This document shows positions 1 through 45,690 of a stretch of 45,690 nt of DNA, in pieces. The translations under genes were made by a program, and so were the position numbers. How positions within the stretch are numbered: the first letter of the stretch is position 1; the number at the start of each line of letters is the position of its first letter. The stretch lies in NCBI GenBank assembly GCA_902530685.1, contig CACAAZ010000010.1, positions 1-45,690 of the forward strand. Direction: 5' to 3'. This DNA is from an uncultured Alphaproteobacteria bacterium (GTDB lineage: Bacteria; Pseudomonadota; Alphaproteobacteria; HIMB59; GCA-002718135). The notes beneath the pieces are model-generated. The model made no database searches. It was not told where the DNA came from and saw only the letters and a list, made by a program, of their open reading frames with translations.

Positions 1-2
1 AA

Positions 3-203
3 TTAATAAAACTTGGCCTTAAAGATACATTTGCTCACGGCGGATCTAAACAATATTTAACTAAATACTATGGTTTTGATGCATATGCATTGATTAATTC
101 GATAGAAAAATTTATAGGACAAAAATTAAATATTGAAGAAAAAGATTTAGAAAAAGTAAGAATAGAAAATGTTCATTCTCTTTCTAAAGCTGAAGCTCTT
201 TAA
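3..203 (+). CDS. Transketolase C-terminal subunit (3' end only)
   Basis: This is the last 66 codons of a gene that begins left of the window; the stop is TAA at 201-203. The readable protein starts LIKLGLKDTFAHGGSKQYL and continues with a tyrosine-rich stretch and an amphipathic end. This resembles the C-terminal domain of transketolase small subunits of split or DXS-like type, where a Gly-rich turn precedes a LxKYYGF-type helix. Transketolase moves two-carbon ketol units between sugar phosphates. The BtpA gene starts three bases after the stop, so this gene belongs to the same operon. Split transketolases (separate N and C subunits) are common in sugar operons, including the apulose-4-phosphate pathway. 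The N-terminal subunit would be expected just outside the window. The identification rests on a short fragment. Confidence 0.72.
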   Translation, partial: LIKLGLKDTFAHGGSKQYLTKYYGFDAYALINSIEKFIGQKLNIEEKDLEKVRIENVHSLSKAEAL

Positions 204-206
204 ACT

Positions 207-1022
207 ATGAAAAAAAATTTTTATAAATTATTCAAAACAAAAAAACCAATAATAGCTATGGTACATTTTCCTGCTCTTCCAGGTTCGCCATTATATGATG
301 AGAATAAAGGATTAAATTTTATTTATAAATCAATTGAAGCAGATCTATTAAATTTGCAAAAAGCAGGTGTAGATGCAGTTATGTTTGGCAATGAAAATGA
401 TCGACCTTATGAATTAAGTGTAAATCGAGCCACATTATCAACAATGTCATACATGATCGGAAAACTGTCAGCAAAAATTAATGTTCCTTTTGGTGTTAAT
501 GTTTTGTGGGATCCAATGAGTACAATAGCCTTAGCAGTCTCAACTAATGCTAAATTTGTTCGTGAAATATTTACAGGAACTTATGCATCGGATATGGGAA
601 TATGGAGTCCTAATGCAGGAGAATCAATGCGCTACAGAAATTCTCTTGGCAGAAAAGACATACAAATGTACTATAATATTTCTGCAGAATTTGCTTTTTC
701 CTTAGATAGAAGAACAGTCGCTCAAAGGGCTGAAAGTACAGTTTTTTCATCTATACCCGATGCTGTGTTAGTATCAGGACAAATAACAGGCCAATCAGCT
801 AAATTAGATGAGATTAAAGAAGTACATAAAGTGATACCAAATACCCCCGTCCTAGCTAACACTGGTGTAAATATAAATAATGTCGAAGAAATTCTAAAAG
901 TAACTGATGGTGTTATAATCGGATCATCATTAAAAGTTAATGGTGATACTTGGAAAAATATAGATTTAAACAGAGCAAAAAAATTTATGACTAAAGTTAA
1001 ATCTATTAGAAAAAATGCCTAA
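207..1022 (+). CDS. BtpA/SgcQ family TIM-barrel protein
   Basis: A 271-residue protein with the family-defining N-terminus: a strand followed by MVHFPALPGSP (about residues 17-28), then a DAVMFGNENDRP segment and the C-terminal GVIIGSSLK phosphate-binding-type loop of a TIM barrel. BtpA was named for its role in photosystem I stability in cyanobacteria. In heterotrophs the family (SgcQ in E. coli) sits in sugar operons and its reaction is not established. The gene begins 3 bases after the transketolase stop and its last 8 bases overlap the M42 peptidase gene, so it is probably translationally coupled. The family call is secure; the chemistry is unknown. A sugar-phosphate aldolase- or hydrolase-like role is inference from fold and context. 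Confidence 0.88.
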   Translation: MKKNFYKLFKTKKPIIAMVHFPALPGSPLYDENKGLNFIYKSIEADLLNLQKAGVDAVMFGNENDRPYELSVNRATLSTMSYMIGKLSAKINVPFGVNVLWDPMSTIALAVSTNAKFVREIFTGTYASDMGIWSPNAGESMRYRNSLGRKDIQMYYNISAEFAFSLDRRTVAQRAESTVFSSIPDAVLVSGQITGQSAKLDEIKEVHKVIPNTPVLANTGVNINNVEEILKVTDGVIIGSSLKVNGDTWKNIDLNRAKKFMTKVKSIRKNA

Positions 1023-2118
1023 CACAAAGGAAGTCAATTCATTATGTAAAACGCTAGAGGAATTAGTATTAATTTCTGGTCTATCTGGTTATGAAACTAA
1101 TGTAAAAAATTATCTTTCCAAACAATTAAAAAATAAATCACTTAAATCTAATAGTGATGTCTTAGGTAACTTAATTTGCACAATTAAAGGAGATGAAAGA
1201 CTCCCCTCTATCATCCTATTTGCCCATATGGATCAACTGGGTTTTGTTGTAAAAAAAATAGAAGATGATGGTTTTATACGTTTTGAAAGAGTTGGTGGTA
1301 TTCCTGAAAAAGCCCTTACGTCTCAGGATATTGTAATTGTTAATAATAAAAATGAATTAATTCAGGGCATAATTGCCAATAAATCACATCATGCTACTCA
1401 AATAGATGAAAAATATACAGTTACTAGAATTAAAAATTTATATATTGATGCAGGTTTTAAAAATAAAAAAGATGTTTTAAAGAATGGTGTAAATATTGGA
1501 AGTCCAGTTACATACGCACCATATTATAAAACCTTATCAAATAACAATGTTTGTGGTTCTTCCATAGATGATAGGGCAGGTTGTGCAGTAATTTTGAGTG
1601 TTGCTGACTCTCTATTCCAAATTAAAAATAAACCTACAATTCATATCGTTTTTTCTGTTCAAGAAGAGTTTAATTTAAGAGGAGTTTTACCTGTAATCAA
1701 TAGTTTAAAGCCAGATATAGCAATTCAAGTTGATCTAACATTAACATCAGATACTCCTGACATGAAAGGTTCAAGTGACATTTTTTTAGGATCAGGTCCT
1801 TGTATAAGTTTATTTTCATTTCATGGAAGAGGAACATTAAACGGAGTTATACCTCATCCATCATTAGTAGAAATATTTGAAAAAGCTGCTAAAGCAAAGA
1901 AAATTAACTTACAAAGGAGTGCGGCTTCTGGCATATTAACAGATTCTTCATATGTACAATTTGCAAATAATGGAATTGCAACTATTGATATAGGTTTTCC
2001 TATGCGTTATTCACATTCTTCAAGAGAAGTTTGTAATTTAAATGATCTTATTGATTTAAAAAATCTTATCATAACTGCTATAACTAAAGTTGATAAAAAT
2101 TTTAAACTTACAAGGTAG
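1015..2118 (+). CDS. M42 family metallopeptidase (FrvX/SgcX-like)
   Basis: A 367-residue protein of the M42 (glutamyl aminopeptidase / 'endoglucanase M') family, which are di-metal hydrolases. The expected ligands are visible in order: H71 in AHMDQLG, D185 in IDDRAGCA, the general-base pair E217-E218 in SVQEEFNLRG, D240 in QVDLT and H334 in RYSHSSRE. All metal and catalytic positions are kept, so an active enzyme is likely. M42 members called FrvX and SgcX lie in E. coli sugar operons of unknown purpose. The overlap with the BtpA gene (8 bases) and the 6-base gap to the kinase make a shared pathway likely, for example removal of an acyl or aminoacyl group from a sugar derivative (inference). 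Confidence 0.9.
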   Translation: MPNTKEVNSLCKTLEELVLISGLSGYETNVKNYLSKQLKNKSLKSNSDVLGNLICTIKGDERLPSIILFAHMDQLGFVVKKIEDDGFIRFERVGGIPEKALTSQDIVIVNNKNELIQGIIANKSHHATQIDEKYTVTRIKNLYIDAGFKNKKDVLKNGVNIGSPVTYAPYYKTLSNNNVCGSSIDDRAGCAVILSVADSLFQIKNKPTIHIVFSVQEEFNLRGVLPVINSLKPDIAIQVDLTLTSDTPDMKGSSDIFLGSGPCISLFSFHGRGTLNGVIPHPSLVEIFEKAAKAKKINLQRSAASGILTDSSYVQFANNGIATIDIGFPMRYSHSSREVCNLNDLIDLKNLIITAITKVDKNFKLTR

Positions 2119-2124
2119 TTATTT

Positions 2125-3627
2125 ATGTTAGAAAAATATTTTCTTGGGATAGACATTGGCACATATGAAACAAAGGGTGTTATTGTAAATAAAAATGGAG
2201 AAATAATTTCTCAAGCAGCAAGAAAACATGAAATGATTGTTCCACAAAGTGGGTGGGCTGAACACAGGCCAGTTGAGGATTGGTGGGGTGATTTCACTTA
2301 TGTATGTAATAAATTAATTAAAGACTCAAAATGTAATCCAAAAGATATTCTTGCTGTATCAGCTAGCACTATTGGACCTTGTATGCTGCCTTTAGATAAA
2401 GAAGGTGAGCCCTTGATGAACGCAGTATTATATGGTGTTGATACTAGAGCGCATAAAGAAATTGAATTGCTAAATTCATCTATTGGTGAAGAAAATATTA
2501 TGAAATTTAATGGCAATGTTTTAACATCACAACAAGTAGGCCCTAAAATTTTATGGTTAAAAAATAATAGACCAGAAATATATGCTAAAACAAGTAAGAT
2601 TGTTAATGGAGCAGGATTTATAAATTATAAATTAACTGGAAATTATACAATCGATCATTTCTCTGCGGCATTCGTAAGTCCTCTCTATGATATAAATAAG
2701 CAAGATTGGAGTGATGAATTAAATGATGGAATTATAGATATAAGCAAATTACCAAAGTTAGTTTGGACAAATGAAATTATTGGTAAGATTTCAAAATCAG
2801 CTGCGTCACAGACAGGTTTAGCAGAGGGCACAACAGTTACTTCTGGTACAATTGATGCTGCTGCAGAAGCGATTAGTGTGGGTGTTTTTAGTGCTGGCGA
2901 TATGATGATGATGTACGGATCTACCATGTTTTATATCTTAGTTACTGATAAAATTTTATCTGATAAAAGACTTTGGTATTCACCATGGCTTTTCAAGGGT
3001 GAACACTGTTCAATGGGAGGTCTTGCAACTAGTGGAACTTTAACTCATTGGTTTAAAAATAATTTTGCTAGAGAGTTGAGTGGGGACGACATATTTATAA
3101 AGCTTGCACAAGAGGCTGAAAAATCGCCTCCTGGTTCAAAAGGTATAGTTTTCCTACCATACTTTTCTGGAGAGCGAACTCCAATTCATGATACAAATGC
3201 AAAAGGAACTTTCTTTGGTTTAGATCTAACTCATAATAGGGCAGATATGTATAGATCTATATTTGAAGGAATAGCATATGGGACAAACCATGTGTTTGAC
3301 GTTTTTAAAGAATTAAACGCATCACCAAAAAACTTATTTAGTGTTGGTGGAGGTACAAAGAATAAAATATGGTCACATACAACTTCTGATATCATTGGTT
3401 TAAATCAAATCTTAAGAAAAAAAACCATTGGAGCTTCTTATGGTGATGCTTTTCTTTCAGCTTGCACAATTGGAGAATTAAATAAGAATGATTTCAATAA
3501 GTGGAATGAAATTGAGTATGAAATTAATGCAAATCTAGAGCATAAACAACTTTACGATAAGGGATATGAAGTATTTAGAGATCTGTATGAAAATACAAAG
3601 CATCTTATGAAAAAATTAAATACCTAA
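2125..3627 (+). CDS. FGGY family carbohydrate kinase (xylulokinase-like)
   Basis: A 500-residue protein of typical FGGY length. The N-terminal ATPase lobe opens with GIDIGTYETKGVIV (about residues 7-20). The middle carries the family signature around GTIDAAAEAISVGVFSAGD, and the C-terminal lobe has the adenosine-binding SVGGGTKNKIW motif. FGGY kinases phosphorylate ketoses and polyols (xylulose, ribulose, apulose, glycerol, erythritol). The specificity cannot be read from sequence. It is the last gene of the transketolase-BtpA-M42 run. Its stop codon overlaps the stop of the convergent ABC permease by 4 bases (CTAA read on both strands). A cytoplasmic kinase here implies that the imported sugar or its breakdown product is phosphorylated before the transketolase step. 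Confidence 0.9.
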   Translation: MLEKYFLGIDIGTYETKGVIVNKNGEIISQAARKHEMIVPQSGWAEHRPVEDWWGDFTYVCNKLIKDSKCNPKDILAVSASTIGPCMLPLDKEGEPLMNAVLYGVDTRAHKEIELLNSSIGEENIMKFNGNVLTSQQVGPKILWLKNNRPEIYAKTSKIVNGAGFINYKLTGNYTIDHFSAAFVSPLYDINKQDWSDELNDGIIDISKLPKLVWTNEIIGKISKSAASQTGLAEGTTVTSGTIDAAAEAISVGVFSAGDMMMMYGSTMFYILVTDKILSDKRLWYSPWLFKGEHCSMGGLATSGTLTHWFKNNFARELSGDDIFIKLAQEAEKSPPGSKGIVFLPYFSGERTPIHDTNAKGTFFGLDLTHNRADMYRSIFEGIAYGTNHVFDVFKELNASPKNLFSVGGGTKNKIWSHTTSDIIGLNQILRKKTIGASYGDAFLSACTIGELNKNDFNKWNEIEYEINANLEHKQLYDKGYEVFRDLYENTKHLMKKLNT

Positions 3628-4520
3628 CCTTTAATTGCTCCCGCCGCCATCCCTTTAACAATATAACGTTCTAAGAAAATAGCTACAACAATTAATGGAA
3701 AACATAATGCCAATGAAATTGCTGCCATGTTCCACCATTTAATACTTTGAGATGAAATTTGTGAAGCTACCATAACAGGCATTGTTTTTGCATCAGTACT
3801 TGTAATTAGTGCTGCTAAAAAGTATTCATTCCAACAAAGTATTAAACACAAAATAAAAGCACTGGCAATTCCTGGTAAAACAATTGGAAAAACTACTCTA
3901 AAAAAGCTTACCCATACACTGGCTCCATCTACCAGGGCAGCCTCTTCTAATTCAATTGGTACAGCATTAAATTGATCTCTCATTATCCAGATTACAATTG
4001 GAAGTACGGTTAAAGTATAAATCATTATCATACCAATATGTGTGTCAAGAAGATCTAGTTCACGATATAAAACTAGTAATGGAAGAGCAAGAACTACTGG
4101 AGGTAAAATCAATTGTGATAAAAAGAAAAATGAAATATCTGGATTTCGCATAAAGCCAAATTTATAGTTAAATCTACTCAACCCGTATGCAGCAAAAGAA
4201 CCAAGAATGACCGCTAAAGCTGAAGCACTTGATGAAATTAATGCTGTGTTAAAAAATCTTGCAAAAAATTCCTCTCTTGGATTTGACTCAGTAAAAATTG
4301 TATCAGGAGAAAGTCCAAGATTTTTCCATCCCTTCCAAGCAGGTTCAAAATCTACCCACGGTATCAAAAGACCCTGTGTTACACTTGCAGCAGTCTTAAA
4401 TGATGTTGTTGCAGTCCAATAAATTGGAAAAAGACAAATAAATGTCCAAAATAAAAGAATTCCATAAATCAGTATTTTTTCAACTAGATTGTTGTTCATT
4501 ATGCTGCTCTCTGAAGCCAT
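3624..4520 (-). CDS. Carbohydrate ABC transporter permease, MalG type
   Basis: A 298-residue inner-membrane protein with about six hydrophobic segments and the cytoplasmic EAA loop that docks the ATPase (EEAALVDGASVWVSFFRVVF, about residues 194-213). This is the second permease of a CUT1 sugar importer (MalG/UgpE family). The start overlaps the end of the MalF-type permease gene by 22 bases, so the two are translationally coupled. The 3' end overlaps the convergent kinase gene by 4 bases. No ATP-binding subunit follows. The C-terminal KGMAAGAIKG ending is typical of MalG proteins. Confidence 0.93.
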   Translation of the reverse strand: MASESSIMNNNLVEKILIYGILLFWTFICLFPIYWTATTSFKTAASVTQGLLIPWVDFEPAWKGWKNLGLSPDTIFTESNPREEFFARFFNTALISSSASALAVILGSFAAYGLSRFNYKFGFMRNPDISFFFLSQLILPPVVLALPLLVLYRELDLLDTHIGMIMIYTLTVLPIVIWIMRDQFNAVPIELEEAALVDGASVWVSFFRVVFPIVLPGIASAFILCLILCWNEYFLAALITSTDAKTMPVMVASQISSQSIKWWNMAAISLALCFPLIVVAIFLERYIVKGMAAGAIKG

Positions 4521-5617
4521 CTATTAACAAATCGTATTAAAATAGTCATAAATATAATAATCAATACTAAATAGACAAAAGAGAGAAGAGTTCCATATCC
4601 AACATTAGATCTATCTCTATACTCTCTTACTATAAAACTCGTGACACTATCAGTTGCTCCACCAGGACCTCCAGCAGTTACAATAATTATAATATCTGCA
4701 AGTTTTAACTTAAAAATAATTCTTATAACCAGTGTTGTTAAAGACACTGGCAGCATTATTGGAAATATTATATTTTTAAACATTGTCCATTTATTTGCAC
4801 CATCAACTTTTGCTGCTTCTAACACTTCTTTTGGCAATGCTTGTAAACCTGCTAATAACATAATGATCATAAGTGGAATAAATGTCCAAGCATCCATGCA
4901 CATCATCGTTAGTCTTGCAATTTCAGGATTACTAAAAAAAGTTGGAGTATCCCATCCAAGCCACCTCGCAAAGTTAGCAACAGGTCCAAATCTCTGTTCT
5001 AACATTGATTTTCCTACCATCCAGCTTACAGCTACTGGACTCAACATTAAGGGTATTAAAAAAGCTATTCTAAAAAACTTTCTCCCCCTAATTTGTGTAT
5101 TCAATAAAAGAGCCAATAAAAATGCAATTACAAACTCAACGAGTACAGCAAGAATATAATAAATCATATTCTTTAGTGAGTTCCAATAATAGGGATCTGC
5201 AAGCATTTGATAGAAATTATCTAATCCATTAAACTTTCGTCCATCTATTGAACTTAAATTCCAATCACTGAATGAAATATATAATCCAAATAAAATTGGA
5301 AAAATAACAATAGAAATTATAAACATAACAGCTGGAAATACAAATAGGTTCCTTTTACCTCTTTCTCCGTAAATTAAGACTCTAGAGTAACCAATTGCAA
5401 CAGCCCATAAGATATAAGCATATAGGAGGGGTCTCCAATTAGAAAAACCAAAATTAATTTTTTCAAAAGTATATAGTCCTTGAACTGTACCAATTATGAT
5501 CATTAACATAAATGATGCCCAAACAATAAGTTTACCAGTTCTGATAGTTTTAGGATTTACACTTGATTGCGATACTACGTATAAAGGATCACGTTCAACT
5601 ATTTTAATTTCATTCAT
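4499..5617 (-). CDS. Carbohydrate ABC transporter permease, MalF type
   Basis: A 372-residue inner-membrane protein with two N-terminal hydrophobic segments before the main permease core and an EAA loop (PKEVLEAAKVDGANKWTMFK). This is the partner permease (MalF/UgpA family) of the downstream MalG-type protein. A VTAGGPGGATDSVTSFIV segment near the end matches the conserved GGP region of MalF homologues. The gene lies 71 bases after the solute-binding protein gene, and an 11-bp perfect stem-loop sits in that gap. It is followed with a 22-base overlap by the second permease. Substrate specificity is set mostly by the binding protein and is unknown. Confidence 0.93.
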   Translation of the reverse strand: MNEIKIVERDPLYVVSQSSVNPKTIRTGKLIVWASFMLMIIIGTVQGLYTFEKINFGFSNWRPLLYAYILWAVAIGYSRVLIYGERGKRNLFVFPAVMFIISIVIFPILFGLYISFSDWNLSSIDGRKFNGLDNFYQMLADPYYWNSLKNMIYYILAVLVEFVIAFLLALLLNTQIRGRKFFRIAFLIPLMLSPVAVSWMVGKSMLEQRFGPVANFARWLGWDTPTFFSNPEIARLTMMCMDAWTFIPLMIIMLLAGLQALPKEVLEAAKVDGANKWTMFKNIIFPIMLPVSLTTLVIRIIFKLKLADIIIIVTAGGPGGATDSVTSFIVREYRDRSNVGYGTLLSFVYLVLIIIFMTILIRFVNRWLQRAA

Positions 5618-5648
5618 TATTTTTAAGAAATCATCCTAATACAATAAA

Positions 5649-5676
5649 TCTAGCGACTTAAAAGAAAGTCGCTAGA
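5649..5676 (-). promoter_or_regulatory. Intercistronic stem-loop between binding protein and permease genes
   Basis: A perfect 11-bp inverted repeat: TCTAGCGACTT at 5649-5659 and AAGTCGCTAGA at 5666-5676, around a 6-base loop. It is unusually GC-rich for this window and lies 13 bases past the binding-protein stop, 32 bases before the permease start. No clean T-run follows on the minus strand (ATTTATTGT), so it is more likely an RNA-stabilising or partial-termination hairpin than a strong terminator. Such hairpins commonly give high binding-protein and low permease expression, as in malE-malF. Confidence 0.8.
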
Positions 5677-5688
5677 GTAATAATTAAA

Positions 5689-7356
5689 TTACATACCTAA
5701 AGAAGCTTTATATAGCTTAATTTGGTTTTCTCTACCAATTTGGTCTGTAATATCATCCCAAGCTTTTGCAATATTATCTGCTCCAGTTTGAGCATCATAT
5801 TGTCCAGCATATATTTTTGATAATTCGTCTTCGGCAATACTATAATATTGGAAGATACCTGGTATACGTGGTTCAATTGCAGCATTCGGATGGTTATATG
5901 AGTCAGCTTCTGATGCTAAATAATCAGACGCGAAAGCTTCAGTGTAACCAGCCCCAGTCCACTCATCAATATTGAAATGACTGTTTCTGTAAGGCTGGAA
6001 ACCTGATGGATACATTGACATCCATAATGATAGATCTTTTCCACCAATATGAGCACATGCAGACCATGCAGCTTTCTTTTTAGCTGAGTCATCATCAACT
6101 GTTTTCATACAATATAATCCCCAACCAATGTATGCCATGTTTGGAGCATAGTTAGGACCACTTGGAAGAGTTTCCCATGAACCTGTTTGCCAGTTATAAA
6201 CATCATCAGAACCAGGTAGAATATCAAATCCAACGTTACCTTGAACAAGAGATTCATCAGACGTATTAGCATTTGATCCAACATCTCCCCACCAAGCACA
6301 CATTGAACCTGTCCCTGCTAAGAATTGACTGAAACCTGTAACACCTGGATCAGCATTAATCTGATCTGGTGGTTGAGCATCTTTTCTATCAAGAACATCT
6401 TGAATTGCTCTAACCCATGCAGGATTATTTACCATTGGTTTCATTGTTTCTGGTTCAAATAAGAATGCAGGACTGCTTGGGTGTTTACCATAAGCAGTAG
6501 CAATACTTCCAAGATAATAAAATGCAAATCCACCCCAACCTTTTTGAACATCAAGATATCCATAAGCAGGGAAACCAGCATGTGTTTTACCTTTTAAGAA
6601 GTTAGTAACTTCTGTAACTTTTTGCCATGTAGTTGGAACCTCCCAATTACCTGAATGACCTTCATCTTTCCAAGCTTTAGCTAACTCTTCATTTTCGAAG
6701 TAATCAGTTCTATAGTTGAAGTTATGACAATCACCATCAATCGAAATACGGTATGTTTTTCCTTCCCAAGTTCCAACTGGAGCTTGTAAGTATCCAACAT
6801 AATCACCTAGATCAATTTGATCAGCAACCCAACCTGGCATCTCGGAAAGTAATTTCTTACCACAAAGATCTCCTTCATATGGAGCTCCAGATTGAACAAT
6901 ATCAAAGTCAACAGTACCTGTTGCAATTGATTGTTGAAGTCTTGCATTATAATCAGCTTGTGCTAAGTCAATCCAATTAATTTTTGCACCTGTATACTTC
7001 TCCCAAGGTTTTAAGAAACCTCTGTGAAGCATGTTATGAAGATTCAAACTGTCTAAACCTAAGAAATTAAGCTCAACACCTTTAAATTCACCTTCTTTTA
7101 CTCTTTCTTTAGTTCCACCTAGGCACATTTCGCCAACTTTTTGCCAGTCAGCATCGCCAGGTGAGCCTACACCGACTCCAGGAATTTTAAGAATAGCTTT
7201 TCTAAGTTCTGAATGACCATCAGCAAAAGCACTTGTTGCTACTGATGATAATCCACCACTCATAGCTGCTATCGCACCAGCAGATGCAGCTCCTTTTACA
7301 AAGCTACGTCTATTAATCGCTTTCTTGATAGCGTATTCATATAGTGATTTTTTCAT
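5689..7356 (-). CDS. Extracellular solute-binding protein with Tat signal
   Basis: A 555-residue periplasmic binding protein of the COG1653 sugar class, larger than the usual 400-450. A twin-arginine signal is visible: NRRSFVK (residues 15-21), a hydrophobic alanine/glycine segment, then a probable cleavage after SAFA at residue 45. The mature part has the class I features of CUT1 binding proteins (PWEKYTGAKINW, a DIVQSGAPY segment, many Trp/Tyr residues suited to sugar stacking). It has a strong Shine-Dalgarno and its own promoter region, and is followed by two permease genes. The ligand is probably a carbohydrate or polyol, which cannot be named. Tat export implies cytoplasmic folding before secretion. 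Confidence 0.92.
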   Translation of the reverse strand: MKKSLYEYAIKKAINRRSFVKGAASAGAIAAMSGGLSSVATSAFADGHSELRKAILKIPGVGVGSPGDADWQKVGEMCLGGTKERVKEGEFKGVELNFLGLDSLNLHNMLHRGFLKPWEKYTGAKINWIDLAQADYNARLQQSIATGTVDFDIVQSGAPYEGDLCGKKLLSEMPGWVADQIDLGDYVGYLQAPVGTWEGKTYRISIDGDCHNFNYRTDYFENEELAKAWKDEGHSGNWEVPTTWQKVTEVTNFLKGKTHAGFPAYGYLDVQKGWGGFAFYYLGSIATAYGKHPSSPAFLFEPETMKPMVNNPAWVRAIQDVLDRKDAQPPDQINADPGVTGFSQFLAGTGSMCAWWGDVGSNANTSDESLVQGNVGFDILPGSDDVYNWQTGSWETLPSGPNYAPNMAYIGWGLYCMKTVDDDSAKKKAAWSACAHIGGKDLSLWMSMYPSGFQPYRNSHFNIDEWTGAGYTEAFASDYLASEADSYNHPNAAIEPRIPGIFQYYSIAEDELSKIYAGQYDAQTGADNIAKAWDDITDQIGRENQIKLYKASLGM

Positions 7357-7360
7357 TATA

Positions 7361-7367
7361 TCCTCCC
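7361..7367 (-). promoter_or_regulatory. Strong ribosome binding site of the solute-binding protein
   Basis: On the minus strand GGGAGGA stands 4-5 bases upstream of the ATG at 7356. It is one of the few near-consensus Shine-Dalgarno sequences in the window, consistent with the high synthesis expected of a periplasmic binding protein. Confidence 0.8.
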
Positions 7368-7390
7368 TATGAAAATTATAATAATTAAGT

Positions 7391-7420
7391 TTTATAAATA
7401 TAAGATTGGTAAGGCAACAA
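7391..7420 (-). promoter_or_regulatory. Candidate promoter of the binding-protein operon
   Basis: Minus strand: -35-like TTGTTG (7420-7415), 18-base spacer, -10-like TATAAA (7396-7391), which would give a leader of about 28 bases. The 102-base divergent gap 7357-7458 also must hold the promoter of the isomerase gene on the other strand. Assigned by eye; AT-rich sequence makes chance matches easy. Confidence 0.4.
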
Positions 7421-7458
7421 GAAAAACATTAAAAAGAGAGTTATTTTTGGTAATAAAC

Positions 7459-8424
7459 ATGCTTAAAAACAAGTTCGCAACAAGACTTAATTCTTTCAAA
7501 TCTAATTGGAATTCTCCACAAAGACCAACTGTCAGGGATTTAATTGAAAGAGCATCAAATGCAAAAGGTTTAACGCATGTTGATCTTAATTTTCCTGATC
7601 ACATTGAGCCTTCGCTTAAAGATATTGCTAAAATTACAAGTGATTGTGGATTAAGTATAAATGGTCTTGCTATGAGGTACTACAACAATCCTGCTTTTAA
7701 ATTAGGAGCATTCACAAATCCAAATAAAAAAGTTCGACAGGAAGCAATTGATTTAACTAAAAAAGCAATAGATGATTTAAGAGAAATTAATTCAAATTTA
7801 TTAACTGTTTGGCTAGGTCAGGATGGTTTTGATTACGGGTTTCAAGTTGATTATAAAAAAATTTGGTATGATGAAATTCAAGCTATTAAAGAAATTGCAG
7901 AATATGACAAAGAATGTTTTATAAGTATTGAATACAAACCTAATGAACCACGAGCTTATTCATTACTATCTAACTTAGGAACAACTTTACTAGCAATCAA
8001 AGAAATAAATTTAGATAATGTTGGAGTTACTATAGATTTTGCCCATATTTTATATTCTAATGAACAACCAGCACTAGTTGCAGCATTAATAGACAAGCAC
8101 TCAAAGATTTTAGGTTTACATTTAAATGATGGTTATGGAAAAAGAGATGATGGTTTAATGGTAGGTTCCGTTCATCAATTAGCTACAATTGAATTACTCT
8201 ATTATGTTACAAAAACAAATTATGATGGACCAATTTACTTTGATACTTTCCCAGATACAACAAATATGGACCCAGTAAAAGAATGTGAATTAAATATTGA
8301 AACTGTAAAAAAACAATTAAAATTAGTTGATAAACTTTTATTGAATAACGAATTAACTACAGCTATTGAAAATCAAGACTCTATTACTTCTCATAGAATA
8401 TTTAATAGTATTTTATATCAATAA
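7459..8424 (+). CDS. Sugar isomerase/epimerase-like TIM barrel (AP endonuclease 2 family)
   Basis: A 321-residue protein of the xylose-isomerase-like TIM barrel superfamily. Visible are GLTHVDLNFPDH near the start, FISIEYKPNEPR (metal-ligand Glu strand), VGVTIDFAHILY (Asp/His strand) and GLHLNDGYGKRDDG (the His-x-Asn-Asp metal site). These positions fit a divalent-metal sugar isomerase or epimerase. An upstream in-frame ATG at 7369 would add 30 Lys/Ile-rich residues and start 13 bases from the divergent gene, so the ATG at 7459 is preferred. The next kinase gene begins one base after the stop, so the two are co-expressed. It probably converts the imported sugar to the ketose used by a kinase (inference). 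Confidence 0.83.
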   Translation: MLKNKFATRLNSFKSNWNSPQRPTVRDLIERASNAKGLTHVDLNFPDHIEPSLKDIAKITSDCGLSINGLAMRYYNNPAFKLGAFTNPNKKVRQEAIDLTKKAIDDLREINSNLLTVWLGQDGFDYGFQVDYKKIWYDEIQAIKEIAEYDKECFISIEYKPNEPRAYSLLSNLGTTLLAIKEINLDNVGVTIDFAHILYSNEQPALVAALIDKHSKILGLHLNDGYGKRDDGLMVGSVHQLATIELLYYVTKTNYDGPIYFDTFPDTTNMDPVKECELNIETVKKQLKLVDKLLLNNELTTAIENQDSITSHRIFNSILYQ

Positions 8425-8425
8425 A

Positions 8426-9274
8426 ATGTTTTCAAAGAACATTGTTGTCGTTGGTAGTTTACACTACGATATTTTCATAGAGTCAGATAAAATTCCACAA
8501 GTAGGAGAAACTGTTCTTGGAAAAAAATGGTATCCTAAATTGGGAGGAAAGGGTGCAAATCAAGCTGCTGCACTTATTAAAGAGAACATCAATGTAAATT
8601 TTGTTAGTGCTGTTGGTAGTGATGATTTTGCAAGTTATCTAATGAATCAATTAAGTAAAAATAATATTTCAGATAAATTTTTATTAAAAACTGCTGGTAC
8701 ATCTGGGATGAGTGTAGCTATTTCTAATAAAAGCGGGAATTACAGTGCAATTGTCATTTCAGGAGCAAACTTAGAAATTTCAGAAAAAATATTAACCGAT
8801 GATAATCTATGGAAAAATTGCTCATTTTTAATGATTCAAAATGAAATCGAAGAAAAGATAAATATTAGAGCTGCTATAGAGGCAAAAAAAAGAAATATAA
8901 AAGTTTTCTTAAATGCAGCACCTGCTAAAAAAATCAATTATGAGCTATTCAATCTAGTTGATATATTACTTGTGAATGAAATTGAGTCCCAACAACTTTT
9001 AGATACAAAAAGCACAGATTTTAAAAGACTAGCAGAAGAATTATCAAATTATGTATCTAGAATAATTATAACCTTAGGTGACAAAGGTGTTGTTTACTTT
9101 GAAAAAAATAAAAAAGTTGATCATATTAATGCGCATTCTGTAGATGTAAAAAGTGCGCATGGAGCTGGTGATTATTTTGCTGGAAAATTTATTTCTAATT
9201 TTATTGAAACTAATGACTTTGAAGACTCAATTAAAACTGCTAACAAGAAAACATCAGAATTTATATCGTCTTAA
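8426..9274 (+). CDS. PfkB-family carbohydrate kinase, short C-terminus
   Basis: A 282-residue ribokinase-like protein. The start used is the ATG one base after the isomerase stop; a longer frame begins inside that gene and adds a poorly conserved hydrophobic piece. Motifs are GSLHYDIFIESDKIP, the GGKGANQAAAL substrate/ATP signature 1, LNAAPAKK, and SAHGAGDYFAGKF with the catalytic GAGD Asp. It ends about 20 residues earlier than the next kinase, so the C-terminal strand that normally follows the GAGD helix and helps form the monovalent-cation site is missing. It is probably still an active sugar kinase, but the substrate is unknown. It is a diverged paralogue of its downstream neighbour. Confidence 0.87.
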   Translation: MFSKNIVVVGSLHYDIFIESDKIPQVGETVLGKKWYPKLGGKGANQAAALIKENINVNFVSAVGSDDFASYLMNQLSKNNISDKFLLKTAGTSGMSVAISNKSGNYSAIVISGANLEISEKILTDDNLWKNCSFLMIQNEIEEKINIRAAIEAKKRNIKVFLNAAPAKKINYELFNLVDILLVNEIESQQLLDTKSTDFKRLAEELSNYVSRIIITLGDKGVVYFEKNKKVDHINAHSVDVKSAHGAGDYFAGKFISNFIETNDFEDSIKTANKKTSEFISS

Positions 9275-9320
9275 TGAGAATTAGGTTTACCAATTAAATA
9301 TTTATATTAGGATAGTTTTA

Positions 9321-10235
9321 ATGAATAAATTATCAATACTAGGGATTTTTGTTGCAGATTTAGCATTTTTTGGAAAAATACCTAAAGTTGGAGAGACAAT
9401 TTTAGGTCAAGATTTTGTTGTTGGTCCCGGAGGCAAAGGGTCTAATCAATCTGTTGCTGCAGGCAAAGCTGGTGCATCGATTGATTTTATTACAAAAGTT
9501 GGTGATGATGATTATGGGAAGATGGCTTTTCGTATTTATAAAGAAACAAATGTTGGATCAGATTTTGTTTATGTAAGTAAAGAACATAACACAGGTGTTG
9601 CTGCTATTTTACTTAACAAGGATACAGGAGAGAATGCTATTTCAGTTGTGCCAGGTGCTGCAGGTGCCTTAACAATCGAAGATATTGATAATGCAAAAGA
9701 AGTTATAACAAATTCATCAATTTTTTTAACACAGTTAGAGGCCCCAATGGATGTTGTCGTTCATGCATTAAAAATTGCAAAGGAAAATAATGTAACAACA
9801 ATTCTTAATCCTGCTCCAGCTGCCAAACTTGATCAATTTGTATTTCCATTAATCGATTATTTTACACCAAATGAGTCAGAGGCTAGTTTTTATGTATCTG
9901 GAGATATTGCAAATAAAGATGATGCGGAACAATACGGACAAGAATTTCTTAATCTTGGTGTTAAAAACTTATTAATTACTCTTGGCGATCAGGGTGTTTA
10001 TTTTCAAAATGATAAGGAAAAATATTTTGAACCAGCTTTGGATCTAGGATCCAAGGTTATTGATACTTCTGGTGCAGGAGATGCTTTTTCTGGAGCTTTT
10101 GCGACTGCTCTTTGTGAGGAAAAATCAATTCCTGATGCAATCAAATTTGCTAATGCTTTTGCTGGTATTTCTACCACACGAATTGGTACAGCTAATTCCA
10201 TGCCTTCTCGTGAGGAAATTGAAAAAATTCTATAA
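9321..10235 (+). CDS. rbsK: Ribokinase (PfkB family)
   Basis: A 304-residue full-length ribokinase-type protein: LGIFVADLAFFG start, GPGGKGSNQSVAAGKAGA signature 1 (about residues 36-53), ILNPAPAAKL, ITLGDQGVYF, and signature 2 DTSGAGDAFSGAFATAL with catalytic Asp. The C-terminus has the TANSMPSREEI segment typical of ribokinases. It is expected to phosphorylate ribose or a related sugar at the terminal hydroxyl in the cytoplasm. It lies 46 bases after its shorter paralogue, with an AGGATAG-like ribosome site. Family certain, ribose specificity likely but not proven. Confidence 0.88.
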   Translation: MNKLSILGIFVADLAFFGKIPKVGETILGQDFVVGPGGKGSNQSVAAGKAGASIDFITKVGDDDYGKMAFRIYKETNVGSDFVYVSKEHNTGVAAILLNKDTGENAISVVPGAAGALTIEDIDNAKEVITNSSIFLTQLEAPMDVVVHALKIAKENNVTTILNPAPAAKLDQFVFPLIDYFTPNESEASFYVSGDIANKDDAEQYGQEFLNLGVKNLLITLGDQGVYFQNDKEKYFEPALDLGSKVIDTSGAGDAFSGAFATALCEEKSIPDAIKFANAFAGISTTRIGTANSMPSREEIEKIL

Positions 10236-10247
10236 ATACTGTATAAT
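10219..10247 (+). promoter_or_regulatory. Near-consensus promoter giving a leaderless start
   Basis: TTGAAA at 10219-10224, a 17-base spacer and a perfect TATAAT at 10242-10247. The expected transcription start about 7 bases later coincides with the ATG at 10254, so the mRNA of the 59-residue membrane protein would be leaderless or nearly so. The -35 lies inside the end of the ribokinase gene. Confidence 0.6.
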
Positions 10248-10253
10248 CATTTT

Positions 10254-10433
10254 ATGCAGTTATTTTTAGAAAGACTCGTGTATTTTTGGGCTGGAATTAC
10301 AGCAATTGGTCTTTTAATTGCGGTAGCTTACTGGGCAATAGCAACAATTATCTATGTGGCTTTTATTGCACTATTTGTTGCTATAGCTGCAACACTTTTC
10401 TATCATTTTTATTGGTCCAAAAGAGACAATTAA
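10254..10433 (+). CDS. Small membrane protein, 59 residues, unknown function
   Basis: ATG at 10254 to TAA at 10431-10433. The protein starts MQLFLERLVYFWAG and ends FYHFYWSKRDN; the middle is an almost unbroken hydrophobic run of about 40 residues rich in Ala, Ile and Leu, enough for two membrane spans or one long hairpin. It has no homology I recognise. Support comes from a near-consensus promoter ending 6 bases before the ATG and from filling an otherwise empty gap between ribokinase and exonuclease I genes. It could be an assembly or stress factor, but nothing in the sequence says which. Confidence 0.62.
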   Translation: MQLFLERLVYFWAGITAIGLLIAVAYWAIATIIYVAFIALFVAIAATLFYHFYWSKRDN

Positions 10434-10468
10434 TAGTTTATAAAAAAAACTCATAAGGTTATTTATTT

Positions 10469-11980
10469 GTGTCAAAATACATATTTTACGATTTAGAAAC
10501 TTCAGGTAGAGGAAAAAAAGAATATCCAACTGCTTTTGGGACCACTCCAAAATGGGAACAGATAATGCAAATTGCTGCTATCGTAACTGACTCAAATTTT
10601 AATCAAACAAACCAAAATATGAATGAATTTTGTAGGCCTAGAACATCAGTGATTTCTCAACCTGGCGCTTTAATTACTACATTGAAGGGAATGCGTGAAG
10701 CACTTGGCGCTCCTCAGTCATCTTATGAATTAATAAAAAAAATTAATAAAACTTTTGATAGTTGGAAAAAAGATGATCCAAGTTCTACTTTTATTGGGCA
10801 TAATATAATGGAATTCGATGAATCAGTTCTTGAATACAATTTTTTCACTCATATGTTTTATCCTTATGTTACAAGAAAGAGTAGGGGGGATACATTAAAT
10901 TTAGCGAGAGGTTTATATGCAATTAATCCTTCAAGTATTAAAACACCTCTCACAGAAAGAGGTAATCCTAGTTTTAAACTAGAAAAAATTGCGGAGATGA
11001 ACAATTTGCCTGTTGAATTTGCTCATGATGCATTTTCAGATGTTAAGACATCAATTGCCCTTACAAAATATATTAATGAAGCAGACACAACTAATTGGAG
11101 TCAACTTCAAATGACAATGAGTAAAGAAGATGCAATTGAATATATAAACAAAAATAAAGGTTTTTGTTTTATGACAAGCTTTGGAGGAAGAATTAAACTT
11201 CAAGCTTTGTCTGTGGTATGTGAGTCACAATATAATGGCTGGTTTCATACAATTGATTTGGCTCATGACCCAACACCATTAATAGAAGCTAATCCTGAAG
11301 AATTTAAAAAACTTATCAAAAGAAAAAATAGATACGTTATCACTAATCAGCACCCTATTATTTTACCAGGTAAGATTGCATCTAATTATGAGCCATATGA
11401 TGAAATTGGTTCTGATATATTAAATGAAAGAGCTAAAATAGTTTTTAAAAATAAAGATTTAGCAGAAAAGTTTAAGCTTATGGAAATTGACAGACGTATC
11501 GAAAAAGAAGATGAAAAATCTCAAGATAATATATTTCCTGAAAGTGCAGCAAATGCTTTTCTTGATTTTAAACAATCAACAGAAATAGCTAAATTTCATG
11601 AACAGAATGACTGGAATGAAAAATATAAAATTGCTCTTTCAATAAAAGAGCCAAAAGCAACCTTTATTTTAAAAAGACTTATATTCGATGAAAGTCCAAA
11701 GACTCTATCAAAAGAAGACTTTAAAATGATACACCGCGAGTTACATGAAAGGCTAGTAATTAATCAAGAAAGACCTTTTACTACTATACCTGAAGCAATG
11801 TCACAAACTGATACTGAATTAGTTAAAATGGAAGAAAGTGATGTTGAAAACAAAGACCAAAAAATGCAAATTTTAAAAGATTATAATGTCTATTTAAATT
11901 TTATGGAGAAATATTTTTCTAATAAAAATGCGGAACCCCTTCCAAGTGGTAAAGAACTGAGCAAAATAATTTTTGGTTAA
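10469..11980 (+). CDS. sbcB: Exodeoxyribonuclease I
   Basis: A 503-residue DEDDh 3'-5' exonuclease. The catalytic motifs are FYDLETSG (Asp8/Glu10), GHNIMEFDESVLE (motif II) and FAHDAFSDVKTS (motif III His/Asp). The ExoI-specific part follows, with PTAFGTTPKWEQIMQ near the start and an SH3-like and C-terminal helical region that includes a WNEKYKIAL segment. ExoI digests single-stranded DNA in recombination and repair and normally binds SSB. The start is GTG at 10469 behind an AAGG-like ribosome site. The stop overlaps the uppP start by one base (TAATG), so the two are coupled. Length matches the E. coli enzyme (475) with small insertions. Confidence 0.92.
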   Translation: MSKYIFYDLETSGRGKKEYPTAFGTTPKWEQIMQIAAIVTDSNFNQTNQNMNEFCRPRTSVISQPGALITTLKGMREALGAPQSSYELIKKINKTFDSWKKDDPSSTFIGHNIMEFDESVLEYNFFTHMFYPYVTRKSRGDTLNLARGLYAINPSSIKTPLTERGNPSFKLEKIAEMNNLPVEFAHDAFSDVKTSIALTKYINEADTTNWSQLQMTMSKEDAIEYINKNKGFCFMTSFGGRIKLQALSVVCESQYNGWFHTIDLAHDPTPLIEANPEEFKKLIKRKNRYVITNQHPIILPGKIASNYEPYDEIGSDILNERAKIVFKNKDLAEKFKLMEIDRRIEKEDEKSQDNIFPESAANAFLDFKQSTEIAKFHEQNDWNEKYKIALSIKEPKATFILKRLIFDESPKTLSKEDFKMIHRELHERLVINQERPFTTIPEAMSQTDTELVKMEESDVENKDQKMQILKDYNVYLNFMEKYFSNKNAEPLPSGKELSKIIFG

Positions 11981-12765
11981 TGTTTGAGCTTCAATATTTT
12001 ATCATTGGAATTATCCAAGGCTTTACGGAATTTTTGCCAATTAGTTCTTCTGGGCATTTAGTTCTTGTATCAGAATTAACTGGTTGGCAGGATCAAGGTC
12101 TTTTTACTGATGTTGCTGTACATGTCGGAACATTGTTTGCAGTTATAATTTATCTAAGATCTCATATAACATTATTAATTAAGAGTTTCTTCTCTCTTCA
12201 GCTTTCTCAAAATGATAATTTAATTAAAATTATAATCGCAACAATACCAGCGATAATAGTTGGGTTTATTATTTTTGATTTTATCCAATTATATTTTCGA
12301 GATATCAAGGTTGTAGCAGTGACAAGCGTTGTTTTTGCTGCTCTATTATTTGTAGCAGATCATTTTAAGACGAAAATAACCTCCTGGGATAAGATGAGTT
12401 ATGTTCAAGCTTTTATTATTGGTTTATTTCAAGTATTAGCATTTATACCTGGAGCAAGTAGAGCAGGCGTTACAATTACTGGAGCACGTTTTTTAGGATT
12501 TGATAGATCATCCGCAGCAATATTTTCTATGCTTTTATCCATTCCTATTATTTTAGCTTCCTTAGTTTTAACTAGTTTAGATTTAATAAGTAGTGCTGTG
12601 GTAAATATAAATTTATACAAATCTTTATTTGCAGCATTTGTTGCGTGTATTACTGCTTTAGTATCAATTAATATCATGATGCGAATAATACAAAGATCAA
12701 CGTTTAATATATTTATTATTTATAGAGTTTTATTAGGATTTATTTTATTATATTTTTATGCATAA
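11980..12765 (+). CDS. uppP: Undecaprenyl-diphosphatase UppP (BacA family)
   Basis: A 261-residue polytopic membrane protein with both active-site motifs: GFTEFLPISSSGHLVL (about residues 15-30) and PGASRAGVTITGARFLGFD in the middle. UppP dephosphorylates undecaprenyl diphosphate to recycle the lipid carrier of peptidoglycan and O-antigen synthesis, and gives bacitracin tolerance. It overlaps sbcB by one base upstream and the aldolase gene by 8 bases downstream, a tight operon with no functional logic apparent. The family call is secure. Confidence 0.96.
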   Translation: MFELQYFIIGIIQGFTEFLPISSSGHLVLVSELTGWQDQGLFTDVAVHVGTLFAVIIYLRSHITLLIKSFFSLQLSQNDNLIKIIIATIPAIIVGFIIFDFIQLYFRDIKVVAVTSVVFAALLFVADHFKTKITSWDKMSYVQAFIIGLFQVLAFIPGASRAGVTITGARFLGFDRSSAAIFSMLLSIPIILASLVLTSLDLISSAVVNINLYKSLFAAFVACITALVSINIMMRIIQRSTFNIFIIYRVLLGFILLYFYA

Positions 12766-13687
12766 AATATCTGGAGTCTATAGTGCCTCACTGACACCTG
12801 TAAAAGAAGATTTATCAATAAATAAAGATCTTTACCTTCGTCATTGTCAATACTTAATGAGGCAGGGACATGATGGTCTTGCAATATTTGGCACTACAGG
12901 AGAAGCAAATAGCTTTTCTGTACAAGAAAAAAAAGATCATCTAGATTTTTTAATTTCTAATCGTATCGATCCTAATATCCTTATTCCTGGAACTGGATCC
13001 TCCTCTTTAAATGAGGCAATTGATATGACCAAACATGCTGCTAAAAATAAAGTAAAAGCCGTTCTTTTACTTCCACCCTTTTATTACAAGAACGTTACTA
13101 ATGAAGGTGTTATAAATTTCTACCGCCATATTATTGAAAGAGTAGGTGAGAGTGATCTACAATATATTTTGTATCATATTCCTCAAAATTCATATGTATC
13201 AATTGATTTTAAAATGATTGAAATTTTATTAAAGCTTTATCCTAATAATATAATTGGATTAAAAGATTCAAGTGGTGATAGTGATAGAATGATGAAAATA
13301 ATAAAATATTTCAATGATTTTGCTGTATTTTGCGGTCATGACAGCTTAGCATTAAATATCTGTAAGCGAGGTGGTGCTGGTGCAATTACGGCTGGTACAA
13401 ATGTATGTGGTAAATTGCTAAGTTTTATCATTAAAAATTATAGAAACGAAAGCAACATTAAAAATTTTGCTGATATGCAAAAATTATTACAACAAATTCG
13501 TCAAGTTATTACTTCCCATGAACCAATAAGTCTAATGAAAGCCTATTTTTCTATTGTAGATAATATTTCTGATTGGAATAATGTTCTGCCTCCGCTTAAA
13601 AAAATAGCAGATCCTAAAAATCAAAGGTCTGTTTTAATTTTAAAAGAATTAGTAAAAAAAATAGATCCGTTAATAGCGAATACTTGA
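12758..13687 (+). CDS. DapA/NAL-superfamily class I aldolase, probably not lysine DapA
   Basis: A 309-residue TIM-barrel Schiff-base aldolase. The active-site residues are clear: T46-T47 in FGTTGEAN, Y139 in LYHIPQ and the Schiff-base lysine K169 in IGLKDSSGD. True dihydrodipicolinate synthases have an arginine two residues after the Pro of this Tyr loop (YNVPSRT in E. coli); here the loop is YHIPQNS with Asn, which argues for another 2-keto acid substrate, such as a keto-deoxy sugar acid or N-acetylneuraminate-type compound. It shares 8 bases with uppP. Its 3' end overlaps the convergent fxsA gene by 18 bases. The sugar genes a few kb upstream make a catabolic aldolase role attractive (inference). 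Confidence 0.86.
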   Translation: MHKISGVYSASLTPVKEDLSINKDLYLRHCQYLMRQGHDGLAIFGTTGEANSFSVQEKKDHLDFLISNRIDPNILIPGTGSSSLNEAIDMTKHAAKNKVKAVLLLPPFYYKNVTNEGVINFYRHIIERVGESDLQYILYHIPQNSYVSIDFKMIEILLKLYPNNIIGLKDSSGDSDRMMKIIKYFNDFAVFCGHDSLALNICKRGGAGAITAGTNVCGKLLSFIIKNYRNESNIKNFADMQKLLQQIRQVITSHEPISLMKAYFSIVDNISDWNNVLPPLKKIADPKNQRSVLILKELVKKIDPLIANT

Positions 13688-14029
13688 GTTAAAATATTTT
13701 TTTGCTTTTGAAGCAATGAAATTTTGAACTGGCTTAAGAAATACAGCAAAGCCAATACAATCTGTAAAAAATCCAGGAGTAATTAATAGTAAACCTGAAA
13801 TTAACAAGAATATACCACCTTTTATTTCTTCAGTTGGCATTATTCCATGTGATAAATTTTTTTGTGCATCAAATAATAGTTTTATTCCCTGTCGGCGAAC
13901 TAAAAATATACCAACAAGAGCAGTTATCAAGATTATAGCAATTGTATTAAGAATACCAATGTTTGAACCAATTGTTATAAAAATGCTAATTTCAATTATG
14001 GGAATTATTATAAATGCTAAAAAAATCAC
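13670..14029 (-). CDS. fxsA: FxsA family membrane protein
   Basis: A 119-residue protein with three to four hydrophobic segments and the family pattern: an N-terminal IPIIEISIFITIGSNIG, then LVGIFLVRRQGIKLL, and GLLLITPGFFTDCIGF. FxsA is an inner-membrane protein whose overproduction suppresses F-plasmid exclusion of phage T7; its normal role is unknown. The start overlaps the stop of the SbmA-like gene by one base, so the two are translated together. The 3' end overlaps the convergent aldolase gene by 18 bases. Confidence 0.93.
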   Translation of the reverse strand: MIFLAFIIIPIIEISIFITIGSNIGILNTIAIILITALVGIFLVRRQGIKLLFDAQKNLSHGIMPTEEIKGGIFLLISGLLLITPGFFTDCIGFAVFLKPVQNFIASKAKKYFNSSIRY

Positions 14030-15030
14030 TAACGGACTATACCAGTTTTTTCATCCTTTATGTTTTTTTCTATTTTATTCTCAAATTCTCTTAATCTTTT
14101 GTAAACACTTGCTAACTCAATAATAGTTGGCCAAGCTCTAAGTAAATACTGCATTGAGCCTTCAACTCTTCCAAAAGCTCTTATTATTTGTTGCATCACA
14201 CCAAGAGTAACTACACCAGCTACAATTGCAGGGGCAAGAAAAACGTAAGCACTTAAAACATTAGCTTGGAGATAAGCTACTCTTCCAATATTGAAATAAA
14301 GATATCTGAGGTAGCTTAAGAAATGGATTTTTCGAACATCATCAAATAATTCCTCTAATCTTTTTGGTCTTACAGTACCATCGTCTTCTGCTATAACCAG
14401 TATTTTTCTATAAGCTGCTTCCTGTTTTTGAAGATCATATTCAACTCCCACTAGTCTTAATATATAACCTAAAATAATTAAAAATAGTGTTCCTCCTATT
14501 GACCAAATTAATGCACCAGTAATTAATCCATATTCCCATTCACCAAAGAAGAAAATTGGAATACCAATGCTCAAACCAAATAATATTGGAATAAATTCAA
14601 CAATTATCATTATGGCTTCGATAAAACTTGTTCCTAGCCCTTCCATAATTCTGGAAAACTTAATTGTATCTTCTTGAACTCTTTGAGACGCTCCTTCAAT
14701 AGTTCTTGCTTGATCGTATACTGAATGGTACCATTCAACCATTGCAGTACGCCATCTAAAAAGAAAATGTGCTGTAAAAAAACTTACTGCAACTGCCAAG
14801 GCTACATAAATACCTGCTAGTGTTATAAATGAGAAAAGGCTTTGCCAATATTCAGTAATAGTAATTGCATTTGGCTCACCTAAGGCTTTCTGAATCATGT
14901 CATAAAACTCACCAAACCACTCATTTATTTTTACATCTATTTGAACTTGAACCCAAAGAGAAGATAGTATTATTGCCGATCCAGCCCAAGCCCATAAATA
15001 CCATTTTGGTTCTGTGAAGAATTTAAACAT
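14029..15030 (-). CDS. SbmA/BacA-like peptide transporter, N-terminally short
   Basis: A 333-residue membrane protein that matches the core and C-terminus of SbmA/BacA: FRWRTAMVEWYHSVYDQ, RTIEGASQRVQEDTIKF, EAAYRKILVIAEDDGT, YLYFNIGRVAYLQAN and PAIVAGVVTLGVMQQI, ending with a KRLREFE helix. SbmA imports peptides and peptide antibiotics using the proton gradient. E. coli SbmA has 406 residues; from memory of that sequence, roughly the first 80, with two membrane spans, are absent, since this protein starts at the span before KINEWFGEFYDMIQ. No in-frame coding sequence fills the upstream gap. It overlaps fxsA by one base. Either a short natural subfamily or a lineage-specific truncation. Confidence 0.88.
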   Translation of the reverse strand: MFKFFTEPKWYLWAWAGSAIILSSLWVQVQIDVKINEWFGEFYDMIQKALGEPNAITITEYWQSLFSFITLAGIYVALAVAVSFFTAHFLFRWRTAMVEWYHSVYDQARTIEGASQRVQEDTIKFSRIMEGLGTSFIEAIMIIVEFIPILFGLSIGIPIFFFGEWEYGLITGALIWSIGGTLFLIILGYILRLVGVEYDLQKQEAAYRKILVIAEDDGTVRPKRLEELFDDVRKIHFLSYLRYLYFNIGRVAYLQANVLSAYVFLAPAIVAGVVTLGVMQQIIRAFGRVEGSMQYLLRAWPTIIELASVYKRLREFENKIEKNIKDEKTGIVR

Positions 15031-15082
15031 ATTAAATATATAGATGTAAAATTATTTTTAAAAAGAAGTCTTAAGATTAAAA

Positions 15083-15166
15083 TTATTTCTTTTTTTGACG
15101 TTTTTTATTTCTTCTATATTTAGAACCTCTTTTACGTCTACCTCTGTGTTTTTTTGGATATCCCAT
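15083..15166 (-). CDS. 27-residue strongly basic peptide, possibly ribosome-associated
   Basis: ATG at 15166, TAA at 15085-15083. The peptide starts MGYPKKHRGRRKRG, continues SKYRR and ends in KKK. Sixteen of 27 residues are Lys or Arg and there are no acidic residues. A near-consensus promoter sits directly in front, with the -10 box ending 10 bases before the ATG. The composition, length and MG...RG..KYR...KKK layout recall the small ribosomal protein bTHX (about 26 residues), but I cannot show homology. It lies between the LysR gene and the SbmA-like gene. A chance open frame of this length is easy in general, but one this uniformly basic with its own promoter is less so. Confidence 0.55.
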   Translation of the reverse strand: MGYPKKHRGRRKRGSKYRRNKKRQKKK

Positions 15167-15176
15167 ATTATGGCCA

Positions 15177-15204
15177 TGTATACAAAAATTAAATATTAAG
15201 TCAA
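15177..15204 (-). promoter_or_regulatory. Promoter of the 27-residue basic peptide
   Basis: Minus strand: TTGACT (15204-15199), a 16-base spacer, TATACA (15182-15177). The expected transcript start lies about 4 bases before the ATG at 15166, so the message is nearly leaderless. The promoter fills the 41-base space after the LysR stop. It may also serve the SbmA-like and fxsA genes downstream. Confidence 0.55.
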
Positions 15205-15207
15205 AGA

Positions 15208-16095
15208 TTAATAATGCCAATCTTTTGCTTCATTAAACAAAAAATCACGGAATACCTCTAATCGTCTGTCATTTTTAAAAGACTCGGAATAAACAAAGTA
15301 TGTTTGATATGAAGGACCCTCTAAATTTGGTAATACTCTAACTAACTGAGGTTTATCAGCTACCATGTAATCAGGTAAAGAAGCTAGACCACCACCTTTT
15401 TCAATTGCAAGAGACATAGCATAAATACTGTTAACTCTAAATTTAGGTCTTCTTTTTGATCCTTCTTTTCCAATTTTTAAAATCCAATCTATGTTTGAAA
15501 TGGGAGAAGGCAGACCTGCACCAAAGCATATCAAATCATGTTTATCTAAATCATTAACACTACGAGGAATGCCATTTTTTTGCAAATATTCTGAAGCAGC
15601 ATAAATATGGTTATGAAAATTAACAAATTTTTTAAAAATTAGATTTGCTTGTGTAGGTTTTTTTACTCTAACCGCAACATCAGCTACTCTTGCAGCAAGA
15701 TCAACTTCTTCATCACTCATGATTAAGCTAACATCTATTTCTGGATATTGGTTTGCAAACTTATTAATTCTTGGCGTAAGCCATGTAGAACCAAATCCAA
15801 CAGTTGTGCTTACATTTAGTCTACCAACTGGTTTAGTTTTTTTATCCAATAATTTTTTTTCAAAATCAGAAATTGAAAAATTGATATCATTTACAGTATT
15901 AAATAAATTTTCTCCTTGTTCAGTTAAGCGTACACCTTTTTGATGTCTTATAAATAAAGGAGTTTTAAGATCTAATTCGAGATCCTGTATTTGTCTACTT
16001 AAAGCGGATTGACTTATATTTAATTTTGCACTAGCTTTTGAAATACTTCTTGAAATAGCTATTTCGTAAAATGATTTTAATTTATCCCAATCCAT
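15208..16095 (-). CDS. LysR family transcriptional regulator
   Basis: A 295-residue LysR-type regulator. The winged helix-turn-helix occupies about residues 1-60 (SISKASAKLNISQSALSRQI is the recognition region, followed by LELDLKTPLFIRH). The rest is a periplasmic-binding-like effector domain with VSTTVGFGSTWL at its start. Such proteins bind a small metabolite and usually activate an adjacent or divergent operon. The start overlaps the stop of rpe by one base, so it is made with the pentose-phosphate epimerase. A sugar-phosphate effector is possible but unproven. Confidence 0.93.
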   Translation of the reverse strand: MDWDKLKSFYEIAISRSISKASAKLNISQSALSRQIQDLELDLKTPLFIRHQKGVRLTEQGENLFNTVNDINFSISDFEKKLLDKKTKPVGRLNVSTTVGFGSTWLTPRINKFANQYPEIDVSLIMSDEEVDLAARVADVAVRVKKPTQANLIFKKFVNFHNHIYAASEYLQKNGIPRSVNDLDKHDLICFGAGLPSPISNIDWILKIGKEGSKRRPKFRVNSIYAMSLAIEKGGGLASLPDYMVADKPQLVRVLPNLEGPSYQTYFVYSESFKNDRRLEVFRDFLFNEAKDWHY

Positions 16096-16742
16096 TATCT
16101 TAGAGAATTTATGGTATTTTTATATTCTGTTTTGTCTTTAGACAACAAATATGATCCTACCGCTAGAATATCAACTCCATTATCAATACAATAATCTTTG
16201 TTTGTATTATTTATTCCTCCATCCACTTCAATTTTATAATTATAACTTTTATTTTTTCGTATTTGATGCAATTGATTTATTTTGGAAACTTGCTCCTTCA
16301 TAAATTTCTGACCACCAAAACCAGGTATAACAGTCATTACAATTACTTGTTTAACCAGAGGTAACAAATCTTCAAATTTTTCAATATTTATTTCTGGATG
16401 AATAGCTATCCCAGAACTTACTTTAGATTTATTAAGATGTTTAATAATGTCTACTGTATTTTTATCTGCTTCAGGATGAAAGCTAATTATATCTGATCCA
16501 GCTTTTATATAATCATCAATATATTGTTGAACTGGCCTTACCATCAAATGAACATCAAGTATTTTTGAAGTGACTTTTCTAACTTTTTTAATTGTATCAA
16601 CTCCAAATGAGGTGTTTTCTACATACTTTCCATCCATAACATCAATATGAATATAGTCTGCGCCAGCATTATCTAATGATTTTACCTTATTTTCTAAATC
16701 ATTCTCTTTTACATTTAATATTGAGGGTGAAATTTTTATCAT
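16095..16742 (-). CDS. rpe: Ribulose-phosphate 3-epimerase
   Basis: A 215-residue TIM barrel with all hallmark motifs: KISPSILN, HIDVMDGKYVENTSFG, LDVHLMV, ISFHPEA, MTVIPGFGGQKF, IEVDGGIN and the phosphate-binding AVGSYLL. It interconverts ribulose 5-phosphate and xylulose 5-phosphate. The start at 16742 (MIKISPS) is chosen over an ATG 11 codons upstream, because family members begin at this strand and the longer version would use most of the 36-base divergent gap. Its product xylulose 5-phosphate is a transketolase substrate, so it may feed the sugar locus at the left. The last base is shared with the LysR gene start. Confidence 0.95.
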   Translation of the reverse strand: MIKISPSILNVKENDLENKVKSLDNAGADYIHIDVMDGKYVENTSFGVDTIKKVRKVTSKILDVHLMVRPVQQYIDDYIKAGSDIISFHPEADKNTVDIIKHLNKSKVSSGIAIHPEINIEKFEDLLPLVKQVIVMTVIPGFGGQKFMKEQVSKINQLHQIRKNKSYNYKIEVDGGINNTNKDYCIDNGVDILAVGSYLLSKDKTEYKNTINSLR

Positions 16743-16778
16743 TTTAATTGATATATAATATATAAATATACTCAATTA
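16743..16778. promoter_or_regulatory. Very short divergent promoter region (rpe / cupin)
   Basis: Only 36 bases separate two divergent start codons. They are almost pure A/T and include a TATAAT at 16754-16759 on the plus strand, which would give a leader of about 13 bases for the cupin gene. No clear Shine-Dalgarno is present for either gene. The -35 elements must lie inside the opposing coding sequence. Confidence 0.4.
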
Positions 16779-17123
16779 ATGAATTCTATAATTAAAAAAC
16801 CCTGGGGATATTTTGAAGTATTAACTTCTGGTAAAAACTTTTTAGTCAAAAGAATAATGGTTAAACGAGGAGGTATTTTATCACTACAAAACCATCAATA
16901 TCGTTCAGAACATTGGATAGTTGCAGAAGGTGAGGCTGAGATTACAATAGATGGAAAAATTAAAAAAATAAAAGAAAATGAAAGTATTTTTATTCCACAA
17001 GGAGCAATCCATAGAATAGCAAATAAAACTAAAAAAAATCTTATAATTATTGAATTGTGGTATGGCGAAAAACTAGATGAAAATGATATTAAAAGATATG
17101 AAGATATTTATAAGAGAATTTGA
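16779..17123 (+). CDS. Cupin protein, mannose-6-phosphate isomerase type II-like domain
   Basis: A 114-residue single cupin. It begins KKPWGYFEVLTSGKNF and carries GGILSLQNHQYRSEHWIVAEG (metal-binding His/Glu cupin motif 1), then SIFIPQGAIHRI (motif 2 with His) and a C-terminal IIELWYGEKLDENDI stretch. This matches the C-terminal isomerase domain of ManC/AlgA-type bifunctional proteins, here free-standing. A likely role is interconversion of fructose 6-phosphate and mannose 6-phosphate for GDP-mannose and surface sugars. It overlaps the DUF6165 gene by 4 bases, consistent with a surface-polysaccharide role. Confidence 0.87.
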   Translation: MNSIIKKPWGYFEVLTSGKNFLVKRIMVKRGGILSLQNHQYRSEHWIVAEGEAEITIDGKIKKIKENESIFIPQGAIHRIANKTKKNLIIIELWYGEKLDENDIKRYEDIYKRI

Positions 17124-17506
17124 TGTTAATTAATATATCTGTATCATTAGGAGAGTTACTTGATAAAATTTCTATATTAATAATTAAACAAAAAAATATT
17201 ACTGAGCATGGTAAGCTTGAGAATATAAATAAAGAATTAGAAACTCTTAATGACACTCTTAAAAATTATCTTAAAGAACAAGAATTTGATTTTTACCTTA
17301 AATCACTTTTAAGTATCAATACTAAATTATGGAAAATTGAAGACGATATTAGAGAATGCGAAAGAAAAAAAAAATTTGATCAAAAATTTGTAGATCTAGC
17401 AAGAAGTGTATATTTCACAAACGATGAAAGAGCAAAAATAAAAAATGAAATTAACAAAACATTTGGTTCTGAATTAGTAGAAGTAAAATCTTACAAGAAA
17501 TATTAG
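17120..17506 (+). CDS. DUF6165 family protein
   Basis: A 128-residue, largely alpha-helical charged protein, with the pattern I recognise for DUF6165: ISVSLGELLDKISILIIK at the start, LWKIEDDIRECE in the middle, then FVDLARSVYFTNDERAKIK and a closing GSELVEVKSY. It has no signal peptide or membrane span. Family members often lie among glycan genes, but their biochemical role is unknown. It overlaps the cupin gene by 4 bases and the convergent polyprenyl synthase by 4 bases. Confidence 0.78.
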   Translation: MMLINISVSLGELLDKISILIIKQKNITEHGKLENINKELETLNDTLKNYLKEQEFDFYLKSLLSINTKLWKIEDDIRECERKKKFDQKFVDLARSVYFTNDERAKIKNEINKTFGSELVEVKSYKKY

Positions 17507-18540
17507 TATATTCTTGAAACGCTCTTTGTAACAAGAGAAACTAATTTTTCTTTATAAATATTATCTTTAAATATATCAACTGAGTCTACAGCAACACTTG
17601 AAAAGTGATTAGCTCTTGTTAGAGTATCCTCAATACATTGGTATTTATTTATTATTTCTAAAGCCATTTCAAAATCACCATCATTTTGGTTAAGATTAGA
17701 TATTGTTCTTTCCCAAAACTTTTTTTCTTTATCATTTGATCTTCCATATGCTAAAATTATTGGAAGAGTAATTTTACCTTCTTTAAAATCATCTCCAGTA
17801 TTTTTTCCTAATATTTTTTTGTTTGAAGAATAATCAATAGCATCGTCAATAAGTTGAAAAGTCATACCAAAGTTTGTGCCAAATGATTTTAATGCATTAA
17901 CTTCAGCATCTGTTCCAAGACCACTAATTGATCCAACTTGACAGGCTGCACTAAATAAAGAGGCAGTCTTTGCATTTACAACTTCAAAGTAAATATTTTC
18001 ATTTATTTCTAAATTTTTATCATTAGCGAGCTCTAAAACTTCTCCTTCAGAAATTACTACACTTGTATCAGCTAATATTTTTAATGTTTCTTTATTGCCA
18101 TATTTTGTCATTAATTGAAAAGCTCTACTGAATAAAAAATCACCCACTAATACACTTGTTTTATTTTTCCACTTCTCATTTGCCGTTGGTTTTCCTCTTC
18201 TTTGTTTACTTTCATCTATTACATCATCATGTAATAGTGTTGCTGTGTGAATAAATTCTACTGCTGCAGATAGACCGATATGATTCATTTTATTTTTAAT
18301 TTCACTAGTACCGTTTCTTGTCATATGAAAACTTGAAACAGTTAAAAGAGGTCGTAATCTTTTCCCCCCTGATAAGATAAGGTATTTTCCAACTTCATGA
18401 ACTAAAGGTACATTACTATCTAATTTATCTAGAATTATAGTGTTTACAGATACTAGATCTTCTTTGCAAATATCCGTTAATTCTGTAATTTCATCTTCAA
18501 ATGAGAAATTTTTTTTTCTAAGTGGAAGAACATTATTCAT
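17503..18540 (-). CDS. ispB: Polyprenyl (octaprenyl-type) diphosphate synthase
   Basis: A 345-residue all-trans prenyl chain elongation enzyme. The first aspartate-rich motif is LLHDDVIDESKQRRGKPT and the second is QLIDDAIDYS; the GGKRLRP substrate-binding motif comes before them. It condenses isopentenyl diphosphate units to make the quinone side chain. Chain length cannot be set from sequence, but a long chain for ubiquinone is expected in alphaproteobacteria. The 3' end overlaps DUF6165 by 4 bases. It is transcribed divergently from sppA across a 129-base gap, the largest upstream region in the window apart from 15031-15207. Confidence 0.92.
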   Translation of the reverse strand: MNNVLPLRKKNFSFEDEITELTDICKEDLVSVNTIILDKLDSNVPLVHEVGKYLILSGGKRLRPLLTVSSFHMTRNGTSEIKNKMNHIGLSAAVEFIHTATLLHDDVIDESKQRRGKPTANEKWKNKTSVLVGDFLFSRAFQLMTKYGNKETLKILADTSVVISEGEVLELANDKNLEINENIYFEVVNAKTASLFSAACQVGSISGLGTDAEVNALKSFGTNFGMTFQLIDDAIDYSSNKKILGKNTGDDFKEGKITLPIILAYGRSNDKEKKFWERTISNLNQNDGDFEMALEIINKYQCIEDTLTRANHFSSVAVDSVDIFKDNIYKEKLVSLVTKSVSRIY

Positions 18541-18564
18541 ATTATTAAACTATTAGAATATTAT

Positions 18565-18578
18565 GTTAATTCATTAAC
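18565..18578. repeat. Inverted repeat GTTAAT-TC-ATTAAC in the ispB/sppA gap
   Basis: A perfect 6-bp inverted repeat with a 2-base centre, 24 bases before the ispB start and just upstream of the sppA promoter. It could be an operator for a dimeric regulator. In such AT-rich DNA a palindrome of this size can arise by chance. Confidence 0.35.
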
Positions 18579-18582
18579 TTAA

Positions 18583-18612
18583 TTGACGCACTTAAACTCA
18601 AATTACTAAAAT
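18583..18612 (+). promoter_or_regulatory. Candidate promoter of sppA
   Basis: TTGACG at 18583-18588, an 18-base spacer and TAAAAT at 18607-18612. This would give a leader of about 50 bases before the ATG at 18670. An AAGAAAAG stretch lies upstream of the start but no strong Shine-Dalgarno. Confidence 0.5.
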
Positions 18613-18669
18613 TACAAACAAATGCTACATAACGCTTTAAGAAAAGATTAACATTTGTTATTAGATATT

Positions 18670-19485
18670 ATGTTTAAAAGGTTATTTTCGAAGAGTACTA
18701 CAATACCCGTTTTACGTTTATCTGGCATTATATCATCACAGTCAGGCTTAACAGGCTCTGGTTTAGCAATAAATAATTTAGAAAAGTTAATTGATAAGTT
18801 ATTTGCTGATAAAAAATCTCCTGTTGTAGGTTTGGTTATTAATTCACCTGGAGGATCCCCTACACAATCCTCTTTAATTGCAAAAAGGATTATTGATTTA
18901 GCAAAGGAAAAAAATAAAAAAGTTTTAGCATTTGTTGAAGACGTTGCAGCTTCTGGTGGTTATTGGTTAGCATGTGCCGCTGATGAGATATATATTGATC
19001 AAAACTCTGTCATTGGATCAATTGGTGTTATTTCACCAGGTTTTGGTTTTGTAGATCTTCTAAAAAAAGTTGGAATTGAAAGAAGAGTGTATACATCTGG
19101 AAAAAGTAAAAGTTTTCTTGACCCTTTCAAAGAAGAAAAACAAGAAGACATTGATAGATTAAAAAATATTCAAGAACAAATTCATGATAATTTTATTAAT
19201 TATGTAAAAGACAGAAGAGGTTCAAAACTTGATCAGAATAAATTAGATGATATCTTTTCTGGTTTATTTTGGGTTGGTAACAAAGCTATCGATTTAGGTT
19301 TAGCAGATGGTATTGGTGCATTAAAACCAATTTTAGAAGAAAAGTTTGGAAAAAAAATTAAAATTAAAATGATCAGTCAAAAAAAATCATTTTTACAACG
19401 TAGATTTTCATCTTCAATATTTAATTCTGATGAAATTTTAAATAAAATTGAAGAACGAATTATGTTTTCTAGGTTTGGTTTGTAA
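18670..19485 (+). CDS. sppA: S49 family serine peptidase (SppA/SohB-like)
   Basis: A 271-residue signal-peptide-peptidase-type protease, the short (single-domain) form. Motifs: VLRLSGII, LVINSPGGSPTQSSLI, DVAASGGYWLACAAD with the nucleophile Ser, IGSIGVISPGFGF, and the SGKSKSFLDPF region with the general-base Lys. The ATG at 18670 is preferred to a TTG five codons upstream. There is no obvious membrane anchor, so it may act on the cytoplasmic face. It shares one base with the start of a 53-residue membrane-anchored protein, then glycyl-tRNA synthetase. Confidence 0.92.
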   Translation: MFKRLFSKSTTIPVLRLSGIISSQSGLTGSGLAINNLEKLIDKLFADKKSPVVGLVINSPGGSPTQSSLIAKRIIDLAKEKNKKVLAFVEDVAASGGYWLACAADEIYIDQNSVIGSIGVISPGFGFVDLLKKVGIERRVYTSGKSKSFLDPFKEEKQEDIDRLKNIQEQIHDNFINYVKDRRGSKLDQNKLDDIFSGLFWVGNKAIDLGLADGIGALKPILEEKFGKKIKIKMISQKKSFLQRRFSSSIFNSDEILNKIEERIMFSRFGL

Positions 19486-19646
19486 TGAAATTTCTAGTTT
19501 TATTTGTAATTTTAGCCTCTATTTTATTATTTTTAAGGTTTAAGAAAAAAAAACAAGACAAATTCACTAATAATAAAGTAAATAATGACTCAGTAATCGA
19601 TTTAGAGAAAGATCCAAGAACGAAAGAATATAAACCAAAAGATTAA
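19485..19646 (+). CDS. Small single-span membrane protein, 53 residues
   Basis: ATG at 19485 overlaps the sppA stop (TAATG); TAA at 19644-19646. It starts [19 protein letters not shown], a single hydrophobic anchor, followed by a lysine stop-transfer run (KKKK) and a hydrophilic tail ending [16 protein letters not shown] recall a similar D-L-E-x-D-P-x-T-x-x-Y-x-P ending in small alphaproteobacterial proteins next to SppA genes, but cannot verify it. Translational coupling to sppA suggests a partner or anchor of the protease (inference). Confidence 0.75.
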
Positions 19647-19653
19647 GAGTTAT

Positions 19654-21015
19654 ATGACTGCAAAAACAATGGAAGAGTTAGTTTCTCTTTGCAAAAGAAG
19701 AGGTTTTTTATTTCAATCAAATGACATCTATGGCGGTATCAAAGGTTTATATGATTATGGACCAATGGGAGTTGAGTTCAAAAATAATCTTAAACAAGCT
19801 TGGTGGAAATCAATGGTATATGAACGAGATGATACAGAAGGTTTGGATGCCTCAATTTTAAGTTCTCCAGTGGTTCTAAAACATTCAGGCCATGAGGATA
19901 CATTTACCGACCCTTTGGTTGATTGTCGCGCATGTAAATCAAGGTGGAGAGCAGATCAATTATTAGAAAATAATAAATGCCCAAATTGTAAATCAAAAGA
20001 TCTTACTGAGCCAAGACCTTTTAATTTAATGTTTAAAACTGCAATTGGACCAGTGGACGATGGTTCGTCATTCGCATATTTAAGACCAGAAACGTGTCAG
20101 CAAATTTTTACTAATTTTAAAAATATATTAGACTCAACGTCTAGAACTGTTCCTTTTGGTATAGCACAAATGGGAAAAGCATTTAGAAATGAAATAACAC
20201 CTCGTAATTTTATCTTTAGAGTTAGAGAGTTTGAACAAATGGAATTAGAGTTTTTTGTTAAACCAGGTACTGATGATGAATGGCATGAATACTGGATAAA
20301 TAAGAGAATAGAATGGTGGGTTAATCAAGGAATAAAAAAAGAAAATTTAAAAAAAATTGTAGTAGAAAAAGATGAACTAGCACACTACTCTAAAAGAACT
20401 GTTGATATCAATTACGTTTTTCCTCACGGGGAAGAGGAGCTAGAAGGGGTAGCCAATAGAACAGATTTTGACTTAGGTTCTCATACCAAAAATCAAAACG
20501 ATTTTAAAATTACATCAGAAGTTATGAAAAACTCTTCTTCAACGACAAAACTGGCTGTTCAAGATTTAGAAGAAAAAAAATGGTATATTCCTTACGTTAT
20601 TGAGCCATCAGCTGGTGTTGATAGAGGGGTTCTTGCTTTGTTAAATGAAGCTTATCGTGAAGAAAATGTAGATAAAGATAATAAAAGAATTCTTTTATCT
20701 CTAAAACCTCATCTTTCACCTATTAAAGCTGCAGTTATTCCTCTTAAAAAGAATAATGAGGATTTAGTAAATTTATCTAAAGAAATAAAATCTAATCTGC
20801 AGAAATTGGGATTAGGTAGAGTTGTTCTAGAAAATTCAGGAAACATTGGTAAGAATTATAGAAGACATGATGAAATAGGAACACCAATTTGTTTGACTGT
20901 AGATTTTGAAACTCTAGAAGATAAAAGTATTACTGTAAGGGATAGAGATACTATGAAACAGGAAAGAGTTTCTATAGAAAAATTATCTGAATATTACAAA
21001 AAATATTTCAATTAA
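19654..21015 (+). CDS. glyQS: Glycyl-tRNA synthetase, alpha2 homodimeric type
   Basis: A 453-residue class II synthetase of the archaeal/eukaryotic-like homodimeric type, not the bacterial alpha2beta2 GlyQ+GlyS type. It begins [17 protein letters not shown], with [13 protein letters not shown] next. A CRACKSRW...CPNC zinc-type insertion is at about residues 90-114. Motif 2 is [20 protein letters not shown], motif 3 lies around [12 protein letters not shown], and an anticodon-binding domain forms the C-terminus. It charges tRNA-Gly. It lies 7 bases after the 53-residue protein and 8 bases before an MFS gene. Confidence 0.95.
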
Positions 21016-21023
21016 TAAATTGT

Positions 21024-22172
21024 ATGAAAAAAGTTAGTGATATTCATGCAATCAAAATTATTTTTTTTATAACTGCTTGTTATGTAGGCTTATGGGCTAT
21101 TAGGATACCTACCATAAAGGATCAACTTCAAACTGATTATGTTGGTGTTGGATATATTATGTTATCATTTGCAATTGGTTCTATTGTTGCAATGATTTTT
21201 GCAAATGCTCTTATTCTAAAAACTTCTACAAAATCTATTTTGACATGCACCTTAATTGCTGAAGGTTGTTTGTGGTTGCCAGTACCTTTCATTCAAGAGT
21301 TATGGCTTTTTATGGTTTTCTCATTTATTTTTGGCATGAGTTATGGCGCATTCGAAATAGCATATAATGTATATGCATCAAATTTAGAAGTTAGGGAAAA
21401 AAAATCTATGATGTCAGGGTTTCATGCATTTTGGAGTCTTGGTGTTTTATTTGGTTCCTTAATTACAAGTATTTTAATAGAGTGGAATTATTCTTTTATT
21501 TTTAATATACTTTTGTATGTCATCATTCTTCTTCCTTTGAGCTTGTATTTTGTACTTTGTTTAGAGTCACAATTTGAAACAAAAACTGAAGACTACAGTA
21601 AAAAAAATATATTTTTTATTTGGCCCTTACTTATTTTTTTATTAGCTTTAATTGCAATGGCAAACGCTCTAACGGAAGGTAGTGTTGATGCATGGGGAGC
21701 TCTCTATATGAGAGATTTTATTAAAGTTGATGGTTTCTATATTGGCTTAGCAACTCTAAGTTTTAATATTTTTATGGTTATAGGAAGGTTTAGTGGTGAT
21801 TGGGTAAGAGATAAAATTGGTGTGTTTCTTTTAATTCTTTTTTTGTTTGTATCGACGATTATAAGTTTAATAATTTTATCAAATTTCAGTAGTATTTATG
21901 CAGCTATTATTGGTTTTTCATTATTAGGTATTGGAGCATCCTCAATTGTTCCTATCGCATATAGTTTAGCTGGAAAAATTGAGGGAATTGATAGTGGAGT
22001 AGGAATAACAATTATTTCAATCGCAGTTTATGGAACATTTATAGGAGCACCAGCTTCATTAGGATTTATAGCAAACAACTATGGTATTAATAATATATTT
22101 GTTCCAATGCTAATAATTTTTATAATTTTAATAATTCCAATAAGTTTTTACAGAAAAAAATTTTCAATTTAA
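21024..22172 (+). CDS. MFS transporter (YbjJ/FucP-like)
   Basis: A 382-residue protein with about 12 hydrophobic segments, the usual MFS size. The segment around MSGFHAFWSLGVLFGSL matches the YbjJ/FucP-related branch, as does AFEIAYNVYASNLE before it. It has an Asp/Glu-containing second-half motif (LTEGSVDAWGALYM). The substrate is unknown; a sugar or small organic molecule is possible. It follows glyQS by 8 bases and its end overlaps the convergent ygfZ gene by 9 bases. Confidence 0.87.
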   Translation: MKKVSDIHAIKIIFFITACYVGLWAIRIPTIKDQLQTDYVGVGYIMLSFAIGSIVAMIFANALILKTSTKSILTCTLIAEGCLWLPVPFIQELWLFMVFSFIFGMSYGAFEIAYNVYASNLEVREKKSMMSGFHAFWSLGVLFGSLITSILIEWNYSFIFNILLYVIILLPLSLYFVLCLESQFETKTEDYSKKNIFFIWPLLIFLLALIAMANALTEGSVDAWGALYMRDFIKVDGFYIGLATLSFNIFMVIGRFSGDWVRDKIGVFLLILFLFVSTIISLIILSNFSSIYAAIIGFSLLGIGASSIVPIAYSLAGKIEGIDSGVGITIISIAVYGTFIGAPASLGFIANNYGINNIFVPMLIIFIILIIPISFYRKKFSI

Positions 22173-22994
22173 AAAGTCAAAAGATAATGAATCATTAATT
22201 ACTAAACTTTGATTATTATTTTTTAATTTATTAACAAAATTAATATTTAGTGCAGCAAAAATATTTGAATTTGCTTTTGACACAATTGTACCTATTTTTT
22301 TACCATCTACTATTAATTCATCCCCCTTTAGAACATCTCCATTTTTTATTTTTAAAGCGTACAGTTTTTTCTTGAGTAATCCACGGTATTTCATTCTTGC
22401 AGTAATTTCTTGACCCACATAGCATCCCTTATCCCAATCAATAGCATTTAAATTATCAAAATTATTTTCTAATAATAAAGATTTATTTTCTAAAATATCA
22501 AATGGTGAATAGGGGGTTGTATGATTAATTAAAATTTCATGATATTCTGTTTCATTAATTTTTTTCAATTTATCTTTTTCAAATATTATTTTTTTATTTG
22601 TTATAAGTTTTTTACCCAAATTTATATTTCTAGGATCATTTAAATAAACACTATAATCACCTTCATAATCTATATTAAATAATGAATAAGAATCTAGATT
22701 ATTAATTTCTTTAATTTCTATATTAGAACGAAGCTTATAAATTTTTAATCGTCCTAATAAATTACTATAAAATTTATTATTAGTTTCAAAAATATAGTTT
22801 TCATTTAAATGGAATATAAAAAAATCTGCTAAAAATTTACCCTGAGGTGTTAATAAACATGAATAGATAATTGATCCATCTTTACATTTTTCAATGTTGT
22901 TAGTAATCAAATTTTGAATAAACGATTTACTATCTTTTCCAGAAATCTCAAAAAATCTTGAATTCAAATGATGAAAAAAGTATTTATCTTTCAT
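22164..22994 (-). CDS. ygfZ: YgfZ/GcvT-family folate-binding protein
   Basis: A 276-residue GcvT-fold protein. The diagnostic motif KGCYVGQEITARMKYRG (about residues 189-205) with the essential Cys is present, and the N-terminus starts FFHHLNSRFFEISGKDSKSF, a typical YgfZ opening. YgfZ uses tetrahydrofolate to help assemble or repair certain iron-sulfur proteins, such as the MiaB tRNA thiotransferase. This fits functionally with the suf operon and mnmA at the right of the window. It is transcribed divergently from the glycosyltransferase over a 45-base gap. Confidence 0.92.
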   Translation of the reverse strand: MKDKYFFHHLNSRFFEISGKDSKSFIQNLITNNIEKCKDGSIIYSCLLTPQGKFLADFFIFHLNENYIFETNNKFYSNLLGRLKIYKLRSNIEIKEINNLDSYSLFNIDYEGDYSVYLNDPRNINLGKKLITNKKIIFEKDKLKKINETEYHEILINHTTPYSPFDILENKSLLLENNFDNLNAIDWDKGCYVGQEITARMKYRGLLKKKLYALKIKNGDVLKGDELIVDGKKIGTIVSKANSNIFAALNINFVNKLKNNNQSLVINDSLSFDFLN

Positions 22995-23039
22995 AATTAT
23001 CTAAATATATATTGAATATATTAAAAGTGTAATATTTCT

Positions 23040-23963
23040 GTGAAAATTCTTGTTATTTCGTCAAATCTTATTGGAGATACAATTCTATCGACTGGAGTAA
23101 TAAAATATTTTAGTAATAAAAATCCTGAAGCTAAATTTACATTTGTTATTGGCCCATCTGCTAAATCAATTTTCAAAAACTTTAAATCTGTAGAAAGCAT
23201 AATTACTGTTTCAAAAAAAAGATACAATATGCATTGGTTAGATATAATATCTAATTGTTATGGAAAGAAGTGGGATATTATTATTGATTTTAGAAGTTCG
23301 TTGTTATCATATTTTTTAAAATATAAACAAAAATTTATTTTTAAAAAAAAATCTAATCTCAACCATGTTCAACAATTATCTAATTACTTTAAATTTGATT
23401 GTTCAGATTTGTTTATTGAAACTAATACAGAAGAAGAAGAAATAGCAACAAAACATTTGTCTGATCAATTTAAATATTTTGTAATATTTCCAGGTGGAAA
23501 TTGGAAACCAAAAATTTGGAGTATTAAAAATTATAATTCACTATTAGTAAAAATTTTGTCTCAAAATAAAAATATTAAATTTATTTTAGTTGGTTCAAAG
23601 GCAGAAAAAGAAAATTATTTAAGTGCAATAACAAAAAATATTGATAGTAATAACATAATTAATTTATTTGGCGCATCATTGACTCAAACTGCTGCTTATA
23701 TGAAGAAATCAAATTTATTTATTGGAAATGATTCAGGATTATCGCATATGGCCTCAGCTACAAAATTAAAGTCTATAGTATTATTTGGCCCAACAAATGA
23801 TGTGATTTATGGTCCATTTATGCAAGATTCACAAGTTATAAGAACAAATGAAAGCTATGACTATTTTAAAAGTATAAATATTGATAAAACAAAGTCCTAT
23901 ATGGACTCTATAAGCGTAGAAAAGATTTATTATACATTAAAAAAAAATAATTATTGTGAATAA
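23040..23963 (+). CDS. Glycosyltransferase family 9 (heptosyltransferase-like)
   Basis: A 307-residue GT-B glycosyltransferase. The N-terminal pattern KILVISSNLIGDTILSTGVI is the family 9 opening with the catalytic Asp. The C-terminal half has VIFPGGNWKPKIW and the donor-binding GNDSGLSHMASATKL. Such enzymes add heptose (or related sugars) to the lipopolysaccharide core. Start is GTG at 23040, chosen because the first strand begins right there. It overlaps pyrC by 8 bases. Confidence 0.9.
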   Translation: MKILVISSNLIGDTILSTGVIKYFSNKNPEAKFTFVIGPSAKSIFKNFKSVESIITVSKKRYNMHWLDIISNCYGKKWDIIIDFRSSLLSYFLKYKQKFIFKKKSNLNHVQQLSNYFKFDCSDLFIETNTEEEEIATKHLSDQFKYFVIFPGGNWKPKIWSIKNYNSLLVKILSQNKNIKFILVGSKAEKENYLSAITKNIDSNNIINLFGASLTQTAAYMKKSNLFIGNDSGLSHMASATKLKSIVLFGPTNDVIYGPFMQDSQVIRTNESYDYFKSINIDKTKSYMDSISVEKIYYTLKKNNYCE

Positions 23964-24999
23964 AAATATTGAAATAATTCAGCCTGATGATTGGCATGTA
24001 CATTTTAGAGAAGGTAACATGTTAGAAATGGTTACTAATTTCTCCTCAAGAATAAATAATAGATGTGTGGCAATGCCAAATACAGAAATTCCCATAACAG
24101 ATACTAATAAAGCCTCTGCTTATAAAAAGCTTTTAAATAAAGCATCTAGTAATAATTTTGAACCACTAATACCTTGTTATTTAAATGAAAATTTAGATTT
24201 AGAAGATTTTAGAAAAGGTATGCAAAATAAAGTTTTCTTTGGATCTAAACTTTATCCCTCAAACGCAACTACAAACTCAAGTCAGGGAGTAAACGACATT
24301 TCAAAAATTTTTAAATTTTTGGAGATTTTAGAAGAAGAAAAAAGTCCATTACTAATACACGGTGAAAAAGTTTCTGAAAATATTGATATTTTTGATAGAG
24401 AAAAATATTTTATTGATGATGAATTAAGCATTATTAGAAAAAAATTTCCACTTTTAAAAATTACTCTTGAGCATGTATCAACTTCATATGGAGTAAACTA
24501 TGTTAAAGAAAATCAAAATATTGCTGGAACAATTACACCACACCATATGCTTTTAACTAAAAAAGATGTATTTTATGATGACTTTATTAATCCACATCAT
24601 TTTTGTATGCCAGTTGTGAAAAACGAAACAGATTTAATAGAATTAAGAAAAGCAGCATGTCACAATAATTCTAAATTTTTTTTAGGTACTGACTCAGCTC
24701 CACATCCAATTCAAGAAAAAAAACCAGATATGTCATCTAAGCCAGGAATATTTTCCTCTCCTTGCTCTCTAGAATTATATGCAGAAATTTTTGATCAAGA
24801 AAATGCAATTGATAAGTTAGAGATATTTTGTTCAATAAATGGAGCAAAACATTATAGTTTTCCAATTAATGATAAAAAAATCAAATTAGAAAAAGAGGAA
24901 TGGATTATGACAGAATTATCTAGTTACAAAGATGTTCAGGTTAAGAATTTTTATGCTAATAAAAAAATTAATTGGAAAGTAGTCCATAAATCTTTATAG
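23956..24999 (+). CDS. pyrC: Dihydroorotase (class II, E. coli PyrC type)
   Basis: A 347-residue zinc amidohydrolase of pyrimidine synthesis. Metal and active-site elements are all visible: PDDWHVHFREG (His-x-His), the carboxylated-Lys region FFGSKLYPSNATT, LLIHGE, LEHVST and LGTDSAPH with the catalytic Asp. Start is GTG at 23956, overlapping the glycosyltransferase by 8 bases. The length is that of E. coli PyrC (348), which supports the start. Confidence 0.95.
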   Translation: MNKNIEIIQPDDWHVHFREGNMLEMVTNFSSRINNRCVAMPNTEIPITDTNKASAYKKLLNKASSNNFEPLIPCYLNENLDLEDFRKGMQNKVFFGSKLYPSNATTNSSQGVNDISKIFKFLEILEEEKSPLLIHGEKVSENIDIFDREKYFIDDELSIIRKKFPLLKITLEHVSTSYGVNYVKENQNIAGTITPHHMLLTKKDVFYDDFINPHHFCMPVVKNETDLIELRKAACHNNSKFFLGTDSAPHPIQEKKPDMSSKPGIFSSPCSLELYAEIFDQENAIDKLEIFCSINGAKHYSFPINDKKIKLEKEEWIMTELSSYKDVQVKNFYANKKINWKVVHKSL

Positions 25000-25007
25000 A
25001 AATATTA

Positions 25008-25364
25008 ATGTCATTGGGAACAAAAATTTATACTTGGTTTAAGGGCAACGTAGTTGGTATTGATGAATTAGGAAATAAATATTACTGCAGTTCTAAAGAT
25101 TTTAAAAATTTAAAAGCAAAAAGATGGGTAATTTTTAATGGCGAAATAGAAGCGTCAAACATTCCACCGCACTGGCATGCCTGGCTTCACAAATCGATTG
25201 ATAATCCTCCTCTTGACTATTCACATAAATATAAATGGCAAAAAAATCATAAACCAAATATGACTGGTACTAGCGATGCATATTTCCCATCATCTCATCC
25301 TCTTTCAAAAAATTATGACCCAGAAAAAAAAGAAGAAGAATATAAATCTTGGACTCCTAATTAG
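25008..25364 (+). CDS. NDUFA12-like NADH:ubiquinone oxidoreductase accessory subunit
   Basis: A 118-residue protein of the NDUFA12 (B17.2) family. The signature is RWVIFNGEIEASNIPPHWHAW (about residues 44-64), preceded by WFKGNVVGIDELGNKYY and followed by a Pro-rich tail with HKPNMTGT. It is an accessory subunit of respiratory complex I in alphaproteobacteria and mitochondria, an indicator of lineage. The last 50 bases also encode the N-terminus of the DUF2155 protein in another frame. Confidence 0.95.
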   Translation: MSLGTKIYTWFKGNVVGIDELGNKYYCSSKDFKNLKAKRWVIFNGEIEASNIPPHWHAWLHKSIDNPPLDYSHKYKWQKNHKPNMTGTSDAYFPSSHPLSKNYDPEKKEEEYKSWTPN

Positions 25365-25719
25365 AGTAATATTTTTTTCTCTTCTACCGCTAACTGTTTC
25401 TGCTGAGACTATTGAAAAAAAATTTGCTTCTTTTAAGTTATTAAATAAAACTACTAATAAAGTTTCTACAAAAGATATTTTGGTAAATTCTAAAATATCA
25501 TGGGAAACTTTAAATATTGAAGTTTTGTATTGTGGTAGCACTCCTCCAACTGAAATTCCTGAAGATTATGTTTTGATAGATGTCTACGATACTATCAATA
25601 ATGAAAATACTAATATTTATAAAGGATGGATGATTTCTTCTTCTCCTGATGTTACTCCTTTAGAAAATCCTATTTATGATCTTTGGTTAGTTAATTGTAG
25701 TAACGATAAGACTTCTTGA
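25315..25719 (+). CDS. DUF2155 domain-containing periplasmic protein
   Basis: A 134-residue exported protein of a family found next to NDUFA12 in alphaproteobacteria. It has a Lys-rich n-region, a hydrophobic core (LLIRVIFFSLLPLTV) and a cleavage site after VSA. The conserved part includes VEVLYCGSTPP-type text (here IEVLYCGSTPPTEIPEDY), GWMISSSPDV and the closing NPIYDLWLVNC. Two conserved Cys could form a disulfide. The ATG at 25315 is the best start since it precedes the signal peptide. The gene overlaps NDUFA12 by 50 bases and the convergent aat gene by 46 bases. Function unknown. Confidence 0.88.
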   Translation: MTQKKKKKNINLGLLIRVIFFSLLPLTVSAETIEKKFASFKLLNKTTNKVSTKDILVNSKISWETLNIEVLYCGSTPPTEIPEDYVLIDVYDTINNENTNIYKGWMISSSPDVTPLENPIYDLWLVNCSNDKTS

Positions 25720-26327
25720 AAATTATTAATTTCCTTAAAAAAACTTTCAATCTCTAAACTTTCTTTTAGTTTATTTTCATAAATCTCAGTTTCTATCTCA
25801 TAAGCTCCAAACTGAACTAAATGAGGATTGAAAAACTGTGAATCTAAAATGGAAAAATTATTTTTTTTTAATATTGCTAATAAATAAAGTAGACAAAACT
25901 TACTTGTGTTTGTCTTCAAACTAAACATGCTTTCACCAAAAAAACATGATCCTATATGTAAACCGTATAAACCGCCAATTAGATTATCTTCTTCATAACA
26001 TTCTACACTGTGACATTTACCTATTTTATATAATTCAATATATGTATCTAAAATAATTTTATTAATCCAAGTATCTTGATCTTTTCTTTTGATCTCTTTG
26101 CATAACTCTACAACTTTAGGAAAATTTTGATCAATTTTAAAACTGTATTTTGTTTTTTTAAACTCGCTAAAAAGTTTCTTTGGATAATGAAAAGTTGAAA
26201 TTGGAATAATAAATCTTAATTTGGGTTTATAAAATTTAATTTCTTCAGAATACTTACTATCAGCCATCGGAAAGTAAGCTTTTTTATAAAATTCTATTAA
26301 GCTGTTTAAATCAATTATTTTACTCAA
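25674..26327 (-). CDS. aat: Leucyl/phenylalanyl-tRNA--protein transferase
   Basis: A 217-residue N-end-rule transferase that adds Leu or Phe to N-terminal Arg/Lys of proteins, marking them for ClpAP. Visible motifs are LIEFYKKAYFPMADS, a TWINKIILDTYIELYKIG helix, HSVECYEEDNLIGGLYGLHIG, FFGESMFS and LDSQFFNPHLVQFGA. The length is slightly below the usual 220-240. It is the last gene of the seven-gene minus-strand operon, overlapping accC by 8 bases. Its last 46 bases are antisense to the conserved end of DUF2155. Confidence 0.93.
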   Translation of the reverse strand: MSKIIDLNSLIEFYKKAYFPMADSKYSEEIKFYKPKLRFIIPISTFHYPKKLFSEFKKTKYSFKIDQNFPKVVELCKEIKRKDQDTWINKIILDTYIELYKIGKCHSVECYEEDNLIGGLYGLHIGSCFFGESMFSLKTNTSKFCLLYLLAILKKNNFSILDSQFFNPHLVQFGAYEIETEIYENKLKESLEIESFFKEINNFQEVLSLLQLTNQRS

Positions 26328-27651
26328 TTAAATTTGACATAAAATTAATGTTGTAACTTCCTCTTTTAAATTCATCAGTTTGAATAATTTTTTGGTGAAG
26401 TTGTATATTTGTATTAATTCCCATTATTACATACTCCTCCAAGGCTCTATTCATTTTTTTTAGAGCTTCTGATCTTGTTGAACCATAAGTAATTAACTTA
26501 CCAATCATACTATCATAATGGGACGGAATTGAGTATCCGTCGTAAACAGCTGAATCTACCCTAATACCTAAGCCTCCTGGTTGGTGATATTGTGTTATTT
26601 TACCTGGCGATGGTATGAAACTTTCCGGATGCTCAGCATTAATTCTACATTCGATTGAATTTCCTTTTAATTTTATATCTTCTTGTTTTATTTTAAGCTT
26701 TTCACCATTTGCAACAAGTATTTGTTCTTTAACAAGATCTATACCAGTTACCATCTCTGTGACAGGATGCTCAACTTGCAAGCGTGTATTCATTTCCATA
26801 AAATAAAATTCATTATTCTCATATAAAAATTCTAGAGTTCCAACACCTTCATATTTAATTTCTTTCATTGCTTTTCTACAAAGTTCTGAAATTTTTTCTC
26901 TATTTTCATTTGTAAGAACAGAACTTGGACTTTCTTCAATAAGTTTTTGATGTTTTCTTTGAATTGAGCAATCTCTTTCTCCCAAAGTAACAACATTCCC
27001 ATATGAATCACATAAAACTTGTATCTCAATATGTTTAGGAGATGTTAAAAATTTTTCCAAATAGACATTTTCATCATTAAAAGATTTTTTTGCTTCAATT
27101 TTTGCTTCCTTGATTGCTTTATCTAAATCATCATTTTCATTTACGATTCTCATTCCTTTTCCACCACCACCACTTGCTGCTTTTACAATAATTGGATATT
27201 TGACTTTACTTATAAATTCTTGAATTTTATTTTTATTACCTAAATCATTAATACCTTTAACCGTTGGCACACCTGACTCATCCATTATTTTTTTTGCATC
27301 AATCTTATTCCCCATCATTTTGATATGTTCTGATCTCGGTCCTATAAATTTGATATTATGCTCTTCAATTATTTCAGCAAATCTTTGATTTTCACTTAAA
27401 AATCCATATCCTGGATGAATGGCATCAACATCAGTTAATGTGGCAGCAGTTATAATTGCTGGAATATTTAAATAACTTGATTGTGCCGAAGCTGGTCCAA
27501 CGCAAATACTTTCATCAGCCATTCTTACATGCATTGCGTTTTCGTCTACATCAGAGTGAATAGCAACTGTTTTAATACCTAATTCTCTACACGCCCTAAG
27601 AACACGTAAGGCTATTTCACCTCTATTAGCAATAAGAATTTTTTTGAACAT
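26320..27651 (-). CDS. accC: Acetyl-CoA carboxylase, biotin carboxylase subunit
   Basis: A 443-residue ATP-grasp enzyme with the canonical features: IANRGEIALRVLRACRELG at the start, the glycine-rich ATP loop KAASGGGGKGMRIV, ERDCSIQRKHQK, EFLYENNEFYFMEMNTRLQ with metal-binding Glu and Asn, and EHPVTEMVTGIDLV. It carboxylates the biotin of AccB, the first step of fatty acid synthesis. It shares one base with accB upstream and overlaps aat downstream. Standard accB-accC pairing. Confidence 0.97.
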   Translation of the reverse strand: MFKKILIANRGEIALRVLRACRELGIKTVAIHSDVDENAMHVRMADESICVGPASAQSSYLNIPAIITAATLTDVDAIHPGYGFLSENQRFAEIIEEHNIKFIGPRSEHIKMMGNKIDAKKIMDESGVPTVKGINDLGNKNKIQEFISKVKYPIIVKAASGGGGKGMRIVNENDDLDKAIKEAKIEAKKSFNDENVYLEKFLTSPKHIEIQVLCDSYGNVVTLGERDCSIQRKHQKLIEESPSSVLTNENREKISELCRKAMKEIKYEGVGTLEFLYENNEFYFMEMNTRLQVEHPVTEMVTGIDLVKEQILVANGEKLKIKQEDIKLKGNSIECRINAEHPESFIPSPGKITQYHQPGGLGIRVDSAVYDGYSIPSHYDSMIGKLITYGSTRSEALKKMNRALEEYVIMGINTNIQLHQKIIQTDEFKRGSYNINFMSNLIE

Positions 27652-28097
27652 TATTCAAAAATTATAAGAGTATCACCATATTCAACAGGCTGACTATTTA
27701 ATGCAACTATTTTTTTTATAATACCTGATCTAGGGGCTTTTATTTCATTAAATGTCTTCATTGCCTCAATTAATAATAACGTGTCTCCTGCTTTAACGTG
27801 TTGACCAACTTTTATGTATGGTTTAGAATTAGGATCTGCAGAAAGATATGCAACTCCTACCATTGGAGATTTAACAATATTTTCCTCATTTATTATGTTC
27901 TTAGTATTATCGACCTCTTTAGTTTCAGTAGCTTTATTAATTTTTTGAATAGAAACATTATTTTCATTAAAATTTTTTGAAGTAATCTCTATTTCATAGT
28001 TATTTTTTTTAATTTTAATTTTTGCAACGCCCTCTATTTTTGATTCTTTTATAATTACTTTAATATTCTCTAAATCTGTTTTATCAATTTTAGTCAT
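27651..28097 (-). CDS. accB: Biotin carboxyl carrier protein of acetyl-CoA carboxylase
   Basis: A 148-residue protein with an N-terminal helical segment, a charged linker and a C-terminal biotinyl domain. The biotin-accepting lysine lies in LLIEAMKTFNEIKAP, with the preceding YIKVGQHVKAGDTL and the following SGIIKKI of the barrel fold. Position +1 after Lys is Thr rather than the common Met, which alphaproteobacterial AccB proteins also show. It shares one base with accC and lies 2 bases after aroQ, giving the alphaproteobacterial order aroQ-accB-accC-aat. Confidence 0.96.
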   Translation of the reverse strand: MTKIDKTDLENIKVIIKESKIEGVAKIKIKKNNYEIEITSKNFNENNVSIQKINKATETKEVDNTKNIINEENIVKSPMVGVAYLSADPNSKPYIKVGQHVKAGDTLLLIEAMKTFNEIKAPRSGIIKKIVALNSQPVEYGDTLIIFE

Positions 28098-28099
28098 AA

Positions 28100-28537
28100 C
28101 TATTTATAAATTAATTTACTTATTGCTTCAATTCCTAGAATATAGCTATCTGATCCAAAGCCACAAATTAAGCCATCTACACCTTCAGAAGTAATACTTT
28201 TTTTCCGATATTCTTCTCTTGAATATATATTTGAAAGGTGTATTTCAATCTTTGGTTTCTTAATTGCTCTTAGAGTATCAAGTATTGCAATTGAAGAGTG
28301 AGTAAATGCAGCAGGATTAATTATTAAACCGTCAAAATTTTTGCTCAATTCGTGAATTTTATCAATTATTTTACCCTCAGTATTTGATTGATAAAAAATA
28401 ATATCAAGATTTTTTTCGACACCCTTTTTTTTACAAGCTTCTTCAATCTCATTAAGGGTATCCTTACCATATATTTCATCCTCTCGAGTGCCTAATAGGT
28501 TAAGATTTGGTCCATTAATTATTAAAATTTTTTTCAT
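28100..28537 (-). CDS. aroQ: 3-dehydroquinate dehydratase, type II
   Basis: A 145-residue dodecameric-type enzyme of the shikimate pathway. Key elements: INGPNLNLLGTREDEIYG (catalytic Arg and Tyr), FYQSNTEGKIIDKIHE, IINPAAFTHSSIAILDTL and EIHLSNIYSREEYRKKS (catalytic His). Lies 2 bases downstream of dcd and 2 bases before accB. Length is typical (about 145-150). Confidence 0.96.
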   Translation of the reverse strand: MKKILIINGPNLNLLGTREDEIYGKDTLNEIEEACKKKGVEKNLDIIFYQSNTEGKIIDKIHELSKNFDGLIINPAAFTHSSIAILDTLRAIKKPKIEIHLSNIYSREEYRKKSITSEGVDGLICGFGSDSYILGIEAISKLIYK

Positions 28538-28539
28538 TA

Positions 28540-29598
28540 TTAATAAAAATGTTTACTCAGTTTTAATCCTTGATTTTGATAATTAGATTTAATTTTTGAA
28601 CCATATACAACATTACTCTTTTTGTTCAACTTTTCATATTTAATTCTTGCTATTGTTTGTCCATCTTCTAATAAAAAGGGTAATTCATTGGTTTTAACTT
28701 CTAGTACTGCATATGAACCATTTGGATCACCAAAACCCGGATCAAAAAAACCAGCATAATGAGCCCGAAAGTCACCAATACCAGTATCATAAGGAACCAT
28801 TTCTCCTGCAAGGAATGGAGGTATACTAATTTTTTCTTTTGATCTTAAAATATAAAATTTATCTTTCTCTATTATAAGTGAATTTGATTCGCTATGTAAT
28901 GGATTCCAAAAATCTTCAATTTTATGAAAATTAATTTTGTTAAAATTAATGTTTGGCGCATTCAATTTAGCACTGTAAGCTACTGGGTTATTTGTTTCTT
29001 TTAAGTTAGCAGAAATTTTTAATCCATTCTCAATTTTAAAATTGTCATTCTCAAAAATAATTTTATGTGAATTATGTAATATACTAAGTTCATAATCAGA
29101 ATAATATTGATGATCGGAATTAATTAATCTTAATTGATTTAGTCTATCACCACTTTGAAGTAAAATATTAAAAGATCTAGATGTTATCTCAAGAAAAATT
29201 TCTCCGTTGTAATTAGAAGGTATTTTTTCATATTCATCAGTATAGTCAACAATTGTCCTACAAAAAATATCTAATCTTCCCGTAGTACTTTTTGGGTTAC
29301 AATGACCAAACATATTATTTGATAAATTTAGTTTTTCATTTAATCTTACAATATAAGTCTTATTTTTTTCAAATAAGAATTGATTTTTTAAATCAATTTT
29401 TTTTAAGGCTAATTTGTGCAATTTTTTTCGAACTGTACTATCGTGACAAACAAAACTATATTTTATTTCATAACATTCATCACTTAAAGTTAAATCCAAA
29501 CTAGCCGGTTGAATTTGATCATTATTCAAAAAAGGTGAAACAATTTTTTTACTTTCAAAGAGTTTCATATAATCTTCATGTATTAAGGATCCAATCAT
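28540..29598 (-). CDS. dcd: dCTP deaminase, double-domain type
   Basis: A 352-residue protein, about twice the size of E. coli Dcd (193). Two dUTPase/Dcd-like barrels are visible. The first half starts IQPASLDLTLSDECYEI and has SGDRLNQLRLI; the second half has FRAHYAGFFDPGFGDPNGS and AVLEVKTNELPFLLEDGQ, which matches the Dcd active-site region with catalytic Glu. Such fused forms are typical of alphaproteobacteria and convert dCTP to dUTP for thymidylate synthesis. The start overlaps the M48 peptidase gene by 4 bases. Confidence 0.9.
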   Translation of the reverse strand: MIGSLIHEDYMKLFESKKIVSPFLNNDQIQPASLDLTLSDECYEIKYSFVCHDSTVRKKLHKLALKKIDLKNQFLFEKNKTYIVRLNEKLNLSNNMFGHCNPKSTTGRLDIFCRTIVDYTDEYEKIPSNYNGEIFLEITSRSFNILLQSGDRLNQLRLINSDHQYYSDYELSILHNSHKIIFENDNFKIENGLKISANLKETNNPVAYSAKLNAPNINFNKINFHKIEDFWNPLHSESNSLIIEKDKFYILRSKEKISIPPFLAGEMVPYDTGIGDFRAHYAGFFDPGFGDPNGSYAVLEVKTNELPFLLEDGQTIARIKYEKLNKKSNVVYGSKIKSNYQNQGLKLSKHFY

Positions 29599-30878
29599 TG
29601 ATAATTTTTGTATATTAATTGAACTAAATCAAATAACTCTTTATCACTAGTTGTAATAAAATTTTCAAGTTCTTTTTTTATTGTAATTTTATTATTTTGC
29701 TTATTCAACCAGTAATATAAGAATTCTTCCCATTCAACTTTGTTTGTATATTTTGATAGTTTTAAATAAATTTGAAGAAGATTTCTATTATTATAAAATT
29801 TATTTAGTAGATTTAAATTTTCTAAAAATAAATTCTCATTTTCTATTATTGTTAATTGATCAAAATTAGTATTTTCAAAAACTCTAATTTGAGCGTAGTA
29901 ATTATTAGGATATTTTTTTAAAACTTTTTTGTAAAACTTTATAGCTTCTTCTAAGTATCCAAATGAAAATAGAATATCTGCTTTAGTCTCAATTAAGTAG
30001 AAATTATTTTGATAAGTTGAAATTAAATTATTTAAATCAATTAGTGAATTTTTAAGATTACCCTTTTTTGCATTAAGTATTGAATTAGCATATAAGTTAT
30101 AATGGCTATTTAGATTATTAATTAGCATTACATCTCCTTTATAACCAATAAATTTTGCTTTTATAAATTTGAATTTAATATCTAAATCTTGATCTATTCT
30201 CTGCTCTTTATTTTCATTTAAATAATTAATTATATTTATTCTCTCTTCAAAATATGGATGAGTACTATATTTTTGTAGCTCTTTTGTTAATCCTCTCTCG
30301 GAAGATTGTTTCTCAATTTTTAACAATAATTTTATTATTGAATTAGAAAATAAGTTCATTTTTTTTAAAGTTTGTAACGAGAAATAATCTGCTTCCTTTT
30401 CTTGATCTTTACTAAAACTAATGTTTTGTTCTGACAAAGTGCCACTACTAATAGCTATTCCCTTTATTAATTCTGGATTATTAAAAAGCATTGAGCTGGC
30501 AATCATTGATAAATTAGAAATCACATTTATATTTTTTGATTTATTATTATTTAATATTCTTTTATTTATATGATTATAATAGATGTGACCTACTTCATGG
30601 GCTATTACTGATAGCAAAGCTATGTAATCATCACAATTTTCAATCAAACCAGAAGTAATATAAATAATGTTATTTTCATCCACAAAAGCATTTATGCTGT
30701 TTTCAGAAATAATTTTAAAATTAATTTTTTTATCAAAACTATTAATAACTTTGATTTCGTTTATTAATTCATCAATAAATACTTCAGTTTCAAAGTCTAA
30801 AATTTGAGAAGACTGTATTTCTTTATTAAATAAAAATAAAAAAATTGTTAAAAAATAAAATAATTTATTTATGACCAC
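29595..30878 (-). CDS. M48 family metallopeptidase with TPR region (BepA-like)
   Basis: A 427-residue protein. The first 23 residues are a signal peptide (KLFYFLTIFLFLFN core). The catalytic zinc motif is SVIAHEVGHIYYNH (HExxH) and the third ligand Glu lies in DQEKEADYFSLQTL. The C-terminal half is helical and repeat-like (a tetratricopeptide pattern around YLEEAIKFYKKVLKKYPNNYYAQ). This is the layout of BepA/YfgC, a periplasmic chaperone-protease of outer-membrane protein assembly. It overlaps rne by 10 bases and dcd by 4 bases. Confidence 0.92.
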   Translation of the reverse strand: MVINKLFYFLTIFLFLFNKEIQSSQILDFETEVFIDELINEIKVINSFDKKINFKIISENSINAFVDENNIIYITSGLIENCDDYIALLSVIAHEVGHIYYNHINKRILNNNKSKNINVISNLSMIASSMLFNNPELIKGIAISSGTLSEQNISFSKDQEKEADYFSLQTLKKMNLFSNSIIKLLLKIEKQSSERGLTKELQKYSTHPYFEERINIINYLNENKEQRIDQDLDIKFKFIKAKFIGYKGDVMLINNLNSHYNLYANSILNAKKGNLKNSLIDLNNLISTYQNNFYLIETKADILFSFGYLEEAIKFYKKVLKKYPNNYYAQIRVFENTNFDQLTIIENENLFLENLNLLNKFYNNRNLLQIYLKLSKYTNKVEWEEFLYYWLNKQNNKITIKKELENFITTSDKELFDLVQLIYKNYQ

Positions 30879-32755
30879 CAGCCTGTTTTTTCTTCAACTT
30901 CCTCAACACCAATATCTGGATTATTGACTTCAGAAATCTTTTTTTCATCTAATACTACTTCTTTTTTATTTTTAGTTTTTTTTGTCTTAATAATTTTCTT
31001 TTTAATTTTTGTATTTTTAGCTGCTTTTTCTTTTGTCTTGTTCTTTATCTTAATAATTTTTTCTTCTTCATTGGATGAAGGATTATTATTATTTTCAATT
31101 TCAATTACTGGATCATGAAGAGAAAATTGATTATTAAATTGAAAGTTTATCTTGGAATTAAAATTATTTTCTAGAAATATTATTTCTTCCTTTTTAATAT
31201 TCAATAAACTTTCTGCTAAGTCAGAGTTACATCTTACATTGATTATCATATTATTGTCATTTGATAATTTTTCTTTAATAACTTTGATTATTTGCTCACT
31301 GATTGAGTTTGGATTTAAGATTAATCCTGAACCTTTGCAATAATTACATTTTTCAAATGATTTATCTATTAGACTTGATCTTAGTCTTTGTCTTGAGAGC
31401 TCCATTAAGCCAAACATACTTATTCTTCCAAACTGCACTCTTGCTCTATCTCTAATCAGAGCGCTTTTAAGCATTTTTTCAACTTTAAAATTATTTCTGT
31501 AATCTTCCATATCAATATAATCAATAACAACTAATCCTCCGAGATCCCTTAGTCTTAGTTGTCTTGCTATTTCTATTGATGCCTCTAAATTGGTTTTTAA
31601 AGCAGTACTTTCAATATTTCTCTCTGAAGTATTTTTACCTGAATTTACATCAATAGCTACTAATGCTTCGGTGGTATTTATAACAATAGATCCACCAGAT
31701 TCAAGTTTTACACTAAGACTAAAAAGTTCATTAATTTGAGACTCGATATTATGTTCAGCAAATAATGAGTTTTCTTTAGATTTAAATTGTTTTATCTTTT
31801 TTACAAATGTTGGAACAATGCTTTTTGTAATTTTTTTTACTTTTTCAAATCCATCTTTCCCATCAACTAATATTTTATCAACGTCATCTGTTAACATATC
31901 TCTAATAGCTCTTTTTAAAACATTGCCTTCTTCATAAACCATACATGGCGCTTCAGAACTTAATGTTAATTCTCTAATTTTATTCCATTGAGATAAAAGA
32001 AAAGAAATATCTTTAGAAATTTCTTTTTTTGTTCTCCCTATACCTGCAGTTCTAATTATAACTGACATTCTTTTTGGAATTTCTACTGAAGATAATATTA
32101 ATTTTAATTTTTTTCTTTGTTCAAGATCACCAATCTTTCTTGAAATACCATCATTGTTCATACTATTTGGCATTAAAACACAATATCTTCCCGCAAATGA
32201 AAGAAATGTAGTTAAAGCAGCACCTTTTAAACCTCTTTCCTCTTTATTAATTTGTACTAGAATTACCTGCCTTGGTCTGATAACGTCTTGAATCTTGTAT
32301 TTTCTGAAAAAATTAAAATAATCTTTTTTCGGATTTATTTTTCTGTTTTTTATTTTATTTTCAAAACTTGACTTATTTTCTTTTTTATCTTCTTCCTCTA
32401 TATTATCAATTTCACTATCATTTGACACACTATCTTGAATTTCTTCTTCATATGAATCTTCAGAATAAATTTTTTCACTTAATTCTTTTATTTTTTTTTC
32501 ATCCGCAGCAGGAATTTTAAAATAGTCAGGATGAATCTCAGTTAAAGGAAGAAAGCCATTTCTACTTGAGCCAAAATCAACAAAGGCAGCTTGAAGAGAA
32601 GGTTCAATTCTTATAATTTTAGCTAAATAAACATCACCTTTTACTGCATTTTTTTTATTAATTTCAATCTCAAAATCATCTAATTTACCATCATCTGAGA
32701 CTGCAATTCTTGTTTCATTTGTGTTAGTTGTATCGATAAGTATATTTTTTGACAT
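30869..32755 (-). CDS. rne: Ribonuclease E/G, compact form
   Basis: A 628-residue endoribonuclease. Order of parts: RNase-H-like start with LIDTTNTNETRIAV, an S1 domain (DVYLAKIIRIEPSLQAAFVD, GSSRNGFLPLTEIH), split by an acidic insertion at about residues 85-140, the catalytic DNase I-like region (AIDVNSGKNT, LVVIDYIDME), and the zinc-link CNYCKGSG. A lysine-rich disordered tail of about 90 residues ends in GWWS; a Gly-Trp-Trp end is a feature I know from alphaproteobacterial RNase E. It is first in a seven-gene operon with its own 112-base upstream gap. E. coli RNase E is 1061 residues, so the degradosome scaffold is mostly absent. Confidence 0.95.
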   Translation of the reverse strand: MSKNILIDTTNTNETRIAVSDDGKLDDFEIEINKKNAVKGDVYLAKIIRIEPSLQAAFVDFGSSRNGFLPLTEIHPDYFKIPAADEKKIKELSEKIYSEDSYEEEIQDSVSNDSEIDNIEEEDKKENKSSFENKIKNRKINPKKDYFNFFRKYKIQDVIRPRQVILVQINKEERGLKGAALTTFLSFAGRYCVLMPNSMNNDGISRKIGDLEQRKKLKLILSSVEIPKRMSVIIRTAGIGRTKKEISKDISFLLSQWNKIRELTLSSEAPCMVYEEGNVLKRAIRDMLTDDVDKILVDGKDGFEKVKKITKSIVPTFVKKIKQFKSKENSLFAEHNIESQINELFSLSVKLESGGSIVINTTEALVAIDVNSGKNTSERNIESTALKTNLEASIEIARQLRLRDLGGLVVIDYIDMEDYRNNFKVEKMLKSALIRDRARVQFGRISMFGLMELSRQRLRSSLIDKSFEKCNYCKGSGLILNPNSISEQIIKVIKEKLSNDNNMIINVRCNSDLAESLLNIKKEEIIFLENNFNSKINFQFNNQFSLHDPVIEIENNNNPSSNEEEKIIKIKNKTKEKAAKNTKIKKKIIKTKKTKNKKEVVLDEKKISEVNNPDIGVEEVEEKTGWWS

Positions 32756-32867
32756 ATTGCCGAAACTCCATAAAATTTTATAATATTTATATTCATTTAT
32801 TGTTTTATTGATTGTATTTTATTTAATGTCATATTTTTGGCCATTTCACAATGTAGATTATTTAATA

Positions 32868-35225
32868 ATGAATTTTTTTATAAAATACTTTAAGATAATT
32901 TTAACTTTCTTAACAATTATATCAGTAATTTCAATATTTACGATATTTTACATTCTTTGGAAGTTTTCACCTCAATTACCTTCATATGACAACATCATTA
33001 ACTATCAACCTAGTCTTTCATCCAGAATTTATAGTTCTGATGGATTACTTTTAAAAAGTTATTTTATTGAAGAAAGAATATTCATTCCAATTAATAGAAT
33101 TCCAGACAGAATAAAGGAGGCATTTATCTCAGCTGAGGATAAAAAATTTTTTAATCATCAAGGTATTGATTTAATTGCCATAATTAGAGCATCAATAACT
33201 AATCTACTATCTATTTATTCAAATAAAAGAGTAGTAGGAGCCTCTACTATCACACAACAAGTTGTTAAAAATTTGCTTCTAACAAATGAATTAAGCTACA
33301 AAAGAAAAATTAAAGAAATACTTTTAGCTATTAGAATTGAAAATATTTTAACTAAAAATAAAATTTTAGAATTGTATTTAAATGATATTTATTTAGGGTT
33401 TGGATCATATGGTATTGGAACCGCGAGCTTAAATTATTTTAATAAATCAATTCATGAATTAGAACTTCATGAAATAGCTTTTTTAGCTTCACTACCAAAA
33501 GCCCCTAATAACTATAATCCCAAGACTAAATACAAGAATGCTGTTCAAAGAAGAAATTGGGTTTTAGATAGAATGTTTAAAAATGGATATATAAATGAAA
33601 AGGAACTTGCCTTTAAAGAAAAGCCAATTGAAATATTTAATAGAACTGAAAATCTATACAATAATGCAGATTATTTTTATGAAGAAATTAGAAAACGTTT
33701 GTATAAAAAATTTGGCAAAAATAAACTTTATTCTGATGGTTTAATAATAAAGACTTCGATAGATACTAAAATTCAAAATTTTTCTGATCAAAGTCTTATT
33801 GAAGGTTTAATAGATTATGAAAAACAATTCAAATGGAGAGGTACAATAGAAAATACTATTTTTACGAGTTTTATTAAAAATCAAGTTTTTTATGATCAAA
33901 TAAATCCATTTTATAAAAAATGGATACCAGTTTATATTACAAAAATAGAAGAAAAAAATTTGTTTGTTAAAGATAAGTTAAGTTTAGAATATTTAATAAA
34001 CCTTTCCTCAAAACAAAATTTATGGCTAAAAAATCATAATTTTCAAATTGGTGATGTAATATTCATGGAAATAAAAGAAAATAACGAACTTATTCTTAGA
34101 CAAATTCCTAATATAAATGGAGCTATAGTGGTTATGGATCCACATAATGGTAATGTTTTAGCTCTATCTGGTGGTTTCAGTTTTAAAATAAGTGAATTTA
34201 ACAGGTCAACTCAAGCAAGAAGGCAGCCGGGATCAGCTTTTAAACCTTTTGTCTATTTAACTGCACTCAATGAGGGTTATACTCCTTCGACTTTAATATT
34301 AGATGCACCTTTTGTTGTAGATCAAGGTCCTGGTTTACCAAAATGGAAACCAGCAAATTACACAGAAGAATTTTATGGATTAACAACAATGAGAACAGGA
34401 ATAGAAAAATCAAGAAATTTAATGACAGTAAGACTTGCTCATAAATTGGGTATGGAAAAAATAATTAATACAGCTAAAAAATTTGGTATTAGCAAGGATC
34501 TTACTTCACAGCTTTCTATGTCTTTGGGCTCAGGGCTTGTGTCACTTCTTGAAATTACAAACGCTTATGCAATAATTGCAAATGGAGGTTATAAAATTAA
34601 TCCAAAAATTATTTCAAGCATATACTCAAAAAAAGGCAATTTAATTTACAACGCTAATGAAGCATCATGTAACGAATGCGTATTAGATAATTTAAGTCAG
34701 GAAATCAAAATACCAAAAATAAATAAAAAAATAGATCAAATTATTGACTCAAAAATTGCTTATCAAATTACATCTATGATGGAAGGAGTTGTGCAGAGAG
34801 GTACAGCAAAAAAACTTAATGAACTAAAAGTTGCAATTGCTGGCAAAACAGGCACAACGAATGACAATAAAGATACATGGTTTATTGGTTATACACCAAA
34901 TTTGGTTATTGGTATCTATGTAGGTTATGATAAACCAAAAAATCTAGGTTATAAACAAACAGGTTCCTCTGTTGCTGTTCCAATATTTAAAAGTTTGGCC
35001 AAAAAAATAGATATTAATTCAAAAAATATACCCTTTAGAATACCAACTGGTATAAGTTTTGTAAGAATAGATCCAACTACTGGTGCTCCTTCAAGTTCAA
35101 AAAACACTATTCTTGAACCGTTCATTGTAGGGTCAGAACCATATAATAAAAAGGCCATAGTATTAGATAATCTTGGTAATATTAAAAATAATTCCATTTC
35201 TGGCACAGGTGGTTTATTAGACTAA
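32868..35225 (+). CDS. mrcA: Penicillin-binding protein 1A (bifunctional)
   Basis: A 785-residue class A PBP. An N-terminal membrane anchor (residues about 8-30) precedes a glycosyltransferase 51 domain with SAEDKKFFNHQGID (catalytic Glu) and GASTITQQVVKNLL. An OB-like insertion follows, then the transpeptidase domain with PGSAFKPF (SxxK), KSRNLM (SxN) and AGKTGTTND (KTG). It polymerises and crosslinks peptidoglycan. The ATG at 32868 is chosen; longer frames use a TTG at 32808 or an ATG at 32826 and add a piece without the family's usual features. The prfB start follows 5 bases after the stop. Confidence 0.94.
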   Translation: MNFFIKYFKIILTFLTIISVISIFTIFYILWKFSPQLPSYDNIINYQPSLSSRIYSSDGLLLKSYFIEERIFIPINRIPDRIKEAFISAEDKKFFNHQGIDLIAIIRASITNLLSIYSNKRVVGASTITQQVVKNLLLTNELSYKRKIKEILLAIRIENILTKNKILELYLNDIYLGFGSYGIGTASLNYFNKSIHELELHEIAFLASLPKAPNNYNPKTKYKNAVQRRNWVLDRMFKNGYINEKELAFKEKPIEIFNRTENLYNNADYFYEEIRKRLYKKFGKNKLYSDGLIIKTSIDTKIQNFSDQSLIEGLIDYEKQFKWRGTIENTIFTSFIKNQVFYDQINPFYKKWIPVYITKIEEKNLFVKDKLSLEYLINLSSKQNLWLKNHNFQIGDVIFMEIKENNELILRQIPNINGAIVVMDPHNGNVLALSGGFSFKISEFNRSTQARRQPGSAFKPFVYLTALNEGYTPSTLILDAPFVVDQGPGLPKWKPANYTEEFYGLTTMRTGIEKSRNLMTVRLAHKLGMEKIINTAKKFGISKDLTSQLSMSLGSGLVSLLEITNAYAIIANGGYKINPKIISSIYSKKGNLIYNANEASCNECVLDNLSQEIKIPKINKKIDQIIDSKIAYQITSMMEGVVQRGTAKKLNELKVAIAGKTGTTNDNKDTWFIGYTPNLVIGIYVGYDKPKNLGYKQTGSSVAVPIFKSLAKKIDINSKNIPFRIPTGISFVRIDPTTGAPSSSKNTILEPFIVGSEPYNKKAIVLDNLGNIKNNSISGTGGLLD

Positions 35226-35229
35226 GATT

Positions 35230-36331
35230 ATGGTTATATTATTGGAAAATATTGAGGAAAATTTGAAAAAAATAAGAGCTAATTATGATCTTATAAGGAG
35301 GGGAGTTTGACTTTAATATAATAAATGAACGTCTAATAAAATTAAAACATGAGTCATCAGATAAAAATATATGGAAAAGATCTGACGCAAAAAAAGTTTT
35401 TCAAGAGATCAAGAGTATGGAAAAAAAATTAGAAGATTTTGACTATCTTCAAAAATCTATAGAATCTATAGAAGAATTTTTTCTTATGATACAAAAAGAT
35501 TATGATTTAAATTTAGCTAAAGAACTGTTCGCTGAAACTGAAACAATTTATAATAAATCAATAAAGATTAGATATTTAAATTTAATGAATGAGGAGGGAG
35601 ATTTTTACAATGCTTTTTTGGAAATACATGCTGGAGCTGGTGGGACAGAAAGCCAAGATTGGGCTGCAATGCTTCAGAGAATGTATATTCGTTGGGCAGA
35701 GTCACAAGAAAATTGTAATGTTTCTCTATTTTTAGAAACAAAAGGTGAGGAAGCAGGTATAAAATCAACAATAATAAAAATTTCTAAAGAATATGCCTAC
35801 GGATGGCTTAAAAGAGAAAGTGGCATTCATAGATTGGTAAGAATTTCTCCATTTGATAGTAATAAGAGAAGACACACAAGTTTTGCAAGTGTATGGGTTT
35901 ATCCTGAAATTGATGACAAAATTGAAATAGATCTTAATGAATCAGATTTAAGAATTGATACATTCAGGGCATCAGGTGCTGGAGGGCAGCATGTTAATAA
36001 AACAGATAGTGCTGTTAGAATTACTCACATACCAACAAATATTGTGGTTCAATGTCAAACAGATAGATCCCAGCATAAAAATAAGTCAAATGCTATGAAT
36101 ATGCTTAGATCCAGGCTATTCGAACTAGAACTTAAAAAAAAGAGAGATAAAGAAAATATTGCAAATAAAGAAAAAAAAGAAATTGGATGGGGTAATCAAA
36201 TTAGATCATATGTTCTTCACCCGTATAAATTAATCAAGGATCTGAGAACAAATTATGAAACTTCAAATGTAGAAGATATATTAAATGGTAATATTGATGA
36301 ATTTCTTGAGTCAACTCAGACTCTAAATTAG
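35230..36331 (+). CDS. prfB: Peptide chain release factor 2 (programmed +1 frameshift)
   Basis: The gene is read as 35230-35307 joined to 35309-36331, skipping one base, giving 366 residues, the usual RF2 length. The first 26 codons (MVILLENIEENLKKIRANYD, then LIRRGV) end at an in-frame TGA; +1 shifting reads on as DFNIINERLIKLKHESSDKN. RF2 motifs downstream: the stop-recognition SPF tripeptide in RISPFDSNKRRHTSF and the GGQ in ASGAGGQHVNKTDSAV, followed by QCQTDRSQHKNK. RF2 terminates at UAA and UGA. The start ATG is 5 bases after the PBP1A stop. The 3' end overlaps tyrS by 4 bases. Confidence 0.95.
35296..35311 (+). other. RF2 autoregulatory +1 frameshift site
   Basis: AGGAGG (35296-35301), GGA, the slippery codon GTT (35305-35307), then TGA (35308-35310) and C. 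This has the same geometry as the E. coli site AGGGGG-TAT-CTT-TGA-C: the internal Shine-Dalgarno lies 3 bases before the slip codon. The slip codon is GTT instead of the near-universal CTT. Low RF2 favours the +1 shift over termination at TGA, which gives autoregulation. Confidence 0.92.
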
Positions 36332-37572
36332 TTATCAATTATTTTTAATATTCCAATTTTTTTCTTTCCAATTGTTATTTTAATTTGAGTATCTTTAAGA
36401 TATTTTTTTAGAGAGAAATTATTTTCTTTATAAGTTTGGTCATTAATTTTTATTCCGCTTGATTTTATTAATCTTTTAATCTCACCTCTACTTTTAACTA
36501 AGTTTAGTTTGTCAATTGCATCAATAATTGTAAAAGAATCATTTTCAATTTTATCAGAATTTATTTTATAACTTCCTGCTCTTTCATCAATTATATTAGA
36601 ATTAAACAAATTGTTTGATATTTCATCTGCCTCGTTTGCGCTAACTTCCCCTCTTACCATTTTTGTTACCTCAAATGCTAAGATTTTTTTAGATTCATTA
36701 ATTTCCCTATCTTTTAGTAAAGATAATTTTTTTATTTCAGAAATGGGTAATTTTGTGAAAAGATTTAAGAATGTAGGTACATTGTTATCATCAACATTTC
36801 TCCAGTATTGATAAAAGTCATAATTAGATAGTTTTTTTTCATCTAACCATATTGCACCATTTGCTGTTTTACCCATTTTTGAGCCATCAGTGTTTGTAAT
36901 CAAAGGTGACGTAATTCCAAATGAATTTTTTTTCGAAATTTTTTTTATTAAGTCTATTCCACTCAAAATATTTCCCCATTGATCAGATCCACCCATTTGT
37001 AATTCACAATCATAATTTTTATTAAGGTAAAAAAAATCATAAGATTGTAAAAGCATATAATTAAATTCTAGTATTGAAAGTGACTGCTCCCTATCAAGTC
37101 TATTTTTTATTGATTCAAACGTTAACATTTTATTCAATGTAATTTTTGAGCCAAACTCCCTTAAAAAATCAATATAATTTAATTTGGAGAGCCATTCATA
37201 ATTATTCACTATTTTAGAATTTTTTTCTAAATTAATAAACTTTTGAAATGTATTTGAAATATTTGATATGTTTTTATCTATATCATCTTTATTTAAAATT
37301 TTTCTTGTTGTATCTTTGCCTGATGGATCACCAATTAGAGTGGTAGCACCACCAACAAGTGCTAAGGAGTTATGCCCGTAAAAATCTAACCAATGAAGTA
37401 ACATTAACTGCACTAGACTTCCAATGTGTAAACTATCACTTGTAATATCAAATCCAATGTATCCTGTAATTTTTTTGTTACTTATAAGTTTATCTAGTTG
37501 ATCGATATCTGATGTTTGATAAATGAAGCCTCTTGATTCAATTTCGTTTAGAAAGTCAGACTTTAAAACCAT
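36328..37572 (-). CDS. tyrS: Tyrosyl-tRNA synthetase
   Basis: A 414-residue class I synthetase. The HIGH-type motif is SLHIGSLVQLMLLHW (about residues 47-61), and the KMSKS-type motif is GSKMGKTANGAIWL. In between lie QMGGSDQWGNI, the tyrosine-binding region. The C-terminal 80 residues form an S4 RNA-binding domain. It lies 5 bases after the alpha/beta hydrolase gene, and its stop overlaps prfB by 4 bases. Confidence 0.96.
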   Translation of the reverse strand: MVLKSDFLNEIESRGFIYQTSDIDQLDKLISNKKITGYIGFDITSDSLHIGSLVQLMLLHWLDFYGHNSLALVGGATTLIGDPSGKDTTRKILNKDDIDKNISNISNTFQKFINLEKNSKIVNNYEWLSKLNYIDFLREFGSKITLNKMLTFESIKNRLDREQSLSILEFNYMLLQSYDFFYLNKNYDCELQMGGSDQWGNILSGIDLIKKISKKNSFGITSPLITNTDGSKMGKTANGAIWLDEKKLSNYDFYQYWRNVDDNNVPTFLNLFTKLPISEIKKLSLLKDREINESKKILAFEVTKMVRGEVSANEADEISNNLFNSNIIDERAGSYKINSDKIENDSFTIIDAIDKLNLVKSRGEIKRLIKSSGIKINDQTYKENNFSLKKYLKDTQIKITIGKKKIGILKIIDN

Positions 37573-37577
37573 CTATT

Positions 37578-38222
37578 TTAATCTTTTGCTAAAGTTAGTG
37601 AAATGTAATCTTTAATTGAACTTTCCAATTCAGATGAAAAGTTTTCGTAAAAATGATCTGCACCTTTTATTGGGTTAAATTTTATATTTACTTTTTTTTG
37701 TTTTTGAAGTTTTTCAACTAAAATTTTTGTAGAATCAAAAGATGCAATATTATCTTTATCACCATGAATGATTAAACCAGATGATGGACATGGCGCTAAA
37801 AAACTAAAGTCTCTCATATTTGCTGGAGGAGAGATACTTACAAAACCATTTATTTCAGGCCTTCTCATTAATAATTGCATACCTATCCATGCTCCAAATG
37901 AAAATCCAGCAACCCAACATATTTTGGAATTAGTGTTATATTGTTGTAACCAGTCTAAAATGCATGCTGCATCACTTAATTCACCCTCTCCATCATCAAA
38001 ATTGCCATCACTTTTTCCGACACCTCTAAAGTTAAATCTTATTGTGGAAAATCCGGACTCAATAAAAATTTTATAAAGTCTGAAAATTATTTTAGTATGC
38101 ATCGTCCCCCCTTTAGATGGATCAGGATGCAATATTATAACAATTGGAGAATCATCTTTTTTGTCATGTGAATATTTTGCCTCTATTTTGCCTTCGGGCC
38201 CAGGAATTAATAAGTCTACCAT
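37578..38222 (-). CDS. Alpha/beta hydrolase (COG2945-like)
   Basis: A 214-residue single-domain alpha/beta hydrolase. It has the HPDPSKGGTM oxyanion-loop region, FNFRGVGKSDGNFDDG, the nucleophile elbow GFSFGAWIG with Ser, and the acid and base in HGDKDNI and GADHFY. It is cytoplasmic (no signal). Such proteins have broad esterase activity and unknown physiological substrates. It precedes tyrS by 5 bases and is transcribed divergently from mnmA. Confidence 0.9.
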   Translation of the reverse strand: MVDLLIPGPEGKIEAKYSHDKKDDSPIVIILHPDPSKGGTMHTKIIFRLYKIFIESGFSTIRFNFRGVGKSDGNFDDGEGELSDAACILDWLQQYNTNSKICWVAGFSFGAWIGMQLLMRRPEINGFVSISPPANMRDFSFLAPCPSSGLIIHGDKDNIASFDSTKILVEKLQKQKKVNIKFNPIKGADHFYENFSSELESSIKDYISLTLAKD

Positions 38223-38237
38223 TTGATAAAGCTAATA

Positions 38238-38266
38238 TTGAAGTTATATGATTTTGTAAATATAGA
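38238..38266 (+). promoter_or_regulatory. Candidate promoter of mnmA with very short leader
   Basis: TTGAAG at 38238-38243, a 17-base spacer and TATAGA at 38261-38266. The predicted transcript would start about 6 bases before the mnmA ATG at 38279. There is no Shine-Dalgarno, which fits a near-leaderless message. Confidence 0.45.
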
Positions 38267-38278
38267 TATTATAAATAT

Positions 38279-39373
38279 ATGAATTCTCTTGGATTTGATA
38301 AGTCAGAAAGCAATACTAAAGTAGTAGTTGCTATGTCTGGAGGAGTAGATAGCTCCGTTGCAGCTGTAATGTTAAAAAAACAAGGTTATGATGTTATTGG
38401 TATTACATTAAAATTATACAATAACTCTAATGTATCCAAAGATAAATCCTGTTGCGCTGGTATAGATATCGAAGATGCGAAGAACGTAGCTGAAAAAAAT
38501 GGTTTCAAACATATTGTGTTGGATTATCAAGATAAATTTTTTGATGGAGTAATAAACAATTTTGTAGATTCATACTCAAATGGTGAAACTCCTCTGCCCT
38601 GTGTAAAGTGCAATCAAACAGTTAAATTTAAAGATTTACTTAATGAGGCAAAAAAAATTGGAGCTGATGCTTTAGCAACTGGACACTATGCAATTAGAAA
38701 GGGATCTCTAAACAATGCAAGTTTGCACAAAGCAAAAGATTTTTCAAAAGATCAAAGCTTTTTTCTTTTTGCAACACTACAAGAACAACTAAATTATGTA
38801 AGATTCCCATTAGGTGATTTCAAAAAATCAGAAATTAGACAATTAGCTAAAAAATATAACCTGAGTGTAAGTGAAAAGCCTGATAGCCAAGATATTTGTT
38901 TTGTAACTTCTGACTCCTATAGGGATCTCATTAAAAATTTAAATCCAGGAGTAATTAAAAAAGGTATAATTTATGACATTGAAAATAATATTCTTGGAAC
39001 TCATGACGGAATTAGTAATTACACAATTGGTCAAAGAAAAGGTATTGGTATCAGTGGTTCAAAAGAATCTTTATACGTAATAGATATAAATAAAGATCAA
39101 AATTCAATCACTTTAGGTACAAAAGAAAAATTGAAGAAAAACGTTATTAATTTTAAAAATATCAATTGGTTAGGAGGCAATATTGTACCTAAAGGACTTG
39201 ATTGTTCTGCTAAAATAAGATCAACCCAAGAGGATTTACCTGGAATTCTTGATATAAATAGCGACCATGGAACTTTTACATTTGTAAATGAATTAGATAA
39301 TACTTCTCCAGGACAAGCTTGTGTTTTCTACAAAAATGACCAATTACTTGGGGGCGGCTGGATTACTACCTAA
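38279..39373 (+). CDS. mnmA: tRNA-specific 2-thiouridylase
   Basis: A 364-residue enzyme that thiolates U34 of tRNA-Lys, -Glu and -Gln. The ATP pyrophosphatase P-loop is AMSGGVDSSVAAVML (about residues 18-32). The catalytic Cys pair lies in LPCVKCNQTVKF and SQDICFVTSD. The ATGHYA and TIGQRKGIGI segments also match. It uses sulfur passed from a cysteine desulfurase, so its place just before the suf operon fits (inference). A 79-base gap separates it from sufB. Confidence 0.96.
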   Translation: MNSLGFDKSESNTKVVVAMSGGVDSSVAAVMLKKQGYDVIGITLKLYNNSNVSKDKSCCAGIDIEDAKNVAEKNGFKHIVLDYQDKFFDGVINNFVDSYSNGETPLPCVKCNQTVKFKDLLNEAKKIGADALATGHYAIRKGSLNNASLHKAKDFSKDQSFFLFATLQEQLNYVRFPLGDFKKSEIRQLAKKYNLSVSEKPDSQDICFVTSDSYRDLIKNLNPGVIKKGIIYDIENNILGTHDGISNYTIGQRKGIGISGSKESLYVIDINKDQNSITLGTKEKLKKNVINFKNINWLGGNIVPKGLDCSAKIRSTQEDLPGILDINSDHGTFTFVNELDNTSPGQACVFYKNDQLLGGGWITT

Positions 39374-39452
39374 ATTTAAAATCAGTTCTAAATTTGGTTA
39401 ATTTTTGTTGAAATAACTAGATTTTTTAAATTAATGAATTAGATGAAGTATT

Positions 39453-40904
39453 GTGAACTCTGAAACACTCAATACGCTAGATACTTATAGTAAAAATAAA
39501 TACAAATATGGATTTGTAACTGAAATTGATGATGAAAAGCCAAAAAAAGGATTAAACGAAGATACAATTAAATTCATCTCTCAAAAAAAGAACGAGCCTG
39601 AGTGGATGTTGGACTGGAGATTAAAAGCATATTCAAAATGGAAAAAAATGAAAGAACCTAAATGGTCCAATCTTAGTTTTCCTGAAATTGATTATCAAGA
39701 TATTTATTATTATTCAGCGCCAAAAGGTTTTGACAAGAAACCTAAAGATCTTAGCGAAGTTGATCCTAAGCTCATAGAAACATATAACAAATTAGGTATT
39801 CCCCTTGAGGAGCAAAAAGTTCTAGCTGGTGTTGCTGTAGATGTTGTATTCGATAGTGTTTCCGTTGCTACAACTTACAAAGGTGAATTAGAAAAGCTTG
39901 GTATAATTTTCTGTTCAATAGGTGAAGCTATTCAAAAACATCCTGATTTAATAAAAAAATATTTAGGCTCTGTCATACCGCCTGGTGATCATTCCTTTTC
40001 AGCATTAAATTCAGCTGTGTTTACTGATGGATCTTTTGTATACATACCAGAGGGCGTAAAATGTCCAATGGAACTATCTACTTATTTTAGAATTAACGCA
40101 GAAAATACTGGGCAATTTGAGAGGACTCTAATTATTGCTGATAAAGGTAGTTACGTTAGCTATCTTGAAGGATGTACTGCTCCTAAAAGAGACGACAATC
40201 AATTGCATGCAGCGAATGTAGAATTAATCGCTTTAGAAGATGCGGAAATAAAATATTCAACTGTTCAAAATTGGTATCCGGGAAATGAAGATGGAAAAGG
40301 TGGTATTTATAATTTTGTTACTAAAAGAGGTCTTTGTGCAGGTAAAAATAGCAAGATATCATGGACGCAAGTAGAAACTGGATCCGCTATTACATGGAAG
40401 TATCCTAGCTGCATTCTAAAAGGAGACAATTCTATTGGCGAGTTTTACTCGGTAGCAATAACAAACAATTTTCAACAAGCTGATACAGGTACAAAAATGA
40501 CTCATATTGGGAAAAATACCAAAAGTAAAATTATATCAAAAGGTATTTCTTTAGGTAAGTCTCAAAATACTTATAGAGGTGAAGTTTCTTTTTTAAGGAA
40601 AGCTGACAAAGCAAGAAATTATACTCAATGTGATTCTTTGTTAGTAGGAAACCAATGTGGGGCACACACAGTTCCATATATTGACTCAAAAAATAATACA
40701 GCTGTTATCGAGCACGAAGCATCGACTTCTAAAATAAACGAAGATCAACTTTATTACTGCAGGCAAAGAGGTTTAAGTCATGAAGAGGCAGTTTCATTAA
40801 TAGTAAACGGTTTCTGCAAACAAGTTTTGCAAGAACTTCCTATGGAATTTGCTGTTGAAGCACAAAAACTTGTATCTATATCTCTCGAGGGAAGTGTAGG
40901 TTAG
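39453..40904 (+). CDS. sufB: Fe-S cluster assembly protein SufB
   Basis: A 483-residue scaffold subunit of the SufBC2D complex. Signature parts: an N-terminal [11 protein letters not shown], the [11 protein letters not shown]-type segment (here [15 protein letters not shown]), [11 protein letters not shown], and the cluster-related Cys in [18 protein letters not shown] near the end. Start is GTG at 39453. It lies one base before sufC. No IscR-like regulator gene precedes it, and no clear regulator box is seen in the 79-base gap. Confidence 0.96.
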
Positions 40905-40905
40905 T

Positions 40906-41646
40906 ATGTTTTTAGAAATTAAAGACCTATCAGTAAAAATTGAAAATAAAAATATTCTTAAAAGTCTTAACTTAAATATTAATAAAGGTGAAGTTCACGC
41001 AATTATGGGTCCAAATGGATCTGGTAAAAGTACATTAGCAAATGTTCTAGCAGGTAAAGAGGATTACGAAATTTTAAATGGCAGAATTAATTTCAAAGAT
41101 AATGATTTATTTGATTTAAATATCGAAGAAAGAGCACAAGAAGGAATGTTTTTGGCTTTTCAATATCCTGTTGAAATACCTGGAGTAAATATCACTCCAT
41201 TTTTACATTCTGCAATTAATTCAAAAAGAAAACGTAAGAACAAAGAAGAAATTGATAACTTATCATTTGCAAAACTTTTAAAATCTAAAGCTAGTGATTT
41301 AGGCATAAATATTGATATGCTTAAAAGATCAGTTAATACAGGATTCTCTGGAGGTGAGAAGAAACGTTACGAAATCTTACAAATGAGTATTCTTAATCCA
41401 GATTTAGCAATATTAGATGAAACTGACTCAGGACTTGATATTGATGCTCTAAAAATCGTAACAGATGGAGTAAATAAACTTAAAACAAAAGATAATTCAT
41501 TTTTAATTATTACGCATTATCAAAAACTTTTGGATTATATTAAACCAGATTATGTACATGTTATGGTTAATGGTTCTATTGTTAAATCAGGGGGATCAGA
41601 AATAGCAGCAGAAATAGAAGAAGATGGGTTTCAAAAATTTCAGTAA
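40906..41646 (+). CDS. sufC: Fe-S cluster assembly ATPase SufC
   Basis: A 246-residue ABC-type ATPase. Walker A GPNGSGKSTLANVLAG, Q-loop in FLAFQYPVEIPGVN, signature SGGEKKRYEILQM and Walker B LAILDETDSGLDID are all intact. It powers the SufB-SufD scaffold. It overlaps sufD by one base and follows sufB by one base, consistent with stoichiometric production. Confidence 0.97.
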   Translation: MFLEIKDLSVKIENKNILKSLNLNINKGEVHAIMGPNGSGKSTLANVLAGKEDYEILNGRINFKDNDLFDLNIEERAQEGMFLAFQYPVEIPGVNITPFLHSAINSKRKRKNKEEIDNLSFAKLLKSKASDLGINIDMLKRSVNTGFSGGEKKRYEILQMSILNPDLAILDETDSGLDIDALKIVTDGVNKLKTKDNSFLIITHYQKLLDYIKPDYVHVMVNGSIVKSGGSEIAAEIEEDGFQKFQ

Positions 41647-42872
41647 TGAATATCCAAGATAATTATCAAAAAAATAAAAAAAATATTTTTTTTTCGGAAA
41701 ACAAAGATATTCAAACACATAGAGAAAAATTAATTAATATTTTTCAAAATGATAGATTTGATAAAAAAAATAATGAAAGTCTTAAAAATATAAATCTAAA
41801 AAACTTTATTGATTTTAAGTATAAATATTTGATCCCTGAAGAAACATCAGTAATAAACAATAATCAGGAAAATAGTTATTCAATAGTTTGTGTTAATGGA
41901 CAGTGTTCAAGTTTTAAAGATGATAAAATTGAAATTACTAAAATTTTAGACGAAGATTACAATGATTTTTCTAAAAATGATACAATTGAAAATAACGATC
42001 ATTTTGTAAATCTAAATTCATTATTTTTAAATAGCGGTTTCAAGATTGTTATAAAAAAAAACAATAAAATAAAAATTAAAATATCAAACATTATAACTGA
42101 TGATGGTTTAACCATTTTTCAAAAAAATAATTACATTTGTGAAGAGGGATCATCTCTAAATCTTATTGAAGAATATGAAAATAAAAATAATTCTACATCA
42201 AATATATTAAATGTAATTAAATTAGAAAAAAATTCTCAGTTAAATCATTTTCTAATTCAAGACAATTCTCCCAATCATAATTTAATAATAACAAGTCATT
42301 CTTCATGTAAAAAAGATTCTACTTACACTCAAAAAGTATATAATTTTTCAGAAGGCTACGTAAGAAATTTTCATTATTCTGAGTTAATAGAAACTAATTC
42401 AGAAGTGGATCTACAAGGAATATTTTTTCTAAAAGATAATAACACATCTAACAACAAAACATTTGTTAAGCATTTGGCCGAAGATTGCAAAAGTAATCAA
42501 GTTTATAAAGGTATTTTAAATGATCGCTCTAGAGCAACATACTTTAGTAACACTCATGTTGATCAAGTGGCACAAAAAACAGAGGGATATCAACTTAGCA
42601 AAGGTATACTTTTGTCAGATAATGCATCTTATTTTTCTAAACCTGAATTAAAAATATATGCAGACGATGTAAAATGTAGTCACGGTTCAACTATTGGACC
42701 AATAGATGAAAATGCAATTTTTTACCTTAGATCAAGAGGTATGAGTAAAATTGCAGCAACTAAAATATTGATATCATCATTTATTAATGAAGAATTAAGT
42801 AGTATTGACAATGAACAAATGTCTGAAATAATCCAAAAGAAACTAGTAAGATACTTAAGTAAGGTAAAATGA
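41646..42872 (+). CDS. sufD: Fe-S cluster assembly protein SufD
   Basis: A 408-residue beta-helix protein, the least conserved Suf subunit, here very Asn/Lys-rich. The core is recognisable from GIFFLKDNNTSNNKTFVKH and the C-terminal DDVKCSHGSTIGPIDE with the conserved His and FYLRSRGMSKIAA. It pairs with SufB in the scaffold. Overlaps sufC by one base and sufS by 4 bases. Confidence 0.93.
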   Translation: MNIQDNYQKNKKNIFFSENKDIQTHREKLINIFQNDRFDKKNNESLKNINLKNFIDFKYKYLIPEETSVINNNQENSYSIVCVNGQCSSFKDDKIEITKILDEDYNDFSKNDTIENNDHFVNLNSLFLNSGFKIVIKKNNKIKIKISNIITDDGLTIFQKNNYICEEGSSLNLIEEYENKNNSTSNILNVIKLEKNSQLNHFLIQDNSPNHNLIITSHSSCKKDSTYTQKVYNFSEGYVRNFHYSELIETNSEVDLQGIFFLKDNNTSNNKTFVKHLAEDCKSNQVYKGILNDRSRATYFSNTHVDQVAQKTEGYQLSKGILLSDNASYFSKPELKIYADDVKCSHGSTIGPIDENAIFYLRSRGMSKIAATKILISSFINEELSSIDNEQMSEIIQKKLVRYLSKVK

Positions 42873-44065
42873 ATATTTCAAATTTAAAATCAAGATTTCC
42901 AGTATTCAAAAAAAATCCAAATCTAGTTTTTTTAGATACCGCCGCATCAGCATTAAAAGTTGATGAAATGATTGATGCCACCAATAACTGTTATACAAAT
43001 GAATATGCAAATATTCATAGAGGTAATTATGAATTAAGTTCAAAGTTAACAAAAAAATTTGAAGATGCTCGAAAAAAAGTCGCAGATTATTTAAACACAT
43101 CTGAAAACAATATTATTTTTGTTAAAAGTGCTACTGAGGGTATAAATTTAGTTGCATCTTGTATGTCTAAAAGATTTTTAGAAGATGGTGACGAAATAAT
43201 CTTAAGTTATCTTGAACACCATGCTAATTTGATACCTTGGCATCTAATTGAAAAAAAGATTAAAATTCAACCTCTTGGGTTAAATGAGAATAGTGAAATT
43301 AATTACGATGAATTAAATGATAAAATTAATTTGAAAACTAAACTAATTGCATTAACTCACATGTCCAATGTTACAGGATCAATAACAAATTTTGATAAAG
43401 TTAAAGATATTGTAAATAAAAATAAAATACCACTATTACTAGACGGTTGTCAATTTGCACCTCATAAAAAAGTTGATCTCAAAGTTTTGGACCCTGATTT
43501 TTATGTATTTTCTGCTCATAAAATGTATGGCCCTTCTGGTCTTGGAATTCTTTTTATGAAAGATAAATGGATAGACGAATTTTCTCCGTACCAGGGAGGA
43601 GGTCAAATGATACATGATGTAGATATTGAAAAAAGTACATATGCTAGTGGTTATGAAAAATTTGAGGCAGGTACTCCTCCTATAGCTCCGGTTATTGGAT
43701 TTTCATCTTCATTGAATTTTATGAATGAAACTGATCCAAATGTCATCTTTGATCATGAAATGAAACTTCATGATTATGCTTATGAAAAGCTCTCAAAATT
43801 TAATAATATAAAATTATATGGATCAAATAAAAATAAAGGTGCAATTATCTCTTTTAATATCGAAGGGGTGCATAATTCTGATTTAGGTGCTATGTTAGAT
43901 AAGAAAAATATAGCAATAAGAACAGGACACCATTGTTGCCAACCTCTTATGAAACACTTTAATGTTGCTGGAACATCTAGAATTTCGTTTGGAGTATATA
44001 ATACAAAAGAGGATGTTGATTATTTAGTAGATAGCATCCATGAAATTACTAAGATTATATTATAA
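42869..44065 (+). CDS. sufS: Cysteine desulfurase SufS
   Basis: A 398-residue PLP enzyme of group II desulfurases. Visible: the PLP lysine in VFSAHKMYGPSGLG, the TAASALKVDEMID start, YLEHHANLIPWH, and the active-site Cys in RTGHHCCQPLMKHF. It supplies persulfide sulfur to the SUF scaffold. SufS normally needs SufE or SufU; neither is encoded in this window. It overlaps sufD by 4 bases and lies 3 bases before the DUF59 gene. Confidence 0.96.
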   Translation: MNISNLKSRFPVFKKNPNLVFLDTAASALKVDEMIDATNNCYTNEYANIHRGNYELSSKLTKKFEDARKKVADYLNTSENNIIFVKSATEGINLVASCMSKRFLEDGDEIILSYLEHHANLIPWHLIEKKIKIQPLGLNENSEINYDELNDKINLKTKLIALTHMSNVTGSITNFDKVKDIVNKNKIPLLLDGCQFAPHKKVDLKVLDPDFYVFSAHKMYGPSGLGILFMKDKWIDEFSPYQGGGQMIHDVDIEKSTYASGYEKFEAGTPPIAPVIGFSSSLNFMNETDPNVIFDHEMKLHDYAYEKLSKFNNIKLYGSNKNKGAIISFNIEGVHNSDLGAMLDKKNIAIRTGHHCCQPLMKHFNVAGTSRISFGVYNTKEDVDYLVDSIHEITKIIL

Positions 44066-44068
44066 TCA

Positions 44069-44452
44069 ATGGAAAAAAAATTTGAAGATTTTTTACCTGA
44101 TAAAAAATCGAGTTATCGAAAAAAATTTAATAATTCAAATATCACTTCAAAAATTAATCAAGAACAAGTCATTGAATGCATCAAGACAGTAGTTGATCCT
44201 GAAATACCAGTTAATTTATATGACTTAGGTTTGATATATGGCATAAAAATAAGTGACAATAATGATATAAAAATTATGATGACTTTAACTAATCCAAATT
44301 GTCCTGTTGCTGGTACAATGCCGGAAAGTGTAGGAAAATCAATTGAAAAAATACCAAATTTAAATTCTATCGAGGTATCATTAGTTTGGGATCCAAAATG
44401 GCATAAAGATTTAATGTCAGAAGAAGCAAAACTTGCTTTAGATATTTTTTAA
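44069..44452 (+). CDS. sufT: SufT-type / MIP18 (DUF59) Fe-S maturation protein
   Basis: A 127-residue protein with a charged N-terminal 30 residues and a DUF59 domain: VIECIKTVVDPEIPVNLYDL, GLIYGIKI and TLTNPNCPVAGTMPESVG with the invariant Cys. DUF59 proteins act in Fe-S cluster maturation or transfer. Its place inside the suf operon, 3 bases after sufS, makes the SufT assignment likely. The gene name is by context and family. Confidence 0.88.
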   Translation: MEKKFEDFLPDKKSSYRKKFNNSNITSKINQEQVIECIKTVVDPEIPVNLYDLGLIYGIKISDNNDIKIMMTLTNPNCPVAGTMPESVGKSIEKIPNLNSIEVSLVWDPKWHKDLMSEEAKLALDIF

Positions 44453-44471
44453 TTTAATTTATAAAAGAAAT

Positions 44472-44807
44472 ATGAATAATTTGTTATCTATAACTTCAAA
44501 CGCTGCAGATAGGATTAAAAAAATTATGTCTAACGCTCCTCAAGGTATGGACTCACTTGTTATTGGTATTGATAAATCTGGGTGTAGCGGATATGCTTAC
44601 AAACTAGATTTTGGAAATTCATTAGATTTAAAAAATTTTGAAATTATTCATCAAGATGGTGCAAAAGTTTTGATTGATCCAAAAGCTACTATGTTTCTAT
44701 TAGGATCAGTTATGGATTATAGAGAAGATAAGCTTGCCTCAAGATTTGTTTTTGACAATCCCAATGAAAAAAGTACCTGTGGTTGTGGGGAATCTTTTTC
44801 TATTTAA
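44472..44807 (+). CDS. sufA: A-type Fe-S carrier protein (SufA/IscA family)
   Basis: A 111-residue protein with the three conserved cysteines of A-type carriers: one in DKSGCSGYAYKLDF and two in STCGCGESFSI at the C-terminus. It accepts clusters from SufBCD and hands them to apoproteins. It closes the operon sufB-C-D-S-T-A after a 19-base gap. The 25-base gap to the convergent gene holds only AT-rich sequence. Confidence 0.95.
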   Translation: MNNLLSITSNAADRIKKIMSNAPQGMDSLVIGIDKSGCSGYAYKLDFGNSLDLKNFEIIHQDGAKVLIDPKATMFLLGSVMDYREDKLASRFVFDNPNEKSTCGCGESFSI

Positions 44808-44832
44808 GCAAAATAAATAAACTAATTTCAAT

Positions 44833-45690
44833 TTATTTTTTAATATTTTTAACTAAATAATTATGTAGCTCTTTATTTCCAAATAAAGTTGTGATTCCAT
44901 AATTTAATTTTGAACTATTTAAACTGTATTTATTTGAGTAATCAAAATAAATACTTTTAAAACCATAGTTTCTTGACATTATTGCAGCTGATGTAAAAGG
45001 AGCAGTTATAGAAATATGAGAGTATTTTGCCACCTCATATATACTTTTGTTATATAAAATGTCAAAACTTTCAAAATTTTTATCTTTTAATTCATTTATA
45101 TAATTATGATATTTTTTGATATGCCACTTAACTCGTTTTGATTTTAAGATCACTTTAAAATTCAATTTTTTACATACATCTAATACATTTTTTACATATT
45201 CAGCAGCGTAAGTATCTAAAAAGTCATTATTTTCGACAAGTGATCTTGCTAAAAAATCTTCATTCCAAACTAAGTGATCAAATATAGCAATATAATTCCT
45301 GAATTTAATTCTTTCATCACTATTGCTATAATAAATACTCTTATCAAAAATATATTCTGATTTGTATTCTACATTTTTAATTAAATAATTAATGTAGCTA
45401 TAATCAATTTCGTATCTTTTAACCCAATTTTGTCTATTTATACCAAATTGTAAATATTTATTATTATTATACTGATAACTTGCTGAATAATTAACAAATT
45501 CAATTGTACTTAATTTTTTATTTTCAACATATAGAGCCCATAAAGGTTTAAAATTCATAAAGCTTGTCGTAAAAAGATATATTTTGAACAAATTAGATTT
45601 GTTTGATTTATCAAAAATATACAACTTAAAATATTCTTCGTACGATAGAGCCATAAGAAAATTTTTACTTGTAAATTGTTTAAATAATAA
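44833..45690 (-). CDS. PFTS-motif surface polysaccharide biosynthesis protein, 5' end outside window
   Basis: The frame stays open from the stop at 44833 to the right edge. An ATG at 45654 would give 273 residues, but 12 more codons upstream are open, so the protein is probably longer. The C-terminal part resembles a GT-B-like glycan protein: NFKVILKSKRVKWH, a helix-strand pattern, then ISITAPFTSAAIMSRNYGF with the APFTS motif and KSIYFDYSNKY. I recall a family named polysaccharide biosynthesis PFTS motif protein with this signature. It likely acts in surface polysaccharide formation (inference). It is very Asn/Tyr/Lys-rich. Confidence 0.68.
   Translation of the reverse strand, partial: LLFKQFTSKNFLMALSYEEYFKLYIFDKSNKSNLFKIYLFTTSFMNFKPLWALYVENKKLSTIEFVNYSASYQYNNNKYLQFGINRQNWVKRYEIDYSYINYLIKNVEYKSEYIFDKSIYYSNSDERIKFRNYIAIFDHLVWNEDFLARSLVENNDFLDTYAAEYVKNVLDVCKKLNFKVILKSKRVKWHIKKYHNYINELKDKNFESFDILYNKSIYEVAKYSHISITAPFTSAAIMSRNYGFKSIYFDYSNKYSLNSSKLNYGITTLFGNKELHNYLVKNIKK

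Follow-up and report, generated by a model that had tools for sequence, protein, structure and literature searches.

The window, the whole stretch of 45,690 nucleotides that was analysed, begins with a locus of a marine bacterium that carries sugar-uptake and sugar-breakdown genes and occupies positions 3–9274 at the start of contig C10 (Table 1). Profile scores and coordinates bore out the gene families that the first-pass annotation had placed together here, with one correction: more than one PfkB kinase had been counted within these limits, and only PfkB1 lies inside, PfkB2 following just beyond. The reading frames of btpA and the M42 gene overlap by 8 bases, and homologues place the start of the isomerase-like barrel at about 7459, not at 7369. 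From btpA onward the same gene order is repeated in five other genomes of the genus (two of these stretches stop within the PfkB2 gene and one within the isomerase gene), which excludes a chance arrangement; transketolase genes are present in four of the five and absent from the other (G014/L023).

Table 1 Features of the sugar-uptake and breakdown locus and its immediate flank.
Feature	Position	Strand	Family evidence and remarks
Transketolase C subunit, 3′ end, 66 residues	3..200	+	Truncated at the contig start; optional within the locus
BtpA/SgcQ family protein, predicted phosphate-binding-type TIM barrel	207..1022	+	PF03437, TIGR00259
SgcX-type M42 metallo-hydrolase, ligands intact	1015..2118	+	PF05343; in a clade with E. 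coli SgcX
FGGY sugar kinase, xylulokinase nearest but below the XylB cut-off	2125..3627	+	TIGR01312
CUT1 ABC permease, MalG/GlcU-like	3624..4520	-	PF00528; NF040932 under cut-off
CUT1 ABC permease, UgpA/MalF-like	4499..5617	-	PF00528; NF007852 under cut-off
Extracellular solute-binding protein (SBP_bac_1), 555 residues, twin-arginine motif	5689..7356	-	PF01547
Xylose-isomerase-like TIM barrel (AP_endonuc_2), probable sugar isomerase/epimerase	7459..8424	+	PF01261; 3ktc best solved relative
PfkB1, PfkB-family sugar kinase, divergent ribokinase-like	8426..9274	+	PF00294
PfkB2, PfkB-family kinase, ribokinase-like	9321..10235	+	TIGR02152; also in the relatives' cluster; beyond 3–9274

The 66-residue transketolase piece matched no Pfam or NCBIfam family by itself and is 91% identical to residues 269–334 of the transketolase C subunit of a congener (L022). 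In the same genome the 4,889-base contig C28 stops inside a transketolase N subunit, at residue 178. From this end and the gene order in congeners, the region upstream of the locus, across a contig gap of about 1.2 kb, very likely encodes GpsA, DeoC, a 786-residue aldehyde dehydrogenase, an RbsD/FucU protein and the transketolase N subunit. DeoC and the aldehyde dehydrogenase were considered as parts of the locus and set aside: the dehydrogenase scores >700 bits in 20 of the 25 congeneric genomes searched, most of them free of a BtpA locus, so both are probably general neighbours. Genes for the two proteins are both found in one distant type I locus (L151).

The BtpA and M42 proteins

The BtpA protein belongs to its family by scores of 256 bits against PF03437 (cut-off 30) and 260.6 bits against TIGR00259 (cut-off 153.4), and scores 166.5 bits against the photosystem I biogenesis equivalog NF045918, below the cut-off of 400. 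No relative of solved structure was found by sequence, and profile searches gave weak local matches, mostly to tryptophan synthase alpha chains. The structure model (pLDDT 91.7) has fold matches that include HisF, TrpC, ThiE, KDPG aldolase and GGGPS, and phosphate-binding barrels are prominent among them. Reading the reaction from the fold was tried and rejected, because barrels of many functions tie, designed cages included. E63, D102, D129, N157, S190 and T219 are present in the BtpA proteins of types I and II and of sgc; at the same six positions type III BtpA carries H, N, N, D, T and S, with H63 in 12 of 13 (27 rows of type I, 17 of type II, 3 of sgc and 13 of type III were compared, and the very long branches L120 and L141 were left out). 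Both branches were kept in the BtpA tree, whose bootstrap had not settled. In the more distant type III loci BtpA is found, mostly with a PfkB kinase, beside M20 or ArgE/DapE amidohydrolases or TenA.

The M42 protein scored 259.4 bits against PF05343 (cut-off 23.2) and reached no NCBIfam equivalog cut-off. SgcX-type M42 proteins, E. coli SgcX among them, form a single clade with support of 99/99. We aligned 37 of them, a sample drawn from 27 of 79 loci, the present locus, the genome draws described below and sgc, and including one (G205/L144) for which no link to btpA was observed. All 37 share H71, D73, D185, E217, E218, D240 and H334; by positions known from M42 structures, we take H71, D185, E217, E218, D240 and H334 to be the metal and base residues. 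This set is complete in the protein of the locus, in keeping with the first-pass annotation, which had described its ligands as intact. Around these residues the subfamily departs from other M42 proteins. The basic residues R92 and R272 are found in 37 of 37 and K81 and R89 in 36 of 37, whereas among ten other M42 proteins R92, R272 and K81 do not occur and R89 occurs once. In place of the pocket motif QEEVG all 37 have QEE(F/Y)N, and a GRGTL stretch is likewise in every one of them and in none of the ten others. Such family-specific basic residues beside intact ligands, together with the altered QEEVG motif, would suit a charged substrate.

The same intact ligands also favour another explanation, in which the locus scavenges glycated peptides or Amadori compounds: the M42 protein would be a genuine aminopeptidase acting on peptides or amino acids that bear a sugar, which it would trim, while the kinase would phosphorylate the sugar part and BtpA would be a deglycase. 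Two other E. coli M42 proteins, YpdE and FrvX, adjoin PTS genes, and YpdE lies beside the aminopeptidase YpdF; the amidohydrolase or TenA neighbours of type III BtpA point the same way, as does the response of sgc, whose iModulon activity is reported, in the part of PMC13343008 available, to rise 16- to 25-fold on nitrogen-containing carbon sources. We nevertheless consider this explanation unlikely, as the QEE(F/Y)N and GRGTL changes run through the whole SgcX-type set, the importers belong to sugar-type families, and the active-site set of type III BtpA differs.

Co-occurrence of the two genes and the core of the locus

Two overlapping genome draws not selected for M42 (397 Pseudomonadota and 288 Alphaproteobacteria) were searched, at most five or six candidates per genome being scored and matches listed at E values up to 1e-30; the M42 profile was made from BtpA-linked M42 proteins, so that the score gap is widened by design. 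SgcX-type M42 genes were found in seven genomes besides the source genome, all seven of which have BtpA; in six the gene lies <2 kb from btpA, and the seventh stands at a contig end. Among the matches listed, neither draw held an SgcX-type M42 in a genome lacking BtpA. The pair thus co-occurs outside sgc, as had been proposed. The first-pass annotation had named a co-occurrence no higher than chance outside sgc as grounds for giving up its idea; the idea came through this check, in sharper form. The dependence is one-sided: an M42 gene is near 6 of 34 sampled BtpA genes and none was seen nearby for the other 28 (one at a contig end and a few on short stretches). Of the dedicated enzyme pair put forward by the first-pass annotation, the M42 half stands, being dedicated to BtpA, and the BtpA half does not, because BtpA occurs more broadly; its more general partner is a sugar kinase. 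Nor is M42 required for the BtpA reaction, since most sampled BtpA loci are without it, including that of Shinella, whose BtpA is 61% identical to the BtpA studied here.

Among the best 80 of 577 loci of BtpA relatives, a set biased to the type of the query for which the two draws are the fairer test, tblastn found an M42 gene in 79 and an FGGY kinase gene in 78. The M42 start lies <200 bases from btpA in 66 loci; the distance is about 1 kb in 12 others and 7 kb in the remaining one. By transporter the 80 loci divide into 60 with CUT1, 12 with CUT2 and 8 with other systems (L095 was misfiled as CUT1 through weak permease matches, its own arrangement being DeoR/CUT2). The pair recurs with unrelated transporters, as first claimed. 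In the 12 DeoR/CUT2 loci FGGY and M42 are present throughout and XylI, PfkB1, RbsD and transketolase in none, which defines the minimal core; the transketolase, isomerase and PfkB genes are optional. Two loci depart from the core: in L036 an ABC importer, BtpA and M42 are present but FGGY is unmatched within 20 kb, and in L040 an importer, BtpA and FGGY are present but M42 is missing. An importer, BtpA and a dedicated SgcX-type M42 form the conserved core common to the present locus and E. coli sgc.

The sgc operons of E. coli, Salmonella and genome G535 combine M42, BtpA and PTS genes, and their stretches hold no FGGY match or annotation. The shared core is therefore a transporter, phosphorylation, BtpA and M42, with the transporter drawn from three unrelated kinds. 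The FGGY kinase goes with ABC importers wherever an importer is visible and is absent from sgc, in which phosphorylation falls to the PTS, a pattern that suggests a phosphorylated substrate for both BtpA and M42. The two genes could instead be mere inherited neighbours with unrelated roles, given that a common alphaproteobacterial arrangement is ancestral to most of the loci; their persistence through three gene orders and three transporters, together with the confinement of SgcX-type M42 to genomes with BtpA among the matches listed in both draws, makes this hardly credible.

Kinases, binding protein and optional genes

The FGGY kinase scored 327.6 bits against the xylulokinase (XylB) model TIGR01312, under its cut-off of 380.25, and its nearest solved structures are 3ifr (an FGGY kinase) and then 2itm (xylulose kinase). 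Against the ribokinase model TIGR02152 (cut-off 299.65) PfkB1 reached 210.6 bits, and PfkB2, at 299.6 bits, fell short by 0.05; in many other loci PfkB2 comes after an RbsD-type gene. The binding protein carries an N-terminal twin-arginine motif, NRRSFVKG, consistent with the Tat export first suggested for it, and the arginine pair is kept in at least 90% of a 28-sequence alignment, 24 members of which are more distant homologues at 65–75% identity. Cultured relatives such as Ruegeria and Devosia have binding proteins in this identity range. The protein has no solved relative, even by profile; the fold of its model (pLDDT 74.7) is nearest to sugar binders of the CUT1 type, many of which match it about equally, so that assigning a ligand from sequence or model was given up.

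The isomerase-like barrel bears on a reading in terms of D-apiose or apulose, in which the isomerase, FGGY kinase and split transketolase would form the pathway and BtpA and M42 would be accessory. Its best solved relative by far (profile E 7e-70) is 3ktc, which we take to be the D-apiose isomerase (ApsI) of Pectobacterium, and both the split transketolase and the FGGY kinase are at hand. Over 435 residues, on the other hand, the kinase shares 19% identity with AplK, the D-apulose kinase of E. coli, and the transketolase halves of congener L022 are 30% and 28% identical to AptA and AptB. Transketolase was matched in 4 of the best 80 loci (by tblastn, some loci ending early), and in three of the seven loci closest to this one (L030, L033 and L034) RbsD and BtpA have no transketolase between them. 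Apulose catabolism, which the first-pass annotation had seen a resemblance to, was dismissed as the principal reading on the strength of the kinase identity and the rarity of transketolase, and we regard the D-apiose/apulose pathway as very improbable. The available part of PMC13001218 describes apsI as the gene for D-apiose isomerase in Pectobacterium.

Further genes in other families of the locus bring in an L-fucose or D-threo-aldose pathway, with a mutarotase, an aldose 1-dehydrogenase and a lactonase, and with BtpA, M42 and FGGY serving later steps. In 40 of the 80 loci the divergent gene belongs to one protein cluster, whose members are aldo-keto reductases where scanned (L036, L037 and L065); the solved structures closest to the L061 member are L-galactose dehydrogenases. 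A second cluster, in 21 of the 80, matches L-fucono-1,5-lactonase under the cut-off where scanned (L037 and L077), and the RbsD/FucU protein is nearest L-fucose mutarotase, also under the cut-off. Yet neither cluster occurs in the lineage of the present locus (L028–L034) or is annotated in sgc, and among the 12 CUT2 loci the reductase cluster is found in one and the lactonase cluster in none, which leaves such a pathway quite improbable.

Proposed route and comparison with known systems

We propose, with a probability of roughly 0.4, that the locus is an ABC-transporter form of a BtpA/SgcX catabolic module. To our knowledge, no substrate or activity is known for SgcQ-type BtpA, for SgcX or for the FGGY kinase of the locus. 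In the route we envisage, a small derivative of a sugar would enter through the importer and receive a phosphate on its open-chain sugar or polyol moiety, from the FGGY kinase or, during uptake, from the PTS. The M42 hydrolase would then cut an amide bond (an ester or lactone being less likely) of the phosphorylated compound, and BtpA would convert the ketose phosphate so freed, by rearrangement, to a pentose phosphate pathway intermediate. The kinase is placed before the hydrolase by analogy with the PTS case. The rise of sgc iModulon activity on nitrogen-containing carbon sources is an independent hint in favour of this route as well. The transketolase, isomerase barrel, PfkB kinases and RbsD-type mutarotase, and in other families the aldose dehydrogenase and lactonase, may be lineage-specific genes for finishing the product or for use of a second sugar.

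The BtpA and M42 pair probably handles one sugar compound in many bacteria. More tentatively, and with some doubt, BtpA/SgcQ and SgcX-type M42 may form a dedicated two-enzyme route, common to marine alphaproteobacteria and E. coli, for a class of sugar derivatives new as nutrients, in which a kinase or PTS would add the phosphate, a peptidase turned to a new use would cleave an amide or ester and so expose the phosphorylated sugar, and BtpA would carry out a sugar-phosphate reaction new to its family. As the locus is present in several records with marine-plankton titles, dissolved organic matter probably does contain its substrate. In the genomes searched one M42 subfamily occurs only with BtpA, so that the function of both families could be tested in one set of experiments. 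Among the matches listed, literature titles and the opening parts of abstracts gave no description of a BtpA–M42–FGGY locus.

The BtpA of cyanobacterial photosystem I biogenesis is of the same protein family, the present protein falling under its equivalog cut-off. A cyanobacterial BtpA is reported to be required early in tetrapyrrole biosynthesis (Skotnicova et al. 2024, as cited in PMC11433714), a role unlike sugar catabolism; the part of PMC11433714 available names BtpA/SgcQ without giving a reaction. The D-apiose/apulose cluster of E. coli SE15 (aplK, aptA and aptB, as named in the available part of PMC13001218) likewise joins an FGGY kinase to a split transketolase, but has a ribose-type importer, and BtpA and M42 are absent among the genes seen in a stretch that begins inside the cluster. 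Closer are the BtpA–FGGY–SDR–DeoR–CUT1 loci of Thermus, Rhizobium and Shinella, which share the FGGY kinase, the CUT1 importer and a BtpA of 50–61% identity, but in which no M42 was seen, a short-chain dehydrogenase is present and the FGGY kinase is 28–30% identical.

The nearest known system is sgc (sgcXBCQAER) of E. coli and Salmonella, which in E. coli K-12 counts among the carbohydrate operons that still lack an explanation. In the part of the 2026 study available (PMC13343008), growth of sgc mutants was unimpaired on 190 Biolog carbon sources, which shows nothing positive for sgc, and its substrate was again left open. Both systems keep, in one operon, BtpA and M42 homologues (SgcQ 43% and SgcX 36% identical), the M42 proteins in a common clade and the BtpA proteins with common active-site residues. 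They differ in transport and phosphorylation: sgc has a Gat-type PTS (SgcABC) and no annotated FGGY kinase, whereas here ABC permeases and a binding protein stand in its place with an FGGY kinase, and sgcA and sgcC were not among the matches assigned in the 80 loci. The Rpe-like SgcE was found neither in the ten locus proteins scanned nor among those matches (E 1e-6), the upstream part being judged from relatives; conversely, the transketolase, isomerase barrel and PfkB genes of the present locus are not annotated in sgc. The ABC form offers two things that sgc is without: a periplasmic binding protein, open to ligand screening, and a kinase suited to substrate assays.

The locus in the window and its genus

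The window covers bases 1–45690 of contig C10, part of a 1.05-Mb draft genome that is 56% complete. Among relatives that carry a name, the closest have the record titles uncultured Alphaproteobacteria bacterium and MarineAlpha5, and the host presumably belongs to the AEGEAN-169/HIMB59 group. Family assignments confirmed the gene families that the first-pass annotation had named for the locus, where GC content is about 30–35%. The reading frames of BtpA and the M42 peptidase overlap by 8 bases, and the transketolase piece consists of the last 66 residues of the C subunit. On a separate contig of this genome, 4,889 bases long, part of GpsA is followed by DeoC, an aldehyde dehydrogenase, an RbsD/FucU protein and residues 1–178 of the transketolase N subunit; because this gene order is that of the congeners, the gap to the window is estimated at about 1.2 kb. 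No ABC ATPase gene was found within the window cluster (positions 3–10235), and an ATPase match lies in the flanks of 49 of the best 80 of at least 577 loci of BtpA relatives; the permeases may use a shared ATPase encoded elsewhere.

A full-length BtpA of the window kind (E < 1e-150) is present in 6 of the 37 genus genomes examined, host included, most of which are incomplete drafts in which absence is uncertain. As far as the stretches reach, the order in five congeners is RbsD, the transketolase N and C subunits, BtpA, M42, FGGY kinase, permeases and binding protein on the opposite strand, isomerase barrel and PfkB kinases; both transketolase genes are missing from one congener (L023) and, in the set of named loci, from L030, L033 and L034. 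In one genome of a sister family of the same order (L008, G044:C8), an ABC ATPase, a BtpA (48%) and a different FGGY kinase (32%) were observed on a contig that stops inside the FGGY gene, where M42 cannot be judged. A locus of the alphaproteobacterial form, with 69% GC and a BtpA 61% identical, occurs in a record titled Mycobacterium sp. KBS0706 (L099), which may be mislabelled or contaminated, or may reflect transfer of the locus.

Pairing of BtpA with M42

A pattern scan of 84,980 species genomes gave at least 577 confirmed relatives of the window BtpA; for the best 80 of them, M42 and FGGY genes were counted by tblastn. Among these 80 loci, M42 was present in 79 (exception L040) and FGGY at more than 40% identity in 78 (exceptions L036 and L042, the latter on a stretch that stops 704 bases past btpA). 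The distance from the M42 start to the btpA end was below 200 bases in 66 loci, about 1 kb in 12 and 7 kb in one; in the 1-kb locus examined (L071), a BPD_transp_2 permease fills the gap.

Two draws of unselected genomes, 288 Alphaproteobacteria and 397 Pseudomonadota, contained 14 and 21 genomes, respectively, with a PF03437 score above the cut-off; the host was counted in both draws and one further genome was common to both, leaving 34 BtpA genes in 32 other genomes. A script assigned these by gene surroundings to type I (M42 and FGGY; 5 genes), an sgc operon (1), type II (FGGY without M42; 12) and type III (PfkB kinase, M20 or TenA; 10), with 6 unclassified, one of them at a contig end. A profile built from BtpA-linked M42s (A2) gave matches of 430–484 bits in 5 of the 397 and 2 of the 288 genomes, host excluded, and all other matches listed scored at most 181 bits (22 and 1, respectively). 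Six of these seven M42s lie within 2 kb of btpA, where by our estimate a given gene would be expected by chance in roughly 1 in 1000 genomes of such size; for the seventh (G205:C69), the contig ends exactly at the expected btpA place, and G205 has other BtpA genes. The earlier proposal that BtpA and M42 recur together thus held among close loci and from the M42 side but not from the BtpA side, where M42 lies near 6 of the 34 sampled genes. In the genomes searched, the SgcX-type M42, the subfamily of the window and of E. coli SgcX, is dedicated to BtpA.

Residues and lineages of the two proteins

In a tree of 47 M42s, 37 SgcX-type proteins including that of sgc formed one group (support 99/99), apart from E. 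coli FrvX, YpdE and eight M42s encoded on contigs other than that of BtpA or in BtpA-less genomes; several outside branches are long and the order among them is unsure. Compared with these ten, the group keeps all metal ligands, replaces QEEVG by QEE(F/Y)N and carries a GRGTL stretch present in none of the ten; R92 is present in 37/37, and K81 and R89 in 36/37. These features suggest that the pocket has been reshaped to take a substrate that is charged and perhaps phosphorylated. All three E. coli K-12 M42 genes examined (sgcX, ypdE and frvX) have PTS genes as neighbours. This placement suggests that M42 hydrolases and PTS sugars are connected more widely, in a way not yet explained.

BtpA is confidently predicted to be a TIM barrel (mean pLDDT 91.7), and its fold matches include HisF, ThiE, TrpC, KDPG aldolase and GGGPS, which are phosphate-binding barrels. 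Across 65 aligned BtpAs, acidic and polar residues common to types I, II and sgc are replaced in type III, with E120 and E161 kept by 88% in type II; the window BtpA thus matches SgcQ and the FGGY-linked type II proteins in its apparent catalytic residues and differs in them from the PfkB-linked type III. The BtpA tree agrees, with 7 changes of operon type versus 34.5 in shuffles. M42-less Thermus and Shinella loci branch within type I or next to it, which makes loss or gain of M42 during this history probable. A compact DeoR–BtpA–FGGY–SDR–CUT1–isomerase operon without M42, on a plasmid of the thermophile Thermus thermophilus, would be a good source of stable enzymes toward the BtpA reaction.

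The type III lineage (L113, L114, L116, L119, L133–L135, L137 and L138; three measured proteins are 31–33% identical to the window BtpA) lies beside a PfkB kinase and, in many cases, M20 or ArgE/DapE hydrolases or TenA, phosphotriesterase-like and GATase1-like proteins and a ribose-type importer. It looks like another catabolic route, of which we found no description.

Coordinates of related loci and residue replacements in type III BtpA
Feature	Locus or protein	Position	Replacement
Compact operon, T. thermophilus plasmid	L109	8241–16757	
M42/PTS neighbourhood, E. coli K-12	L153	7511–9001	
M42/PTS neighbourhood, E. coli K-12	L154	4856–7824	
Type III replacement	BtpA	E63	H
Type III replacement	BtpA	D102	N
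Type III replacement	BtpA	E120	N
Type III replacement	BtpA	D129	N
Type III replacement	BtpA	N157	D
Type III replacement	BtpA	E161	K

A common core and its comparison with sgc

Accessory genes vary among the best 80 of at least 577 loci: RbsD occurs in 45, the isomerase barrel in 39, the second PfkB kinase in 36, the first in 33 and transketolase in 4. A protein cluster whose three scanned members are aldo-keto reductases is found in 40 of the 80, and a lactonase cluster, presumably of the COG3618 type, in 21. L-galactose dehydrogenases are the nearest solved relatives of the one reductase examined. In two loci the lactonase has a sub-cut-off match to L-fucono-1,5-lactonase, and for one of the two the best solved relative is 4dlf. 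For those families, though not for the window lineage, this hints at an L-fuco- or D-threo-configured aldose.

Titles and abstract openings among the matches listed, with most subscription journals outside this scope, held no description of a BtpA–M42–FGGY locus. Two reports describe broad transport of sugars or other compounds in AEGEAN-169, and the passages covered do not name the window locus (PMC10308909, PMC11366302); neither BtpA nor a peptidase is mentioned in a survey of FGGY kinases (PMC3245297). The proposed likeness to apulose catabolism was not supported; the D-apiose cluster used for comparison is described in PMC13001218. The first-pass observation is confirmed, and its interpretation is partly supported and has become sharper.

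All 12 CUT2-type loci contain BtpA, M42, FGGY and a DeoR-type regulator, whereas the isomerase barrel, PfkB1, RbsD and transketolase were matched in none of them. Common to all forms are an importer, a means of phosphorylation, BtpA and M42, with single exceptions in L036 (without FGGY) and L040 (without M42). In the genomes searched, the pair thus does not depend on the kind of transporter, and phosphorylation is the third element that nearly always goes with it. Many type II loci have a dehydrogenase in place of M42 beside the FGGY kinase and BtpA (short-chain-dehydrogenase match of at least 48% in 8 of the 12 sampled stretches, weak only in 2, none in 2), which suggests that M42 and the dehydrogenase are alternative routes, either of which would make the sugar that kinase and BtpA handle.

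Besides BtpA and M42, the sgc operon encodes a PTS and an Rpe-like protein; it has been termed a PTS for an unknown sugar (PMC5797941). Its mutants had no growth defect on 190 Biolog sources with no substrate reported, and its iModulon activity rose 16- to 25-fold on nitrogen-containing substrates (PMC13343008, PNAS 2026). FGGY accompanies the ABC importers and is missing from sgc, where the PTS phosphorylates on import; the compound therefore probably reaches BtpA and M42 phosphorylated, and these would act after the FGGY kinase in the ABC forms as after the PTS in sgc.
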